Notes under the pieces: model-generated
What the model saw: only the letters and a program-made list of their open reading frames with translations
Database searches by the model: none
Told to the model about the DNA's origin: nothing
In this document: positions 1-64,000 of the stretch, piece by piece
How positions within the stretch are numbered: the stretch's first letter is position 1
Layout: each line of letters begins with the position of its first letter
Translations under genes and position numbers: made by a program
Assembly: GCF_018873765.1 (NCBI RefSeq)
Contig: NC_057917.1
Location: 56,602,464-56,666,463, forward strand
Direction of reading: 5' to 3'
DNA from: Telopea speciosissima
Lineage: Eukaryota > Streptophyta > Magnoliopsida > Proteales > Proteaceae
DNA length: 64,000 nucleotides

Positions 1-306
1 CTGTTTGTCTCCCTCTGAATGTGCCGTAGGAAATTTGAGGTTCTCTGCACACACAACAAGGAAAAAAGGAGGGGGGGGGTGGAAGAACCCGTATGAGTTT
101 CTGTTATTGTTCAAGATTAAATATGATTTATGTTTTCTATTCCGGAAAATCAGATTTTTCTTTCCTAGCGTATATGTAATGGTCCTGTTATTTTGTTTGG
201 CACAGTAACATGAGCCGTACACTCTCTTACTGTTGGCGTAATTCTTTCAATTGATACATGCTGGTTCTTGCCTGACATCCATTGTCCAAAAAGCAAGGAA
301 TAGCTT
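1..306 (+). other. Upstream / 5' untranslated sequence of the CREST gene
   Basis: No conserved coding sequence is seen. A run of nine G sits at about 70-79. The sequence is the likely 5' untranslated region or a leader intron of the downstream gene, but no transcription start can be assigned. Confidence 0.35.
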
Positions 307-3300
307 ATGAATCCTCAGAGTACTCTAAATTCTTCTAGAGCCCTTGAGGGGGTTCATGGAGTGCATCTGGTGTCTCGATCACCATTTGTAACTGAAGAGA
401 TTCCCCAAAATGGGGAATTCGATCGCTCCATCTCTGAAGATTCAGCTTTTGGAGCTAATCGGAAGCTATTAATGCAGTGAGTTCTAAGACGCTTTTCAAT
501 GTATTCTAGCACTGTACTGTTTATCAATTTATCATTTGCTTCAGAAGCTAATTATTTATTCTTAGAACTCTGAAGTTTGAAACTGTTGCTTTTCCTTCAT
601 GTATAGCAGAACAGATGTAAACTATGTAGCTTATGATTAGGGGTGTAAATGAATAGCCGAAGTCCGTTTCCGTATCTGTGTCCGTATTCGTTTAGCACTA
701 TCCGAATCCGTCTGAAAGCTAAACGAATGCGGACACGGATAGGCTGTAGCTATCCGAAAAGCTATATTTACATGTAAATGGATAAAATATCCGATCCGTA
801 TCCGTTTAGCGCTATCCGAATCCGTCCGATAGCTAATCGAATGCAGATGCGGATATAGCACTATCCGAGCCGAATCCGATCCGTTTACAGCCCTACTTAT
901 GATTGAGATTATTGATGTAAAACACAGAGACAAACTGTGAGGTGCACTAAGCTCAGCAAACCTCAAATACCTACTAGTCTACAAAGTTCATTCCACATAG
1001 CATGTGTAAATATATAAATAAAATACTTATTATGTTACCTGAGTTTGGGTATGGGTATGTGTTGAGAAGCTGGATCTACCCTGACCCTGAAACTTGGGTT
1101 ATTGGACACTTATTCAAAATAGGTACTTTTATGGAGACATGTCTAAGATGTGTCTAGAAAGGGGTTGATAATTGATCTGTCAAAAAGTGGGTTAATCTTC
1201 TTCTTCATAGTGTTGTCTTGAACGTCTAACTGCAAGGTGCTCATCATACACATCCCATACCCTACCCATGTAATGTCGTGTCAAAACAGGTACTCAAAGC
1301 TACATAAAGTGTGAAAGTAACCAGAATTGTATTAGGCGATATACATGAAAGTTATGTAAATTATATATAAGGATTTAAGGTTCTCTAGATGAGAATCCGT
1401 TGGGAGGAATCTCTACCTTGGCTGCTATTTATACAATGTAGGGGCTTATTTGGCCAATCCAACTGTTGAAAAGATTGAGCACCCCTTGCGTTGTCTACTG
1501 GTCTGACTTCCTCTAGTGTATTTTCTCCCTTTGTATTTCCAGCATTCAAAACAGTTGAGCCATGGAGAGTGATGCGGCTATTCAGTGTTGGATAGATAGA
1601 GGACCACTGCTGATTGCCCACCTGTCAGGTTTTGAAGCCAAACGAAATCATGTACCCCACTGTTTATTGAATCATTTCCCCGAATCCTGTTCAAAATTGA
1701 CCTGTTGATTGTCTCAGATGCTCTGATGCTTTTAAGTTGAAACTTAAACATGAGGCAAGGGTAATGTTGGCCACATCCACAAAATTTAAGCGCCAACTAA
1801 GCTGCCACGTGGCTGGATGAAAGAGCACAAAAGCACCCACTTAGAGACTCCTCTATAGGTTGCTCACCTATAGAAACCACACCCAATAGACAATTGAATA
1901 TTAAGATCCAACTAAATAGAAGCATTTGAATATTAAGACAGGTGAATACAACAAAGTACTTGACATGGCCAGATTTCAGAATTTTGAGTGCCATTTTATG
2001 TAGTTTGAAAATGTATTGGAATACAAATTAAAACAACTTATATTTTTTTGTTGCATCTTTTTTCCAGACGCATATGGAAGCAGAAGCCAGCATACTTGAG
2101 GCCCGTCCACTGTAATATCCGAGGTATTCCTAGGACAACTAGCTTTGTTTGGTAGTTAATATAGCCCCACTGCTGTCGGTTGGCACATGCTTCCTGAACA
2201 TTGTATTGGTGTCTATTTCTATCTGCTCACATCTTTTTTCTGTACATCTTCCCTGTTTTAGGTGATCACAACCTGATAGAAACAATTGCTAATGTGCTCA
2301 CTTCACTTCCTTTTATTGCCCTTGGAATCCATGCCCCAAGGCAAGAATAAAAGATCTCCTTGTTACTTAAATATTGAATTTTTATCAAATTAAATCATAG
2401 TGTTTGATAACTTTTTTTATTAAGGTTGCAGGAAGAACTTGAATAGTAAGCTATATGCTAATTCATTAATTGGTGTTGGAGTTGCTTCAAGTTTATACCA
2501 TGCTTCAAGAGGAGAACTGAAGAAGTATCTAAGATGGGCCGATTATACAATGATAGCCACTACAACAGTTGTAAGTTCGAGTTGATTTTAGGAATTATTT
2601 TGGTGCAGGAGTTGTAGTTGATTAGAAGTACACAAAAGATCTTACTGAGAAGTTTCAAAGCTTCAACTAAACTGAATAAATTTAGCATTCTTGTTAGTTA
2701 TATGAATAAGTTACTTATGCAATTGAACCCAAATACATTTTTCTTTAATTTAATCTAGCAATGCCAGCATTTATAGATATTCTTAGCATATTTTGCTCCC
2801 TACCAATTTTGAATGCCTTTTTCAGCTTGGTAGAAGTTCATGCCTAAATGTTCAAACGAAATAGATGCATCAACGTTTAGGAGAAGGCCCATAAGTAAAT
2901 GCATTTAGTGGGAAAATGTGGCTTGCTTATTGCCATTAAGAGAAACTCTTAACATGTTTAGTGCCTAGAAAAAAAAATTTCATGTAAAAGATAAGGGGCA
3001 GAGTGGGGAATGAGAGAAACATATTTTTCAGTAAAATTCTCTCCAGGTCATCTTCTTCTGAACACGAAATATCCTGTTCCAATGCAATTGATATTGGGAT
3101 TGAAGCACAAAGTCAGGAAAATTAAACATGGGAAAAGTAGACCTTGCTGTCATCTGCAGCACCAGACTGAAGGAATAAGACCACATTTTACTATGGAATA
3201 TAGTCCAGATTGTGCGTTTAGCATTATATTTTTGTCCGTGCTTTCATGTTTCCAACTGTACGGTTTGTATATTTTGCCATGTGAAGATTTGTTGCTCTCC

Positions 3301-6300
3301 TACAATAATTATGAAATTTTGTAACGACTACAGATGCTGATTCTCTTCCAATTGTATCAGTTTTTTTTTTTTTTTTTTGGGGGGGGGGGGGGGTGGGGAA
3401 TTCAAGTAGAAAAATTAATTCATCAAAGTGATCCCATTCCTTGTTAAATGCCTTTGAAGTGGTAAAGTAATAAAAATATCTTGGTAATGAAAATGAATGA
3501 AAAAATCTCTCTAAATCAGTAAGGGAAGCGACTCGTCAAAATAGACTCAAACAAAGAAAGTAGCAGTACATGTACAGCCCTTCCTGTGACTTACATAAGA
3601 TCCTTAATTAGAATATCAAGAGAACAACAGTAGCATGAATCCGTGGTTCTGGACACATCATATTTTTTCTTTTACATTCTCTCTCTCTAAAAAAAAGAGC
3701 GTGCCCAGTGCATGAGGCTCCCACAACTGCGCTGTCTGGGGAGGGTCATAATGTACGTAGCCTTACATTTTCTCTCTCTCTCTCTTGAGATCAACATTTA
3801 TGGATTTGTTTTATTTTGTCTCATACTCTTTTTTCCCCTTCCACCTCACACTTTATCTTTCTTCTTTCATTTTTATTCCTAAAATTGGGGCAAAGGGTGA
3901 AGATTGCTGAATAGTTCATGAGACAAATAGCAAGAACTTTCCAAATAAATGTTGGGTTGAAACTTTAGATCTTAAGAAGGTGATGATAACATGACAATGG
4001 AAGAGTGCTTCTGCTTCCTCGATTAACCCTTAGAACTGTCACTAAAACAAGTCAAATCATAATATAAGAAGGTATTATCTTGCAAAACCTAGTGGGCAAG
4101 CCTTGGTGCAACAGTTAAGTTGCGCTATTGCAACCATCAGGTTGTGGGTCTGAAACATGGAAACTGCCTCTCCGCAAAGCGGGGGTAAGGCTGCATACAT
4201 TTGCCCCTCCCAAACCCTGCAGTAGCAGGAGCCTCGATACTGGGACATTCATTATCTTGCAGAACCTGATAAGAGCAGTTGATCTAAGTATTTGAAAGCA
4301 GGTAATTATGATGAGGAAAATCGCTCTTATAACTTTGTTTAATACATTTTATTTTATTATTTTCGGTAATTATGTATGGACTATTTTTTTTTTTTTGGTG
4401 AATAAAAATGTATGGACTGTTTTTTTTTGGTCTGTCAAGTTATAAGATCCATGAAGAGGCCATTTTTCCTTACTATAGAGGAACAATAAATTATGAGTTA
4501 CTTAAATAGTTACTTAAAGTAACTATTTAAGTAACTCATAATTTATTGTTCCTCTATAGTAAGGAAAAATGGCCTCTTCATGGATCTTATAACTTGACAG
4601 ACCACTTTTAAGCCACGTGGAAATTTCCTTTGGTCAAATAGACCATTGGATGGGAAGCACTTTCCTTCGAGTTTTGGACCTATCTCTACTGTATGGCCAG
4701 TATGTCATGGAATTTGCTTTCTATTTTCAACAGTTGAATCAAAGTTGCCAAACTTGAATTTTCAACCAATTTCAAAGCCTTGGATCAACATTTGGGGAAA
4801 TCAGATTGGACTGAAACTTACCAGACTGATAGATGATGATGTGGACATCGCATTCATGAAATTTGAGAACAGAGCTATCACATGCTAAGGACCCCTGCAC
4901 TTACAGTAGGCAAAAGTTGCTCTTCACAGAAAGTACATGTTTTACTATATTCTGAATTTCTTAGTTAGTAGTTTGTATACTTTACTTGGGAAACTTAATT
5001 GCAAAATGGTTTCTTTTTTATTTGGTGTTTGAGTCAGTTCTTTTCGATTAGGATTTAGTCAAGTGATCCTCAGCACACTATAAAATTTCATGAAATAATG
5101 ACTATATATTAAGGAGATTAGGGAGTTCTTAACAAGCTTCAGTGAAACAAGGTAAACTTTCTTCTCTGAATTGCTGTATGGTGCTGGAACTTTTTGTTGT
5201 CTTTTAAGTTCAATGCTTTTTAAAATCTATGTTTCAGGAAATGAATGAATTTCTAGTGAACGGAGAATATGTTGTTTAATACATCCCAATGAAATCCAAT
5301 CATATGTAGAATTACCAGTTGTGGTACTTATATGCCATCTTAAGTGTCGAGAGAATGGATATGTGATTTTGTACAATTTAACATTCCATAGATGTTATGA
5401 ATGATCAGAAAAATGATCTTGCAGGTAGGCACACCTTGCTGAAGTTGATGCCATTTCATTCATAAATGTGCCTACCAGAAGTAATTATCTGATAATGCAT
5501 TTAAATATTCCACATTATTTATGACTTTTTATGCAGGTTGATGCATCATGTAGATGCTCTATGTGTACTGATGCATCATATGTAGAGCAGTAGCTTATAC
5601 GTTTCCTAAGTGCCATTTCTTGTCCTTGATAGATTAATATGGTACCTCCTTTCATTTTACTGCCAGCAGTTTAGGGTTTGCCCCGTGGCAGATAAAGATC
5701 TTTTCATGATGTTGATAGCTCTTTTTTGTTTTTTGGCAGTGCCTGTCGAGGGCGCTAAGGAATGAGAATCCAAAGTTGCTGATGGCAGCTTCCGCTGCAT
5801 TTCTACCTTTCCAACCTTTAATGGTTTCAGTAGTTCACACAGGGTTGATGGAGGTATCATCTGTTTCTTCCTTTTCTCTGATTCCCCCTGCCCCAAAAAA
5901 AATTTGTTGTGGAATTCAAACTAAGGTTCTTTTTTACCAGTTATTTTTAGAGATTTATAGTGTTAATTTATAAAGTCATCTGTGGAATTGTTATCATATT
6001 CGTATTACAACGTCCTCTGTTGAAATTCCAATGTTGTCTTCACTATTACCTTCTGACATTTTTCCCCTGTAAAATGACAATTATATGATTTTTAGCCTGA
6101 CATAAAATTTATTTGTAATTAACTAATGAGGTAATGAGTGTACATTTCAAATATCTTGTTTTCTTTTTTAACTTAGTACGGTAAAAATATGGACAAGCAT
6201 CTATCTAATACAACTCATGAATTTGCATACGGTTTTGGATAGAGCTTATGGTTTTGGACTGTAAGATTATGTTCATCTAGTTCCTTCGCACTCCTTCGAA

Positions 6301-7565
6301 ATGTACGGTCGTTTGATGAAAATGGTGGTTTAGAATCTACGAATGATGGCTTGGAATTTGTAATTGACTGGGGCAGACACTTGTATAAATAGGATCTGTT
6401 GAAGTCAAGTTTGGGTGAGTTGTTTCTTTGAACTGTTTTTGGGTGAGCTTTGCTTGTGGTCTGTTACCTCGTTTGTTCATCTAAGTTCTGGTGTCCTTAT
6501 TTTCCTCTTGTTCTTATTTTCTCCATCAATATTTCTGATCTCATCATGTACACAGGCCTAGACAATCAATGTTTTTCTATCTTTTAACTTATCAGCAGTT
6601 TGAGAAGTCTTTTTCATGGATCAATACCATGATCATCAGGGTGTTTAGATGATCTTTTATGGTCTAATTAGGATAACAGTCATACTCTTATATTTGCTGT
6701 TTAAGTATGAGCTGATCCACTTTGTCTCTTCTTAATCTAAAACTAAGGATTGATCCTCAAGGGAAAAACGAAAGTTCATCTTATGTAACAAGCACTTGGA
6801 TCAATTAGAGGAATCAAGTTATTTTTTTGAGTGAAAGGATCTATGACTTTTCACATTCCTTTTTATGCAATGTCACTCTTGGTTTTTTTTTTTTTTTAGT
6901 TATTCCGGTCTATTTTCTTAGTTATTGATGCTGATAGTGTTTTTTTTGCCCTCACCTTCTAGCAAGGTATAGTTTATGTTTGAATATTTTTCTCTAATAG
7001 AACAGTGAATTTTATCTGCCTTTCATGAAACCTATATTCATTATCAGCTTTCTGCCTGCACACTTTAGCTGGAAACTTTCTCAACTCTTGTTACTTTCTT
7101 GTGGTCAGTAAAGTTCAATATCTCTGGCCCCTCCTTTTGATTTGTGCATTCATTTATTACTGAAAGGATCTTTTTCCTTGGTTTATGGTTTTTCTGGTCT
7201 GATCCACTGAGCCACACCTAAGATCAATTCCCTCGAGTGATGCTTTCTTATAATTATTACTATTGTAATCCTTAGAAATATATGTAGAGACATTGTTGCA
7301 TCTATACCGACACGCCTTCAGGGCTCATTCTGTTCTTTAACCATATTAATTGCTCTCTTCATTGTTCTTCCAGGTAGCATTTGCAAAAAGAGCATTTAAG
7401 GAACCAGATCTGAGAATGGCCCACAACCTTCATAAAATGTCATCTATTTTGAGTGGCGCTCTTTTTGTTGCTGATGATTTTTTCCCCAGAACACCCTATA
7501 TTCATGCTGCTTGGCATCTTGCTGCAGCTATTGGTGTTGGGACATGTAATAAACTTCTTGAATGA
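307..7565 (+). CDS. CREST-superfamily membrane protein, alkaline phytoceramidase (aPHC)-like, six exons
   Basis: Read as join(307-476, 2068-2123, 2262-2340, 2432-2570, 5740-5853, 7374-7565), giving about 249 aa. The start is the first ATG after an in-frame TAG at 301-303. The product has a polar N-terminus of about 60 residues, then several hydrophobic segments. The SSLYH motif, an Asp in RWADYTM and a final HAAWH fit the S-x3-H, D, H-x3-H metal-site pattern of the CREST superfamily (alkaline ceramidases, PAQR, Per1). By family this would be a membrane hydrolase of ceramide-type lipids; substrate is inferred, not shown. Introns are GT-AG except intron 3 (2341-2431), which begins GC and keeps the frame exactly. 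Introns 1 and 4 hold transposons. The frame is open across all six exons with no stop, so the gene looks intact. Exon borders come from splice consensus and frame continuity, not transcripts. Confidence 0.8.
638..895. mobile_element. hAT-type MITE, 258 bp, in intron 1 of the CREST gene
   Basis: It starts TAGGGGTGTAAA and ends TTTACAGCCCTA, which are imperfect inverted termini. It is flanked by an exact 8-bp direct repeat CTTATGAT (630-637 and 896-903), the size hAT transposases make. The interior is built of repeated TATCCG-type words in both orientations and has no coding capacity. Its termini match the larger hAT-type elements at 23.9, 29.1, 31.7 and 37.2 kb. Confidence 0.85.
3361..3398. 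repeat. Poly-T/poly-G junction
   Basis: Eighteen T are followed by fifteen G, one T and four G, in intron 4 of the CREST gene. This is a homopolymer junction whose length is likely to vary between alleles or be misread. Confidence 0.9.
4091..4250 (+). mobile_element. Au-type SINE with target-site duplication
   Basis: This is a tRNA-derived SINE of about 160 bp in intron 4 of the CREST gene. It has the recognisable order GGGCAAGCCTTGGTGCAAC, then a B-box-like GTGGGTCTGAAAC, then CTGCCTCTCCGCAAAG, then GTAAGGCTGC, then a CCTGCAGTAGCAGGAGCC-like hairpin, as in plant Au SINEs. Flanking 17-bp repeats (4074-4090 and 4251-4267) differ at one base, which is a clear target duplication. The family call rests on recalled sequence similarity. 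Confidence 0.85.
4428..4604. repeat. Perfect palindrome, 88-bp arms, 1-nt centre
   Basis: Positions 4428-4515 and 4517-4604 are exact reverse complements around the single base 4516. The palindrome lies in intron 4 of the CREST gene, so the transcript would form a very stable hairpin. It could be a recent inverted duplication, a small foldback element or an assembly artefact. Confidence 0.9.
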
Positions 7566-8231
7566 TATTTGATCTCGAGCTTCACGGAAAAGATCAGGTT
7601 AGCTTATTCTCTGAGGTCATAGTAACCATTCATGTATCTCATGTAATTTGTATAAATCCCATTCTTGTCCTTGAGGAACTTGTCTTATAAATATTACCAA
7701 AATTATTATACTCTTTATCCTAGTTATAAATCCATATCCTGTGATTTTGGTTTAATCCTTCAGTGTTAGCTAGCTATTAACAATTTAATGTATAAAGCTC
7801 TTTCCTTTGTTCCTTCAATGGTCCAATTTTGTGAAATAGAATTTGACTTTCCAATCAGTTCTCAAAGCATTATATTGACAGGTAGCAATTTAAGTCAAAT
7901 TAGACTCAAAATTAACCTATAGCTCGATTATGATGAGGGCTTGTATTACACATTTTTATATTTTTAACAGTTCATTAACTTATTTGTTGTATATTCTCTC
8001 AATTGCTAACAATGATGCTAATACCATTTCTGGTGCCTAGATTTGAATTTTGAAGAGCACAATATTCAATTTTTGAACCCATGCTTCAGATTTTAGAAAA
8101 TTATTTTGTTAGATTTAGATGGGTTTAGAAGGACGTATGTTTCCTTTAACCTATTACATTGTGTACTTGAGATGGAAACGTCTTGAGTTGCTGCTCTTGT
8201 ATTTAATAACCTTGTAATTGCTGTCAGTATT
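7566..8231. other. 3' flank of the CREST gene
   Basis: AT-rich sequence containing the presumed 3' untranslated region. No further gene, repeat or RNA is recognised. Confidence 0.4.
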
Positions 8232-8431
8232 GGGAGAAAGAACACTACCTGGGTGTGTGCGGTGTGCTGCCCCTACGCCCAGACACAGGGACGGGGGAAA
8301 TGATTGCCGTGCCCCCATTTGAAAGGCAGAATTTCCCGGGGGGCGCGGCGGTCATTTCGTTCACCCCTGTGTATGGGACTCTGGGTGCAAGGGCAGCATA
8401 CCGCACACGCCCAGATAGTGTTCTCTTTCCC
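8232..8431. mobile_element. Palindromic MITE copy A, about 200 bp
   Basis: It begins GGGAGAAAGAACACTACCTG and ends in the near reverse complement. Most of its length pairs left arm with right arm (GTGTGCGGTGTGCTGCCC against its complement near the other end). Relatives lie at 8478-8660 and 20675-20864, with a partial copy ending at 27850. Target duplication was not resolved. Confidence 0.75.
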
Positions 8432-8477
8432 ATTATTTATTCCCACATAAAGAGAAGAGATGAGAGTAATTAAAAAA

Positions 8478-8660
8478 GGAGAGAAAGAATTCTACCTGGT
8501 CGTGTGTGGTGTGCGGTCCCTGCGCCCAGACATAGGACCGTGCAAAATGACCGCTGCACCCCCAAGGAAATGACCAGGGGTGCGGTGGTCATTTTGCACA
8601 CCCTTGTGTCTGGGCGCAGGGGCGGTGTGCGTTGTGCAACCGGGTGGTGTTATCCTTCCC
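8478..8660. mobile_element. Palindromic MITE copy B
   Basis: Same family as copy A, 46 bp further on. It begins GGAGAGAAAGAATTCTACC and ends GTGTTATCCTTCCC. The inner arms TGCGCCCAGACATAGGACC and GTGTCTGGGCGCAGG are near complements. Confidence 0.7.
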
Positions 8661-9975
8661 ATATTATATGCATACTGAAACCTAGACTTTGTTAAGTGGG
8701 TTATGATTGAGCTTTTTTAGTTCCACGACTCAATGGGCTAAGATATTTAGGGTCAGTTAGGGCCGGGCTTGGGAAAACCCTGCTAGGGTCAAGCTGGGCT
8801 TGGGTTTAGATTAAGATCCCTAGGATTGGGCAGGGGTTTAGGCCAGGCTCGGCCGGTTGACACCCTAGTAAATCGTCTAATAGGGAGCATTTAATATAAG
8901 CTTGCCAATTGATTTGGTTTTGAACTTTGATACTCAAACTGAACATGTTCATGTTCAATTCCGTTTCGATTTGTATTCAGTCCTCTTCGGTCCCTACATT
9001 CCATAAACAAATTTGGACTGAATTTATTTGATTCGGTTTTCGGATCCGATTCTAATTTGACACCTTAATCATGGTTTTAGTGCACAGTATCGGATCAAAT
9101 ATATCGATCACCTGTAAAACCGATACGATACCATTACATATCGTCTGATACGATACAGATACTTCAAACCGTGCCCTTAATTTAATGTGGAAAAATAAAG
9201 TTTGGATTCCATGGATGAATGTGAGAGGGCAAATTTCCCTCCGTGTAATGGTATGTATCCCTGTGTATGTCAATGCATATCTATTGGTACTCCGATCAAT
9301 ACTATCCACTCTTCCATTGTCATGGTTTTTTAAATCTCTATTTTTCTACTTGGAAAATTTTAATTAGACTGAAATTTGATATGTAAATAAGAAACCTCCC
9401 ACAAAATTTGGATCTTAACTGAACTACAAACAGCAATTGAAACTAGCCAAAACCGATTATTAATTGCCTGATTTGGTCCTATCCATTAAAATGTGTATTA
9501 AACTGAAATTGGACCGAACCGATAAACTGGTTAGACCAGATCAGGTAATGATTATGGGGGCTTATATATGGGGTTGCTTATTAGGTTTTTCACTAAGTAC
9601 TCACTCGCTTAGACTGAGTTTATTACTCATATTAAAATGGAACATTTGAGTCCACAGGCAATATATAGTTATATACATGGGCTAAAAACACTTTCTTGGG
9701 CTTAATTGGCTGGTGTTTTAGGTCTTCGGATCGATTAAAAACTTAAATCAATTAGGAATTATAATAAGAAAAGATCACATTATTGATTGGTACAAGTTCG
9801 AAGGTTTCGAATCAATTTATTTATCAAGACAATTCTGGTCCTGACCCGGAAAAGGTAGAACTGATTACGACCGGCCAGTTTCAATTAACACTCCTAACCA
9901 AAGCACATACTCATAGAGTAGAGAAAACCCCAACCACATTACCTTTTTCTCCTCTTTCATCAATTTTTTAATTTG
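8661..9975. other. Intergenic, degenerate transposon remnants
   Basis: There is no gene. Two old hAT-type right ends can be seen: a GGCCGGGCTTGGG-rich stretch ending GGTTGACACCCTA near 8868, and another ending TTTGACACCTTA near 9068. A CGATACGATAC-type dispersed repeat occupies about 9080-9175. The rest is unassigned. Confidence 0.45.
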
Positions 9976-10574
9976 GAAAAATGTTCTCTGTGTTGGGGGC
10001 AGACACATGGTGGTTGGCAAAATGATCACCTCGCCTCCTGAAGGGCAGAAATATCACTCACATGTGCCTGGGCGCAACCTATGCTGTGGCATAGGTCGAG
10101 AACATCGACCCTTTTAATTTTTATTCATTTCCTTCTCTCTCCTTCCAAATCCTCATACTCTTATTCTTCTTCTTCTTCTTCAGAAACGCAATCAGCAAAT
10201 GAAATGCCATAGCTCGCTCCACTCACTCATTCAGATCAATTTTTATAATGTTTTCACTATATATAGGTTGACATTCAATCATTGTATGAGCATGGATTAC
10301 TGGATTGGTGTTGACTGATGATCTTAGTTAGATGAAGCATTATACGGGAGGTGGTCTCTCTAGATAATAGTCTTCAATTTTAACCCGTTCTAAAAGTGTA
10401 AAACATGTTTTATTATGTGTGGACCTATTAACGCATCAATTGTTATCTATTTCAGGGTTGGTCTGTGATCCAAGTTTATATAATAGTAACAATGCTCATA
10501 CATAACCGTACCCTAGCTAGTGATTATATGGAAAAGAGAGTATACAATATCAACAGAGAGGAGAGAGAAGGTAA
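9976..10574. other. Intergenic, possible degenerate MITE
   Basis: At about 9980-10110 there is a GTTCTC...GAGAAC arrangement enclosing AAAATGATCACC, which weakly resembles the palindromic MITE family at 8.2 kb. It is too diverged to delimit. The remainder is not recognised. Confidence 0.3.
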
Positions 10575-11200
10575 TTGCTATGGATCCGGGTAGGAGGTTC
10601 CATCCTGAATCTCGCCGCCACAGCCTCCACAATCACCTCCCTCCCCTCCAACTGCAACATCCCATCAAAAGCTATGGAGAAGGTGGGAACGCCGGTGTGT
10701 AGGCAGCACGATCCTGCCGGGCAGCTCGGCAATAGAGGATTCAAATTGCGCTGGAACAGATAGCTTCTTCCAGTTACAAAGATCAATCGAACGTGGGCGG
10801 CAATTCGCTTCAATCCTATGTGAAGGGCAAAAGCTCAGGCAAGGTGAATTTCACCATTTACAAGAACTGTTTCAAGGAAGGCACCGCCACGTTCAAGGGC
10901 TACGGGAAGGGATCGATTGATCACACAGTCGAGTTCACTATTTAAGGTGAGAACTACACCTGCAAGGACTACAACAAAAATGGGAACCAGCTTCCAATTA
11001 ACACTGAGAACTCGACCATGGAGACTATCTTGCACAACACTCTGGAGGAGTGCCAAAGGAAGTTGAGACGGGGCGAGACCAAGAGGTGTGTGGGCTACGT
11101 GTTCAATTGGGTTGGAGGGTCTGGTGTGTTAGAAGACAAACTCGACTACTATTCCAGAAAATTCTGGAGTTGCCGAGTGTGTTCCTTGAAGAGGGATGGA
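10575..11200 (+). pseudogene. Disrupted, unrecognised gene-like stretch
   Basis: GC is higher than in the flanks and the reading is protein-like, but split over frames. One piece near 10575-10680 reads ILNLAATASTITSLPSNC. A second near 10765-10945 reads SYVKGKSSGKVNFTIYKNCF and stops at an in-frame TAA at about 10943. The same frame then reopens with GENYTCKDYNKNGNQLPINT and RRGETKRCVGYVFNWVGG. I do not recognise the family. Intact cysteines and the repeated F-T-I/GYGKG pattern suggest a once real secreted or luminal protein. It looks like a dead gene copy. No poly-A tail or target duplication was seen, so a retrocopy origin is unproven. Confidence 0.4.
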
Positions 11201-11289
11201 GGGGAGACTAGGGGCGAGGCGGGAGTGATTGCAAATTTGCAGGGGTGGGAAAAGATACCACTGCTCATGTTTTTACGGTTGGATTCTTA

Positions 11290-11762
11290 AGTGTGAGTGT
11301 GAGTGTACTACATTTGAGAGGATGAAAATCCTAAAAAAAAAATTTGAAGAAAGAAGAAGCCAAGAGAATAGAGGCCGGATCTTCATCCACTCAAGTGCGA
11401 TGTACTGCCCAATGCAACTCACTTGTGCATCCCATGTGCACTTGATAGGACTGAGGCCAGTTCAAATTCTCATAAAATTTGGAAGAGTAGATTCCATGTG
11501 GATGGCTTTGTAGGCATACAAGAACTTAAGCCGAGTTCTGGAGAATACGTAATCTAGTTTAGGGTGTCACATGGGTCCATGGTTCAGGTTCTCGTACACC
11601 AGATGACGCACAAATGGAATCCACTCAGTCTTTTGGATTATTTTTTTGCACCATCTAGTATACGATAACCTGATCTAGCCTCGTCACATGGCATCCTATG
11701 AATGCACTTCCATAGTAGTTACTTGATCCTATTCAGCTTTATTTCATCGAGAATGGATCATT
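11290..11762. other. Intergenic, nothing recognised
   Basis: Low-complexity A-rich runs near 11330. No gene, repeat family or RNA is seen. Confidence 0.4.
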
Positions 11763-11916
11763 TGCACGTACCATACCAACAAGATGAACATACATGTGAG
11801 AGCCAATCACCTGTCCTATTTTTACTATTTATAAGGGGAGGAGGGGTTTTTATGGAAACAAAATTAAAATGTGATTGACTCTCACATGTGTTCACCTATT
11901 GATACGGTACATGCAG
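11763..11916. mobile_element. Foldback MITE, about 154 bp
   Basis: The left arm reads GCACGTACCATACCAACAAG, then ACATGTGAGAGCCAATCAC. The right arm carries its near complement (GTGATTGACTCTCACATGTG, then GATACGGTACATGC). Arms are about 45-50 bp at roughly 80-85 % identity around an AT-rich centre. No convincing target duplication. Confidence 0.65.
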
Positions 11917-11984
11917 AGGAACCGAACTCTATTTTATCAACCTGCGTGCTTTAGAACATGAAAATATGTTATTCTTTTCTTTCT

Positions 11985-12146
11985 AAAATTTGGTGATTGG
12001 CTTTTTGTTTTTTTTCACTCCTGGCCTTATTTTCTAGTTAACGTGTTTACCTACTCGAAAATAACTAGAAAATAAGGCCAGGAGTTTAAAAAAAAAAAAA
12101 AAAAAGGCAAATCATCAAATTTTCTAGTTAACGTGTTTACCTACTC
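11985..12146. repeat. Foldback with embedded direct repeats
   Basis: Positions 11985-12040 and 12062-12123 are inverted copies (CTCCTGGCCTTATTTTCTAG and its complement), spaced by about 20 nt. The loop-side block TTTCTAGTTAACGTGTTTAC (12031 on) recurs directly at 12121 on, and a shorter piece recurs near 12168. The right arm contains an A-tract of about 18. Confidence 0.8.
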
Positions 12147-12274
12147 ATTTTTACCAAAAAAAAAGTGCTTACCTACTCATTTCTTTTGTCTGTTGTTTTC
12201 TGCTCTTCTTCGTAATTCGGTGTTTGGGTGTGTGGAATAGTTTTGTTTTGTTGGTACCACACTACCACTGCACT

Positions 12275-13265
12275 ATGATTGTTCTCAGCTGGAATGTTCA
12301 AGGGCTTCACTATCCTCATGAGAAACCAGAGTTGGTATTCCCGTTTAAGACCAAAGTTAGAACCCTTGATGAGAAATGAGTCCCAAATTTCTTTAAAAAG
12401 TATGTAACACTTTTGGTTTCATCCCTAGCTAGCCAAAGATCTAATCCTACTGCCTAGGGACTCTTAACTCTTATCAATGATTTTGGGTTGTTAATTGAAG
12501 TTTGATTGAGGGGTTCTTGTTTTACTTGTTCTAATAAACCAAAAAAAACCCTAATCACATTAAAATAGTTTTAGATAGGAGCTTTGGATCTCCTGCTTGC
12601 TGTGCTTTATAGCCATCGGTTACTCTTCACAACTTGCCATCTTTCGATTCTGATCAAAACCCACTTTTACTTCAACATTTTTCAGAGCTGACAATTTTTT
12701 AAGAAACTTTTCCATTTTCAAGCACCATAATTTTATCATCTTTAATTTTTTATTTTTGGTAAATCTAAATGGTCTTCTCTTGGGGATTCCAAATTAATCA
12801 TTAAATTGATGAATAAAGAGGTGTTTGGAAATTTGTTTTTTTCTTAAGGATTTTTTCTTTTGACAGCTTCAGCTGTTGGAAAATTTGTATCCTACTCCGG
12901 AATATATTGCAAAAATATCTTAAGTTTATAACACTTCACTAGCTCCTTGATGCTAAAGAGGAGTTTTGGTCTTAGAAATCCAGGCATTAGTATGTTAGTG
13001 TAGGTGTCTATAATAGTAAATTGGCAAATACTAATCTTAGAAAGCGTTCGATTGAGTTCTTCAAAAATAACAATTGAGTGCTAGTTGCCAGTTCCTTCAT
13101 ATTTCTAGAGAATCCATCGATGTTGTGGATTCCCTAACTCGAAAGGCTCAGTCGCTTAATTACGTATGCAACTGTATGGCCTAACTCCACTTCATGGTTG
13201 TTGGAACTTTGCAATCCCTTAGTTGTGTTTTCTTTAACCCCCCGCCTCAAAAAAAAAAAAAATTT
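12275..13265 (+). mobile_element. L1-type LINE remnant lacking its middle
   Basis: At 12275 the sequence reads MIVLSWNVQGLHYPHE, the characteristic start of the endonuclease domain of plant L1 ORF2. At about 13095-13182 it reads FLHISRESIDVVDSLTRKAQ, the usual end of the RNase H domain, followed by a stop and an A-run near 13248-13262. The 3.5 kb normally between these ends (reverse transcriptase and most of both nuclease domains) is replaced by about 0.8 kb of unrecognised DNA. It is either one internally deleted LINE or two separate shards. Confidence 0.5.
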
Positions 13266-13401
13266 TTTTAATCAATGTGGTATGTATAATCGGTTCAATC
13301 GTATGCCAATTCTTCTTTGTTCAAAAACAAATGATTTATCAGCTCCAAATCAAACCGAATCATTTAATAAACGTAATAAATTTTGGATTGCAATTCACAA
13401 C

Positions 13402-13770
13402 CTTTTTTTTTTTTTTGTGAGAAAAGCAAATTATAATTAATTAGAAAGATATACATCAGGGTTCATAGTACAAAAACGATTGTTTTCCAAGGAGAGCACA
13501 AAAGACTAAGTGCTGCATAATTAGAACCAGCGGGTCATCTGAACGAATCACCATTTTTAACTCAAAAAAATCTGGCAAAAAGTTAAGCAATGTAAGAAGT
13601 AGATGTGATGACCAGGATTCTGAAGGAGTCAGCAGCATTGTTGGAACTTCTCTGTGGTGGCACCATAATTCATATATTAAGTAATGAGTTTTCTGTACTT
13701 GGCTGATTCCTACTAGAATTCCAGCTATCTCTGCCTCCACTTTGCTCTTCAGATTTTCAAAACCTGCAGC
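13402..13770 (-). mobile_element. Probable LINE 3' end (RNase H remnant) with poly-A
   Basis: On the minus strand, residues such as KVEAEIAGILVGISQVQ, then SWSSHLLLTLLNFL and VIRSDDPLVLIMQHLV, resemble the alpha-helix and tail motifs of the RNase H domain at the end of plant L1 LINEs. About 45 bp beyond the stop lies an A-run (T-run at 13402-13415 on the plus strand). Key catalytic acids are not clear, so the call is tentative. A host RNase H-like gene fragment is the alternative. Confidence 0.4.
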
Positions 13771-13947
13771 TATCAGCAGAATATGTCCCTGAAACAAAAT
13801 GCAATAAGCCCAAACAGATGATACTAATGTTGGGTTAGCAACTCCTACGCAAATCAATATGTAGTGATCATAACAGGGAATAGAGAGATTAGCTACACAA
13901 ATTGTCAATAGATAAGCATGAATCAGAAAGAGTAAAGTCCATAGCAA

Positions 13948-14635
13948 GTCACAACCTTAGCAGTGTATACATCATTTTCCCTTAAAATTCAAATGGAATT
14001 TCCTAAATATGGATTGTTTTTTCACTAAAATGGAAACTTGTTCGTTTCTAATACACATTTTCTTTTACTTTAGAAGCAATACAACATTTCCAGTAGTAAC
14101 AAACACAGACTTGAGTACCAGCTAGTAAATATGTAAATTGTATTAAATATGGTAGGTCCAAAGAAAAAGAGATGATTCTTCCTAAAGCCACTAAAATCTT
14201 CCATGCAAAAAAAAAAATAAAAAAAATAACAATAATTAGTTGAGATGTGGATAGATTGACTTTAACTGGAGAGAATTGAATCATTCTACCATAATGACCT
14301 TTCTGATAACAGCACATGCATACATCCACTCAAAGTGGGCACTCCCTTGAGACATTAATATGTACAAACTGATGATGATATCATGATGATCATCATCATG
14401 GCCCATGGATATGGACACTATACAGTGATACAGAAAAAAAAAAAAAAAAAAAAAAACCCCTTAAAGTGAAATTAATGGATTTTCTTTTCTTTTTGCTACT
14501 CAATGGATTGGATTTCATAAATTGATTGGACAAGAAAGCTTGGTAGGTTGGTTGTGTGGGGATGAACCAGGTGAGGGCACTAGAGGAATTCAGATTACAA
14601 TGGAAGCATTAGCTCTGCCTCTTATCTATCTCTGC

Positions 14636-14640
<5 letters not shown>
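13948..14640. other. Upstream flank of WOX1
   Basis: No gene is seen. An A-run of about 22 occurs near 14433-14456. At 14370-14400 there is a short ATGATGATCATCAT palindrome. Confidence 0.4.

Positions 14641-14692
<52 letters not shown>
14641..14692. repeat. (GA)n microsatellite upstream of WOX1
   Basis: An uninterrupted run of about 26 GA units, some 630 bp upstream of the WOX1 ATG. GA tracts are binding sites for plant BPC/GAGA proteins, so a regulatory role is possible. Confidence 0.95.
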
Positions 14693-14698
<6 letters not shown>

Positions 14699-14888
14699 GC
14701 AGTTCGGATTGAGAATAAGTGTGAAAGGCACGAGTCAGGGAGGCAACAATAAATGGAGGAAGAAGTGATGAGGGTGATTATAAACCTCATGATCGTCACG
14801 TCGTTTTTATTCGCTTCTCCCGATAACTCCCAGAATTCCACGCTTCCACCTTGCCTTTGCTTTTTCCCTTACCATTTTTGTCTGCCCC

Positions 14889-14894
<6 letters not shown>

Positions 14895-14934
<40 letters not shown>

Positions 14935-14962
14935 GCTCTCTCTCTTTCTCTCTCACTCACTT
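14895..14962. repeat. (CT)n microsatellite upstream of WOX1
   Basis: An interrupted CT tract (single G, TT and AC interruptions), about 360 bp upstream of the WOX1 ATG. It is complementary in sense to the GA tract at 14641. Confidence 0.9.
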
Positions 14963-15317
14963 CATCTGTCTTTATAACCCAGTCAACCTCCTCTCCTCTC
15001 TTGTCTTAACTTTCTTCTGTTTAAATCAAAATCTCCCTCTCTTGTTCCACCCCCATTCCTGCAACTCAAATGCACCTTCTTCCCACCCAACATATTTATA
15101 TGATTCATCATTCCTCCTCTGAAAGAAAATTAGAGTTTCAGAGCATTAGAGAGATGGTCATCAGTGAGTGAGAATGTGTGTGTTTGTGTGTCCAGTACTG
15201 TCACCTGCACTACTTATTCTCTCCTACTTCTTAGTTCTTACATTAATCTCTCTGCATACCAAATACCCTCTTTGAGTCATTTCAGCTCAGTTCATAGAAC
15301 CCATTTTCATAACAGAA

Positions 15318-16922
15318 ATGTGGATGATGGGTTGTAACGATATGTCTGATTCCTTCAACGGCAGGAGACTTCGTCCTCTCATGCCAAGACCCACTTCAAA
15401 TACTACTAATGCTGTACCTGCAACTACACCTTCAACTCATCCTTATTTTAGTCGTATTCATGGCTCCTCTGATCTCTTCCCATTAAATACCCATCTGGGT
15501 AACCTAATATAACCCTCTTTTAAATCATTTATTCATATTAATTTTTTTCATTTCTCACCTGGGTTTTTGATTATGTTTCTATATTCTGATTGCAGGAACC
15601 ATTACAGAGCAAAGCAAGAGAGAGTTCAGTGCTCAACCCGTAGTTAGTTCAAGATGGAACCCCACACCTGAACAGTTAAGGTCCTTAGAGGAGTTGTATC
15701 GACGTGGAACTCGCACACCGACGGCCGAGCAAATCCAACACATCACTGCTCAGCTTCGTCTGTTTGGTAAGATTGAAGGTAAAAATGTGTTCTATTGGTT
15801 TCAGAATCATAAAGCTAGAGAACGACAGAAACGCCGAAGACGATTGGAATCTGTTGCTGCTGCTGAAGAACAACATCGATACGGCATGGAAAACTTGGAA
15901 AAGAAAGATTCAGGTACTCATGCTATTTGTCCATCTTCTTGTAATTTCACTAAATTGACTGAGAGGGTTTTGTTTGAATCTGTTTTAAGTTGTTGCTTGA
16001 TGAAAGTTTAATTGGGTTTTTTTTTTGGTTTTGTTTTGTGGGTCTTGTTTGCAGGTTCAAGTAGGACAGGAAGCTTTGAAGTAGAACCGAACAGGAACTG
16101 GGCAACCCCTACAAACTGCAGTACACTTGCAGAGGTCTTCTATACATCTCAATTGTCTCTAAAACCCTTTAGTCTTCTTTACCTGTGGGTAACCAGAGAT
16201 TGTTAATTTAAAGCCACTGAAACATCTAAAATCAATGATTAGAAGAAATTATACTTTATGAGAAGATAAAGTAGATAGAAAAAGAAGGAAGAAACACACA
16301 CAGAGCAACAAATTAAAGGCAAGGTTTGTATGTTGGGAAACTAAAAGGAGGTTTAAAAGCTGTACTACTCCTTCCTTTCTGTCGGGTCTGTTGTTATGAA
16401 ACTGGGCTGTGAAGCCTTTGGACTTTTGGGTCTTGTGTTAACTCATCTCTTCTTCTTTTCTTCTTTATTAATTTTTTATTCATTTACTTTTCTTCTTTTT
16501 TCCAGGAATTTGTTTCAATGCAAAGAGCAGCAGTAGCAGAAAGTAGACCAGACGAATGGATTCAATTTGGGGAGGGAGAAATATTACAACAGCAGAAGCC
16601 AAGCTTGCCAGAAAGTCATGCCACGTGGCAGATGATGAATCAGATATCTTATTCTACTCTTCCCACCCACCTCATAAACACTATAACCAGAGCTACTGAA
16701 GAACCAATAAAGCTCACAAGCTATGAAAGCCTCTGCAGTGATCAAAATGAGGAATATGGAGAATCTAACACACTTCAGCTCTTCCCACTTCACAGTGACA
16801 ATACCAATAATGGTGTTAATGGTGCAAAGGAGGAGACCAAGCTGGGTAGTATTCAAATGATGAATACTACTACTGATTACACTCCATACCAATTTATTGA
16901 GTTCTTACCCACGAAGAACTGA
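15318..16922 (+). CDS. WOX1: WUSCHEL-related homeobox transcription factor, WOX1 type
   Basis: Read as join(15318-15498, 15596-15913, 16055-16134, 16506-16922), 331 aa, all introns GT-AG and in frame. The N-terminus [20 protein letters not shown] is typical of the WOX1/STENOFOLIA/LAM1/MAEWEST group. The WUS-type homeodomain lies at about residues 78-142, with the enlarged loops of the family and helix 3 [16 protein letters not shown] intact. The WUS box TLQLFPLH (residues 282-289) and a C-terminal YQFIEFLP tail are present. In the family it is a nuclear, mainly repressing regulator of lateral (leaf blade and petal) outgrowth. The exon 3 donor (GTCTTC) is weak but gives the reading TLAEEFVS, which suits the family. 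No disruption is seen. A WOX6-like paralogue is the only real alternative. Confidence 0.9.
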
Positions 16923-18000
16923 AGAAGGAGACTAACTTAGTAACTTACCCATGTGGTGAGGGATTGGGTTTTGTGTCACTTTGTCATATGCGTGTGAGAG
17001 TTAAGATGGAAGGGTTGTTTTTAGATTTTGTTGTTATTAGAAACTGTTACTGTTCTTGTTGTTATATACATCATAGGAAGTGGGAATCTGAAAGGGTTGG
17101 TGGATATTGGGTATTTAGTGATGTGGGTGTGAAGAAGGAGCTAGCTTTCCTTAAACTGCATTTCAACCATGTTGTTTACATCAGTGAAGGGCTTCAACTT
17201 AAAAATATTACAGGGTTCACTGTTTGACACTACACTTGACAGGTCTACCTATCTCCTAGGCCTTTTTGTAGTAATTGCAGAGAAGGAGAGAGAGAGAGAG
17301 AGAGATGATGGAGACTTGGGTCTATCATTTTGAGGTGTCTGAAGCTGAAATATGAATTAGATGTAAAAGAGTTTGATGTTGAAATTACTTATTATTTGTG
17401 TTGAAGACATTTGTTGCATTCCCTTACATATATGGAAAACAAATGTTTTTCTTAATGTATATTCCTCTTATGACCAGGTAATTCTATGGGAATTACACCA
17501 AACTTATACATTAGAAAAGAAACTAAAACAAGACATGCATTCCCTTTCCAAAAATTCCAACTCGTGAGATTTCATCATTCACATACATACAAAAAAACTA
17601 ATGCATTAAAAGGTTTTAGATCCATCAACCATTTGCTTAAAGCAACATTTCAAGCTATCATCTAATTAATATCAGGAATTTCATAGATTTCACAAGACAT
17701 CATTCATGACTACAAATAACAAGGCATGAATCAGCTTAATTCATTCCATAATCATTTTATGTAGCTAAGGTAAATTATATCTTACTCTTAGGTTGTACTG
17801 TTGTAGTGGTAGATGGAGAAGTTCACTGAACCTGGTCTGAAAAGAATGCTGAGACCATTCACATGGGTTATAGATAGAGTGCTTATAGACTGTCACTGCT
17901 GTCCACAATACTAAGGCTTAAAAGGACTTGCCCTTTTATATTAGCTTCTCATTCTATTTAGCTTTGGTTCTTTAAAACCCACCAATGGGAAGGAAAAAAG
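16923..18000. other. WOX1 3' flank
   Basis: Presumed 3' untranslated region, with a (GA)n tract near 17288-17305, then AT-rich intergenic DNA. No second gene is recognised. Confidence 0.4.
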
Positions 18001-20228
18001 ATTAAAAAGCAGTGACATCAGAGGGGAGAGGAACACTGTGATGTTGCCTTTTGTGAGGATTGGGAATTGGGGCTTGGGAAGGACTCAAGGAGGAGGGGAG
18101 AAGAGGTTTGGGACTTTGGGGGAGAGGTAATGTGGTTGTCTTATTGAGACAGAAGAGTAGCTGGAGCTTACGAAACAAGCCCGACCACCCTTTTGCTCAG
18201 CAATTAATGCTGGATGCTGAAACACCAAGAAAATCTCTCATAAGATCACGGTCGGTTCTTGGCAATCTGCACTACCCCCTCCCCCCTTTTTTCCACCCTC
18301 TGTGGAATCTGCTTCTGTTTCAATTCCCACCATTTTTCTCTCTTTCTTCAACACAGTTGAACCTAGCTACTACCTCACTACTCTCTTTTCCCTTTTGTCT
18401 TCTAATAACATCAGACATTGAGACTTGGGAGAAAAAGACTGTAATGATGATTTGTTTGTTCTGTTGGCTGTCTTCTGAGTCCTGAGTCCTGAGAGTCCTG
18501 GCCAATTTATTTTTTAAAAGTTGAATGAATTCCATTTTCTAATCTAACAAAAGGAAAAAGGGAAAAAAGGCAAAGTGACCTTATTCAAGTTTCAGATGAT
18601 TTTGCAGAGACATGTTGACACCCACAAAGCATGAAAAAAAGCCTAAAAAGAACTTACAACTCTTCAAGTACCATTTCCTCACTACATCATCTGAAGATTG
18701 AATGGTCCATTGGTCCATATTCCTAACTCCATAAGAAGAAAATCACTATTTAATCCTTAAAATGAAACCCAATTGTTAGTCATATTTAGATTAGGTTTTG
18801 ATGGAAATCTAATTCTTTTGTTAGCATCATTAACTATGTGACATGTTTCTTTTTGTTGTCTAAGTATTTGCTTACGGCAATGCCAAAGGTAGATTCTTAG
18901 ATAAAGTGATTGCGCTTGCTCCTACTGATGGCCATGCCAAAGCTGGGGCTGCAAATCTTTCTTGATTGATAGTATTTTTCTGTGTTCAGGAATGCCTGGA
19001 CGTTGGTCATGTAATGGTTTCAGTTTTTTATTCTGACCTTTAGCAATAAAAAAAAACTAATATTTGTTAAGTTGCACGGAAGATGGACCACTTTTTTTGG
19101 GTCGGAATGACAACCCAGGGTATTAAAAATCTAGCGTTTGAGGAATAAATTCAGACAACCTAGGGTTTTAAAAATCCGATCAGATCCACCTAGTCCGGTT
19201 GATGAATCGTTATCCTCTCTTGTAACTGCAAGGTGTAGTATTGCATCGTGCGGCGCAGTAGAGGCCATGTGGTACAACGGGCCCCACATGGTGCACATGG
19301 TCTCTGTAGCCGCCGCACAATATAGTACGGCACTGTGTAGTAACTGCATAGGATAAAAATTCTTCGGTTGATCTGGTTCTGGATTAGAATTACAAGACCA
19401 ATTCTGATTCCCCTTGATTCAGTTCGAACTATTCTGTACGGGAGAAACCCTAGACGTCTGCAAAATATCGATTTCAAGATTGATCCAGATTAATCCAGAT
19501 CTCGATTCCAGGTTTTAAGCCCGAATCCAATCAGACTGGTCAGTAGGGACTTTGATTTGCTAACCCAACCCAATTAGGGTAGCATAAGAAAGTATCAATA
19601 ATTGTTTCTTATATATACTTTCCCATTGATTTCAGAAGATGAAAATCACACAAATAACACATTCAAAAAGCTCAACCTATCTTGGAAAGGTTCACAGTGC
19701 TTTCTTGTTTCCAGAATGGATCGGATCGGATCGGATCTTATGGACCTTTTATTGGGTTTTTGTATCATGTATTCATGTCCAAACCCAACCTGTACTAATA
19801 TCGCTTTGAATCAAAAGAGTAGAAACCTTGGCTTGGAGGGGTGAGGTTCACGGATGAGACAGAATGGGCCAGGTGATAGCCATCCAATCAAATCACATTT
19901 TGACATGTCCTAGTTTGTGACACAGTTGTATTATGGACCCCCACTTTAGTCATGGATGAGCCCTTTTAATTGATTCTGATGGTGGGGCCCCTCATCTAGG
20001 GTTTTTTTTCATGAGAGAGGGCCCACATGAATAACAAACAAAGAAAATATTTGATGGAATGGAATGAGAAGAACAGGAATGTGATTCAGTAAGGAGGGAG
20101 AAAGAATTGAAATGGGGGAAGGAAAAAGGGGAAGAGTACACACTCAGTCTTCTGCACCAAAAATTGACAACACCTAGACATGGTTAGACAGGCTTGACAG
20201 TCCCCCTCCCCACCTCATATAATGAGGT
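18001..20228. other. Intergenic, largely unassigned
   Basis: No gene is supported. A stretch at about 18870-18965 reads AYGNAKGRFLDKVIALAPTD and then stops, with no recognised family. The GATCCGGAT-rich stretch at 19150-19520 looks like an old repeat that I cannot delimit. Confidence 0.3.
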
Positions 20229-20239
20229 CATCATGGCTC

Positions 20240-20266
20240 GCTCTCTCTCTCTCTCTCTCTCTCTCG
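20240..20266. repeat. (CT)n microsatellite
   Basis: About thirteen CT units in intergenic DNA. Confidence 0.9.
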
Positions 20267-20674
20267 ACTATAGAGAGATCAAATGTATGCTTTTCTGTGC
20301 TTAAAAGTTAAAACAAAGCCCTTGTAGTGTCACCCTATTCTCTTCCCTACCTTCCACCCCTCTCAAATTCCTTTCACTTTCCTTCTTCATTAACAACCTT
20401 TACTGGACCATTAAAGGACGTTTCAAATACAACTAAAAATAAACCCTCACATGGTTGGAGACTGGTAAAGTGCAGAGACACTTATTTCTTCTTGCATGTG
20501 AAAAAGGTATTAGAATGGCCATTTTGACAAGCTTGGAAAAACCTCACACCTGATTTATGCAAAAACACAAAATTTAGAAAGTTATAATGGAATAAGTAAG
20601 GTCTATTTTGGATTGGTAATCAAATTTGGTGGTCTAATTCAATCATATGTTCTATTTGTCTTAGATTATTCCTT

Positions 20675-20864
20675 GGGAGAAAGAACACTATCTGGTCGCA
20701 TGCGGTACGCGATCCTTACGTCCAGACACAGGACTGCATGAAATGACTGTCACACCCCCATGAAAATGTTGAAATGCCTGAGGACGTGACGGTCATTTCA
20801 CGTAGCCCTGTATTTGGACGCAGGAGCTACGCACCGCATGCGACCAAGTAGTGTTCTCTTTCTC
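20675..20864. mobile_element. Palindromic MITE copy C, 190 bp
   Basis: Begins GGGAGAAAGAACACTATCTG and ends AGTAGTGTTCTCTTTCTC. The long complementary arms include GCATGCGGTACGCGATCC against the right-arm GCTACGCACCGCATGC. Best preserved copy of the family at 8.2 kb. Confidence 0.75.
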
Positions 20865-20896
20865 ATTCCGTGTATATTTTTAGGAAAGTAGTTTTC

Positions 20897-21050
20897 TACT
20901 CAGAAGTGTGGCCTATGCCAGCACTCCCATATGTCTATCTTTCGCCTTCTCAAAAAAAAAGACACTAGGTGTCTTTTCATATGGGGAGGAGACAGATAAA
21001 CTCATGGGAATGCTGGTGGAGACCACACTCCTAGACAGAGTTCTTTTTAC
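20897..21050. mobile_element. Foldback MITE, about 150 bp
   Basis: The left arm GTGTGGCCTATGCCAGCACT continues through CCCATATGTCTATCT. The right arm is its near complement (AGATAAACTCATGGGAATGC continuing to GACCACACTC). The centre is an A-run with GACACTAGGTGTC. Confidence 0.65.
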
Positions 21051-21485
21051 CATCCTTTTATCCATGTGTAAAATTTAAATTGAACTAAAATTTTGTGAGA
21101 AAATAAGGAATAATTTAGCCTACATGTGTGCCAAATTTGAGTAATATTCGATGAGCTGTCACATGGGAGATATAAGTGGGCCATTTAGCCTACCTGTGTG
21201 CCAAATTTAGCCCCCTTGCCACTATGTATAGAAAGAGTTTGTCCAAATATTAGTAAAAAAAACCCTGATCCTTAAAGTATTGCACTAGCATTTGCAGTTG
21301 TGCAACGAAATACCAAACCCTAGGATAGCCATGGATCATGTATAATAATTTATAAAATTAAATCCTTTTAAGTATTGTAAGTGTTGGTTCATTTTCAATT
21401 CTCATAAGAAACACATTTCTCTATCGCTAGGCTTGTTTCAAGTTTTAACATGGAAAAAGAAATCCTCAAGTATCATTTTTTAATG

Positions 21486-21655
21486 GGAGCGGTTCTCTGA
21501 GCAAACAGCATAGGGGAGCGAGCGCCAAATGAGGTGCGACAAAATGGTATCAGTATAGAAGGACAGTAAGATCAATTCATGTGAAGAGGAGAGAGATAGA
21601 CATAGAGATGCTAGTATACCCGAACCTAGTGGCTTAGAGAATCTTTTTCCCTTTT
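21486..21655. mobile_element. Possible small MITE, about 170 bp
   Basis: The termini GGGAGCGGTTCTCTGAGC and GCTTAGAGAATCTTTTTCCC are imperfect inverted repeats of about 20 bp. The interior is non-coding. No target duplication was resolved. Confidence 0.4.
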
Positions 21656-21788
21656 TTCATTTAAATGACCTCTTATTTTGTATTTGCTATTTGTGCTATA
21701 TGGGTTGTGTTGCTTGTGCACAAGGAAATATATTTGGAAAAAATCTTACCATATGATGGGGATATTGTTTGTTGTCCTCAATGGAAAG

Positions 21789-22020
21789 TAGGGGTGAAAC
21801 AGGGCTGGGTTTTTTAAAAACCTAGCTCAACCCTGAGTCCTCTTAGCTCAACCCAAGCCCAACCCGGCCCTAGGTCGGATTGAGATATCTCAGCGCAGGA
21901 CCAACCCTGTCGGGCTCAACCCAGCCCAGCCCAAACCTGATTGACCCTGATTGGGCTGGGTTGGTCATAATTGACCCTGATTTTTGCTAGGGCCTGGTTG
22001 GCCCTAATTGACCAATCTCA
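21789..22020. mobile_element. Truncated hAT-type repeat, left end only
   Basis: Starts TAGGGGTGAAACAGGGCTGG and continues as GGGCTCAACCCAGCCC-type sequence shared with 28280-28450 and 38810-39200. No matching right terminus follows. Confidence 0.4.
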
Positions 22021-22499
22021 TGTGATTGGGTATTGATTTGTTTCATACTCAATTGACTATTAAACTTTTCTTTTGACTGAAAACTTACCCAATCTTAAAA
22101 TTTTAAATACTTTTGTTTAATAGATAATTAGCCTTCAAGAATTATTTTCGAAGCTTTCACATTACATTTCCTTTAAGGGGGTGGGTTCTCTGTACTAGTG
22201 GGCATAGAGTATAATTCCATGTCAAACCCTAAATTCTACCACATGGCATATTGGATAAAGTTAAAATTTGGACAAGTAGAACAAAAGATCTTATGCTCAT
22301 ATGTTAAGTACTTAAGCAAATAGAGTTTCCAAGTAACAAAATAAAACATTGAAAAAGACCAGCTATCTTTGGACCAGGATTAGGTTGATTTAATAATATA
22401 AAACCGCACTTAATGCTACAAAAAATTGGAATAAAAAAGAGATTTCTTTCATTTGATCAATATTGCAATTGAATGCCTTATTAATTAATTTATTTATTT

Positions 22500-22522
22500 G
22501 GGGGAGGGGGAGGGGGAGGGGG
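22500..22522 (+). repeat. Perfect G-quadruplex motif
   Basis: Four runs of five G separated by single A residues, the arrangement expected to form a very stable parallel G-quadruplex. It is intergenic, with no gene within 1 kb. Confidence 0.9.
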
Positions 22523-23935
22523 ATAACAATAATGCCTTAAACAACCTTAAAGCTCATCCCTTTCCAGAAATTTGTTAGGCCTACCTCTCCAAGTTCCTTA
22601 TCGATTTGTTTCTTGGGGATATCCTTTACTTCCTTGTGAACCATTTGTTTTGTAAAACACCACATAGATTTACTTCTTTGAGAACAACTATGGCATAGCC
22701 AGCTTTTCAATAATCTAAGAGTTGAGGGTAACTCTTTGAGGGTCCAGTGCTTGGAAACCTCTCTAAAAATAGGGGTGGACTGGTCATTTCACAGGTAGGA
22801 CCCACCTATAAAATGATCGACCCATTCCTATTTCTGTTGTCATTTAGCGGGGCTAGACCCTCCAGCTCCCACCACGGCTGGAGGAACCAAAGGTATGTAA
22901 GTGGTATCATGCAGATTTTTCCCCCATTCATCTAGCATAAATGGATATAAGGGGTATTTTCATTCTTTCTCTACCCTTTTTGTTGCAGTATTTTTCGATA
23001 CCACAACCACAACAAATTGGAAAAGAAAATCTATATGAAAGAAATACTTAACTGTTGGAATACATGCATCCAATGTTATTTGATTTGGTACATTGTGATT
23101 TATAACGTGAAATGAATTGGGTGAAAAGTGCACAGAGGAATTGAAGAGCAGAGAATGCATTGGTGACTGGTAACCATGTGACTGAATGACTCTACGTGGT
23201 AAAGTGTTTACTTGAGGAGGTGTTGGTAAATAAATCGAACAAATTGCATTTCAATGTAATTTTATGGGCAAAGGTTTCCCACAACCACGGTTCAAGGGAT
23301 CGGATTGTATCGGTTGATACGAATATGTATTGTTGGTATTTGATACTAATATCAATACCGTAGTGGTGATATCGAAACATGGGAGGATAAAATGGTTCAA
23401 GAAAGCAAAATGCCAGTATTTTGAGAGGGAGGGGGGGAGAAACAGTCCAATCAGGCTTGATATGGTTGATCAGTATCAATATCCATATCAGTATCTGCCA
23501 ACAACGATATCAAATACCTTGTCCACGACACTAAAGTGAAAAACTACACCAATGAGAGAGCAGGAGACAGATTTGTTCATTAATGTCTTGTTTGTTTCAC
23601 AGACAGAAAAAGGTAGAAAACGAAAACTTATGAGCCCCACAAGTAATAGGGTTAAAGAACAGGAAAAGAGAACGAAAGAAAACTATGATAAACAATTGAA
23701 TTTCATAATTTTTTATTCCAATGTGTAATAAAGTTTTGGGCCTCACATGTAATAAAGTCATTCCCCTCTTTTCCTCCCTTAAAATCTTACCTAAAATGGT
23801 AGGACTTTGGAGAAAAGTACAGTAAGATAAATGGTTTGCCATGCAGGCACACAAGTTTCCTTAATGAGTGGTTGTTTGCTTAGTGTCCCACCCAGGGAAT
23901 CAAACATCTGCCTTTTTCTCTAAAAGTATCCCACC
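22523..23935. other. Intergenic, dispersed repeat remnants
   Basis: At about 23285-23525 there is a GTATCGGTTGATACG-type stretch related to the repeats near 9.1, 28.5 and 51.4 kb. Nothing else is recognised. Confidence 0.35.
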
Positions 23936-24534
23936 TAAGGGTGTTAAACGGTCCGGTTTAGGTTAAACGGTTCAGTTTTGACTGTTTGGGGGTAAAAATC
24001 GTAGCCAAACCGTTTAACTAAATGGTCTCATAATCAAAACCTGGACCGTTTAGTAAACGATTTTTAATTGGTTTCGGTTAAATGGTTCTATACGATTTCA
24101 CACGGTTTCGGTTAGACGTTTCTATACACATTTACTACTCTATTTACTAATACTAGTTATTAGTTAATAGTCATTACTTATTACTTACTAAGTTATTAGT
24201 TTTTTTTTTTTTTTTTTTTTTTTTTTGAAAAAGGAAATCATTAATGAAGAAACGTGACTACTTAGTAGTTGCTACTTGCTAGGTATTGATTTTTTGTTTA
24301 TCAAAAAAAATAAAAAATTATTAGGTTTTTAAATGGTTAGACGGTTTGGTTATAATCAGTTTTAATTGGATTATACGGTTTGAAACCGTTGGATTAATCG
24401 GTCTAAACTGAACCAAATTGATAAAATAAACAGTGTCATTTCTAAAACCATAACAGGACCATTTAACTAAAAGGTCTGTCGATTTCGGTTTAAACGTTTC
24501 GGTAAATGGTTTTAGTTTGGTTTTGACACCCTTA
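23936..24534. mobile_element. hAT-type non-autonomous element, 599 bp
   Basis: Starts TAAGGGTGTTAAACGG and ends GTTTTGACACCCTTA. It is flanked by the exact 8-bp duplication ATCCCACC (23928-23935 and 24535-24542). The interior is rich in AAACGGTTT-type words with no transposase. A T-run of about 26 followed by GAAAAAGGAAATCATTAATG near 24199-24248 looks like the tail of a very short LINE insertion on the minus strand. Confidence 0.85.
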
Positions 24535-24954
24535 ATCCCACCACACTATTTTCCATCAAACAAACAGCACATAAAGAACCCACATTTTGTTGATGAAAGA
24601 GAATGTGAATTTGGACTTCATGGCTCATTATGTGAGAGGCCGAGAGGGTGTGATAAGAAAATCTTCACTTCCGCATTGGAGAGGTTTTTTTTCCTCCTAA
24701 TTTTGTACCTATAAAATGTGAAAAAAATGATTGAAGTAAATGTAGCGGTATATGTTGTAACCTATTTCCATTTTGGAAGTTCTAGAGTGGTCGATTCTAA
24801 TGTTTCTGGGACTTGATCATTAAGTTTTTCGGATATAAGGGCCCAATTCTAGGGTTTTTAGGATCATATCAGAATCGCCAGAGACCAATTCAACCCTCGA
24901 TTCCAAGTTAAAATCTTGACAAGTGGGTGAAGGTAAAAATTGCAAGGTCGATCA
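24535..24954. other. Intergenic spacer before the LINE
   Basis: No gene or defined repeat recognised. Confidence 0.35.
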
Positions 24955-27620
24955 ATTCAGGCCAATAAGCCTTTGTAACGTGGTGATCAAGATTCTAACC
25001 AAAATCATGGCCAAGAGGTTAAGCGGGTATCTTGATGGCATTATCTCTCAAAACCAGTCTGCCTATGTTCCCTAGAGAGTGATTTCCACAATATTTTGTT
25101 AGCTCATGAGGCATATCACTATATAAATCAAAGGAAGAAAGGCAAGAGTAAAATTATGGCTTTGAAATTGGACATGAAGAAAGCCTATGATCGTTTGGAG
25201 TGGAGCTTCATTGAGGGGATTCTGATCCAGTTTGGCTTCTGTAAGAAGTGGGTGGACATGGTTATGGCATGTATTACCTCAGTCTCTTATGAGATCTTGA
25301 TTAATGGGGCTGTTCGTGGCGTTGTTACCCCTACCAGAGGCATTAGGCATGGTGACTCACTTTCCCTAGCCATTTTCGTGTTATGCTCCCAGGCTCTAAG
25401 CTCTGTCTTGAAGCAAGCGAAAGAGAGGAACTTGATTCACAGTATTAAGGTTAGAAATAGAACATCCCCTATCTCTCACCTCTTATTTGCCGACGACAGT
25501 TTGATTTTCTTCAAAGTATCCCTTCAAGAGATACACAACCTCAAGGATTGCCTCCGATCATACTGTAACGCAAGTGGCCAACAGATTAACTTCCAAAAAT
25601 TTGTTCTTACTTTCTCTCCTAACACTGCCCCAAAGTTTCGGAGATGGTTTTCAAGGATTTTGAAAATCCCCTTTGGCACTACCCCAAGGAAATACCTTGG
25701 CCTACCGGTTCAATTTGGAACTTCAAAGGCCAATCTTTTCAGGAAAATTAGCTAGAAGACCTCGTCTAAGCTCCAAGGATGGAAACAAAGATTGCTCTCC
25801 CAAGCTGGCAAGGAAGTCCTCCTAAAGTCGGTAGCATTAACGTTCAACAATTTTGCCGCCTCTCACTTTAAGCTGCGGGCATCCCACCACCTTAAGATTA
25901 GGCAAGATTCTTCTCATTTTTTTTGGGGGGAGAAAGAAGAGAGCAAAGGAATTCATTGGCTTGCTTGGGATAAGCTATGCAGATCCAAAGAGAAAGGAGG
26001 CCTTGGTTTCAAGGATCCTTCGATTCAAAATCAGGCCCTTTTAGGCAAGCTTGCCTGGAGAATTTGGAAGGACCCATCTTCTCTTTGGGCTTCCAGCATG
26101 AAGCAGATTTACTTCTCTCACACTGATTTTCTTATTGCTATTCCTGGTTCGAAACCTTCGTGGGGTTAGAGAAGTGTTCTTGAAGGAAGAAAGGTGCTCC
26201 AACTTGGGCTTCTTTGGATTATTGGAGATGGTTCTCGCATCAACATTTGGACTGATAATTGGCTCCCTTCTTCTCGAACTTTCAAGATCCAATTTCCTAG
26301 TTAGAAGGTTGATACTGTTACCTACGTTCTAGACCTGATTGATGAGCAGAATCGAGTTTGGAAAGTGGAGCTAATTAGGGGAGTCTTTCACCCTGTGGAT
26401 GAGGCAGAGATCTTAAATATTCAATTGAGTGTGTTCAATAGACCTGATATACAGGTTTGGGGTGTTTCTAAGAGCGGCGTATACTCTTCCAAGTCGACTT
26501 ACCATCTCCTGAACAATCTGGAAGAGAGGAAGCGAAGTATGGCTGCAGCTTCCCCCTCTCATATGGAGAACCAAATCCCAAACTCTACTTGGAAAAGGAT
26601 TTGGTCTTGCAACTCCTTACCTAAAATCAAAAGTTTCTTGTGGAGGGCCTGCTTGAATGCCATTGCTTGTGCAGATAATCCGAGGAAGAAATGCATCCTC
26701 ATTGATCCCCTCTGGAGTAGATGTGGTAGAGCCTTGAAATCAACTAACCACCTTCTCTTGGATTGTGATTTTTCCAGGGCTGTATGGTTTGGATCTCGAT
26801 TGTCCTTTGTTCCCCCATCTCAAGACCCGCAGATTTCCAAAGCCATCCATTGTTGGGGGTCCCTTTCTCCATTCGACAAGGTAGCTAGCAAAGTGATCAT
26901 TAGTTTTGCCTCCTTCTTATGCTCGAATTTATGGCTCTCCCGAAATGATCTTACTTTCAATGGTAAGAACTCATCCCCGCAGGAGGTTATTCAACAAGCT
27001 GAAAGAAGTTTCTTAGAATTCAAAGAGGGTGTCACCAAGTCTTCAGTCCAGAGTAATCAAAGTCCTACACCAGCTCAATCTTCTACTCCTACATCTTGGA
27101 CCCCTCCGGCTCCTCAGTTAGTAAAGATGAATGTGGATGCAACGCTAAACAAAGGCAAAGGGGGCATTGGTTTGGTGGTTAGAAACTCAACAGGAATCCC
27201 TTCCTTAGCAGTATCCTATCCGATGGTCTTCTCGTCCCCTCTTCGGAGTGAAGCTCTTGCAATTAGAGTTGGGCTCTTGGAAGGCATATCTGAAGGATTG
27301 GACTTCTTAATGGTGGAATCTAACTGTAAAGAGTTGATCTCCTTGGTATTCGGTTCTCAGTCAACTACTCCTCCTGAGGTTTATACTATTTTGCAGGACA
27401 TTAGAGAGCTGAGAGGCTACTTCAGGGAATGTACTTTCCACCATGTTTCTAGGGAGAATAACAGCATGGCTGACTCCCTAGCAAGGAGGACGATTTCCTT
27501 AGCGTGTAGGATTTCCTGGCCCATTTCCACTACTTGGATGTCTGACCTTGTAACTTGAACATCTTGAGTCCTTCACACGTTAATGAATAAGTTTGTTTCT
27601 TAGCAAACAAAAAACAAAAA
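24955..27620 (+). mobile_element. 5'-truncated L1-type LINE (reverse transcriptase, zinc-finger, RNase H)
   Basis: The sequence opens in the RT domain at FRPISLCNVVIKILTKIMA. It continues with MALKLDMKKAYDRLEW, the RT core LLFADDSLIFFK, then QRLLSQAGKEVLLKSV. The zf-RVT region has WKRIWSCNSLPKIKSFLWRA and LLLDCDFSRAVWF. An RNase H domain runs from VKMNVDATLNKGKGGIG to HVSRENNSMADSLARR. The endonuclease half is missing, as in typical 5' truncation during retrotransposition. The main frame is interrupted by a break near 25075-25090 and by three TAG codons (25753, 26167, 26302), otherwise it holds for about 2.4 kb, so the copy is fairly young. It ends shortly after the RNase H stop in an A-rich run near 27607-27620. 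Confidence 0.9.
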
Positions 27621-27734
27621 GAGAAGAAATGTCTATATGTGATTATACAACCATGAAATTTTATTGGAATACCTGAATAAGGCACGATAGTTGGAACCAT
27701 GGCTCTAAGTATTGGTATCATGTGACTCATGTCG

Positions 27735-27850
27735 ATGGGGGTGCAACTGTCATTTTGCGCACCCCTGTGTCTAGGTGTAGGGACAGCGGACTCCTGTGTC
27801 TGGATGTAGGGGCAGTGCACCACACGCGTCCAAGTAATATTCTTTCTCCC
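27735..27850. mobile_element. Partial palindromic MITE copy D
   Basis: Right half of the 8.2-kb MITE family: TCATTTTGCGCACCCCTGTG through GGGGCAGTGCACCACACGCG to the terminus ATTCTTTCTCCC. The left arm is missing, and GTGTCTAGGTGTAGGG / GTGTCTGGATGTAGGG is internally doubled. Confidence 0.6.
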
Positions 27851-29142
27851 TAGAATTACATATAGGATAGTTATCCATGTAAAAATAGAAAGTGGTGTTT
27901 TCGAATATCACAAGATAAATCTGAGCCATTCACTTTTTTAAGGTTTTTTTTCATCTAAATCGTTTGTTCCCACTAATAATTGGGAGAGTGCATGGCAATG
28001 TCTAGAGTACTAGAACACATGCATGAGCATACAAGGGATGTGTGCCAATACAACAAGGGCGTATTTGATTGAATTAGACTTTGAAATTTGATATGTGACT
28101 AATCTAAACCATATCCGTTCTATCCAACGGTCGGAATGGACATATCATCTGTCCACGTGGTAGAATAAATGCATTGTGACATTTGAAAAAATAACAGAAC
28201 TGTGTCAATAAGCCTTATATATAATATACAATTAAACATAATGATACATTTATACCACACACTCAAAAACAAGGGTAGTCAAGACCAGTTCAGCCTTGCC
28301 TAGCCATGGAATGGCAAAAATAGGGGTAACTAGGGTCAATCATGGCTAACTACGCTGCTCTGGGCTGAGCCTAACAGAGCTGGGCCTAAGGTTGGGTTGA
28401 ATGGGCTTTATCATCTGATTTAGGCTGGGTTGGGCTAAGTTAAGGGGACTACGGTTGAGTTGAATGGGCTTTGTGAGATTGGTATTGGTTTCGACTGGTT
28501 GATTTCCATATTGATATCGATATGAATATGCATATGGCCATATGGGTATTTTCAGACAGTTTTACCCTGATTTTTTGAAATAAAAGCCCCATTTTGGACC
28601 ATTTTACCCTCAGTAGGGATCAATACATTGTTACTTTATCGGTCAGGAATTGGTATTGAGTACCAACGACACCAATACGTATAGGCTGACATGGCCGATA
28701 AAATATCGATACCATGAACCATGGTTCTGCCCCTGTGGTGGTCTTGAGACTTGAGAGCAAGTTTATTCAATTTTGGAATCGGGTCCATTCAATTTCAATT
28801 TCGATTACAATTCAATTGAATTGATTGGGAATCGGTCTGAACCCTAGAGATGCAGTGGTAATCGGCCACTTCGAAAACGGTGAGAATTTTATCTAAATCG
28901 GCTGATTCGAACGATACGATTCCGATTCTTGAAACCAGTGCTTGAGAGTGAAAGATTAGGTGCAAAACATGTTTGTGCAATGACATTTTGTGGTATCTAT
29001 TTTGGCATGAAATTAATTGGAGGTTATGGTATCTTTTCCATCTTAATTAATCAATGTAGCATTTTTTGGTGTTTCATGAAAAGCTAAGTCCTATGTGGGA
29101 GTGTGGGACGCCATATATGCTCAATGTAGTATGCCCATTTTC
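27851..29142. other. Intergenic, degenerate repeats
   Basis: A GGGCTGGGTTGGGCT-type hAT remnant is visible at about 28280-28450. A GATATCGATATG/TATCGATACC repeat occupies about 28475-28725. No gene is seen. Confidence 0.4.
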
Positions 29143-29520
29143 TAGGGGTGTCAATTGGTCTGGTTTTGGGCTATTGGTTTGGATCTTTAGCGGTTCCGGA
29201 TCTAAGGTGTGAAGATCATAACCAAACCAATAAGCTTCTCGGTTCTAAATCTGAGACCTAGGACCGCTAACTAATGGGTGGTCCTGTTCCAGTTCCTAAT
29301 CGGTTCCGAACATTATTGAGCCCAAAACAAAGACAATGAGAATTTCTCTAGGAAAACGGCAACTTCATCATACATAGATATAATCTTGTAGAACCCAAAA
29401 TAAAGACATTGATGCATATATAAATAAGGAGACAGCTTTAAGAGTTCAAATTTCCATTTCAACCTCAACTAATATAAAAAAAGCACCACTTGAAAGTCCC
29501 AAGCAATGTAATATTATTAA

Positions 29521-31405
29521 GGGCAAATTTCATGGACACCCCTTGTAAGTTAGTGAAATGGCACAACATATCAAACCTTGTCAAAATATCACAGACACCC
29601 CCTATTTTATGATTTTATTTCAACTTAGTCCATTCCGTTAGGTCTGTGCAGTTAAGTCGCTGTTAAATTTTTTAAATAACGAAAATACCCTTACCACAGG
29701 ATGAACTCCCCATAATACCCTTACATCTAAATGTAGAAATGAACCACATTTTGCCTTCCACCGCCGCCGCCGCCACCACAACACCGTACATTCCACCTCC
29801 GCCGTTGTAATGACCACTCCCACTCCCCGGATTTACAACACTGCCATTGCCACCGACGGCTGATCCTCCGACACTTGAACCACCGGAGCCGTCCTTCTCA
29901 CCTATACGACCCATGGAACTCTTCTCTCCCTCCATCTCCCGGAACTTCTGGAGATAAATCTTCAAGGGCTCCACATACTCTTCGAATCCCAGAGTAGTCA
30001 TGGCCCATAGTAGATCATCGCCATTAATGGTCTTCCGCTTCTCTCTCTGGCACTTATCTGAAGCTTCTCCGGTGATGAAACTTATGAACTTCGACACGCA
30101 CTCCTGAACGGTCTCCTTGGTGTCTTTGGAAATTTTACCGTTGGCAGGGAGTGCCTTCTTCATGATCCTGCTCACGTTAGCTATGGGAAGGAAACGATCT
30201 TGCTTTTTCGGAGAGAATTCGCTGTTGGCGTTGCTGTTATTTGGACCGCCAGAGTCATTGTCTGAGTCTGCCATGAAATCCGGTATAGATCAGGATTTTG
30301 CTTGCTTTTACGTTGGAAGATGGACCAAAGAAAGGCACTCTTAACACAACCTTTCGGAAGTTTCTTTTTTTCTTCAGCTTTTGGCTTTCAGTAGAGTACA
30401 ATAATTGAGAAAGCTATCAAGAGAACAATCATTAATGAAGGATCTCAGTAATTTAGAAATTCCAAAGAAAAGACCATTTGGCTTGGTTTCCCTTTTAGCA
30501 CACGGGTAAGAGCTGAGACAAAGAAAAAACAGAGTCATGAACTTAGTAGCAAAAACAGGAGATGGAACCAAAGGCGTAGGTGTCGATAAATTGAAAATTT
30601 TTGACTGTCTTCTCCGGCTAAAACAGACCAAGACAGACCAAAAAGAGTGAAGAAATTAAGGTTTCAAAGCTTGAAGATTCGGCTAGAATGGAAAGAAAAG
30701 GAATCTCAGAGGTTCATCTTAGGGTTTCTGAAAGTTTCGCCTTTGTTTCATGCAAAGGCGAGGAGGGTTAAGGCTAGTAAACGCTACAGCCTCCAGCGAT
30801 GATAGGACGGACTTAGGACTTAGGACTTGAGCAGCGTTAAGTTAAGTCAATGGAGGCCAGAAGGGTTTTGATCTTCCCTTAAAGCACCGTAACCAGCTTG
30901 GCAAGTTTTTGAATCTTTAGATAGGGCTTTAGTCATTTTTTTCTGTTTTCATTTCCCTCTCTGGTTTGGCTGTGTTGTCTTCTACGCTTCTTCGTAATCT
31001 GCTTTTTTGGTTTTCCCCATTTAAAATTTCAGTCAAAGTTTTTTGCTTCCGTTTTTTTTGTTCGGGATTTTGCCGTGCCGTGTGGTATGAGAGAGAGAAG
31101 GGAGGAGAGGGAGGGTGGCGATGTGTGGGAAAGGTGTGTAGTGCGGGAGAGAAGCTTACCGTAGGGAGGAGATGACTTGCAGCTTTTTCTAACGGAGAAG
31201 ATGAACAGTAATTGTGAAGATGGAAGAAGATGGAAGAAATCGTTTTTATTTAAATAACTAAAAGGTTAAAATGGACATTTAAAAAAACTTGGGGTGCTAA
31301 CTGTGCTTAACATCAGGGGGAAGGTTGATACTTTGCCATGGTTTGGTACTTTGGTATGTCTGTGTCATTTCACTAACTTATAGGAGGTGTCCGTGAAATT
31401 TTTCC
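29521..31405. mobile_element. Pack-MULE (Mutator-like element) carrying a captured NF-YB gene
   Basis: The ends GGGCAAATTTCATGGACACC and the complement of GGTGTCCGTGAAATTTTTCC form inverted repeats alignable over roughly 75-85 bp, including the shared block AAGTTAGTGAAATG. An exact 9-bp direct repeat TATTATTAA flanks it (29512-29520 and 31406-31414), the size made by Mutator-type transposases. No transposase is present. Instead the 1,885-bp element contains an NF-YB coding region on the minus strand and about 0.9 kb of sequence upstream of it, probably captured with it. It sits inside the hAT-type element 29143-31663, so it inserted later than that element. Confidence 0.88.
29672..30274 (-). 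CDS. NF-YB (CCAAT-box factor subunit B) copy captured inside the Pack-MULE, with chimeric C-terminus
   Basis: A 200-aa single-exon reading frame. The N-terminus [15 protein letters not shown] and histone-fold core (about residues 26-115: [19 protein letters not shown] through [20 protein letters not shown]) identify a plant NF-YB of the NF-YB2/3/10 type. NF-YB pairs with NF-YC and NF-YA to bind CCAAT boxes in the nucleus. The core has [19 protein letters not shown] where plant proteins almost invariably have [19 protein letters not shown]. After MYG the Gly-rich tail turns into [10 protein letters not shown] and ends in residues encoded by transposon sequence. The histone fold is open and could be expressed, but the three changes and the foreign tail suggest weakened constraint. 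It may be a pseudogene or a new chimeric gene; transcription is unknown. Confidence 0.8.
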
Positions 31406-32431
31406 TATTATTAATATGTTAGGATTTAAAGGCTTTTAAGGTTTTAGATTTCTAATTTTTCATTCAATCAGTTTACATATCATCTGGTTCCAACGGTTTT
31501 GGTTCTACCGGATCCTTAATGGGCTATCGATCTAGAACCGTTGGGAGACCTGGACCAAAACCGACTAGAACCAATAGTATATAAGACCATATCCATCCCA
31601 ATAAGCTATTGGGTGGTTTGGTTGCCCACCCGAATCGATTTTGATCCTAAATTGACACCCTTACCATTTTCTATATTGTAATTAGGGGTGTCAACGGGCC
31701 GGTTCGGGCCGGTTTCGGTTTGGGTTTTTCGATTTCGGTGTGACTTTTATACAAACCGAAACCAAACCGTTAAGAAATGTTCGGTTTCGGTGCGGTTTGG
31801 TTTTGTGCCGGTTTCGATTTATGACAACGGTTTGGTACCGGTTTTATATGACTACTAAGATCCGATTAGTGCTTATTTTTCTTTTCTTTCTCTTATAAGA
31901 ACAAGATTTGAACATTAGATAAAAGTTCATATCATATGGAAGTGGAACCCAAGAAGATTTTCAAATGCAATTACAAGATGTGACCCACTTAAAAGTCCAT
32001 ACAACATCTACTTAAAAATTCATGCAACATTTACTTAAAAGTCTATACAACATTGAACATCCACTTAAAAGTTTTAAAAGTTCAACATTTAAAAATTCAT
32101 GCAACATTTACTTAAAAGTTCATACAACATTGAACATCCACTTAAAAGTCTTAAAAGTTCAACATTAAGAATTAATGTTCCCTTAAAATAATTATGTTCT
32201 TCATTCCTCAAGAACGATAACACAACATAAGACTTGAGAGTTGAGACCAAAAGTGAAATAACATGTCCTGCACACACAAGAATAAAAAATATATATATAT
32301 TTAACTCCAAAACTCAACAATTGTTATATTTTCTTAAGAATCAAATAATAAATAATGAAATGTGTGCAAATGCAAACTACCTTTTCAACAGGCTCGAGCA
32401 AATCCTTCTCTATCTATTATAACCTGAAGGC

Positions 32432-34688
32432 TCACCAGTCTCCTGTCTCCCTTTCAATCTGCAACCGTCCAAGCACATTTCCTAGCGCGTTGTCCACATC
32501 AACGGGATCATCAACAGGTTCAGCTACATACATAAGAATATAAGATAGTAATTTAGCAACTAAAGTAAGCAAAAATGAAAAATAACTTAATGGAAATTGA
32601 AAAATTACATCTGAAATGTATATCAAACATCCAGTCTCGAAGACATATCAGTGCTTCAGCGTTGGAAGGTAGTAGTTTGCTCCGATATTTGTCAATAACA
32701 CGACCCCCAGCGCTAAAAGCTGACTCAGATGCAACCGTTGAAACTGGTATAGCTAAGACATCACGAGCCATCCGAGCCACATCTGGATACCTTGACCCAT
32801 TCGCCTTCCAAAAAGCCAACACATCATACTCATCATCATGATCACTGAATGGAATCTTGGGTTCATCTAGATACACATCTAGCTGAGATTTAGTTCCATT
32901 ATCTGCCTCAGCAATCACTGATTGCATAAATTCCTATAGAAATTGAAAAATATGAGTCATTAATAAGATTAGCAATGAATATGGAAACTTGCAACTTAAA
33001 AAATAAATCAAAATTACAAGAAATGTAAAATTTACTTACGATTCGGTTCTAGATTTCCAGGCCGAGTGAACAGATGGAATCTCATAATCACTTGCATTCA
33101 TACTCTTGTATTCATTAAAAAGCTGATACAAAGCAGATTTCACATTGTTTCCCATATCAATTCCAGTTGGGTCCAAAGGAGCAAGCTTAGCAAATGCCCA
33201 ATTCACAAAACTAAGTTTGTAACGAGGATCGAACACCAAGGCAATGGCCAAAATTGGACTATAGTTCCTCCAATATTTGTCAAATTTCTTTTTCATTTCA
33301 ATTGTCATTGGCCTCATAAAACTAAGCCCATGTGATACCTCTTCTAACAAACTTTTGTGAATCTCCCAAACATTTTCAAAATACAAATTTGATATAGGAT
33401 ACTTAGAACCTGAAAGCAAAACAGTGATTTCATAGAAGGGATGCAAAAAACCCATCAATTTTTCAATCTTTAACCATTGATCAGAATCTGGACAAGTTTT
33501 ATAATTGTCCTCCACTAGTCCAAGGTTCTCAAATGCTTTCCGATAAAATAAAGCAGAATTAAGCATGATATAAGTTGAGTTCCACCTTGTGGTGACATCT
33601 CCATGCAACCCCTTACTACTTGGTAATGACAATTGCTTACAAATATTCAAGAATTTCATTTTCCTTGCTTGTGATCCTTTCACATAGGCTATACTAGATC
33701 GAATCAATGCCACAGACTCGTCTATGTGCTTTAGTCCATCTTGTACAATGAGATTGAGAATATGAGCACAACACCTATTATGAAAGAATTCTCCTTTACA
33801 TAAAAGAGCATTCTTCAAATTCAGATTTCTCTTCAACAACTCAACAAAGCTAAAATTAGAAGTAGCACCATCCAAAGTAATTGAAAACAATTTTCGATCA
33901 ATACCCCACTCAGACAAGATCTTTGAAACCATTTCACAAATATTGATGCCAGTATGTGGAGGTGGCATGATGCAAAACTTCAATAATTTCTTATGCAACA
34001 CCCAATCCTTATCAATATAATGGCCAGTCAAAGATAAGTATCCATCATTGGTGATGGATGTCCATAGATCACTTGTCAAAGAAATCTTCCCATTAAATGA
34101 TTTGAGTAGATTATGGATTCTACTGGACTCCAAATTGTAAAACTTCAAAATCTCCGCCATTTGTGTGTTGCGGGTAATATGGGTGTAGTCAGGAAAAATG
34201 TATGTGATTAATTCCCTAAACTCCTCATACTCAACAAAGATTAAAGGTAACTCATGTCTCACAATAAGCCTCGTGACCTTATCACGCACCCAGACTTGGT
34301 CAACCTTTTTATCTCTTAACATTAATTTCCCATCATTAACACCCAGAGTCATTTGGGTTGGTCCTTTGTTTTCCCGTTTTGGGCAATGTAAAATATGTCT
34401 CCTAAGGGTTTCAGTTCCATTAGTAGTACTATCAGCCTTATAGATTTGCCTACACCTATTGCATTTCGCTCGTTCCTTCCCATCACTAAAACCCTTCCCC
34501 TCAAGAATTTCAAACTCCTCCCAAACAACACTCCTTCTTTTCCTCTTGGTAACATCTATTTCAACAGTTGTTGTGCCAGCAGGTTCTGTTGCTGAAATTC
34601 CAGGAATGTAAAGTCCATCATCGAACATCACATCAGCATCTGAGCCACAATCGGGCTCATCTTCCATGTTGACTTGTGTGTTAGACAT
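32432..34688 (-). CDS. hAT-family transposase (BED zinc finger, RNase H-like core, hATC dimerisation domain)
   Basis: Cut-and-paste transposase. The start is taken at MSNTQVNMED; 45 upstream in-frame residues are hydrophobic and unlike the family. A BED zinc finger lies at about residues 54-103 (CNRC ... RRHILHC). The catalytic fold shows TSDLWTSITNDGYLSLTGHY and SITLDGATSNF. Middle hAT blocks include TRWNSTYIMLNSA and HPFYEITVLLSGSKYPISNLY. The first long exon ends near 33044 at a GTAAGT donor. A second segment (about 32622-32930) has the hATC motif YPDVARMARDVLAIPVSTVA followed by SESAFSAGGRVIDKYRS. A third short piece ends ERETGDW at 32432. The exact frame across the first splice (acceptor near 32932) does not join cleanly as I read it, so either the junction differs or the gene carries a small lesion. 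No in-frame stop is seen inside the conserved domains. Confidence 0.85.
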
Positions 34689-35826
34689 TTCTATAACTAT
34701 AATTAATAGAAAAACATATAACATATTAATGACTATAATTAATAGAAAAACATATAACAAAAAGAAAGATTTTAACAACAATATTTGTGAATTTGTGACA
34801 AGTGCTGTCATATAATGACTCAAAACTTGAACTTAAGGCTTAGCAAATAGAAATCTAAGATTCTAAGTAGGAAAAGAAAGTGTTGAAGTATCAAAATCAT
34901 AAGTTCAAGAAAGTTCCTATTGCTCCCCAATTCAACAAATAAAAGTGTGAAATACCAATAAAACTGCAATGTCCTCCAATCTGACTCAAGTCACTTGGAA
35001 GGGTATGAGATGGGACGAACTTGAGCTATGATTAGTTGATTACCCATAGGTCATAGGACTTTAAAAAGCTAGGCTATGCAAGGGAATTCAAAACTTTACC
35101 ACTTTGAGTTTATTATCCAATGATGCACTCCCTTTGATCAACAAATGCTTAGTGACACAATCATTCCAGTTATGGGAGAGTAAGAGAGTATATAACCCAC
35201 AAGACTAGAAGACACTTCATGAAATGTGGAGGTGTAGAGTATTTTAACTGAACAACTTTAACCATCATTTTAAAATTAAATTAAAACATCTCTTTTCTTC
35301 AATTACATGATATCAGTAATCAGCAGTTGAGGAAATAAGCATGTGACTATTTATAACACCAACTAATTAATATGTGGACTAAGACACGTATGCAATACAG
35401 TCAATGGATTTTGCCAGGCTGGGAGTGTTTAGATCATTTACCTAATTTCCATTTTAACTCACAAATTGGTTCCTAGCAAACCAGTCCCAAGTTGAACCTT
35501 CAAAGAAGTGAGTATATATTTCTAGAACAAGAGTAGTGCGAAACTCACACTCAAAAACTTAGAAAGACTGGCAAGGTTGGGGGGGGGGGGGGTTGGATAA
35601 AAAGGGACAGAGGATAGAATCCAGATAAACAAAAGGAATCCAAAATAATTATTTCCGTAGACCTGCCAAATGCTATCCATCAAACATCATTCAAATCTCA
35701 TGAAAAAGCAACATAACTACTCAACAGTACCAATAAATCCAATTTCTCGTAAAACAAATATCACTGAGAATTAAAGAACAATCTTACGTATAAGTATCAC
35801 AAAATTTCAAAACCTCAACAGTCAGT

Positions 35827-36855
35827 TTGAATCTGAAGATCCAAAAAATTTTAAAAAGTTCAGAAGAAACTAATTCCAAAAACGAAACAAAGCAGTGACA
35901 CAGAAATTAGAAATGAAGAATCAGGAGTTGAGATTGGAAAAAAGAAGAAGGGATAATCAGAACCTAACTCCGGTTGCGACTTGTGCTTGTGCCGTTGCCG
36001 GTTACCGAATGCCGGTGCTGCCGAGTGACCTTGAGCCCTTGAGCTTTGAGGCTTGATTGCTTGAACAGTTGAACTCTTGAAGCTTGAGTGTCGTTGAGTG
36101 ACTGAGGACTGAGGAGTGACGCCGCCGCTGCCGCTGCTGCCGCCGCTGATCCCCTATGATCTACGGTGTCTTTTTTTTGTGATTTGATCCCCTATGAACA
36201 AACGTAATCAAATGCATAATAGACTGAAAAAAACCATTTGGTTCAAGTGTACGAGACGAGATCAAAAAGTGATCCAGTGAAAACTTAAAAAAGACAGCAA
36301 GAGATTTAAGAATTCTCAATTGGAAAACAAAAATGCAGGTACAAGAAAGAAATGTCGATTCAGAGGTGAATTCTCCAGATCTGAATCGACACCGTAGATT
36401 GTTAAAGATCGTTCAATACAGAAAGAACCAAAAAATAAATAAATAAATTTGTAAATATTGTCGGAGTCTCGGAGATATAGGGTTTCTCAGAAGTGGGTAA
36501 AAAAAAGGGATAATCAAAAAGAAGTTCAAAATTTGAATATGAAGATCCAAAAAAATTAAAAAAAAAGAAGTTCAGAAGAAACTAATTCCAAAAACAAAAC
36601 AAAGCAGTGACACAGAAAATAGAAATGAAGAATCAAGAGTTGAAATTGGAAAAAAAGAAGAAGGGATAATCAGAACCTACCTCCGGTTGCGACTTGCGCT
36701 TGTGTCGTTGCCGGTTGCCGAATTCTGGTGCTGCCGAGTGACCTTGAGCCCTTGAGCCTTGAGGCTTGATTGCTTGAACAGTTTAACTCTTGAAGCTTGA
36801 GTGTCGTTGAGTGACTGAGGAAGTGAGGAGTGACGCCGCTGCCGCCGCTGAGAGT
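35827..36855. repeat. Direct duplication of a 320-bp segment in the hAT leader
   Basis: Copy 1 is 35827-36150 and copy 2 is 36534-36855, about 90 % alike. Both carry CAGAAGAAACTAATTCCAAA and TGCCGAGTGACCTTGAGCCC, and end in GCCGCCGCTG-type triplet tracts. They lie upstream of the transposase and may hold duplicated promoter or first-exon sequence. Confidence 0.85.
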
Positions 36856-37190
36856 CGAGAATAGAGAACTCGAGACGAGAGAGGAGAGACTGAGGGAGTG
36901 AAAGAGATTAGGCCATTAGGGCATTTAGGGGGGAGTCAGTGATTTTCGGGTCTAACAGTTCGGGTTTGCGGTGCACCGTCGGTCTAGCCCGGACCAAACC
37001 GAACCCGGTTGATCTCTGGATCCACAAACCGAACCCAAACCACTAAGGGATCGGTCCGGTGTGGTCTGGGCTCGTTCGGGCCGGTTTCAGCGGGTCGGGC
37101 TGGGTATTGACACCCCTAATTGTAATAGGACCCCATGTCCTCCCTCAGGGTCCATTTGGATGCAATGGAAATTATAAAGGAAGGAATGGG

Positions 37191-38349
37191 TAAGGGTCTC
37201 AATTCCAGGCCCGGCCCGACAGAATCGATTGAGCCTGCCCAACTAAAGCTCGGCCCGGCCTGGCCCGTTTATTAAACATGTCGGGCTTAAGCCCGACACG
37301 TTTAGTAAGCGGGCGGTCCCGGTGTAGGGTTTTAGCCAGTTGGGCGCCCAACCGGACCGATCAATTCCAGACCCGTCCGGTAACAGTCCGACCTCCCCTT
37401 CCCTCTCTCGGTCTCCCTAGGTGTCCTATCTCATCAATCAAAAGTAAACCAAAGCATGGATTCTTCATTCAAAGAACAAAAATCATAATTTCTGAATTTA
37501 AATTTTTGTTTAACTGCTTTGACTATTGGTTCCTATCTATGTCATCATCCACTCATGGGCTTTGCCATCTTCCATTGATGTTCTGTTTTGGACATCTGAA
37601 GAGAGGATCCAAGCAGCAAAGCAGGGACGTGCACCTATGTATTAGAAGATGAAAGTAGTTGGGGAGGGGGGAGTTATATTCTTCTCATTCTCATGGATAC
37701 ATTTGAATGTATTAAATTAGGAAGACATACTAAGAGGCTTTCTTTAATTTGTAGGGGTGGGGGTGGAAGGGAAGTCCGTCCTACTGCAAAGCATCTTCCT
37801 TCTTGTTGTACAACGGTACAACCTTCAAATTGATCCTACCCAGACATTTAAACTAGGAGCCACTTCCATGTTTAACAATTGGGACATAGAAGTTGACACC
37901 ATCATGGTATGTGCCTAACTATTGCTGCTGCTGCAACTACTATACTTATGCTACAACAGAAATGTATATACAACAATTACTCACTTGCAGGCACAAAAAT
38001 ATGAGTAATTTGTATGTCCAGCCTTCACATTAGCCACTCCATTTTAATAAGCCCATTATATTCAAAATTGACTTGATCAAGATGAAATGGGTCGAAATGG
38101 ACAGCTTGAATGGTGCTTCTCATTTTTGGATTTTTTCTTTAGCCCTCTGTGGCTACACCGTTAGAGCCCGAGTATGGCCTGTTTAGAGTTAAACATTCAC
38201 ACAACCCGTTTATGGTCCGATTATAGCAGCCCAATTTCGATCGAAACCCAACCTAGCCCGACCAAGCCCAACCAGGCCTGGCCCGAAAACTTAAAGGGGC
38301 AGTCACGGTGCAGGCTTTTAGCACCGGTCCTGACCGGTTGACACCCCTA
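37191..38349. mobile_element. hAT-type non-autonomous element, 1,159 bp
   Basis: Starts TAAGGGTCTCAATTCC and ends CCGGTTGACACCCCTA, flanked by the exact 8-bp duplication GGAATGGG (37183-37190 and 38350-38357). The ends are GGCCCGGCCC-rich like other members. The centre (about 37440-38150) is unrelated, unrecognised sequence, possibly a captured or nested piece. Its left duplication lies 56 bp past that of the 5.4-kb hAT element. Confidence 0.8.
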
Positions 38350-38357
38350 GGAATGGG

Positions 38358-39940
38358 TCCCATGACCAAATGTTATTATATTGTCCGATTAGGTAAGCCC
38401 ATTTACTCCGATTATAGATCGTTTTTGGCCCATTTAAGGACCGTTTTATAGTCCAATTAATCAATTAGCCTATTTAAAGTCCGATTATGAACCAATAACC
38501 AATCGACCAATTGAATAAAAACATGTCCATGCCCTAACCTACAAGCCCTGGTTATCTAAACGGTTGGAAACAATGCATGACCTTAAACCTTAAACTGGTG
38601 GTGACCGATTAGGCCCGATCGATTGACACCCCTAATTTGAGGAACCCCAGTGTTGAACATAGAAGTTGATTAGGACCAAACCCATCAAATTTGAAATTTC
38701 GACCAAAAAATCCGACCCAAGGACCACACACTCACAACATGATTGGTTAAAATTTCCCATGTTTAAATAAACTCGTCGACAATGCTACAAGGCACAAGGA
38801 GTAGGGCTGAAACAGAGTCGAGTTGGGTTAGGCTTTATAAAACCCTAGGCCAACCCTGAGTCCTCTTAACTGGGCCTAAGCCCAACCCGACCCTGACTCA
38901 GGGCTTGGACCTGCCCTAAGGGTCAGGTCGGGCTGACCCTGACTCAGGGCATGGACTGAACTGGGCCGAGGAGAAAATGATCAATTTTACGTAAAATAAC
39001 ACTATAATGAAATGTATTATACTATTATATCACTTATTATCTTCAATATATAATATATTATATACTTAAATGTGGATGATATTTAAAGTTTATAATATAT
39101 AAATTATAACAATATAATTTAAAATAGGATCGGTCCAGGCCGAGGCCTAGACCTTAACCCGACCTGTTTCTGACTTAGAACTAGATATTTCTAGCCCTAC
39201 CAACCCTTAGGGTCAACCTATCTCAGCCTAGGCTCTCTTCGGAATCAGGGCGGGTTCGGACCGACGCTGCCAAACTTCACCCGTCAGGGGGTGGGGAATA
39301 TTTTGCTCTAACGCGTCTCCGAATTCCAAGAAACCGCTTATTATATCTCAGCGCCTACCATGTCTATCGGCCCGCAACATCATTCTGATCATTCTCCTCC
39401 CGACCTCCTCTCGAGCATGCTTCTTCTTGAAAGGCTCCCTAACATTTTCATCCTCATAAAGACAAATGGAAAACCTTCGTTTCCATGAAAAGAACATTAC
39501 AAATTTTCTGTACTAAATAAACAATTGGGAAAAGTTTTCATTAACCTAAGAGGCTTTAGAAATCAATTTCCAATCTAAATTCTCAAATCGTTCAAACTTC
39601 AGGGACCTAGAATTTCCAAGAAAGAAAAGAATAAAAACCTAAGACAAAGGATTCATCTCTCATCAAATCAGATCAAATCAATTCAATGTAGAGTCTAAAA
39701 GGGAAGCAACTCAGCAAGCTTCTGTGTTTACTCTTTCTTGTGATTTCTTCTTCCTTCTCATCATCATCTGTTACAATGCTGATAACATGACGGACTATTT
39801 TTGTCGTCCCCATCACATCATAGTAGAGGAATCCAATAGAATTGTATGGAAAACCAACCAAACGGTAGACAACAACAGCATTGTATCTCAGAAATCAGAA
39901 TACTCCACCTTTATCTTGTGTGAGCGGCAGATAGAGAGAG
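38358..39940. other. Intergenic; further hAT-type remnants and upstream region of the next gene
   Basis: A hAT-type right end ATTGACACCCCTA at about 38620-38632 has no matching left end. A GGGTTAGGC/AACCCGACC-rich remnant runs from 38811 (TAGGGCTGAAAC) to about 39200 (TTCTAGCCCTA) without target duplication. From 39260 to 39940 no repeat is recognised; this should include the promoter of the following gene. Confidence 0.45.
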
Positions 39941-40315
39941 ATGCAAGCTCACAATCGGATTTCGAGTAGTGGTCACAACACTCCGTCACCTCCAACGTCG
40001 CCATTGCGATCGCCGAGGTACCGGTCCGGCAAGGGGAAGGGAGGGCGGTTTCCCTCGGGGCAGCAGCCAAGGACTCTCGCGCAGAGACTCGCGTGGATCA
40101 TACTCTCCGTTCTCCTTCGTCGACAGGGTGTTTTCCTCTTCGCTCCTCTCATTTACATCTCAGGAATGCTGCTTTACATGGGTACAGTCTCCTTCGATGT
40201 GGTTCCACACGTTAAGCCTCGCCCTCCCCCTGGTTCTGTCTACCGCAGCCCCCAGCTCTACGAGAAGCTTCGTCCTGAGATGGATTCTGATAATTCTTCC
40301 TCTTCCGCCGATGGG
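39941..40315 (+). CDS. First exon of a type II membrane protein, plant O-fucosyltransferase-like
   Basis: The exon encodes 125 aa and ends in phase 0 at a GTTAGT donor. It opens MQAHNRISSSGHNTPSPPTS, then a basic stretch (RYRSGKGKGGRF). One membrane anchor follows (about residues 50-85: LAWIILSVLLRRQGVFLFAP, then LIYISGMLLYMG). A stem has RPPPGSVYRSPQLYEKLRPE, which I recall from the N-terminus of plant O-fucosyltransferase-family (GT106) Golgi proteins. The expected catalytic exons are not found anywhere to the right in the window. Either the first intron exceeds 23 kb, filled by transposons, or the gene is cut off. The upstream ATG at 39724 belongs to an unrelated frame. Family call by memory only. 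Confidence 0.6.
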
Positions 40316-41690
40316 GTTAGTTCTTCTTCTTCTTTTCTTAAAATTAGGCCTTTTCGGTACCAACAGTAAGTTAATATTTTCTTTTTGGTTTTTATAGTTC
40401 TTGGAACTGGACTAAAGATTAAGATTGTGTGCTTATCTCTTCTATTAATTTGTATAGAAATGATTAAATTTCCTTGTTTTAGCTCTTTGAAATCGCTAGA
40501 CAGACCATTGTAACAGTAGATTTGGAATATATCTGAACAATGAGCTACTAAGCTGCAAAATGTCTGTTCATAACAAAAAAAAGGGGGGGGGGGTGATGTT
40601 TTTCTTTTAATTTTCTTGAAGTTAAAGATGTCATTGACTGAGAACCTGGGATCACTCCAAACCAATATTTCTTCTTCGTCTTTTTTCCCTTCTCACTGGT
40701 TTTGTGTGGGTCTCCACTAAGAAGTGACGACAACATATTGAGATTCTCATTCGGTGATTGGGGAGGTAGGTGGTGGGTCAATTGCCAGCATTTTCTTTCA
40801 CAAAGTTATCCAGTTCCCGCTCCTTCAAGCGTTCTTCTAGTAAAAAACCAAAATGGCAAAACATCATAATGCTTGAGAATATAAAGGGGAATGAATGGAT
40901 GGAAGATGAATTTTCATTACACATGATGTGCCACCTTGATCAAACGGCAAACGACTACATCAAAATGGAGAATGTTGGGGTGCCATACTATTCAACTGCC
41001 TATCTTATTTGGTTTTTGACACATGGTTAGTGAACCCTTTTGATTCCTGCTGCTACTTCAGCATCCCCTGTTTTTTTATGATCTCTCTATACACTTTATT
41101 ATAGCAATTTCTTTGCCCTCTGTTAATGTCTATGTTGAATACTTATTCAAAATATTGTCAAGGTATTGTTCTGCATTTTGAAGTCCCTTACTGTTCGGGG
41201 CACCTCTTGCCATCTATAGGGTTGTGAAGCAAATATGGAAAATTTGATGGATAATCAGCATCTTGTAAAAAAAAAACAGATAAAGGGTAAAATCTAGAAA
41301 TATATAGGGAAACTTGTTTACACCAATTTTGCAATAGAATCCAAATTGGGCTCCAAACATAGAGAGAAAGCCATGAGTTTCTTAGGAATGTGAAACATGT
41401 GGACCAGGTGAAAGCAGTACTCCGTGAGCCATTAGGGCATGATGAAATATCACACAACATGATTGAAGGATGACAGTTCTTGCTAAACCTATAAAACCCA
41501 CCTTACTAGTCTTGATATTACTTTTACAGATATTTTTGCCCCTACAAAGTCATGGTCTGCATCTCCAGCTGGACTCAATAATGCCATTAACAATTTTACT
41601 CCACCATGTTCAGCGACCTTCTCAACATTTCAGAAAGTAAAGACCCCCCAAAAAATAATTCTGGAAGACTTAAAGCAAAAACAGCAACCA
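40316..41690. other. Probable first intron of the O-fucosyltransferase-like gene, left part
   Basis: AT-rich with pyrimidine runs and an A8G10 junction near 40577-40594. No exon or defined element is recognised. Confidence 0.4.
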
Positions 41691-41693
41691 TTT

Positions 41694-42060
41694 GATACAA
41701 GGCCTAACCTATGCATGTCTTCTTCACCACTTCTCCTAGAGTCATTTTAGGTCTGCCCCTGGCTCTTTTAGCTCCTTCAATCTGAGACAAATCACTCCTC
41801 AGTACTGGAGCATCCAAAGGCCTCCGTTGAACATGGCCATGCCACATCAAACAACTTTCTTGTAGCTTATCATGTATTGGAGCTACTCCCAAATCAGCTC
41901 TAATATGATTATTCTATACTTTATCCTTCCTAGTTTTGCCACACATCCATCTTAAGATCCTCATCTCAGCTACACTGAATTTTTCTATATGGTGTTTCTT
42001 AACTGCCCAAAATTATGCACCATCATACATCATAGCCGGTCGTATGACTAACCAACAAAA
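41694..42060 (-). mobile_element. RTE-type LINE 3' fragment
   Basis: The minus strand reads SCLMWHGHVQRRPLDAPVLR and RARGRPKMTLGEVVKKT, the conserved C-terminal end of RTE-clade LINE proteins. It matches the same part of the longer copy at 50.96-54.33 kb. Truncated at both ends. Confidence 0.75.
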
Positions 42061-42866
42061 TTTTCCTTTATAAGTTTTAGAAGACTTAAAGCTAAAGCGA
42101 GGATGAAAAACTCATTGGCATGATGAATGTTGTGAGTTGAAGTTGGAAGATGTCAACTTTCAGAAGTAAAGTGACAAAAACATTTATCAACTTCTATAAG
42201 GAACATCCTATGAAAGAGAGCCCGTAAAGCATTATAGGTAACTGGGTAAGTCCTAAGCTGTACCTCCTAGCAAGGAATAACTATTTCCTGTGAAGGATTC
42301 TTGGCCAAATGCAAAGAATAACAAGAGACTATTTTAGGAAATGTAGTTTCACTACTCGCTATTTCATATAGACTTGGTTATTGATGAGTTTACATGGAGG
42401 ATCTTTCTTCCATTATTTTCCTTCGTTGAAATGCCTTGTCGTGAAGTTGATTATGTTTTTCTTTATGTATATTACCGATCATGATTGAATATTTGTGTCC
42501 CCCTCCTTTATATGTTTCTTTTTGTTTCTGTGCCAGCTTTTATTTATACGTTAGGTTGCTATGATTACTTTCTTATCTTCTATTAATGCAAGTTATTGAC
42601 ATTACTGTAGTTAGCAACAGTGTGGAAACACTCTTATAAAGGTGGTGTGTGGAGACCGTGTCTAAACAAGAGCATGGGGGGTATGAATTCCATACTTGAA
42701 TGTATATATATATTTGCACTATTTTTGTTTAGAATACATTTTTTTAACTGTATTTGTAATTGATTAAGTTGTAGCAGGGGCTACTTGATAGATAATGTAG
42801 CTTAATTTTATTTTTCAATGTAGTCAGTGGTTCTACAATTCTTTCTCTTCTTGTTCTGATGGATAT
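42061..42866. other. Unassigned spacer left of the Copia fossil
   Basis: No gene or repeat recognised. Confidence 0.35.
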
Positions 42867-43137
42867 TGTAGAAATTAGTGAATGGCTTGATTGATCAATG
42901 AGATCAGCCAAGCTCTCTATTTATAATAATAATAATAAAAGAGATTACAAAGGGAAACACTGTTCACATGAACAGTGTCACAGCCCAAATATAACTCTAA
43001 TTTTAACTAGTTAAATAGAGCTAGAATAGAACTAGGAAAGGGAAAATAACTAAAATAGAAATAACACCCCATGGGTCGATCTTATATCATGGATCGACCC
43101 ATGTCACACGTAATACCCAAATACCCATATTCCAACA
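42867..43137 (-). repeat. Copia fossil LTR (left; 3' LTR of the element)
   Basis: A 271-bp LTR. It contains an (AAT)n tract near 42925 and two inverted repeats: ACACTGTTCA paired across 42958-42980, and CATGGGTCGATC paired with GATCGACCCATG near 43070-43105. Confidence 0.9.
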
Positions 43138-44700
43138 CTCCCCCTCTAGTTGGTGCGTAGATATCAATCATGCCCAACTTGCACACTAGAGGTTGAAAAA
43201 CTTTTCCACTTAAGCCTTTGGTGAACACATCAGCCAACTGTTCCCCAGATTGCACATAAGGAACACAAACCGTCCCATTATCCAGATTTTCCTTGATAAA
43301 ATGACGATCAATTTCAATATGTTTCATCCTATCATGCTGCATTGGATTATGGGCAATGCTTATTGCTGATTTACTGTCGCAGTAGAGTCGCATAGGCAGA
43401 GTAATAGGAATACTCAAATCTTGTAACAAAGTCTTGAGCCACAATAGTTCACAAATACCAAGAGCCATAGCTTTAAATTCAGCCTCTGCACTAGAACGGG
43501 CTACCACTATTTGCTTCTTGCTGCGCCATGTAACACAATTTCCACCCACAAATGTACAGTAACCTGTGGTGGATTTTTGATAATGGGAACCAGCCCAATC
43601 TAAGTCGGTGTAGGCCTCAATCTGTAGATGATCATGACTAGAGAATAATACTCCTTTACCAGGAGCCGACTTCAAGTATCTCAAAATCCTGAATACTGCT
43701 TCCAGATGATTAGACCGGGGATCATGCATAAATTGACTGATAAGACTCACAGCATTGGCAATATCAGGCCTAGTGTGAGATAAATAAATTAGTCGCCCAA
43801 CTAGCCTCTGATATCTCCCTTTGTCCACTGGTTCACCATCAGTGTCTCGGAAACTGCTTCCAGATGATTAGACCGGGGATCATGCATAAATTGACTGATA
43901 AGACTCACAGCATAGGCAATATCAGGCCTAGTGTGAGATAAATAAATTAGTCGCCCAACTAGCCTTCGATATCTCCCTTTGTCCACTGGTTCACCATCAG
44001 TGTCTCGGAAACGAGCATTTGCCTCAATGGGAGTATCCACAGGAGAACAGCCTAACATGCCAGTTTCAGAAAGAAGATCTAGAGTATACTTGCGTTGAGA
44101 TAAGAACAGCCCTTGAGAAGAATGGGCGACTTCAATCCCTAGAAAATAGCGAAGTATGCCTAAATCCTTAATCTCAAATTCCTTGGCCAAATAATTCTTC
44201 AACTTGGAAATTTCAGTAGGGTTATTTCCAGTTACAATTATATCATCGACATGTACTAGGAGGAGAGTAATAATGCTGCCCGATGTCTTGATAAATAAAG
44301 TGTAATCTGCATTGCTTTGTTTATAACCAAATGTCAACATCGCTGTCTGAAAACGACCAACCCATGCACGTGGTGATTGTTTTAGACCATACAACGCACG
44401 CTTAAGTTTACAAACCTTGCCATGAGTTGCACCAGATGAGAGAACCCAGGAGGGACATCCATATATACCTCTTCCTCTAATTCACCATGGAGGAAGGCAT
44501 TTTTAATATCAAGCTGCTGTAGACTCCATCCTAAGTTCACAGCACAAGAGAGAATTACCCTGATAGTGTTCATTTTGGCAACAGGTGCAAAAGTCTCCAA
44601 ATAATCTATCCCATATGTCTGAGTAAATTCGCGAGCAACCAGCCTTGCTTTAAAACGATCAACAGTTCCATCAGCTTTTTTGTTTAATTACAAAGACCTA
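43082..44700 (-). other. Copia fossil: reverse transcriptase and RNase H region
   Basis: Recognisable Copia motifs include [34 protein letters not shown] and RHFIKENLDNGTV. Decayed, part of the element above. Confidence 0.85.
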
Positions 44701-46700
44701 CTTGCAGCCAATAGTCTTCTTTTGTGGTGGAAGTGTGACAAGATCCCATGTACCACTCTTCTTTAGAGCTAGCATTTCTTCGATCATGGCCTCCTTCCAC
44801 CTAGTATCTGCAAATGCCTCCTGCCAAGTCTGTGGTATGGAAACAGAGGATAAAGAGGAAACAAAAGCATGAAGTAATGGGGATAAAGATTCATACGAAA
44901 CAACCTGTGATATTGGATGTTGCGTACAAGACCTTTTTCCCTTTCTAAGAGCAATGGGTAGATCAAATGATGGATCCGAAGTAATAGGAGAAGTAGCAGC
45001 ATCTAAAGGATTAGAAATATTACCAGAGGAGGTGTCATTTGATCCTGGGTCAGAGGACAACTCTTGGTCTGGTAATGCTGCAGTGGTGGGCTGTTGTTGC
45101 CCTTTTTTCTTTCGATAATACTGCTGTGTGAAATCTTTCACTGGCTGTACCTGCTGCTCCCCTTGAACATCATTATCTAAAGGTACATGATAGTCATCAA
45201 TAGGTTCATGTAGAGGAGGAATGGGAATCGGCACTTCTTCTAGAGTAGGAATGGACTCCCCCCGAAGAGGTGCCGAAGATGGAAAGAAAGCCACGGCCTC
45301 ATGAAAAACGACATCCATGGAAACAAAAACACGACGAGATGTAGGATGATAACATTTATACCCTTTTTGGGTGGGAGAATAACCAATGAAAATACAGCGG
45401 AGACCGCGGGGATCAAGTTTGCCATGGGCATAGTGGTTTCGAACAAAACAAACACCCAAAAATTTTAGGAGGAATAATATAAGAAGAAGACCCCTTCAAA
45501 AGATCAAGAGGAGATTTATAGTCAAGTACCCGAGAGGGCATCCGATTGATAAGATAAGCAGCTGTTAAAATAGCCTTCCCCCAAAAATGAGAAGGAACAT
45601 GCATTTCAAACATAATAGAGCGAGCTACATCAAAAAGATGTCTATTTATGCGTTCAGCCACTCCATTTTGGGGTGGAGTGTCAACCCAACTGGTTTGATG
45701 AATAATACCCTGAGTAGCAAGAAATAATTGAAAGGCTCCATCTCAATATTCACGACCATTGTCACTCCTGAGAGTTTGAATGGTAGCTTGAAACTGAGTT
45801 TGAACCATGCTATAAAAGACTTTAAAACAGGAAAAAACTTCACTCTTGTGTCGCATTAAGTAAACCCAAGTGGTGCGTTGTGGCAATCAATAAAGGTGAC
45901 AAACCACTTAAAGTCAGAAACAGAAGAGGTACGTGAGGGACCCCAGACATCAGAATGAATCATAGAAAAAGGCTTAGAACATCTTTTATTTGAACTAGAA
46001 TAAACTGAACGAGTTTGTTTTGCAAAAACACAAGCCTCACATAATAAAGAGTGAGGGTTTCAATACTGAAATAAAACAGGAAAAATTTTAGCTAAGTTTC
46101 CTAAAGGTGGATGGCCCAGTCGACGATGCCATCGGTGCAATTCAGATAAATGATGTTCAGCAGAAGTAGCAGTAACAGCCTGGCCAGATATAGCATGAGA
46201 GATAAGATCATCGTCAAGCAAGTAGAGACCATCATGCATTTTACCAATTCCAATCGTTCTCCCTGTCCCCAAGTCCTGAAAGACACAATGTGAAGGATAA
46301 AAAATAGCTTTGCAATTGAGATCAGATGTCAAACTACTGATAGAAAGCAAATTAGAAGTTAACTTAGGAACATGTAAAACAGAGGACAAAGATAAAGAAA
46401 GAGAATAATGGATGGCTCCCTTCCCTGAGACAGAGGAAAGAGAACCATCGGCTATTTTAATTTTATCTTTGCCTGAACAAGGAGAATAACAAAAAAATAA
46501 ATTGGACTGACCAGTCATGTGGTCAGCGGCTCCGGAATCGATTATCCAAGGATGAGATAATGCCGAAGCACAATGACCAGCAAAAGAAATACCTGGTTTG
46601 GAGAAAACAAGGCTCGATTCAGAAGAGGGAACCACAGTCGAGGTAGAGGCAGGTGCAGATGAAGAGGCGAAGGTAGTCATCATACGACGAAAGGCAGCAA
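44700..46700 (-). other. Copia fossil: protease and integrase region
   Basis: WIIDSGAADHMTG is the aspartic protease neighbourhood, and LHRWHRRLGHPPLGNLAK marks the start of integrase. HFWGKAILTAAYLINRMPSR and RCIFIGYSPTQKGYKCYHP belong to its C-terminal part. Decayed. Confidence 0.8.
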
Positions 46701-46799
46701 GTTCCTCTGCAGAAAGTGTGGTAGTAGGGGCTGTTTCAGTAGCTTTAGAAAGATGGGCCTGTGTGCCACCACGACCACGGCCACGGCTTCGAGCACGAC

Positions 46800-47670
46800 C
46801 ACCACTACGACCATCAGAAGAGTCAGATGGCCGACCATGTAACTTCTAGCAAAAATCCACAGTATGTCGTTCCTTTCCACAATGAGTACATTTAAGAGGT
46901 TCCTTCTCAGACGAGGAACGTGTACTAGTACTAGAAGAGCCACCTTTAGAAGAAATTAAAGCAGATCTCTCTGGCTGTGTAGTTGGTAACATGGTGGAAC
47001 GACGAGTATCTTCCAATTGTATCATAGAGTGGGCTTGCTCCAAAGTGGGAAAAGGTGAACGACTCAGAACTTGAGACCGAAACTGATCATATTCCACATT
47101 AAGGCCAGTCAAGAAAGTGTATACTCTGAATTTATCCTCCCTAAGCTAAAATTTGGTAATATCAGAAGGACAATCAAGCTGAAAGTTATCATAATAGTCA
47201 AGCTCTTGCCACAGGCTACGGAGTTCACAGTAGTATTCAGATAAAGTAAGTTCACCCTGTTTGGTTGCATGGAGTTTTCGTTGAATATCATAAACTTGTG
47301 CATCATTCCCTACCTGGGAATAGGTACCGCTAGCAGCTTTCCAAATTTTTGCGGCTAAATCAAGTAGTGTATAGCCACGGGCAATGGATGGAGTCATTGC
47401 ACTAAGAAGAAAAGCCATAACAAGAGAGTTGCTGGAACTCCACTTGTCTTGTAATGTACCAGCTTCACTTGGTTTGACAGTGGTACCATATATATATCCC
47501 TTATAGCCCCTTGAATCAATGGAAAGAAACATTTGTGTAGACTAAAGTAAATAATTAGTGCCATCGAGCTTTATCGGGCTGACTGGAAAAGAGGGATAAT
47601 CATGATGGGTCCCTTGTGTAGAAGATTGGCCAATGTTGGTGGTAGCAGTGGATGCAGCTGAATCAGTCAT
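46800..47670 (-). other. Copia fossil: gag region
   Basis: A gag-like stretch (SEYYCELRSLWQELDYYD) and a CTHCGKERHTVDFC zinc-knuckle-like motif place this as gag. Decayed. Confidence 0.75.
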
Positions 47671-48513
47671 ATTGATAGAACTTCAGTAACCGAGAAGTGC
47701 AGGAATTTGCAGAATATTCTGCAATAGGCAGCAGTTCTTCAAAATAAACTCTGCAGTTTGTATAAAGAAACAATTACAGTGTTGTCAAACAAAGAGAAGC
47801 TGCAGATTTGTATGCAGAAAAAAAATCTGCAGGGCTTTAAAAAAAATATTACACTCCTGCAAAAAAAATCTGCAGATCTTCAACAAAAAAGCTACTGCAG
47901 GTCGTAAAAAAATTGCAGGTCTTCAATAAAAAACTGCTGCAGGTCTTCAAAAAAAAAAAAGGAAAGGAGTCTGTAGATCTTCGCACAATATGGATTTGCA
48001 AATCTCGAAAAAAAAAAATTCTGTAGGTCTCGAGAAAAAAATCTGCAGGTCTCGAGAAAATTTTTTTCAGGTCTTAAAACATCTGCAGGTCTTCTAAATA
48101 AAATTCTGCAGTGCTTCAGTCTTCAAACATGGAGAAAAAAATACTGCAGGTCTTCGAGAGAAATAAATCTGCAGGTCTTCAATCTTCGAGAAAAATAAAT
48201 CTGCAGGTCTTCTAAAAAAAATCTGCAATGCTTCAGTCTTCAAACATGGATCTCACTGTGCATGGAGATCATAAAATAGGATAAAGTAAAGGAGGTAAAC
48301 TCTAGGGCAAGTACTAGATCATATTTAGATCACCTCAAAGTACTGTCCCCATGAAATAATGGAAACGAGAGAAGGGAAGAGAGAAGGAAAGAGAGAAGGA
48401 GGGTCTCAGTTGATTTAGGGTTTTAGGGTAATGGGTTAGTTGATCTAGGAGAGATCAATTGTGAAGGGAGACGATGGAGGAGAGCAGAATTAATTTCTCA
48501 GATATCGAGTTTA
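47670..48513 (-). repeat. Copia fossil leader with CTGCAG-type interspersed repeats
   Basis: Between the primer site and gag, the plus strand repeats words like TCTGCAGGTCTTC more than ten times, separated by A-runs at irregular 20-45 bp spacing. It is non-coding. Confidence 0.8.
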
Positions 48514-48525
48514 GGCTCTGATACC
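48514..48525 (-). other. Copia primer-binding site
   Basis: The minus strand reads TGGTATCAGAGC directly inside the LTR, complementary to the 3' end of initiator methionine tRNA as usual for plant Copia elements. Confidence 0.85.
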
Positions 48526-48526
48526 A

Positions 48527-48809
48527 TGTAGAAATTAGTGAATGGCTTGATTGATCAATGAGATCAGTCAAGCTCTCTATTTATAATAATAATAATAAAA
48601 GAGATTACAGAGGGAAACACTGTTCACGACACTGTTCACGTGAACAGTGTCACAACCCAAATATAACTCTAATTCTAACTAGTTAAATAGAGCTAGAATA
48701 GAACTAGGAAAGGGAAAATAACTAAAATAGAAATAACACCCCATGGGTCGATCTTATATCATGGATCGACCCATGTCACACGTAATACCCAAATACCCAT
48801 ATTCCAACA
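48527..48809 (-). repeat. Copia fossil LTR (right; 5' LTR of the element)
   Basis: A 283-bp LTR, longer than its partner by a 12-bp duplication at the tip of the ACACTGTTCAC/GTGAACAGTGT palindrome, which is perfect here. Confidence 0.9.
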
Positions 48810-48814
48810 GATAT

Positions 48815-50944
48815 TATTCTCAAAATATATGCGTTTTTTATGCATTGTGTGTTTCGATAAATACTATTTATGAAAGACCGAAACAAATATATGACTCTCC
48901 AAACAGAGAGTATTCCCACTACTAAAAAAGCCATAGCAACATAAATAAATGGAAAACAGAAGATTAGATCTCACAATGGAATACTGGTCCGGAACAATAA
49001 TCTTGTGATGAGGTTTGCTAGGATGAAAAGACAAGACACTAGAAACCAGAATCACACTGAACCAGAAAACTATGAATATGGCAGAAACTTAACGTGATTA
49101 GAACTTGCAAACCACAAATCGGATGGGAAACTAACATATGTTATAGGTCCTAATGGGGTGAGTAAGTGGTTAAAATATGAAAGCAAGATGAATGGTTAGA
49201 TTAGGAGGTACGAACATGGACAGAAAATAGAAACTAAGAAAAACCAGAAATAGCAAGAAAAGAAAACTTGAATATCTTTCAATCCACCAGTCTGATGGAC
49301 ATCAACCTTGGGTCAAGTGGAGTAGATGGAGAAAGGAATAACATAATCAAATTTCAGCACAATCTAATGGACAGATTCTCAGAAAACAGAGATTGAATTT
49401 CAGATGTATGTGCTGTGAAATACTCCTTTCGCACACCTGAAACAGTATGTAAAAATAATAGAAAATAGGAGAGATTATGAGGGCAACAGCCAAGGATTAT
49501 TAAGACAGAAAATAAGATTAGAGTTGAACCAATAACAGTCCATGATAGGGACAGAAAGTTGCAGGAAAACTTGCAGAATAGTAATGGAAGAAAGTGAAAA
49601 GAAAAGAAGATGTGAAAATAGAAGGGGATATGATCAATAGGCTTCACCACCTAATGCCTGCGGGAAAGGCTTCACTGCTAGTCCCAAACCAAGGATTCAC
49701 CACCTTGGGTTGCACGTGCTTCACCACAAGGGCTGTGACTGATTCACCATAGTGCACACACTCACATAGAGCATAATTTTCTCAAACATCAAATCTGTGT
49801 GATGAACTGATTACAAAAATAGAAACTTCCATTGCTACTTGGCTGCCAAGCAAATGCTAAAAAGGAATCCTTCTAGAAAAGATCTTTAGCTATTATAAGA
49901 AAAATAGAAAGCAAATAAATTAGAAACTAGGATGGAATCCTTCTAAAGGATCCATTGCTATTACATGAAAAATAGAAAGTTACAAAATTGAAAACGTCTA
50001 CTTAATATTTATTTTAACCACGAACTAATTTATTATATGGAATTAGAAACTAAGAAAATTGAAACCTACTACTTAATCCTGTATAGGCCTTAAATCCCTA
50101 ATATTTGGGCTTATAGATTGGGCCCGTTTCAATGGAAAACTCAAAATTACTTAGCCCATGACCCATATAACCCATTGGGGACTAACTTATTGTTCAACTT
50201 GACCTAAAAAACTGTACCAAACCCAAATCCAAAAATTCTTCTTCTTGCACGGGAGGTGACTTGCATCATCTTGGATGAACAACTTCCTGCTTAGCCTGCT
50301 CATCACGACCTCATTAGTGGTCCTTGGATTCCAATGAGTCAAACGATTGCCTAGATGATGTAGTAGGCTAGGCTGAAAAGGGATCAACACTAACCAACCT
50401 ACAGACTTTTAGAATCGCAGTGATCAACTCTAGCATATGATCCAGCTGTTTGATGAGACTCAAATAGGGATCGAAGGAGGTTGACGTGAGGTGGAATAAC
50501 ATGTAGAAAATTCAGAGCAATCAAGTGGTCTGATCATTAGAACTCAGAGGAGGAATTTCAGATCAGAAAACTGGCATAACAGACTATCGCAAACACTAAC
50601 ATGCTGGGAGAAAATTATCAAAATCGATGACGCTAATGAATAACAATATGAGACAATGAGATTATCAATAAAACAATACTGTTATTACCTAGATTTGAGG
50701 CATGAATGAAAAGATGGCTGCTGGACCAGAATAACAATTGAAAACAAAAGAAAAAGAAAAGATAAGGAGGGATAGGGAAGGGCCTCTCACCATACACTGT
50801 CTCCCACAGCAACTGACAAGGCAAGGCCCATTGTTTCAACATCCAAAACCAATGGGGATGTCTCCTTTTTCTTGTATTTATAATAATGTAAGAAATCAGT
50901 AAATTGGTAACCTGTACCATGTGTGGGTTACTTGAAGACTAAGG
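48815..50944. other. Unassigned repeat-like DNA between Copia and RTE
   Basis: No coding sequence is supported. Phrases such as GGCTTCACCACC, GGATTCACCACCTTGGG and GTGCTTCACCACAAGGGCTG near 49640-49750 recur in related form at 57470-57560. AGAAAGTTAC/TTACATGAAAAATAG phrases recur beyond the RTE element at 54350-54420. Probably one larger, unrecognised repeat interrupted by the RTE insertion. Confidence 0.4.
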
Positions 50945-51375
50945 AACTAAAATTCAACAACAACAACAACAACAACTCAGCCTTATCCCAACTAAATGGG
51001 GTAGGCTACATGGATCCTTGCCCTCCAATCAACTCTATTCAAGGTCATACTTGATACAAGGCCTAGGTTATGCATGTCTTTCTTCACCACTTCTCCTAAG
51101 GTCATTTTATGTCTGCTCCTGGCTCTTTTAGTTCCTTCAATCTGAATCAAATCACTTCTTTTTACTGGAGCATCCAAAGGCCTCTATTGAACAAGGTCAT
51201 GCCACCTCAAACGACTTTCTCGTAGCTTATCATGTATCGAAGCTACTCCCAAATCTTCTCTAATATGCTCATTCCTTTATCCTTCCTAGTTTTGCCACTT
51301 CATCCATCTTATTTTAATTCTCTGTGAAACATCATCCTCTATATCACCTTCTTTATTTATAATTGAGCCCAAGGT

Positions 51376-51798
51376 TTAAAGTATCGGTATCGCGTATCAT
51401 ATCGGTGGGGTGATTTTAAGAGACGTATCATATTTTATCGGAGATATGTATTGCATGCTACAAATACACATAGAAATGGACACGATACACATAAAAATAT
51501 ACTTTTGGAGCAAAAAACAATATAAATAAGCAATATTGCAGTTTGTTTCCTTGATTCAACCAAAGTGCAGTTTGTTTTCTTGATTTGATTCATTTTTCAG
51601 CATGGAATCAAAGGCCCAAGCATGAAATTTGAAAGATGTCAATTGAAGTTTTGGGTTAAAAGTTGTCCATCCAGGTGTTGTTGGTGCTTTCTGGTTTCTG
51701 AAATCACGATTCGGAAGTCACATGTGCCTTTTAATGTGCGTATCCCAATGTATCGCATTGTATCGGCCGATACGATGCGATACATATCGATACTTTAA
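51376..51798. mobile_element. Inverted-repeat element nested in the RTE LINE, about 423 bp
   Basis: Starts TTAAAGTATCGGTATCGCG and ends in the near complement CGATACATATCGATACTTTAA-like end. The terminal 50 bp are rich in GTATCG words. The interior is non-coding. Related GATACGATAC-type sequence occurs near 9.1, 23.3 and 28.5 kb. No clear target duplication. Confidence 0.6.
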
Positions 51799-54195
51799 TT
51801 TTTTTAACCCCTAAATCAATCATATTGAGAGTATTGGTATGAATGATCGTATTGTATTGTATCACGTTGTATCCCTGCTTTTGTCTCATCCTCCAAACAA
51901 TATCATCAACAAAAAGCATACACCAAGGATCCTCATCTTGAATGTCTCTGGTTAAATCATCCATGATAAGTGCAAACAAATTAAGGCTTAAAGCTGATCC
52001 TTGATGTAACCCAATTGTGAGTGGGAATTCACTACCTTCATCCCCCACAGTTTTTACACTACTCACCACACCATCATACATATCTTTAATTATGCCTACA
52101 TATTTACTTGAAACACTTCTCTTCTCTAGTACTTACCAAATTAACTCTTTACTGACTTTGTTACAAGGTTTTTCAAGCTCACTGAAAACCATATGAAGAT
52201 CCTTCATGCAATCTCTAAATCTTTCTATGCATTTCTTAAGTAAGTAAATGGCTTCTGTCGTGGATCTTCCTAGCGTAAAACCAAATTGGTTATCCGTAAT
52301 AGTAGTTTCTTGTCTCAAGTGGGTTTAAATAACCCTCTCCCATAATGTCATTGTATGACTCATTAGTTTTATGCCTCTATAATTATTGCAACTCTTTATA
52401 TCACATTTATTTTTGTAAATCACAACCACAATGCAGTGCTTTTTCTCCATTCATCTGGCATTTACCGTGTGCTCATAATCTCATTAAATAGCTTGGTTAG
52501 CCAAGATAAATCGCAGATTCCTAAGCTCTTCCACACTTCTATTGGGACCTCATCTGGGCGGGCCTTGTGCCTTGCCTACTTTCATCCTCCTTAAAACTTT
52601 TTTTACTTAAGGCGCCTTTATTTTTTGTATATATCTACGACATGTGGTGTCCTAATGAGTAATGCAACCTTCCGAGACACTATTACTGGAAGTGTTTTCT
52701 TTCAATAGGCTGCAGAAAGACTCTTTCCACCTCTCCTTAGTCTCCTCATCCCTTATTAGTAGTTTACCATCTTCACTTTTAATACATCTAACATGGTCAG
52801 GATCTCTATTCTCTACTCTTCCTTTCCCTCATTTTAGCTATATTATAGATATTTCCCCCTTCCTTTGTGCTGAGATTGTTATAAAGATCTTCATATTTCT
52901 TCGCCCTTACATTTCACACAATCTTCTTAGCTTCATTTCTGGTAAATTTATACCTTTGTAGATCCTCGACATCCTTAGTCCTTTGCCATGTCTTAAGACT
53001 AGTTTACTTAGTCTTAATGGCTGCTTGAATCTCATCATCCCACCACTTAGTCTCCCTAGAGGAATGACATTTTCCTTTTGTTTCGCCTAGAACATCTTTA
53101 GGAAGCTTCTTAATAAAAGTAGTCATCTCATTTTACATCGTATTAGTGTCTCCTTCAAAGTCCCATTTTCCTTGTTTGACCACTTTATCAGTAAATGATT
53201 TCAAAGTATATCCTTTTAAGTTCCACCACCTAATCGTAGGGCAAATAAGCACACCTTTCTTGCGATTCTACGTAATCTATATTGTGTACTTCGGCTCTCC
53301 CTAGGTATAACCTTACATAACAATCTATCAGACCTTCTAGTTAGGAAGAAATCTATTTGGCTACTATAATGCCCACTTTTGAAGGTAACTAAATGCTCCT
53401 CTCTCTTTTCAAATTAAGTGTTTACGTAGATAATTCATAAGCCACAACAAAATCTAAAACTGAAATCCCCTCCTCATTCCTCTCTCCAAAATCATATCCT
53501 CTATGTACACATTCATAGCTTGTACGATCTTTCCCAACATGCTTTCAGATCACTCCTTATAATAATCTTTTCTCCTTGACTAAAATCTTGCACTAATCCA
53601 TCCACGTGTTCCCAAAATTGTAACTTCCACTTTCATCTAATCGTACTTAAGTTGCGTAAGTGTTAATTATAATGATGACCTCTTTCTCCAACACAAGCTT
53701 GATGGATATAATCCTATCTCCGAATCCTTTAACGTCCACCAAATCATTCTTTAAATCTTTATCCACTGCTATGCCTACTCCACTTCTATTACTTTTATTC
53801 CCGTTTACCAACGTTTAAAGTTGTCCAACTCCTTAGCTTTTTTACCCTTCCATCTAGTCTCTTGAATTCAAGCTATATTAATCCTTTTTCTCCTCATAAC
53901 ATCTATCAATTCTAGAATCTTACCCGTTAAAGATCCAATGTTCCAAGATGCTAATCTAATCCTACGCTTTTGAACTAGTTTCTTTACCCGCACTCGTCCA
54001 TGGTGCGAGAACCCTTGCCTACTTGGCACTACATCTAGGCGCCAATGCGCCATATCGCTTACAGGAGCGCCCTAGCTAGCCCCGCTCACTTTTCACTACA
54101 CTTGGGTCATAGTATAGTGCATGGCTTATTCTGGTGGGGAACGCCCAAGCATAACGCTGACAATATAAGGTTGTAGAATCCATGTAAAAGGGTTT

Positions 54196-54282
54196 GGCTA
54201 GGGTTTTTTCCGGTGTCAGCTGCCAACCTGATGCACCAAGGCTAGGGTTTTTTTCGGTGCCGCTGCCGACCTGATGCACCAA
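54196..54282 (-). repeat. Two tandem monomers in the RTE 5' region
   Basis: Copies at 54196-54239 and 54240-54282 share GGCTAGGGTTTTTT, then GCTGCC, then ACCTGATGCACCAA. They lie upstream of the endonuclease start on the minus strand and could be promoter monomers of the LINE. Confidence 0.8.
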
Positions 54283-54349
54283 CCCTACTCCTTTATCCGG
54301 GCTTGGGACCGGCAGCAAACGCTGGTGGAATTGAAACTAAAATTCAACA

Positions 54350-56220
54350 TTACAAAGAAATAGAAAGAGAGAATACAGAAACTATTGCTATTACATGAAA
54401 TAGAAAGAAAGAAATTAGAAACTAAACTATGTCAGCATTAGGATAAGATCTTCCTCCACTTCCTGGAAAATCTTTTCAAATCAAAGAAGTAACCACCCTG
54501 AAATCTCTCCATGCAACGACCAACTTGGACCCATGAAATGTGGAAAAATCTCCACTTTAAAGCCTGTTGACCGATAGCTATCCGGGACAGAATCTTGGAT
54601 GGACTAATGGGTTTAAAAATAACCCATTTATGGGCCTTTCTAGTAGTCCAATCGATGGCCAGAATAGGCCTTGGTCTGGGCTACCTATAACCAAACCCAT
54701 GTAGACCATTTAGGGGTGCCTGTTTGGACTGGCCTTACACTGCATCACTAGATGACAAGTGCTGCATAAGTAGAATAAAATGCAAGAATTTTTTGGCTCT
54801 TCCAAAGTGTTGTGCATACAAGTTAAGACTTATGACATTTGTAGAGTCACCCTCCATAAGCATTCGTTCAAGCACTCTCCCAATAATAAACTCATACCCA
54901 TCTTCTATGCTTTGTGTTCTTTCAACAGAATGAAGCGGAAAAATAGTAAAGCTCAAGCAGTAAATTATTAACATGGTACCAAGATAATGAGGTGGGTCAC
55001 AAGTTAGGGATTTCCTAGGGCATGTGACTGACATGGGGTTGAAGAGATTGCTAGTTTTGATAGTGGGTGTCTGGATTGGCTGAACCCAGTCAGCCACTGG
55101 TTTGATATATTTTCTGTTCTGGGATTTTGTTTGTATACTTATGTAACTTTGGCCCTTCTATTTCTTTTTTGGGTCGTTTAGGTATGCTGTCCACAGCTGC
55201 TGGAATGGATCTCCAATACGAACACCCAATCTCTTGTAGGATTTGAGACTTGATCTTCAAGTGGGAGAAACACCAAAAAGTGCAGTAAATATAGGGCAGC
55301 AGCTATCTTAGGTAAAATACTTTTTTAAGACATGAATAATTGAAGTAGATTGCCTCTCTTGATGGTAGAAATACCTCCAAAAACTCCAGAAGCAGTAGGT
55401 AACCCTAACCCAAAAAATCGATTAATGCAAGGGTTTTGGAAAACCCTGAAAAATAGAGATCGATTGGGGAGGGATCTTCTAGAAAACTTGGATAGGTGCA
55501 AGATTGAGGTCGAGTGGTCCTAGTACTGGAGGTAATTAGCCCTCCAAAAATCAGCAAAAGCTGAAACCTGTAACCCTAATTTCGATTGGAGTCAGGGTAT
55601 TGTCAGGGTTTTTAGCAGGTTAAGGAAGTTTTGCTGTAGAAGCAAATCCAGCCATCAGAAAGGGTCCAAACTTAGGTCGAGTAGGGCTTGTAGTAGTAGG
55701 GAATCACTCCAAAAAATCAGCTGCATCTGAAAAGGGAAACCCTAAAATTGATTGGAGTTAGGGTTTTAAAAAACCCTGACAAGTTGAGATCGATTAGGGT
55801 AGGGGCTGGAAAAGTTAATGAATGATGGAGAAAAAGAAAAAAGGGAACGAGGACAATGGAATAGGGTAGAAAGGGGCTGGAAAAGGGTGTGTAGGAGTCT
55901 CCAACAATGGAGGATCAACCATCTTTAGTGATAGAAATCAGATCTCCAAAAAATTCTGGAAAGCTCCAATATCGCAGGTATGGTTCCAGCAGATTTCAAA
56001 CAGAATTTTTAATAAAAAAAGGTAGTATGGGAGGAGGGCAGCAACTAAATCATTGGATGCTTTGATTACCTCATTAGTGCTGCCTGCCCCCTTACAAGGA
56101 TGAGAAGAAGAAAAAAAACTAAAGAAGGAGAACCCGAGAGAGAGAGAGAGAAAGGTGGGAGAAGGTGATTGAAGAGAAGAAAGTTTTTTTTTTTTTTCTC
56201 TTTTTCTAACCTAGATCAGA
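54350..56220. other. Unassigned; right part is leader-like DNA of an LTR remnant
   Basis: No gene is seen. From about 55380 to 56000 the phrases AACCCTAA, GATTGGAGTTAGGGTTTT and GAGATCGATT recur at irregular intervals. A GA-rich tract at about 56137-56153 precedes a primer-site sequence. Confidence 0.4.
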
Positions 56221-56221
56221 C

Positions 56222-56522
56222 TTGCTCTGATACCATGTTGGAAGAATCGTGGGTTAGAAAGAGAGAATGAGAGAATGGAATAGTAATGTTATATTTCATT
56301 GATAGGCAAGCCCCTTTATTTATAATAGAGGGGAAAGTTACAAAGGACCGAACTAGGCGATGTGGGACTAAACCCACATAGCCAACTATAGACATAATTA
56401 CCCCTAACTTGTTGACTCTATAAGAGGAGCCACTTGAACCTAATAACATAGGAATAAAACTCTCTCATTCATCCAAAAAAACATAGGAATAAAACTACCC
56501 CAAAAGGACTAGAACCCCCACA
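56222..56522 (-). mobile_element. Copia-type LTR fossil with primer site, partial
   Basis: A probable LTR at 56236-56522 (TGTTGG...CCCACA) is preceded by CTCTGATACCA (about 56225-56235), the complement of a Met-tRNA primer site. This makes it the 5' LTR of a minus-strand element whose coding part is absent. A broken remnant. Confidence 0.65.
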
Positions 56523-56545
56523 GTATTCTGGATTACATATTCCAA

Positions 56546-57309
56546 TATCGGATTTTGAGATACTTGAAATCTGCCCCTGGGAAAGGTCTTCTCTTTTCCA
56601 ACAATGGGAACCTGCGGTTTGAAGCTTTTACTGATGCTGATAGGCTGGATCCATTGATGATAGGAGATCTACTTCTGGCTATTGTTCATTTCTTGGAGGT
56701 AATCTGATCACATGGCGTAGTAAGAAACAGTCCGTTGTGTCACGATCCAGTGTAGAGGCAGAATATCGTGTTATGGCCCAAGGCATTTGTAAATTAATGT
56801 GGCTTAAAGGTATTGGGAGATTTGGGTGTTACTACTGAAACCCCCATGCGCCTCTACTGCGACAACAAGGCTGCCATCAGTATTGCCCATAATCCGGTTC
56901 AGCATGACCGGACCAAACACATTGAGATTGATCACCACTCATTAAAGAGAGGTTAGATCAAGGCCTTATCTGTGTTCCTTTTGTTAGTTCTGCTGATCAG
57001 ATAGCTGATGTGTTCACCAAGGGATTAAATTGCCAAGTGTTTCATCCACTGGTCTCCAAGTTGGGCATGTATGATATATTTGCACCAACTTGAGGGGGAG
57101 TGTTGAGAACCGTGGGATTAGCATTTTATCTCTTTGTGGTAGGGTTTTATATTATTTTCCCTTTTTCCCTTTTTGCCCTCTTGGGTTGTTATCTCATTAT
57201 AAATAAGGGGACCTCTGTCATTAATGACAAGTCAATTCATTCTCTCACCTCTGATTCCGAACTCATAACTTAGTCAGAACAGAGATAAACAATAATTAAG
57301 ATACCAACA
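56546..57309 (+). mobile_element. Copia-type fossil: RNase H end, polypurine tract and LTR
   Basis: Plus-strand Copia RNase H motifs (ILRYLKSAPGKGLLF and IADVFTKG-like sequence) end at about 57092. Then come TTGAGGGGGAG and a likely LTR from 57101 (TGTTGAGAAC) to 57309 (ACCAACA). The 5' half is missing and the remainder is broken in a few places. Opposite in orientation to the LTR remnant on its left. Confidence 0.7.
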
Positions 57310-58290
57310 GCAATAAACAAAAGATTTAAGCAATGAACCAGACCTCCAAAACTGTGTTTTAATACACCTCAAGTCACCACGCAAGACTGATTTAACTGCT
57401 GAGATTCAAGAAGAAAATAAAAGAGGAAATAGAAGAAGAAGAGGGAAAAGAAGGGATATGACCAGAGCTTCCCACCACTGGCCTGTGGCAGGCTTCACCA
57501 CCCACCAGCCAAGGAATCACCACCTTTGTTGCCACTGCTTCACCACAGGAGCTGCTGCCTTTGAAGAGGACCATTCTTTTGCCAAAACCATGGGCTCCTG
57601 TGGCTGGATCTCTTTGTTTATATTAATCAATGGACAATACAAGGAAGAGAAACTCCCTCTTGTGTGGGGAGTAGCTTGGCTGCCCAGCAAATAAAAAGAA
57701 ACTAACACATTGGAAATAGCAAGTACATGAAAATAGAAACTCCTGCTTAGCCTGACTTGTTAACTAAGTAGCTAACACATGTAAATAGAAATTAAATAAA
57801 TAGAAACCCTAAAAGATCTTGGCGGCTTCTCTTCTTTCCCACGCCACCTGTCCACATGGAGCCCACACTAGATGTTCTACAAGTTCTTCTCCGTGCAGAG
57901 GCCTATGGGATCTGCAAATCTGTCATATCTCCCTTAACTGCTGCTGGTCAATGGTTTCTTAATGGGCTTAAGTGGTGACTTAATAGATGGGACTGATTGT
58001 AGCACATATGGGCTTAAGTGATGTAGCACATATGTGCCTGAAAAGGCTGACTTAAAGAACTTCAGAGGGCCTATCATGGGGTCTTTAAAACCATTAATTG
58101 TGGGCTTGACTTTAGCCAAACCATGGGCTAGTGGGCTGGCTCTTTTTCTATTGAAGCTGGTCTTTTACTCCATCATGGATAGTCTGAATTACTGCTACTA
58201 CTTTGAGGTTTTTCTCAAGCATAGTAAGCTTTGAAGATTTTTATCACCATGTATGACTACTTGAAACAATAATGTGACGCTAGGTTTTAT
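57310..58290. other. Unassigned repeat-like DNA
   Basis: CACCACTGGCC, GGCTTCACCACCCACC and CTGCTTCACCACAGGAGCTG at 57470-57560 are related to phrases at 49640-49750. No coding sequence is supported. Confidence 0.35.
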
Positions 58291-58304
58291 CTCATCTTAG
58301 CTTT

Positions 58305-59692
58305 CTTCTACTTCACTAATGGTCGTATTTGGTTCCTTTGGGACCCCTCCAAAATCCACATCAACCTTTCCCATTCCTCCTCCCAATTTCTCCATCTCCG
58401 CTTCTCCATTCCCAATCCCCCCACCACTCTTTATTTCGGTGGTCTATGCTTGCAACCAGGCTGTTGACCGCTTGCAACTGTGGTCTGATCTCTCTCTCCT
58501 TAAGGCCGGTATGGACTCCACTCCTTGGGAAATTGGGGGTGATTTCAATGTGGTCCATTCCCAATCTGAGAAATTGGGTGGGAGACCTATTGACCCTTCT
58601 TCGGTTAATGCTTTTAATGATTGCATTGCGGACCTCGGTATCGACGATCTTAGATGGTCTGGCTCCCCTCTTACTTGGCACAACCGTCGTGTGGGGCCTG
58701 ACCGTATCACTTGTAAGCTCGATTGATTCCTCTCTAATGAGGTCTGGCTCACCTCTTTCCCTCATTCCTCTGCCAACTTTCTTCTTCAAGGTTTATCGGA
58801 CCACAGTCCTTGTCACATTCTTATCTAACCCTACTCCTCCTTTGGCCCCAAGCCTTTTAAATTCTTCGATATGTGGACCTCCCATCCCCTCTTTCCTTCC
58901 ACCGTCCTGAAAGCTTGGCGCATCCTTGTCTTCTCCCCCTCCCTCCCCCTCATTGCCCTTGCTAGGAAACTTCGTCACACCAAATCCGCCCTTAAAAGTT
59001 GGAACATCTCCATCTTTGGCAACATCCCTTCCCAACTCTCCTCTTGCCGGTCTAACCTATCCCTTGTCCAATCCAGGCTTCAGTCGGATCCTCTCAACCC
59101 CACGCTTGCTCTCAAGGAGAAGACACTCTCCGAAGAGCTTGCCTCCCTCTCTTCTCTTGAGGAAAGTTTCTTGCGCCAAAAATCCCGCATTAAGTGGCTG
59201 GACCTTAGAGATTCCAATACCGCCTATTTTCATAGATCGTTAAAAGCTAGGCTTAATTCCAATTCCATCACTCTACTACTCTCTCCTGATGGGACCCCTC
59301 TCTCCTCGGTCCTTGATATTAAATCGGCAACCAGCTCCAACTTCTCCAACCTATTCAATCCCCCCCCCTTTTCCCCTTCTCCCCTCCCCCCTGGCCTCAT
59401 TGATAAGTTTGTTCCTCCCCATCTTTCTGATTTTCTCCTTGCATTCCCCACTGTTGACGAAATCTCAAAGGCAATTCTCTCCCATAAATCCAATAAAGCC
59501 CCTGGCCCTGATGGTTTCAGTATGGGTTTTTTCCTTAGCTACTGGGATGTAATCAAAGGTGATCTTTTTAAAGCTATCCGTAGCTTCTTTTTTAAGCCCA
59601 GCCAGTTTGCTCAAGTCAATCAGACCTTTATCTGCCTCATCCCTAAAAAAGATGGAGCTACCTCCCTATCTGACTTTAGACCTATTAGTTAA
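58305..59692 (+). mobile_element. L1-type LINE fragment (endonuclease end to RT start), cut by a Copia insertion
   Basis: It opens NGRIWFLWDPSKIHINLS and shifts frame near 58435-58445. It continues with WEIGGDFNVVHSQSEKLGG and LRWSGSPLTWHNRR, the endonuclease C-terminal motifs. The linker IKWLDLRDSNTAYFHRSLKA follows, then the RT start HKSNKAPGPDGFSMGFFLSY, LIPKKDGATSLSDFRPIS, where it stops at the Copia boundary. The main frame carries two stops: TGA at 58724-58726 where an Arg is expected (KLD*FLSN), and TAA near 58826. The 5' end is truncated. The remaining 3' half should lie beyond the window, past the Copia element. Confidence 0.85.
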
Positions 59693-59700
59693 ATCTTCAA

Positions 59701-59979
59701 TGGATCGATTCTAATGAGAGATTAAAGAGTTAACAACATGGAGGAAGGAAAGGGGAAGAGGGGAAGAAGAGAAGAAGAGTTGGGAGAGAATCGATTATGT
59801 GTGTTGAGTAATTCTCAACACACATATTATTTTATTAATAAACTCTTCCAAATTACACAAACCTCCCTAGGGAGGTAAAGGGAAATAAAACAAGAAAAAG
59901 AAAAATACAACTTGGTCATGTCTTATAACAGGATAATGACAGAACTACCCTTATACAAGATATTCTAACATCTCTAACA
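59701..59979 (-). repeat. LTR of the edge Copia fossil (3' LTR)
   Basis: The inner end TAACA at 59979 touches the polypurine tract. The outer end is set at TGGATCGATT but could be 13 bp further in. A GTGTGTTGAG/CTCAACACAC inverted repeat lies at 59798-59822. Confidence 0.7.
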
Positions 59980-59986
59980 CTCCCCC

Positions 59987-61500
59987 TCAAGCTGGAGAAT
60001 AAATGTCATACATTCCCAGCTTGCACAATAAGGTACTAAATAGACTAGGAGTGGGACCCTTGGTGAAGATATCTGCTACTTGATCACCTGTCTTGACAAA
60101 GGGAGTACAAATGCATCCAGAATCTAGCTTCTCTTTGATGAAGTGACGATCAACCTCAATATGCTTGGTTTGATCATGCTGAACCAGATTATGGGCAATG
60201 CTTATAGCAGCTTTATTGTCACAATAAAGTCTCATTGGCCCTTCAGTTTCAAAGCTCAAGTCTTGAAGAAGTCTCTTTAGCCATATAAGCTCACATACTC
60301 CATGAGCCATGGCCCTAAACTCGGCCTTTGCACTGGATCTAGGTACAACTGGTTGTTTCTTGCTCCTCCAGGTAACTAGATTACCACCTATAAAGGTACA
60401 GTACCCAGAAGTAGATCTCCTGTCAGAGACTGAACCAGCCCAATCAGCATCTGTGTAGCCTTCAATCTGCAAATGGTCATGCCTGGCAAATAGAAGACCT
60501 TTTCCTGGATAGGATTTCAAGTATCTAATGATGCGATACACTGCATCCAGATGTCCACTCCTGGGAGCATGTATGAACTGACTCACCACTCTAACTGCAT
60601 AAGAGATGTCTGGTCGAGTCAAGGAGAGATAGATTAGTTTCCCAACTAATCTTTGGTACTTGCTTGCATCTATAAGAGAAGAACCACATTCATCACCAAG
60701 CTTATAATTCGGATCAACGGGGAAAGTTGCTGGTTTGCACCCCATCATGCCTGTCTCTTTCAGAAGATCCAAGACAAATATCCTTTGGCAAATGTTGATT
60801 CCTTTACTTGATCTAGATACTTCAATACCCAAGAAGTATTTCAAGAGTCCAAGGTCTTTAATCTCAAACTGTTTAGCCAGATAAGACTTCAATCTGTTTA
60901 TCTCAGCAACATCATTCCCAGTTACCACAATGTCATCAACATAGACAATGAGAGCTGTAACTGTACCATTACCTCTCCTGATAAACAAGGTGTGGTCAGC
61001 TTGACTCTGATAATACCCATTCTTTAGGATGGCTTGTCTAAATCTCTCAAACCAGGCCTTAGGAGATTGCTTGAGGCCATAGAGAGCTTTCTTCAAGAGA
61101 CACACTTTCCCTTCAGCTGAGGGACACTTAAAACCGGGTGGAGGCTGCATATACAACACTTCTGCTAATTCTCCATGAAGAAATGCATTCTTCACATCTA
61201 ATTGGTACATTGGCCAATCTTTATTGGCTGCCACTGAAAGAAGAACCCTGATTGAGTTATGCTTGGCTACAGGGGCAAAAGTCTCCTGGTAGTCAATGCT
61301 ATACACTTGACTATACCCTTTTGCAACTAGCCTAGCTTTGTATCTTTCCACTATACCATCGGATCTATACTTGATTGTATAAACCCATCTGCATCCAACT
61401 GGAGTTCTCCCCCTGGGAAGATCAACTAGTGTCCAAGTATTGTTCTTCTCCAAAGCCACCATTTCCTCAGACATTGCTTGCATCCATTTTGGATCGGATA
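59987..61500 (-). other. Edge Copia fossil: reverse transcriptase and RNase H region
   Basis: Motifs [60 protein letters not shown] and QVADIFTKG are clear and typical of Copia. Confidence 0.9.
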
Positions 61501-63300
61501 AGGCCTTTGTGACATTTTTGGGAATGGAAGAAGACTCAAGGGCAGTGGAAAAGGCAATACCTGTAGGAGAAATAGAGTCATAGGAAACAAACTGGGCTAT
61601 GGGGTTAGTACAGGCTCTCTTCCCCTTTCTTATAGCAATGGGAAGATCTAATTCAGAAAGAGAAGAATTACCTGACTGAGGAGGATGAGCCTGAGGATGT
61701 GGATCCAAAGAGGGGTTTTGGCAGGGTTGCTTATACCATGGTTGCTTTCCTTTTCCCTTCAACAAGCATTCACCTTTTGTGAATACACCATCTTCTTTGA
61801 ATCTTATTCCCTTGTATTCTTTTTTCCTTCTAGCATCACCACCACTACTAGCATCAATATCAACAACACCATCAGCATCAGCATCATCAACAACATCCAC
61901 TTCTTTGTACTTTCCAATATCAAATTGGAATGGGGAAGTGGAGGTAGGCAAGGGAGATAGAAAAGGAATGACATCAGCATTCTGTTCACTGCTAGTACTC
62001 TCCCCCTGAACAGGATGTTGAGTGGAAGAAAAATAAGGGATAGACTCAAAGAAGGTGACATCTTTGGAGAGAAGTCGCCTTCTGGAAGGAGGATGGTAGC
62101 ACTTATACCCTTTGGTTGAATCAAAGTAGCCCAAGAAGATGCACTTGAGAGCTTTGGGATTAAGCTTAGTACGGCCTGATTTGTTGACATGAACATAACA
62201 AACACAACCAAGGACTCTTAGAGGCAAGGAGAAAACTGAGGATTGAGGAGAAAGAAGAGCCAAGGGGATTTGGAGCCAAGGAGTGGAGTTGGCATCCGGT
62301 TAATAAGAAAGGCAGCAGTAAAAAGTGCATCAGACCAGAAAGTCTTAGGCACATGCATACCAAAGAGAAGACCCCTGGTGATTTCCAGCAAATGGTGGTT
62401 TTTACGCTCAGCCAGCCCATTTTGTTTGGGGGTGTCAACACAAGCCAGTTGATGGATGATGCCATTATCAGTAAAGAATTGTTGGAGCCCCCCATACATG
62501 TACTCACCCCCCTTATCAGACCTAACATTTTGGATTCGAGTACCAAACTGAGAACTGATAAGTTGATAAAAATCCTTAAAAACATCACAAACATCACTCT
62601 TTTGTTTCAACAAAACAGTCCAAGTAGACCGAGAATAGTCATCCACAAATGAAACAAAGTACCGAAATCTAGATAAAGAAGTAGTAGGAGAAGGCACCCA
62701 AACATCAGTATGAACAAGGGAAAAAGGTGCAGTAGATCTATTACCACGATAAGGATTAGATGTACGACAATGTTTAGCAAAAATACAAGATTCACACTGA
62801 AAAATATAAGATGAAGGGAAAGAAGTAAACAAGTGGGGTAACTATCTCCTCATAACAACAAAAGAGGGATGACCCAAACGTTGATGCCAAAGCATTATAG
62901 ACTCCAAAGTACTACGGTCACTCCGACCACAAACATAAGCTGTAGCAGTCGATTGAGCAGGTAACCATGGTTCAAGAAGATAAAGTCCTCCTTTTTCAGT
63001 CCTACTGCCAATAATCCTCTTTGTCTCCAAATCCTGAAAAACACAATAGGAAGGAAAGAAAGTGACACAACAATGTAAGGATTTGGTTAGGTGACGCACT
63101 GATAATAGGTTAGTAGGAAAATCAGGAACATGAAGGACAGACTCAAGGGAAATAGAAGGAGTAACTCGTATTACCCTTACCAGAGACAGAAGAAAGGGAA
63201 CCATCAACAATCCTTACCTTGTCCCAGCCAGAGCAAATGGAGTAGGAATCATAGTACTGTGACATACCAGCTATGTGATCAGAGGCTCCAGTGTCAATAA
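61500..63300 (-). other. Edge Copia fossil: integrase and protease-side region
   Basis: LWHQRLGHPSF starts integrase. VRSDKGGEYMYGG, GIIHQLACVDTPKQNGLAER and AFLINRMPTPLLGSKSP are its catalytic-core and distal motifs. Decayed. Confidence 0.85.
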
Positions 63301-64000
63301 TTCAGGTGGGTGCAGTAGGAGGAGCAGACAAGACCTGCAGAGCTGAGGCAGAAGTAGTAGACCCTCCAGAGGTAGAACCAGTAGTTGACCCTCCAAGGTG
63401 AGACATCAGCCGACGGAGGGCTGCAATATCATCTTGTGAGAGGGTATCAGGAGCCGGCTGGGGTCTAGGTGGCTCAGACTCAGATGTCACAGAGTGAGCC
63501 CTAGCTCCCCCCTCACTTGCCTCCACGGGCACTAGATGAACCACCACGCATACCAGGAGGCTGTCCATGAAGATCCCAACACTTGTCCTTGGTGTGTCCA
63601 AGCTTACCACAATGATCACATTTAAATCTCTCACGGTGATCTCCACGAGGTGGCCCTTGGCCTTTCCCCCCACGTTTCCAGTCTCTGTGGGAACTAGAAA
63701 CAAGGGCAGATCTCTCTATTGATGGTGCAATATCCATAGTGGTTCTCCTGGTTTCCTCACTTTGCAAATAGCTGCACACTTCATCCAGAGATGGAAAGGG
63801 AGATCTTCTTAAGATTTGCAAGCGAAGAGGCTCATATTCTGGGTTAAGACCACCAAGCAAAATAATGATCCTTTCCTTTTCTTGGCTCCTATAGACCTTT
63901 GCCTGATCATCAGAATTAGACAACTGGAGGTTGGATAGTGATCATATTCCTCCCACAAGCTAATAACAAAGTTGTAGTACTCAGATATTGTTGGCAGAAT
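63300..64000 (-). other. Edge Copia fossil: gag region
   Basis: EPLRLQILRRSPFPSLDEVC and the zinc knuckle CDHCGKLGHTKDKCWDLHG mark gag. It continues past the window edge. Confidence 0.85.

Follow-up and report, generated by a model that had tools for sequence, protein, structure and literature searches.

Mutator-like elements (MULEs) are marked by target site duplications of 9-11 bp and by terminal repeats that typically extend over 100-500 bp, and those that carry host gene sequence, the Pack-MULEs, number approximately 3,000 in rice (2,853 in a table of PMC3310237; over 3,000 according to PMC13317346). The size quoted for their captured sequence is 305 bp, and in PMC8277862 protein-coding Pack-MULEs are described as rare, common as Pack-MULEs themselves are. 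In grapevine, MULEs likewise carry gene pieces (PMC2528002). The other system of relevance is the Arabidopsis transcription factor subunit NF-YB2, for which PMC5157953 describes a glutamate, Glu65, as completely conserved in human and Arabidopsis NF-YBs, the equivalent residue being in contact with NF-YA arginines in the human structure. When this residue was replaced with arginine (E65R), binding to NF-YC3, NF-YC4 and NF-YC9 was kept and no trimer was formed with NF-YA2, and overexpression of the variant in wild-type Arabidopsis led to delayed flowering, which the authors read as dominant interference, with the caveat that partners besides NF-YA might also have been lost (PMC5157953).

The element considered here lies within a 64 kb stretch of Telopea speciosissima DNA, which was analysed as a whole and is referred to as the window. 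It spans 29521-31405 (1,885 bp), with both boundaries confirmed, and its ends are composed as follows.

29512-29520, no strand: TATTATTAA, the exact 9-bp target site duplication, at the left flank
29521-29575, plus strand: strong part of the left terminal inverted repeat, with the BLAST alignment beginning at 29525 and possibly some weak similarity further inward
31350-31405, minus strand: strong part of the right terminal inverted repeat, with the BLAST alignment covering 31350-31401
31406-31414, no strand: TATTATTAA, the exact 9-bp target site duplication, at the right flank

On the plus strand of the window, which is the strand that was scanned, TATTATTAA occurs twice, and these two occurrences are the flanks of the element. 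For this pair the inverted ends agree at 34 of 40 bases, as compared with 21 of 40 for the runner-up among the 106 exact 9-mer repeat pairs found between 28001 and 33000. The inverted ends, which we take to be of the Mutator type, align by BLAST over 52 bp (86.5%; 29525-29575 versus 31350-31401); if no gaps are allowed, arms of 46 nt agree at 85% (29520-29565 and 31361-31406, each arm reaching one base beyond the element), and 38 of the first 46 element bases match the opposite end. Inward of this strong part, estimated at approximately 52-56 bp versus the at least 100 bp at 80% typical of MULEs, the similarity is weak and gapped. When the two 200-bp ends were resampled 2000 times with a Markov model, the end-to-end alignment score of 67 was never reached (maximum, 32), and in a harsher control, with random inverted pairs of 300-bp stretches taken from the same repeat-rich window, it was exceeded once in 1976 pairs (maximum, 87; 99.9th percentile, 55).

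No transposase domain was detected in the NF-YB ORF of the element, in which the domain matches are to NF-YB/histone families only, or in two further ORFs, the scan covering these three of six listed ORFs, the rest of which are 51-75 aa long. An exact 9-bp duplication, terminal inverted repeats, a host gene sequence carried inside (PF00808, NF-YB3-like) and the lack of a transposase among the scanned ORFs make the element a Pack-MULE by anatomy. The earlier note had proposed an element of 1,885 bp, with inverted ends of the Mutator type and an exact 9-bp duplication but devoid of a transposase, and had named a failure of the terminal repeats to align as one of two outcomes that would refute it: the repeats do align, as judged from both BLAST and resampling, TATTATTAA is present at both flanks, and the lack of a transposase is borne out for the NF-YB ORF and the two further ones. 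A second copy of the element was not found in the window, where, its own ends aside, one 39-bp match (79%, 12191-12229, E 0.002) was obtained and taken as chance, and the terminal-repeat pattern gave no matches in viral contigs.

The cargo is read on the minus strand and consists of the following parts.

29672-30274, minus strand: NF-YB ORF, 200 aa, uninterrupted, with the histone fold at residues 26-113 (PF00808)
29740-29765, no strand: presumed transition from subterminal element sequence to captured coding sequence, placed approximately from the GC step, the end of the glycine-rich tail and what we take to be the usual NF-YB3 tails
30275-31250, minus strand: putative captured leader or upstream DNA of NF-YB, its origin and right border both presumptive

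The CBF/NF-Y histone fold of the 200-aa ORF (PF00808, 6.2e-26) contains no stop or frame break, and the captured coding sequence is GC-richer than the element ends. Among solved chains the nearest is Arabidopsis NF-YB3 (7cvo_B, 4e-56), followed by NF-YB2, with 82 and 79 of the 88 fold residues, respectively, being identical. Single-sequence structure prediction of the copy was poor (mean pLDDT, 47), with a helix order that fits the histone fold and residue 62 placed within the helix formed by residues 50-67. After the start of the glycine-rich tail, the frame appears to run into the left-end element sequence, and it stops at 29672; the copy thus seems to have lost the C-terminal tail of NF-YB, with element sequence in its place, a reading for which the NF-YB3 C-terminal tails, as we assume them to be, are part of the basis. 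The presence of an NF-YB coding region inside the Pack-MULE, as first noticed, is supported by the PF00808 match and the uninterrupted ORF, and the description of the gene as 'nearly whole' is correct for the 88 residues of the histone fold and apparently not for the C-terminal tail. The approximately 0.9 kb that precede the ATG may be the NF-YB gene's own leader. No Pfam family was found in the two ORFs scanned within it; on consensus reading only, it contains one donor-like splice site at approximately 31160 and several acceptor-like sites, and eight upstream ATGs are found if it is taken as unspliced (31250-30275). We do not claim a leader intron on the strength of these sites.

For a comparison of conservation, six rows, of which five are distinct, were set against the copy: a sequence from the record L001 and the chains of five solved plant structures, one pair of which does not differ over the fold; chain 7c9o_B is presumably that of rice. 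The L001 sequence, which is NF-YB-like, was the one relative among 24 pattern matches in genome contigs, none having been found among five pattern matches in viral contigs; these scans yielded nothing of use towards a donor gene or a second copy. The copy differs from all six rows at 4 of 88 positions (G46, T52, K62 and I106), Thr52 being replaced by serine in one of the compared chains. At position 62 the lysine of the copy corresponds to glutamate in all six rows, with a reversal of charge.

30089-30091, minus strand: AAG, the lysine codon of residue 62, equivalent to Glu65 of Arabidopsis NF-YB2

The L001 sequence, which also has glutamate at this position, deserves a comment of its own. It lies at L001:5001-5356 in a record labelled as a Euryarchaeota MAG, and its NF-YB-like fold is distributed over two frames approximately 50 bp apart, in the manner of a short intron; the record is probably a eukaryotic contig mis-binned as a Euryarchaeota MAG.

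The correspondence between residue 62 and Glu65 is obtained from the published NF-YB2 construct (aa 24-116), a 93-residue segment that, when numbered from 24, places Glu65 within CVSEF (PMC5157953). Since the copy has Lys62 where NF-YBs have the glutamate for NF-YA binding, the ORF of the element is classed as a derived NF-YB copy rather than as a working NF-YB, and the predicted behaviour of its product is to bind NF-YC and to refuse NF-YA. If expressed, the copy would thus be predicted to be an NF-YC trap, or dominant negative, and not a second NF-YB. The prediction is based on a change of Glu to Arg in NF-YB2 (PMC5157953), and it is transferred here to a change of Glu to Lys in an NF-YB3-like protein, a paralogue. 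The earlier suggestion that the product, if expressed, could compete for NF-YC partners is sharpened by the presence of Lys62 at the very residue associated with the dominant-negative effect, with competition still having the status of a prediction.

The nature of the changes should also be considered. With the assumption that the donor gene had the usual codons GAG and GCC, both K62 and T52 fit G-to-A changes. Read from the opposite strand, these are C-to-T changes at a CCG (CHG) and at a CG site. Plants methylate CHG and CG sites in transposons, so that ordinary decay would explain both, and Lys62 may be nothing more than that. PMC4858842, in which neither of the words CpG and transition is found, offers no support for CpG decay. 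The chance that one given residue is struck by luck, with 4 unusual positions out of 88, is a few per cent, and changes at other positions would have been equally striking; therefore, K62 is no argument for selection. The copy at this locus is most likely silent and decaying, and the NF-YB sequence carried may well be an inert fragment.

Among the roles that can be envisaged, silent decay is ranked as the most likely, a role through small RNAs as possible, and expression of a dominant negative as the least likely of the three and the most interesting. In the second case, the element would give rise to small RNAs by which the donor NF-YB gene is silenced or tuned, with no need for a protein. 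The length of the captured stretch is consistent with this function, as are the maize Helitrons, Pack-MULEs and Sireviruses with captures, which are described as reservoirs of siRNAs acting on the donor genes (PMC13317346); we regard it as possible, if on balance unlikely. In the third case, a 200-aa protein produced from a promoter in the terminal repeat or in the leader would tie up NF-YC and lower NF-Y output. The open and whole histone fold, with only 4 of 88 unusual positions, the lysine at the Glu65 position and the donor-like splice site at approximately 31160 in the leader argue for it, and so does the ability of Mutator terminal repeats to hold promoters that drive the interior of Pack-MULEs (PMC3310237). 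However, the eight upstream ATGs of the unspliced leader (31250-30275), the described rarity of protein-coding Pack-MULEs (PMC8277862) and the ORFs adjoining the element on both sides, which are transposon genes, argue against expression, and this reading appears improbable. A broader form of the proposal, in which a captured activator subunit would, through decay of the transposon type, have become a mobile trap for NF-YC, spread by the element as a ready-made regulator of flowering or of other NF-Y targets, seems to us very doubtful. Its appeal is that the domain carried is altered at a residue for which a specific loss of partner binding has been published, so that capture followed by decay, as a source of dominant negatives, becomes testable.

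The sequence on either side of the NF-YB-bearing element belongs to an older hAT-like element (29143-31663), which is split in two by it.

29135-29142, no strand: CCATTTTC, the exact 8-bp target duplication to the left of the outer hAT-like element
29143-29520, plus strand: left piece of the outer hAT-like element, with the end TAGGGGTGTCAATT
31415-31663, plus strand: right piece of the outer hAT-like element, with the end AATTGACACCCTTA
31664-31671, no strand: CCATTTTC, the exact 8-bp target duplication to the right of the outer hAT-like element

After removal of the insert and of one copy of the 9-bp duplication, the outer element measures 627 bp. Its ends match in inverted orientation at 13 of 14 bases (TAGGGGTGTCAATT versus AATTGACACCCTTA), and it has both the 8-bp target duplication and the short inverted ends of hAT elements; the hAT label of ends of the TAGGGGTGTCAA type is our assumption. 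The 8-bp sequence CCATTTTC is by itself common, with seven occurrences on the plus strand of the window. The configuration of an exact 8-bp duplication with inverted ends that agree at 12 or more of 14 bases is instead unique, with one match in 4,467,450 position pairs of the joined stretch (28001-29520 plus 31415-33000), the threshold and the end length having been picked after the site had been seen. No other copy of the outer element was found in the window. Taken as a whole, these observations are strong evidence for a nested insertion of the NF-YB-bearing element into a locus that is not native to the gene. The alternative, namely a native NF-YB locus merely surrounded by inverted sequences, is barely credible and was rejected: the open NF-YB fold and the approximately 0.9 kb of upstream DNA within the element would agree with it, but the exact 9-bp duplication at the inverted-repeat ends, the interruption of an older element with its own 8-bp duplication at exactly that site and the apparent continuation of the NF-YB frame into element sequence do not.

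From these observations, a non-autonomous Mutator-like element would have captured the 5' part of a donor gene of the NF-YB3 type located elsewhere, from the coding start through the histone fold and probably with the leader, the C-terminal tail presumably being lost. With transposase supplied in trans, the element would have moved and landed in the older 627-bp hAT-like element, duplicating 9 bp. At the present locus the copy would most likely be silent and decaying, and only if transcribed would it yield a product that pairs with NF-YC, refuses NF-YA and acts as a dominant negative. We consider this joint account, with capture, mobilisation in trans, nesting, silence and a conditional NF-YC trap, to be very probable.

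Other sequences of the window may be recorded at this point. Directly to the right of the outer element, at 31683, a second hAT-type end (TAGGGGTGTCAACGG) is found, and beyond it are minus-strand pieces of a hAT transposase, with PF05699 at 32553-32933 and PF14372 within 33036-34832 (region 31683-34832); a matching right end (TTGACACCC[CT]) could not be located between 31701 and 37000. AT-rich short direct repeats (ACTTAAAAGT, ATACAACAT) occupy 31920-32170, in the interval that separates the outer element from the hAT transposase. A homeodomain ORF (PF00046) at 15571-16011 is followed by an ORF at 16413-16922, and the two (region 15571-16922) read like a WUSCHEL-related homeobox (WOX) gene, by our assumption; together with the transposon content, this gene points to a plant host. 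In the region 25036-27558, which we take to be LINE-like, an ORF for reverse transcriptase (RVT_1) precedes one in which zf-RVT and RVT_3 domains are present. Stretches of minus-strand ORFs at 43082-47541 and 59987-63941, presumably Copia retrotransposons, have PF07727 in one scanned ORF each.

In the literature searched, which lay outside most subscription papers, no report was found that joins Pack-MULE or MULE capture with NF-YB, or Pack-MULE with both HAP3 and CCAAT, and a single rice paper contains the terms Pack-MULE and dominant negative together; a natural dominant-negative NF-YB was not found either, in a narrow search, too narrow to show absence. With respect to the known systems, the element fits the Pack-MULE kind, with inverted ends, a 9-bp duplication, a cargo GC-richer than the ends and, among the scanned ORFs, none with a transposase domain. 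It differs in the length of the cargo, approximately 1.5 kb with the borders as placed here versus the 305 bp quoted (PMC8277862), in carrying a whole histone fold, and in a strong terminal repeat of only approximately 52-56 bp versus the typical 100-500 bp (PMC3310237). The outer element resembles hAT MITEs in its ends of the TAGGGGTGTCAA type, matching at 13 of 14 bp, and in the 8-bp duplication, whereas it is split by a Pack-MULE and has no other copy in the window. As to the protein, the copy shares 82 and 79 of 88 fold residues with Arabidopsis NF-YB3 and NF-YB2, respectively, and departs from both in having Lys62 for Glu, an apparently element-derived tail and a location within a transposon. 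Finally, the copy has in common with the engineered NF-YB2 E65R variant a positive charge at the equivalent residue; however, the latter is a laboratory arginine mutant reported to be dominant negative, whereas in the former the change is natural, the residue is lysine and the effect is predicted.
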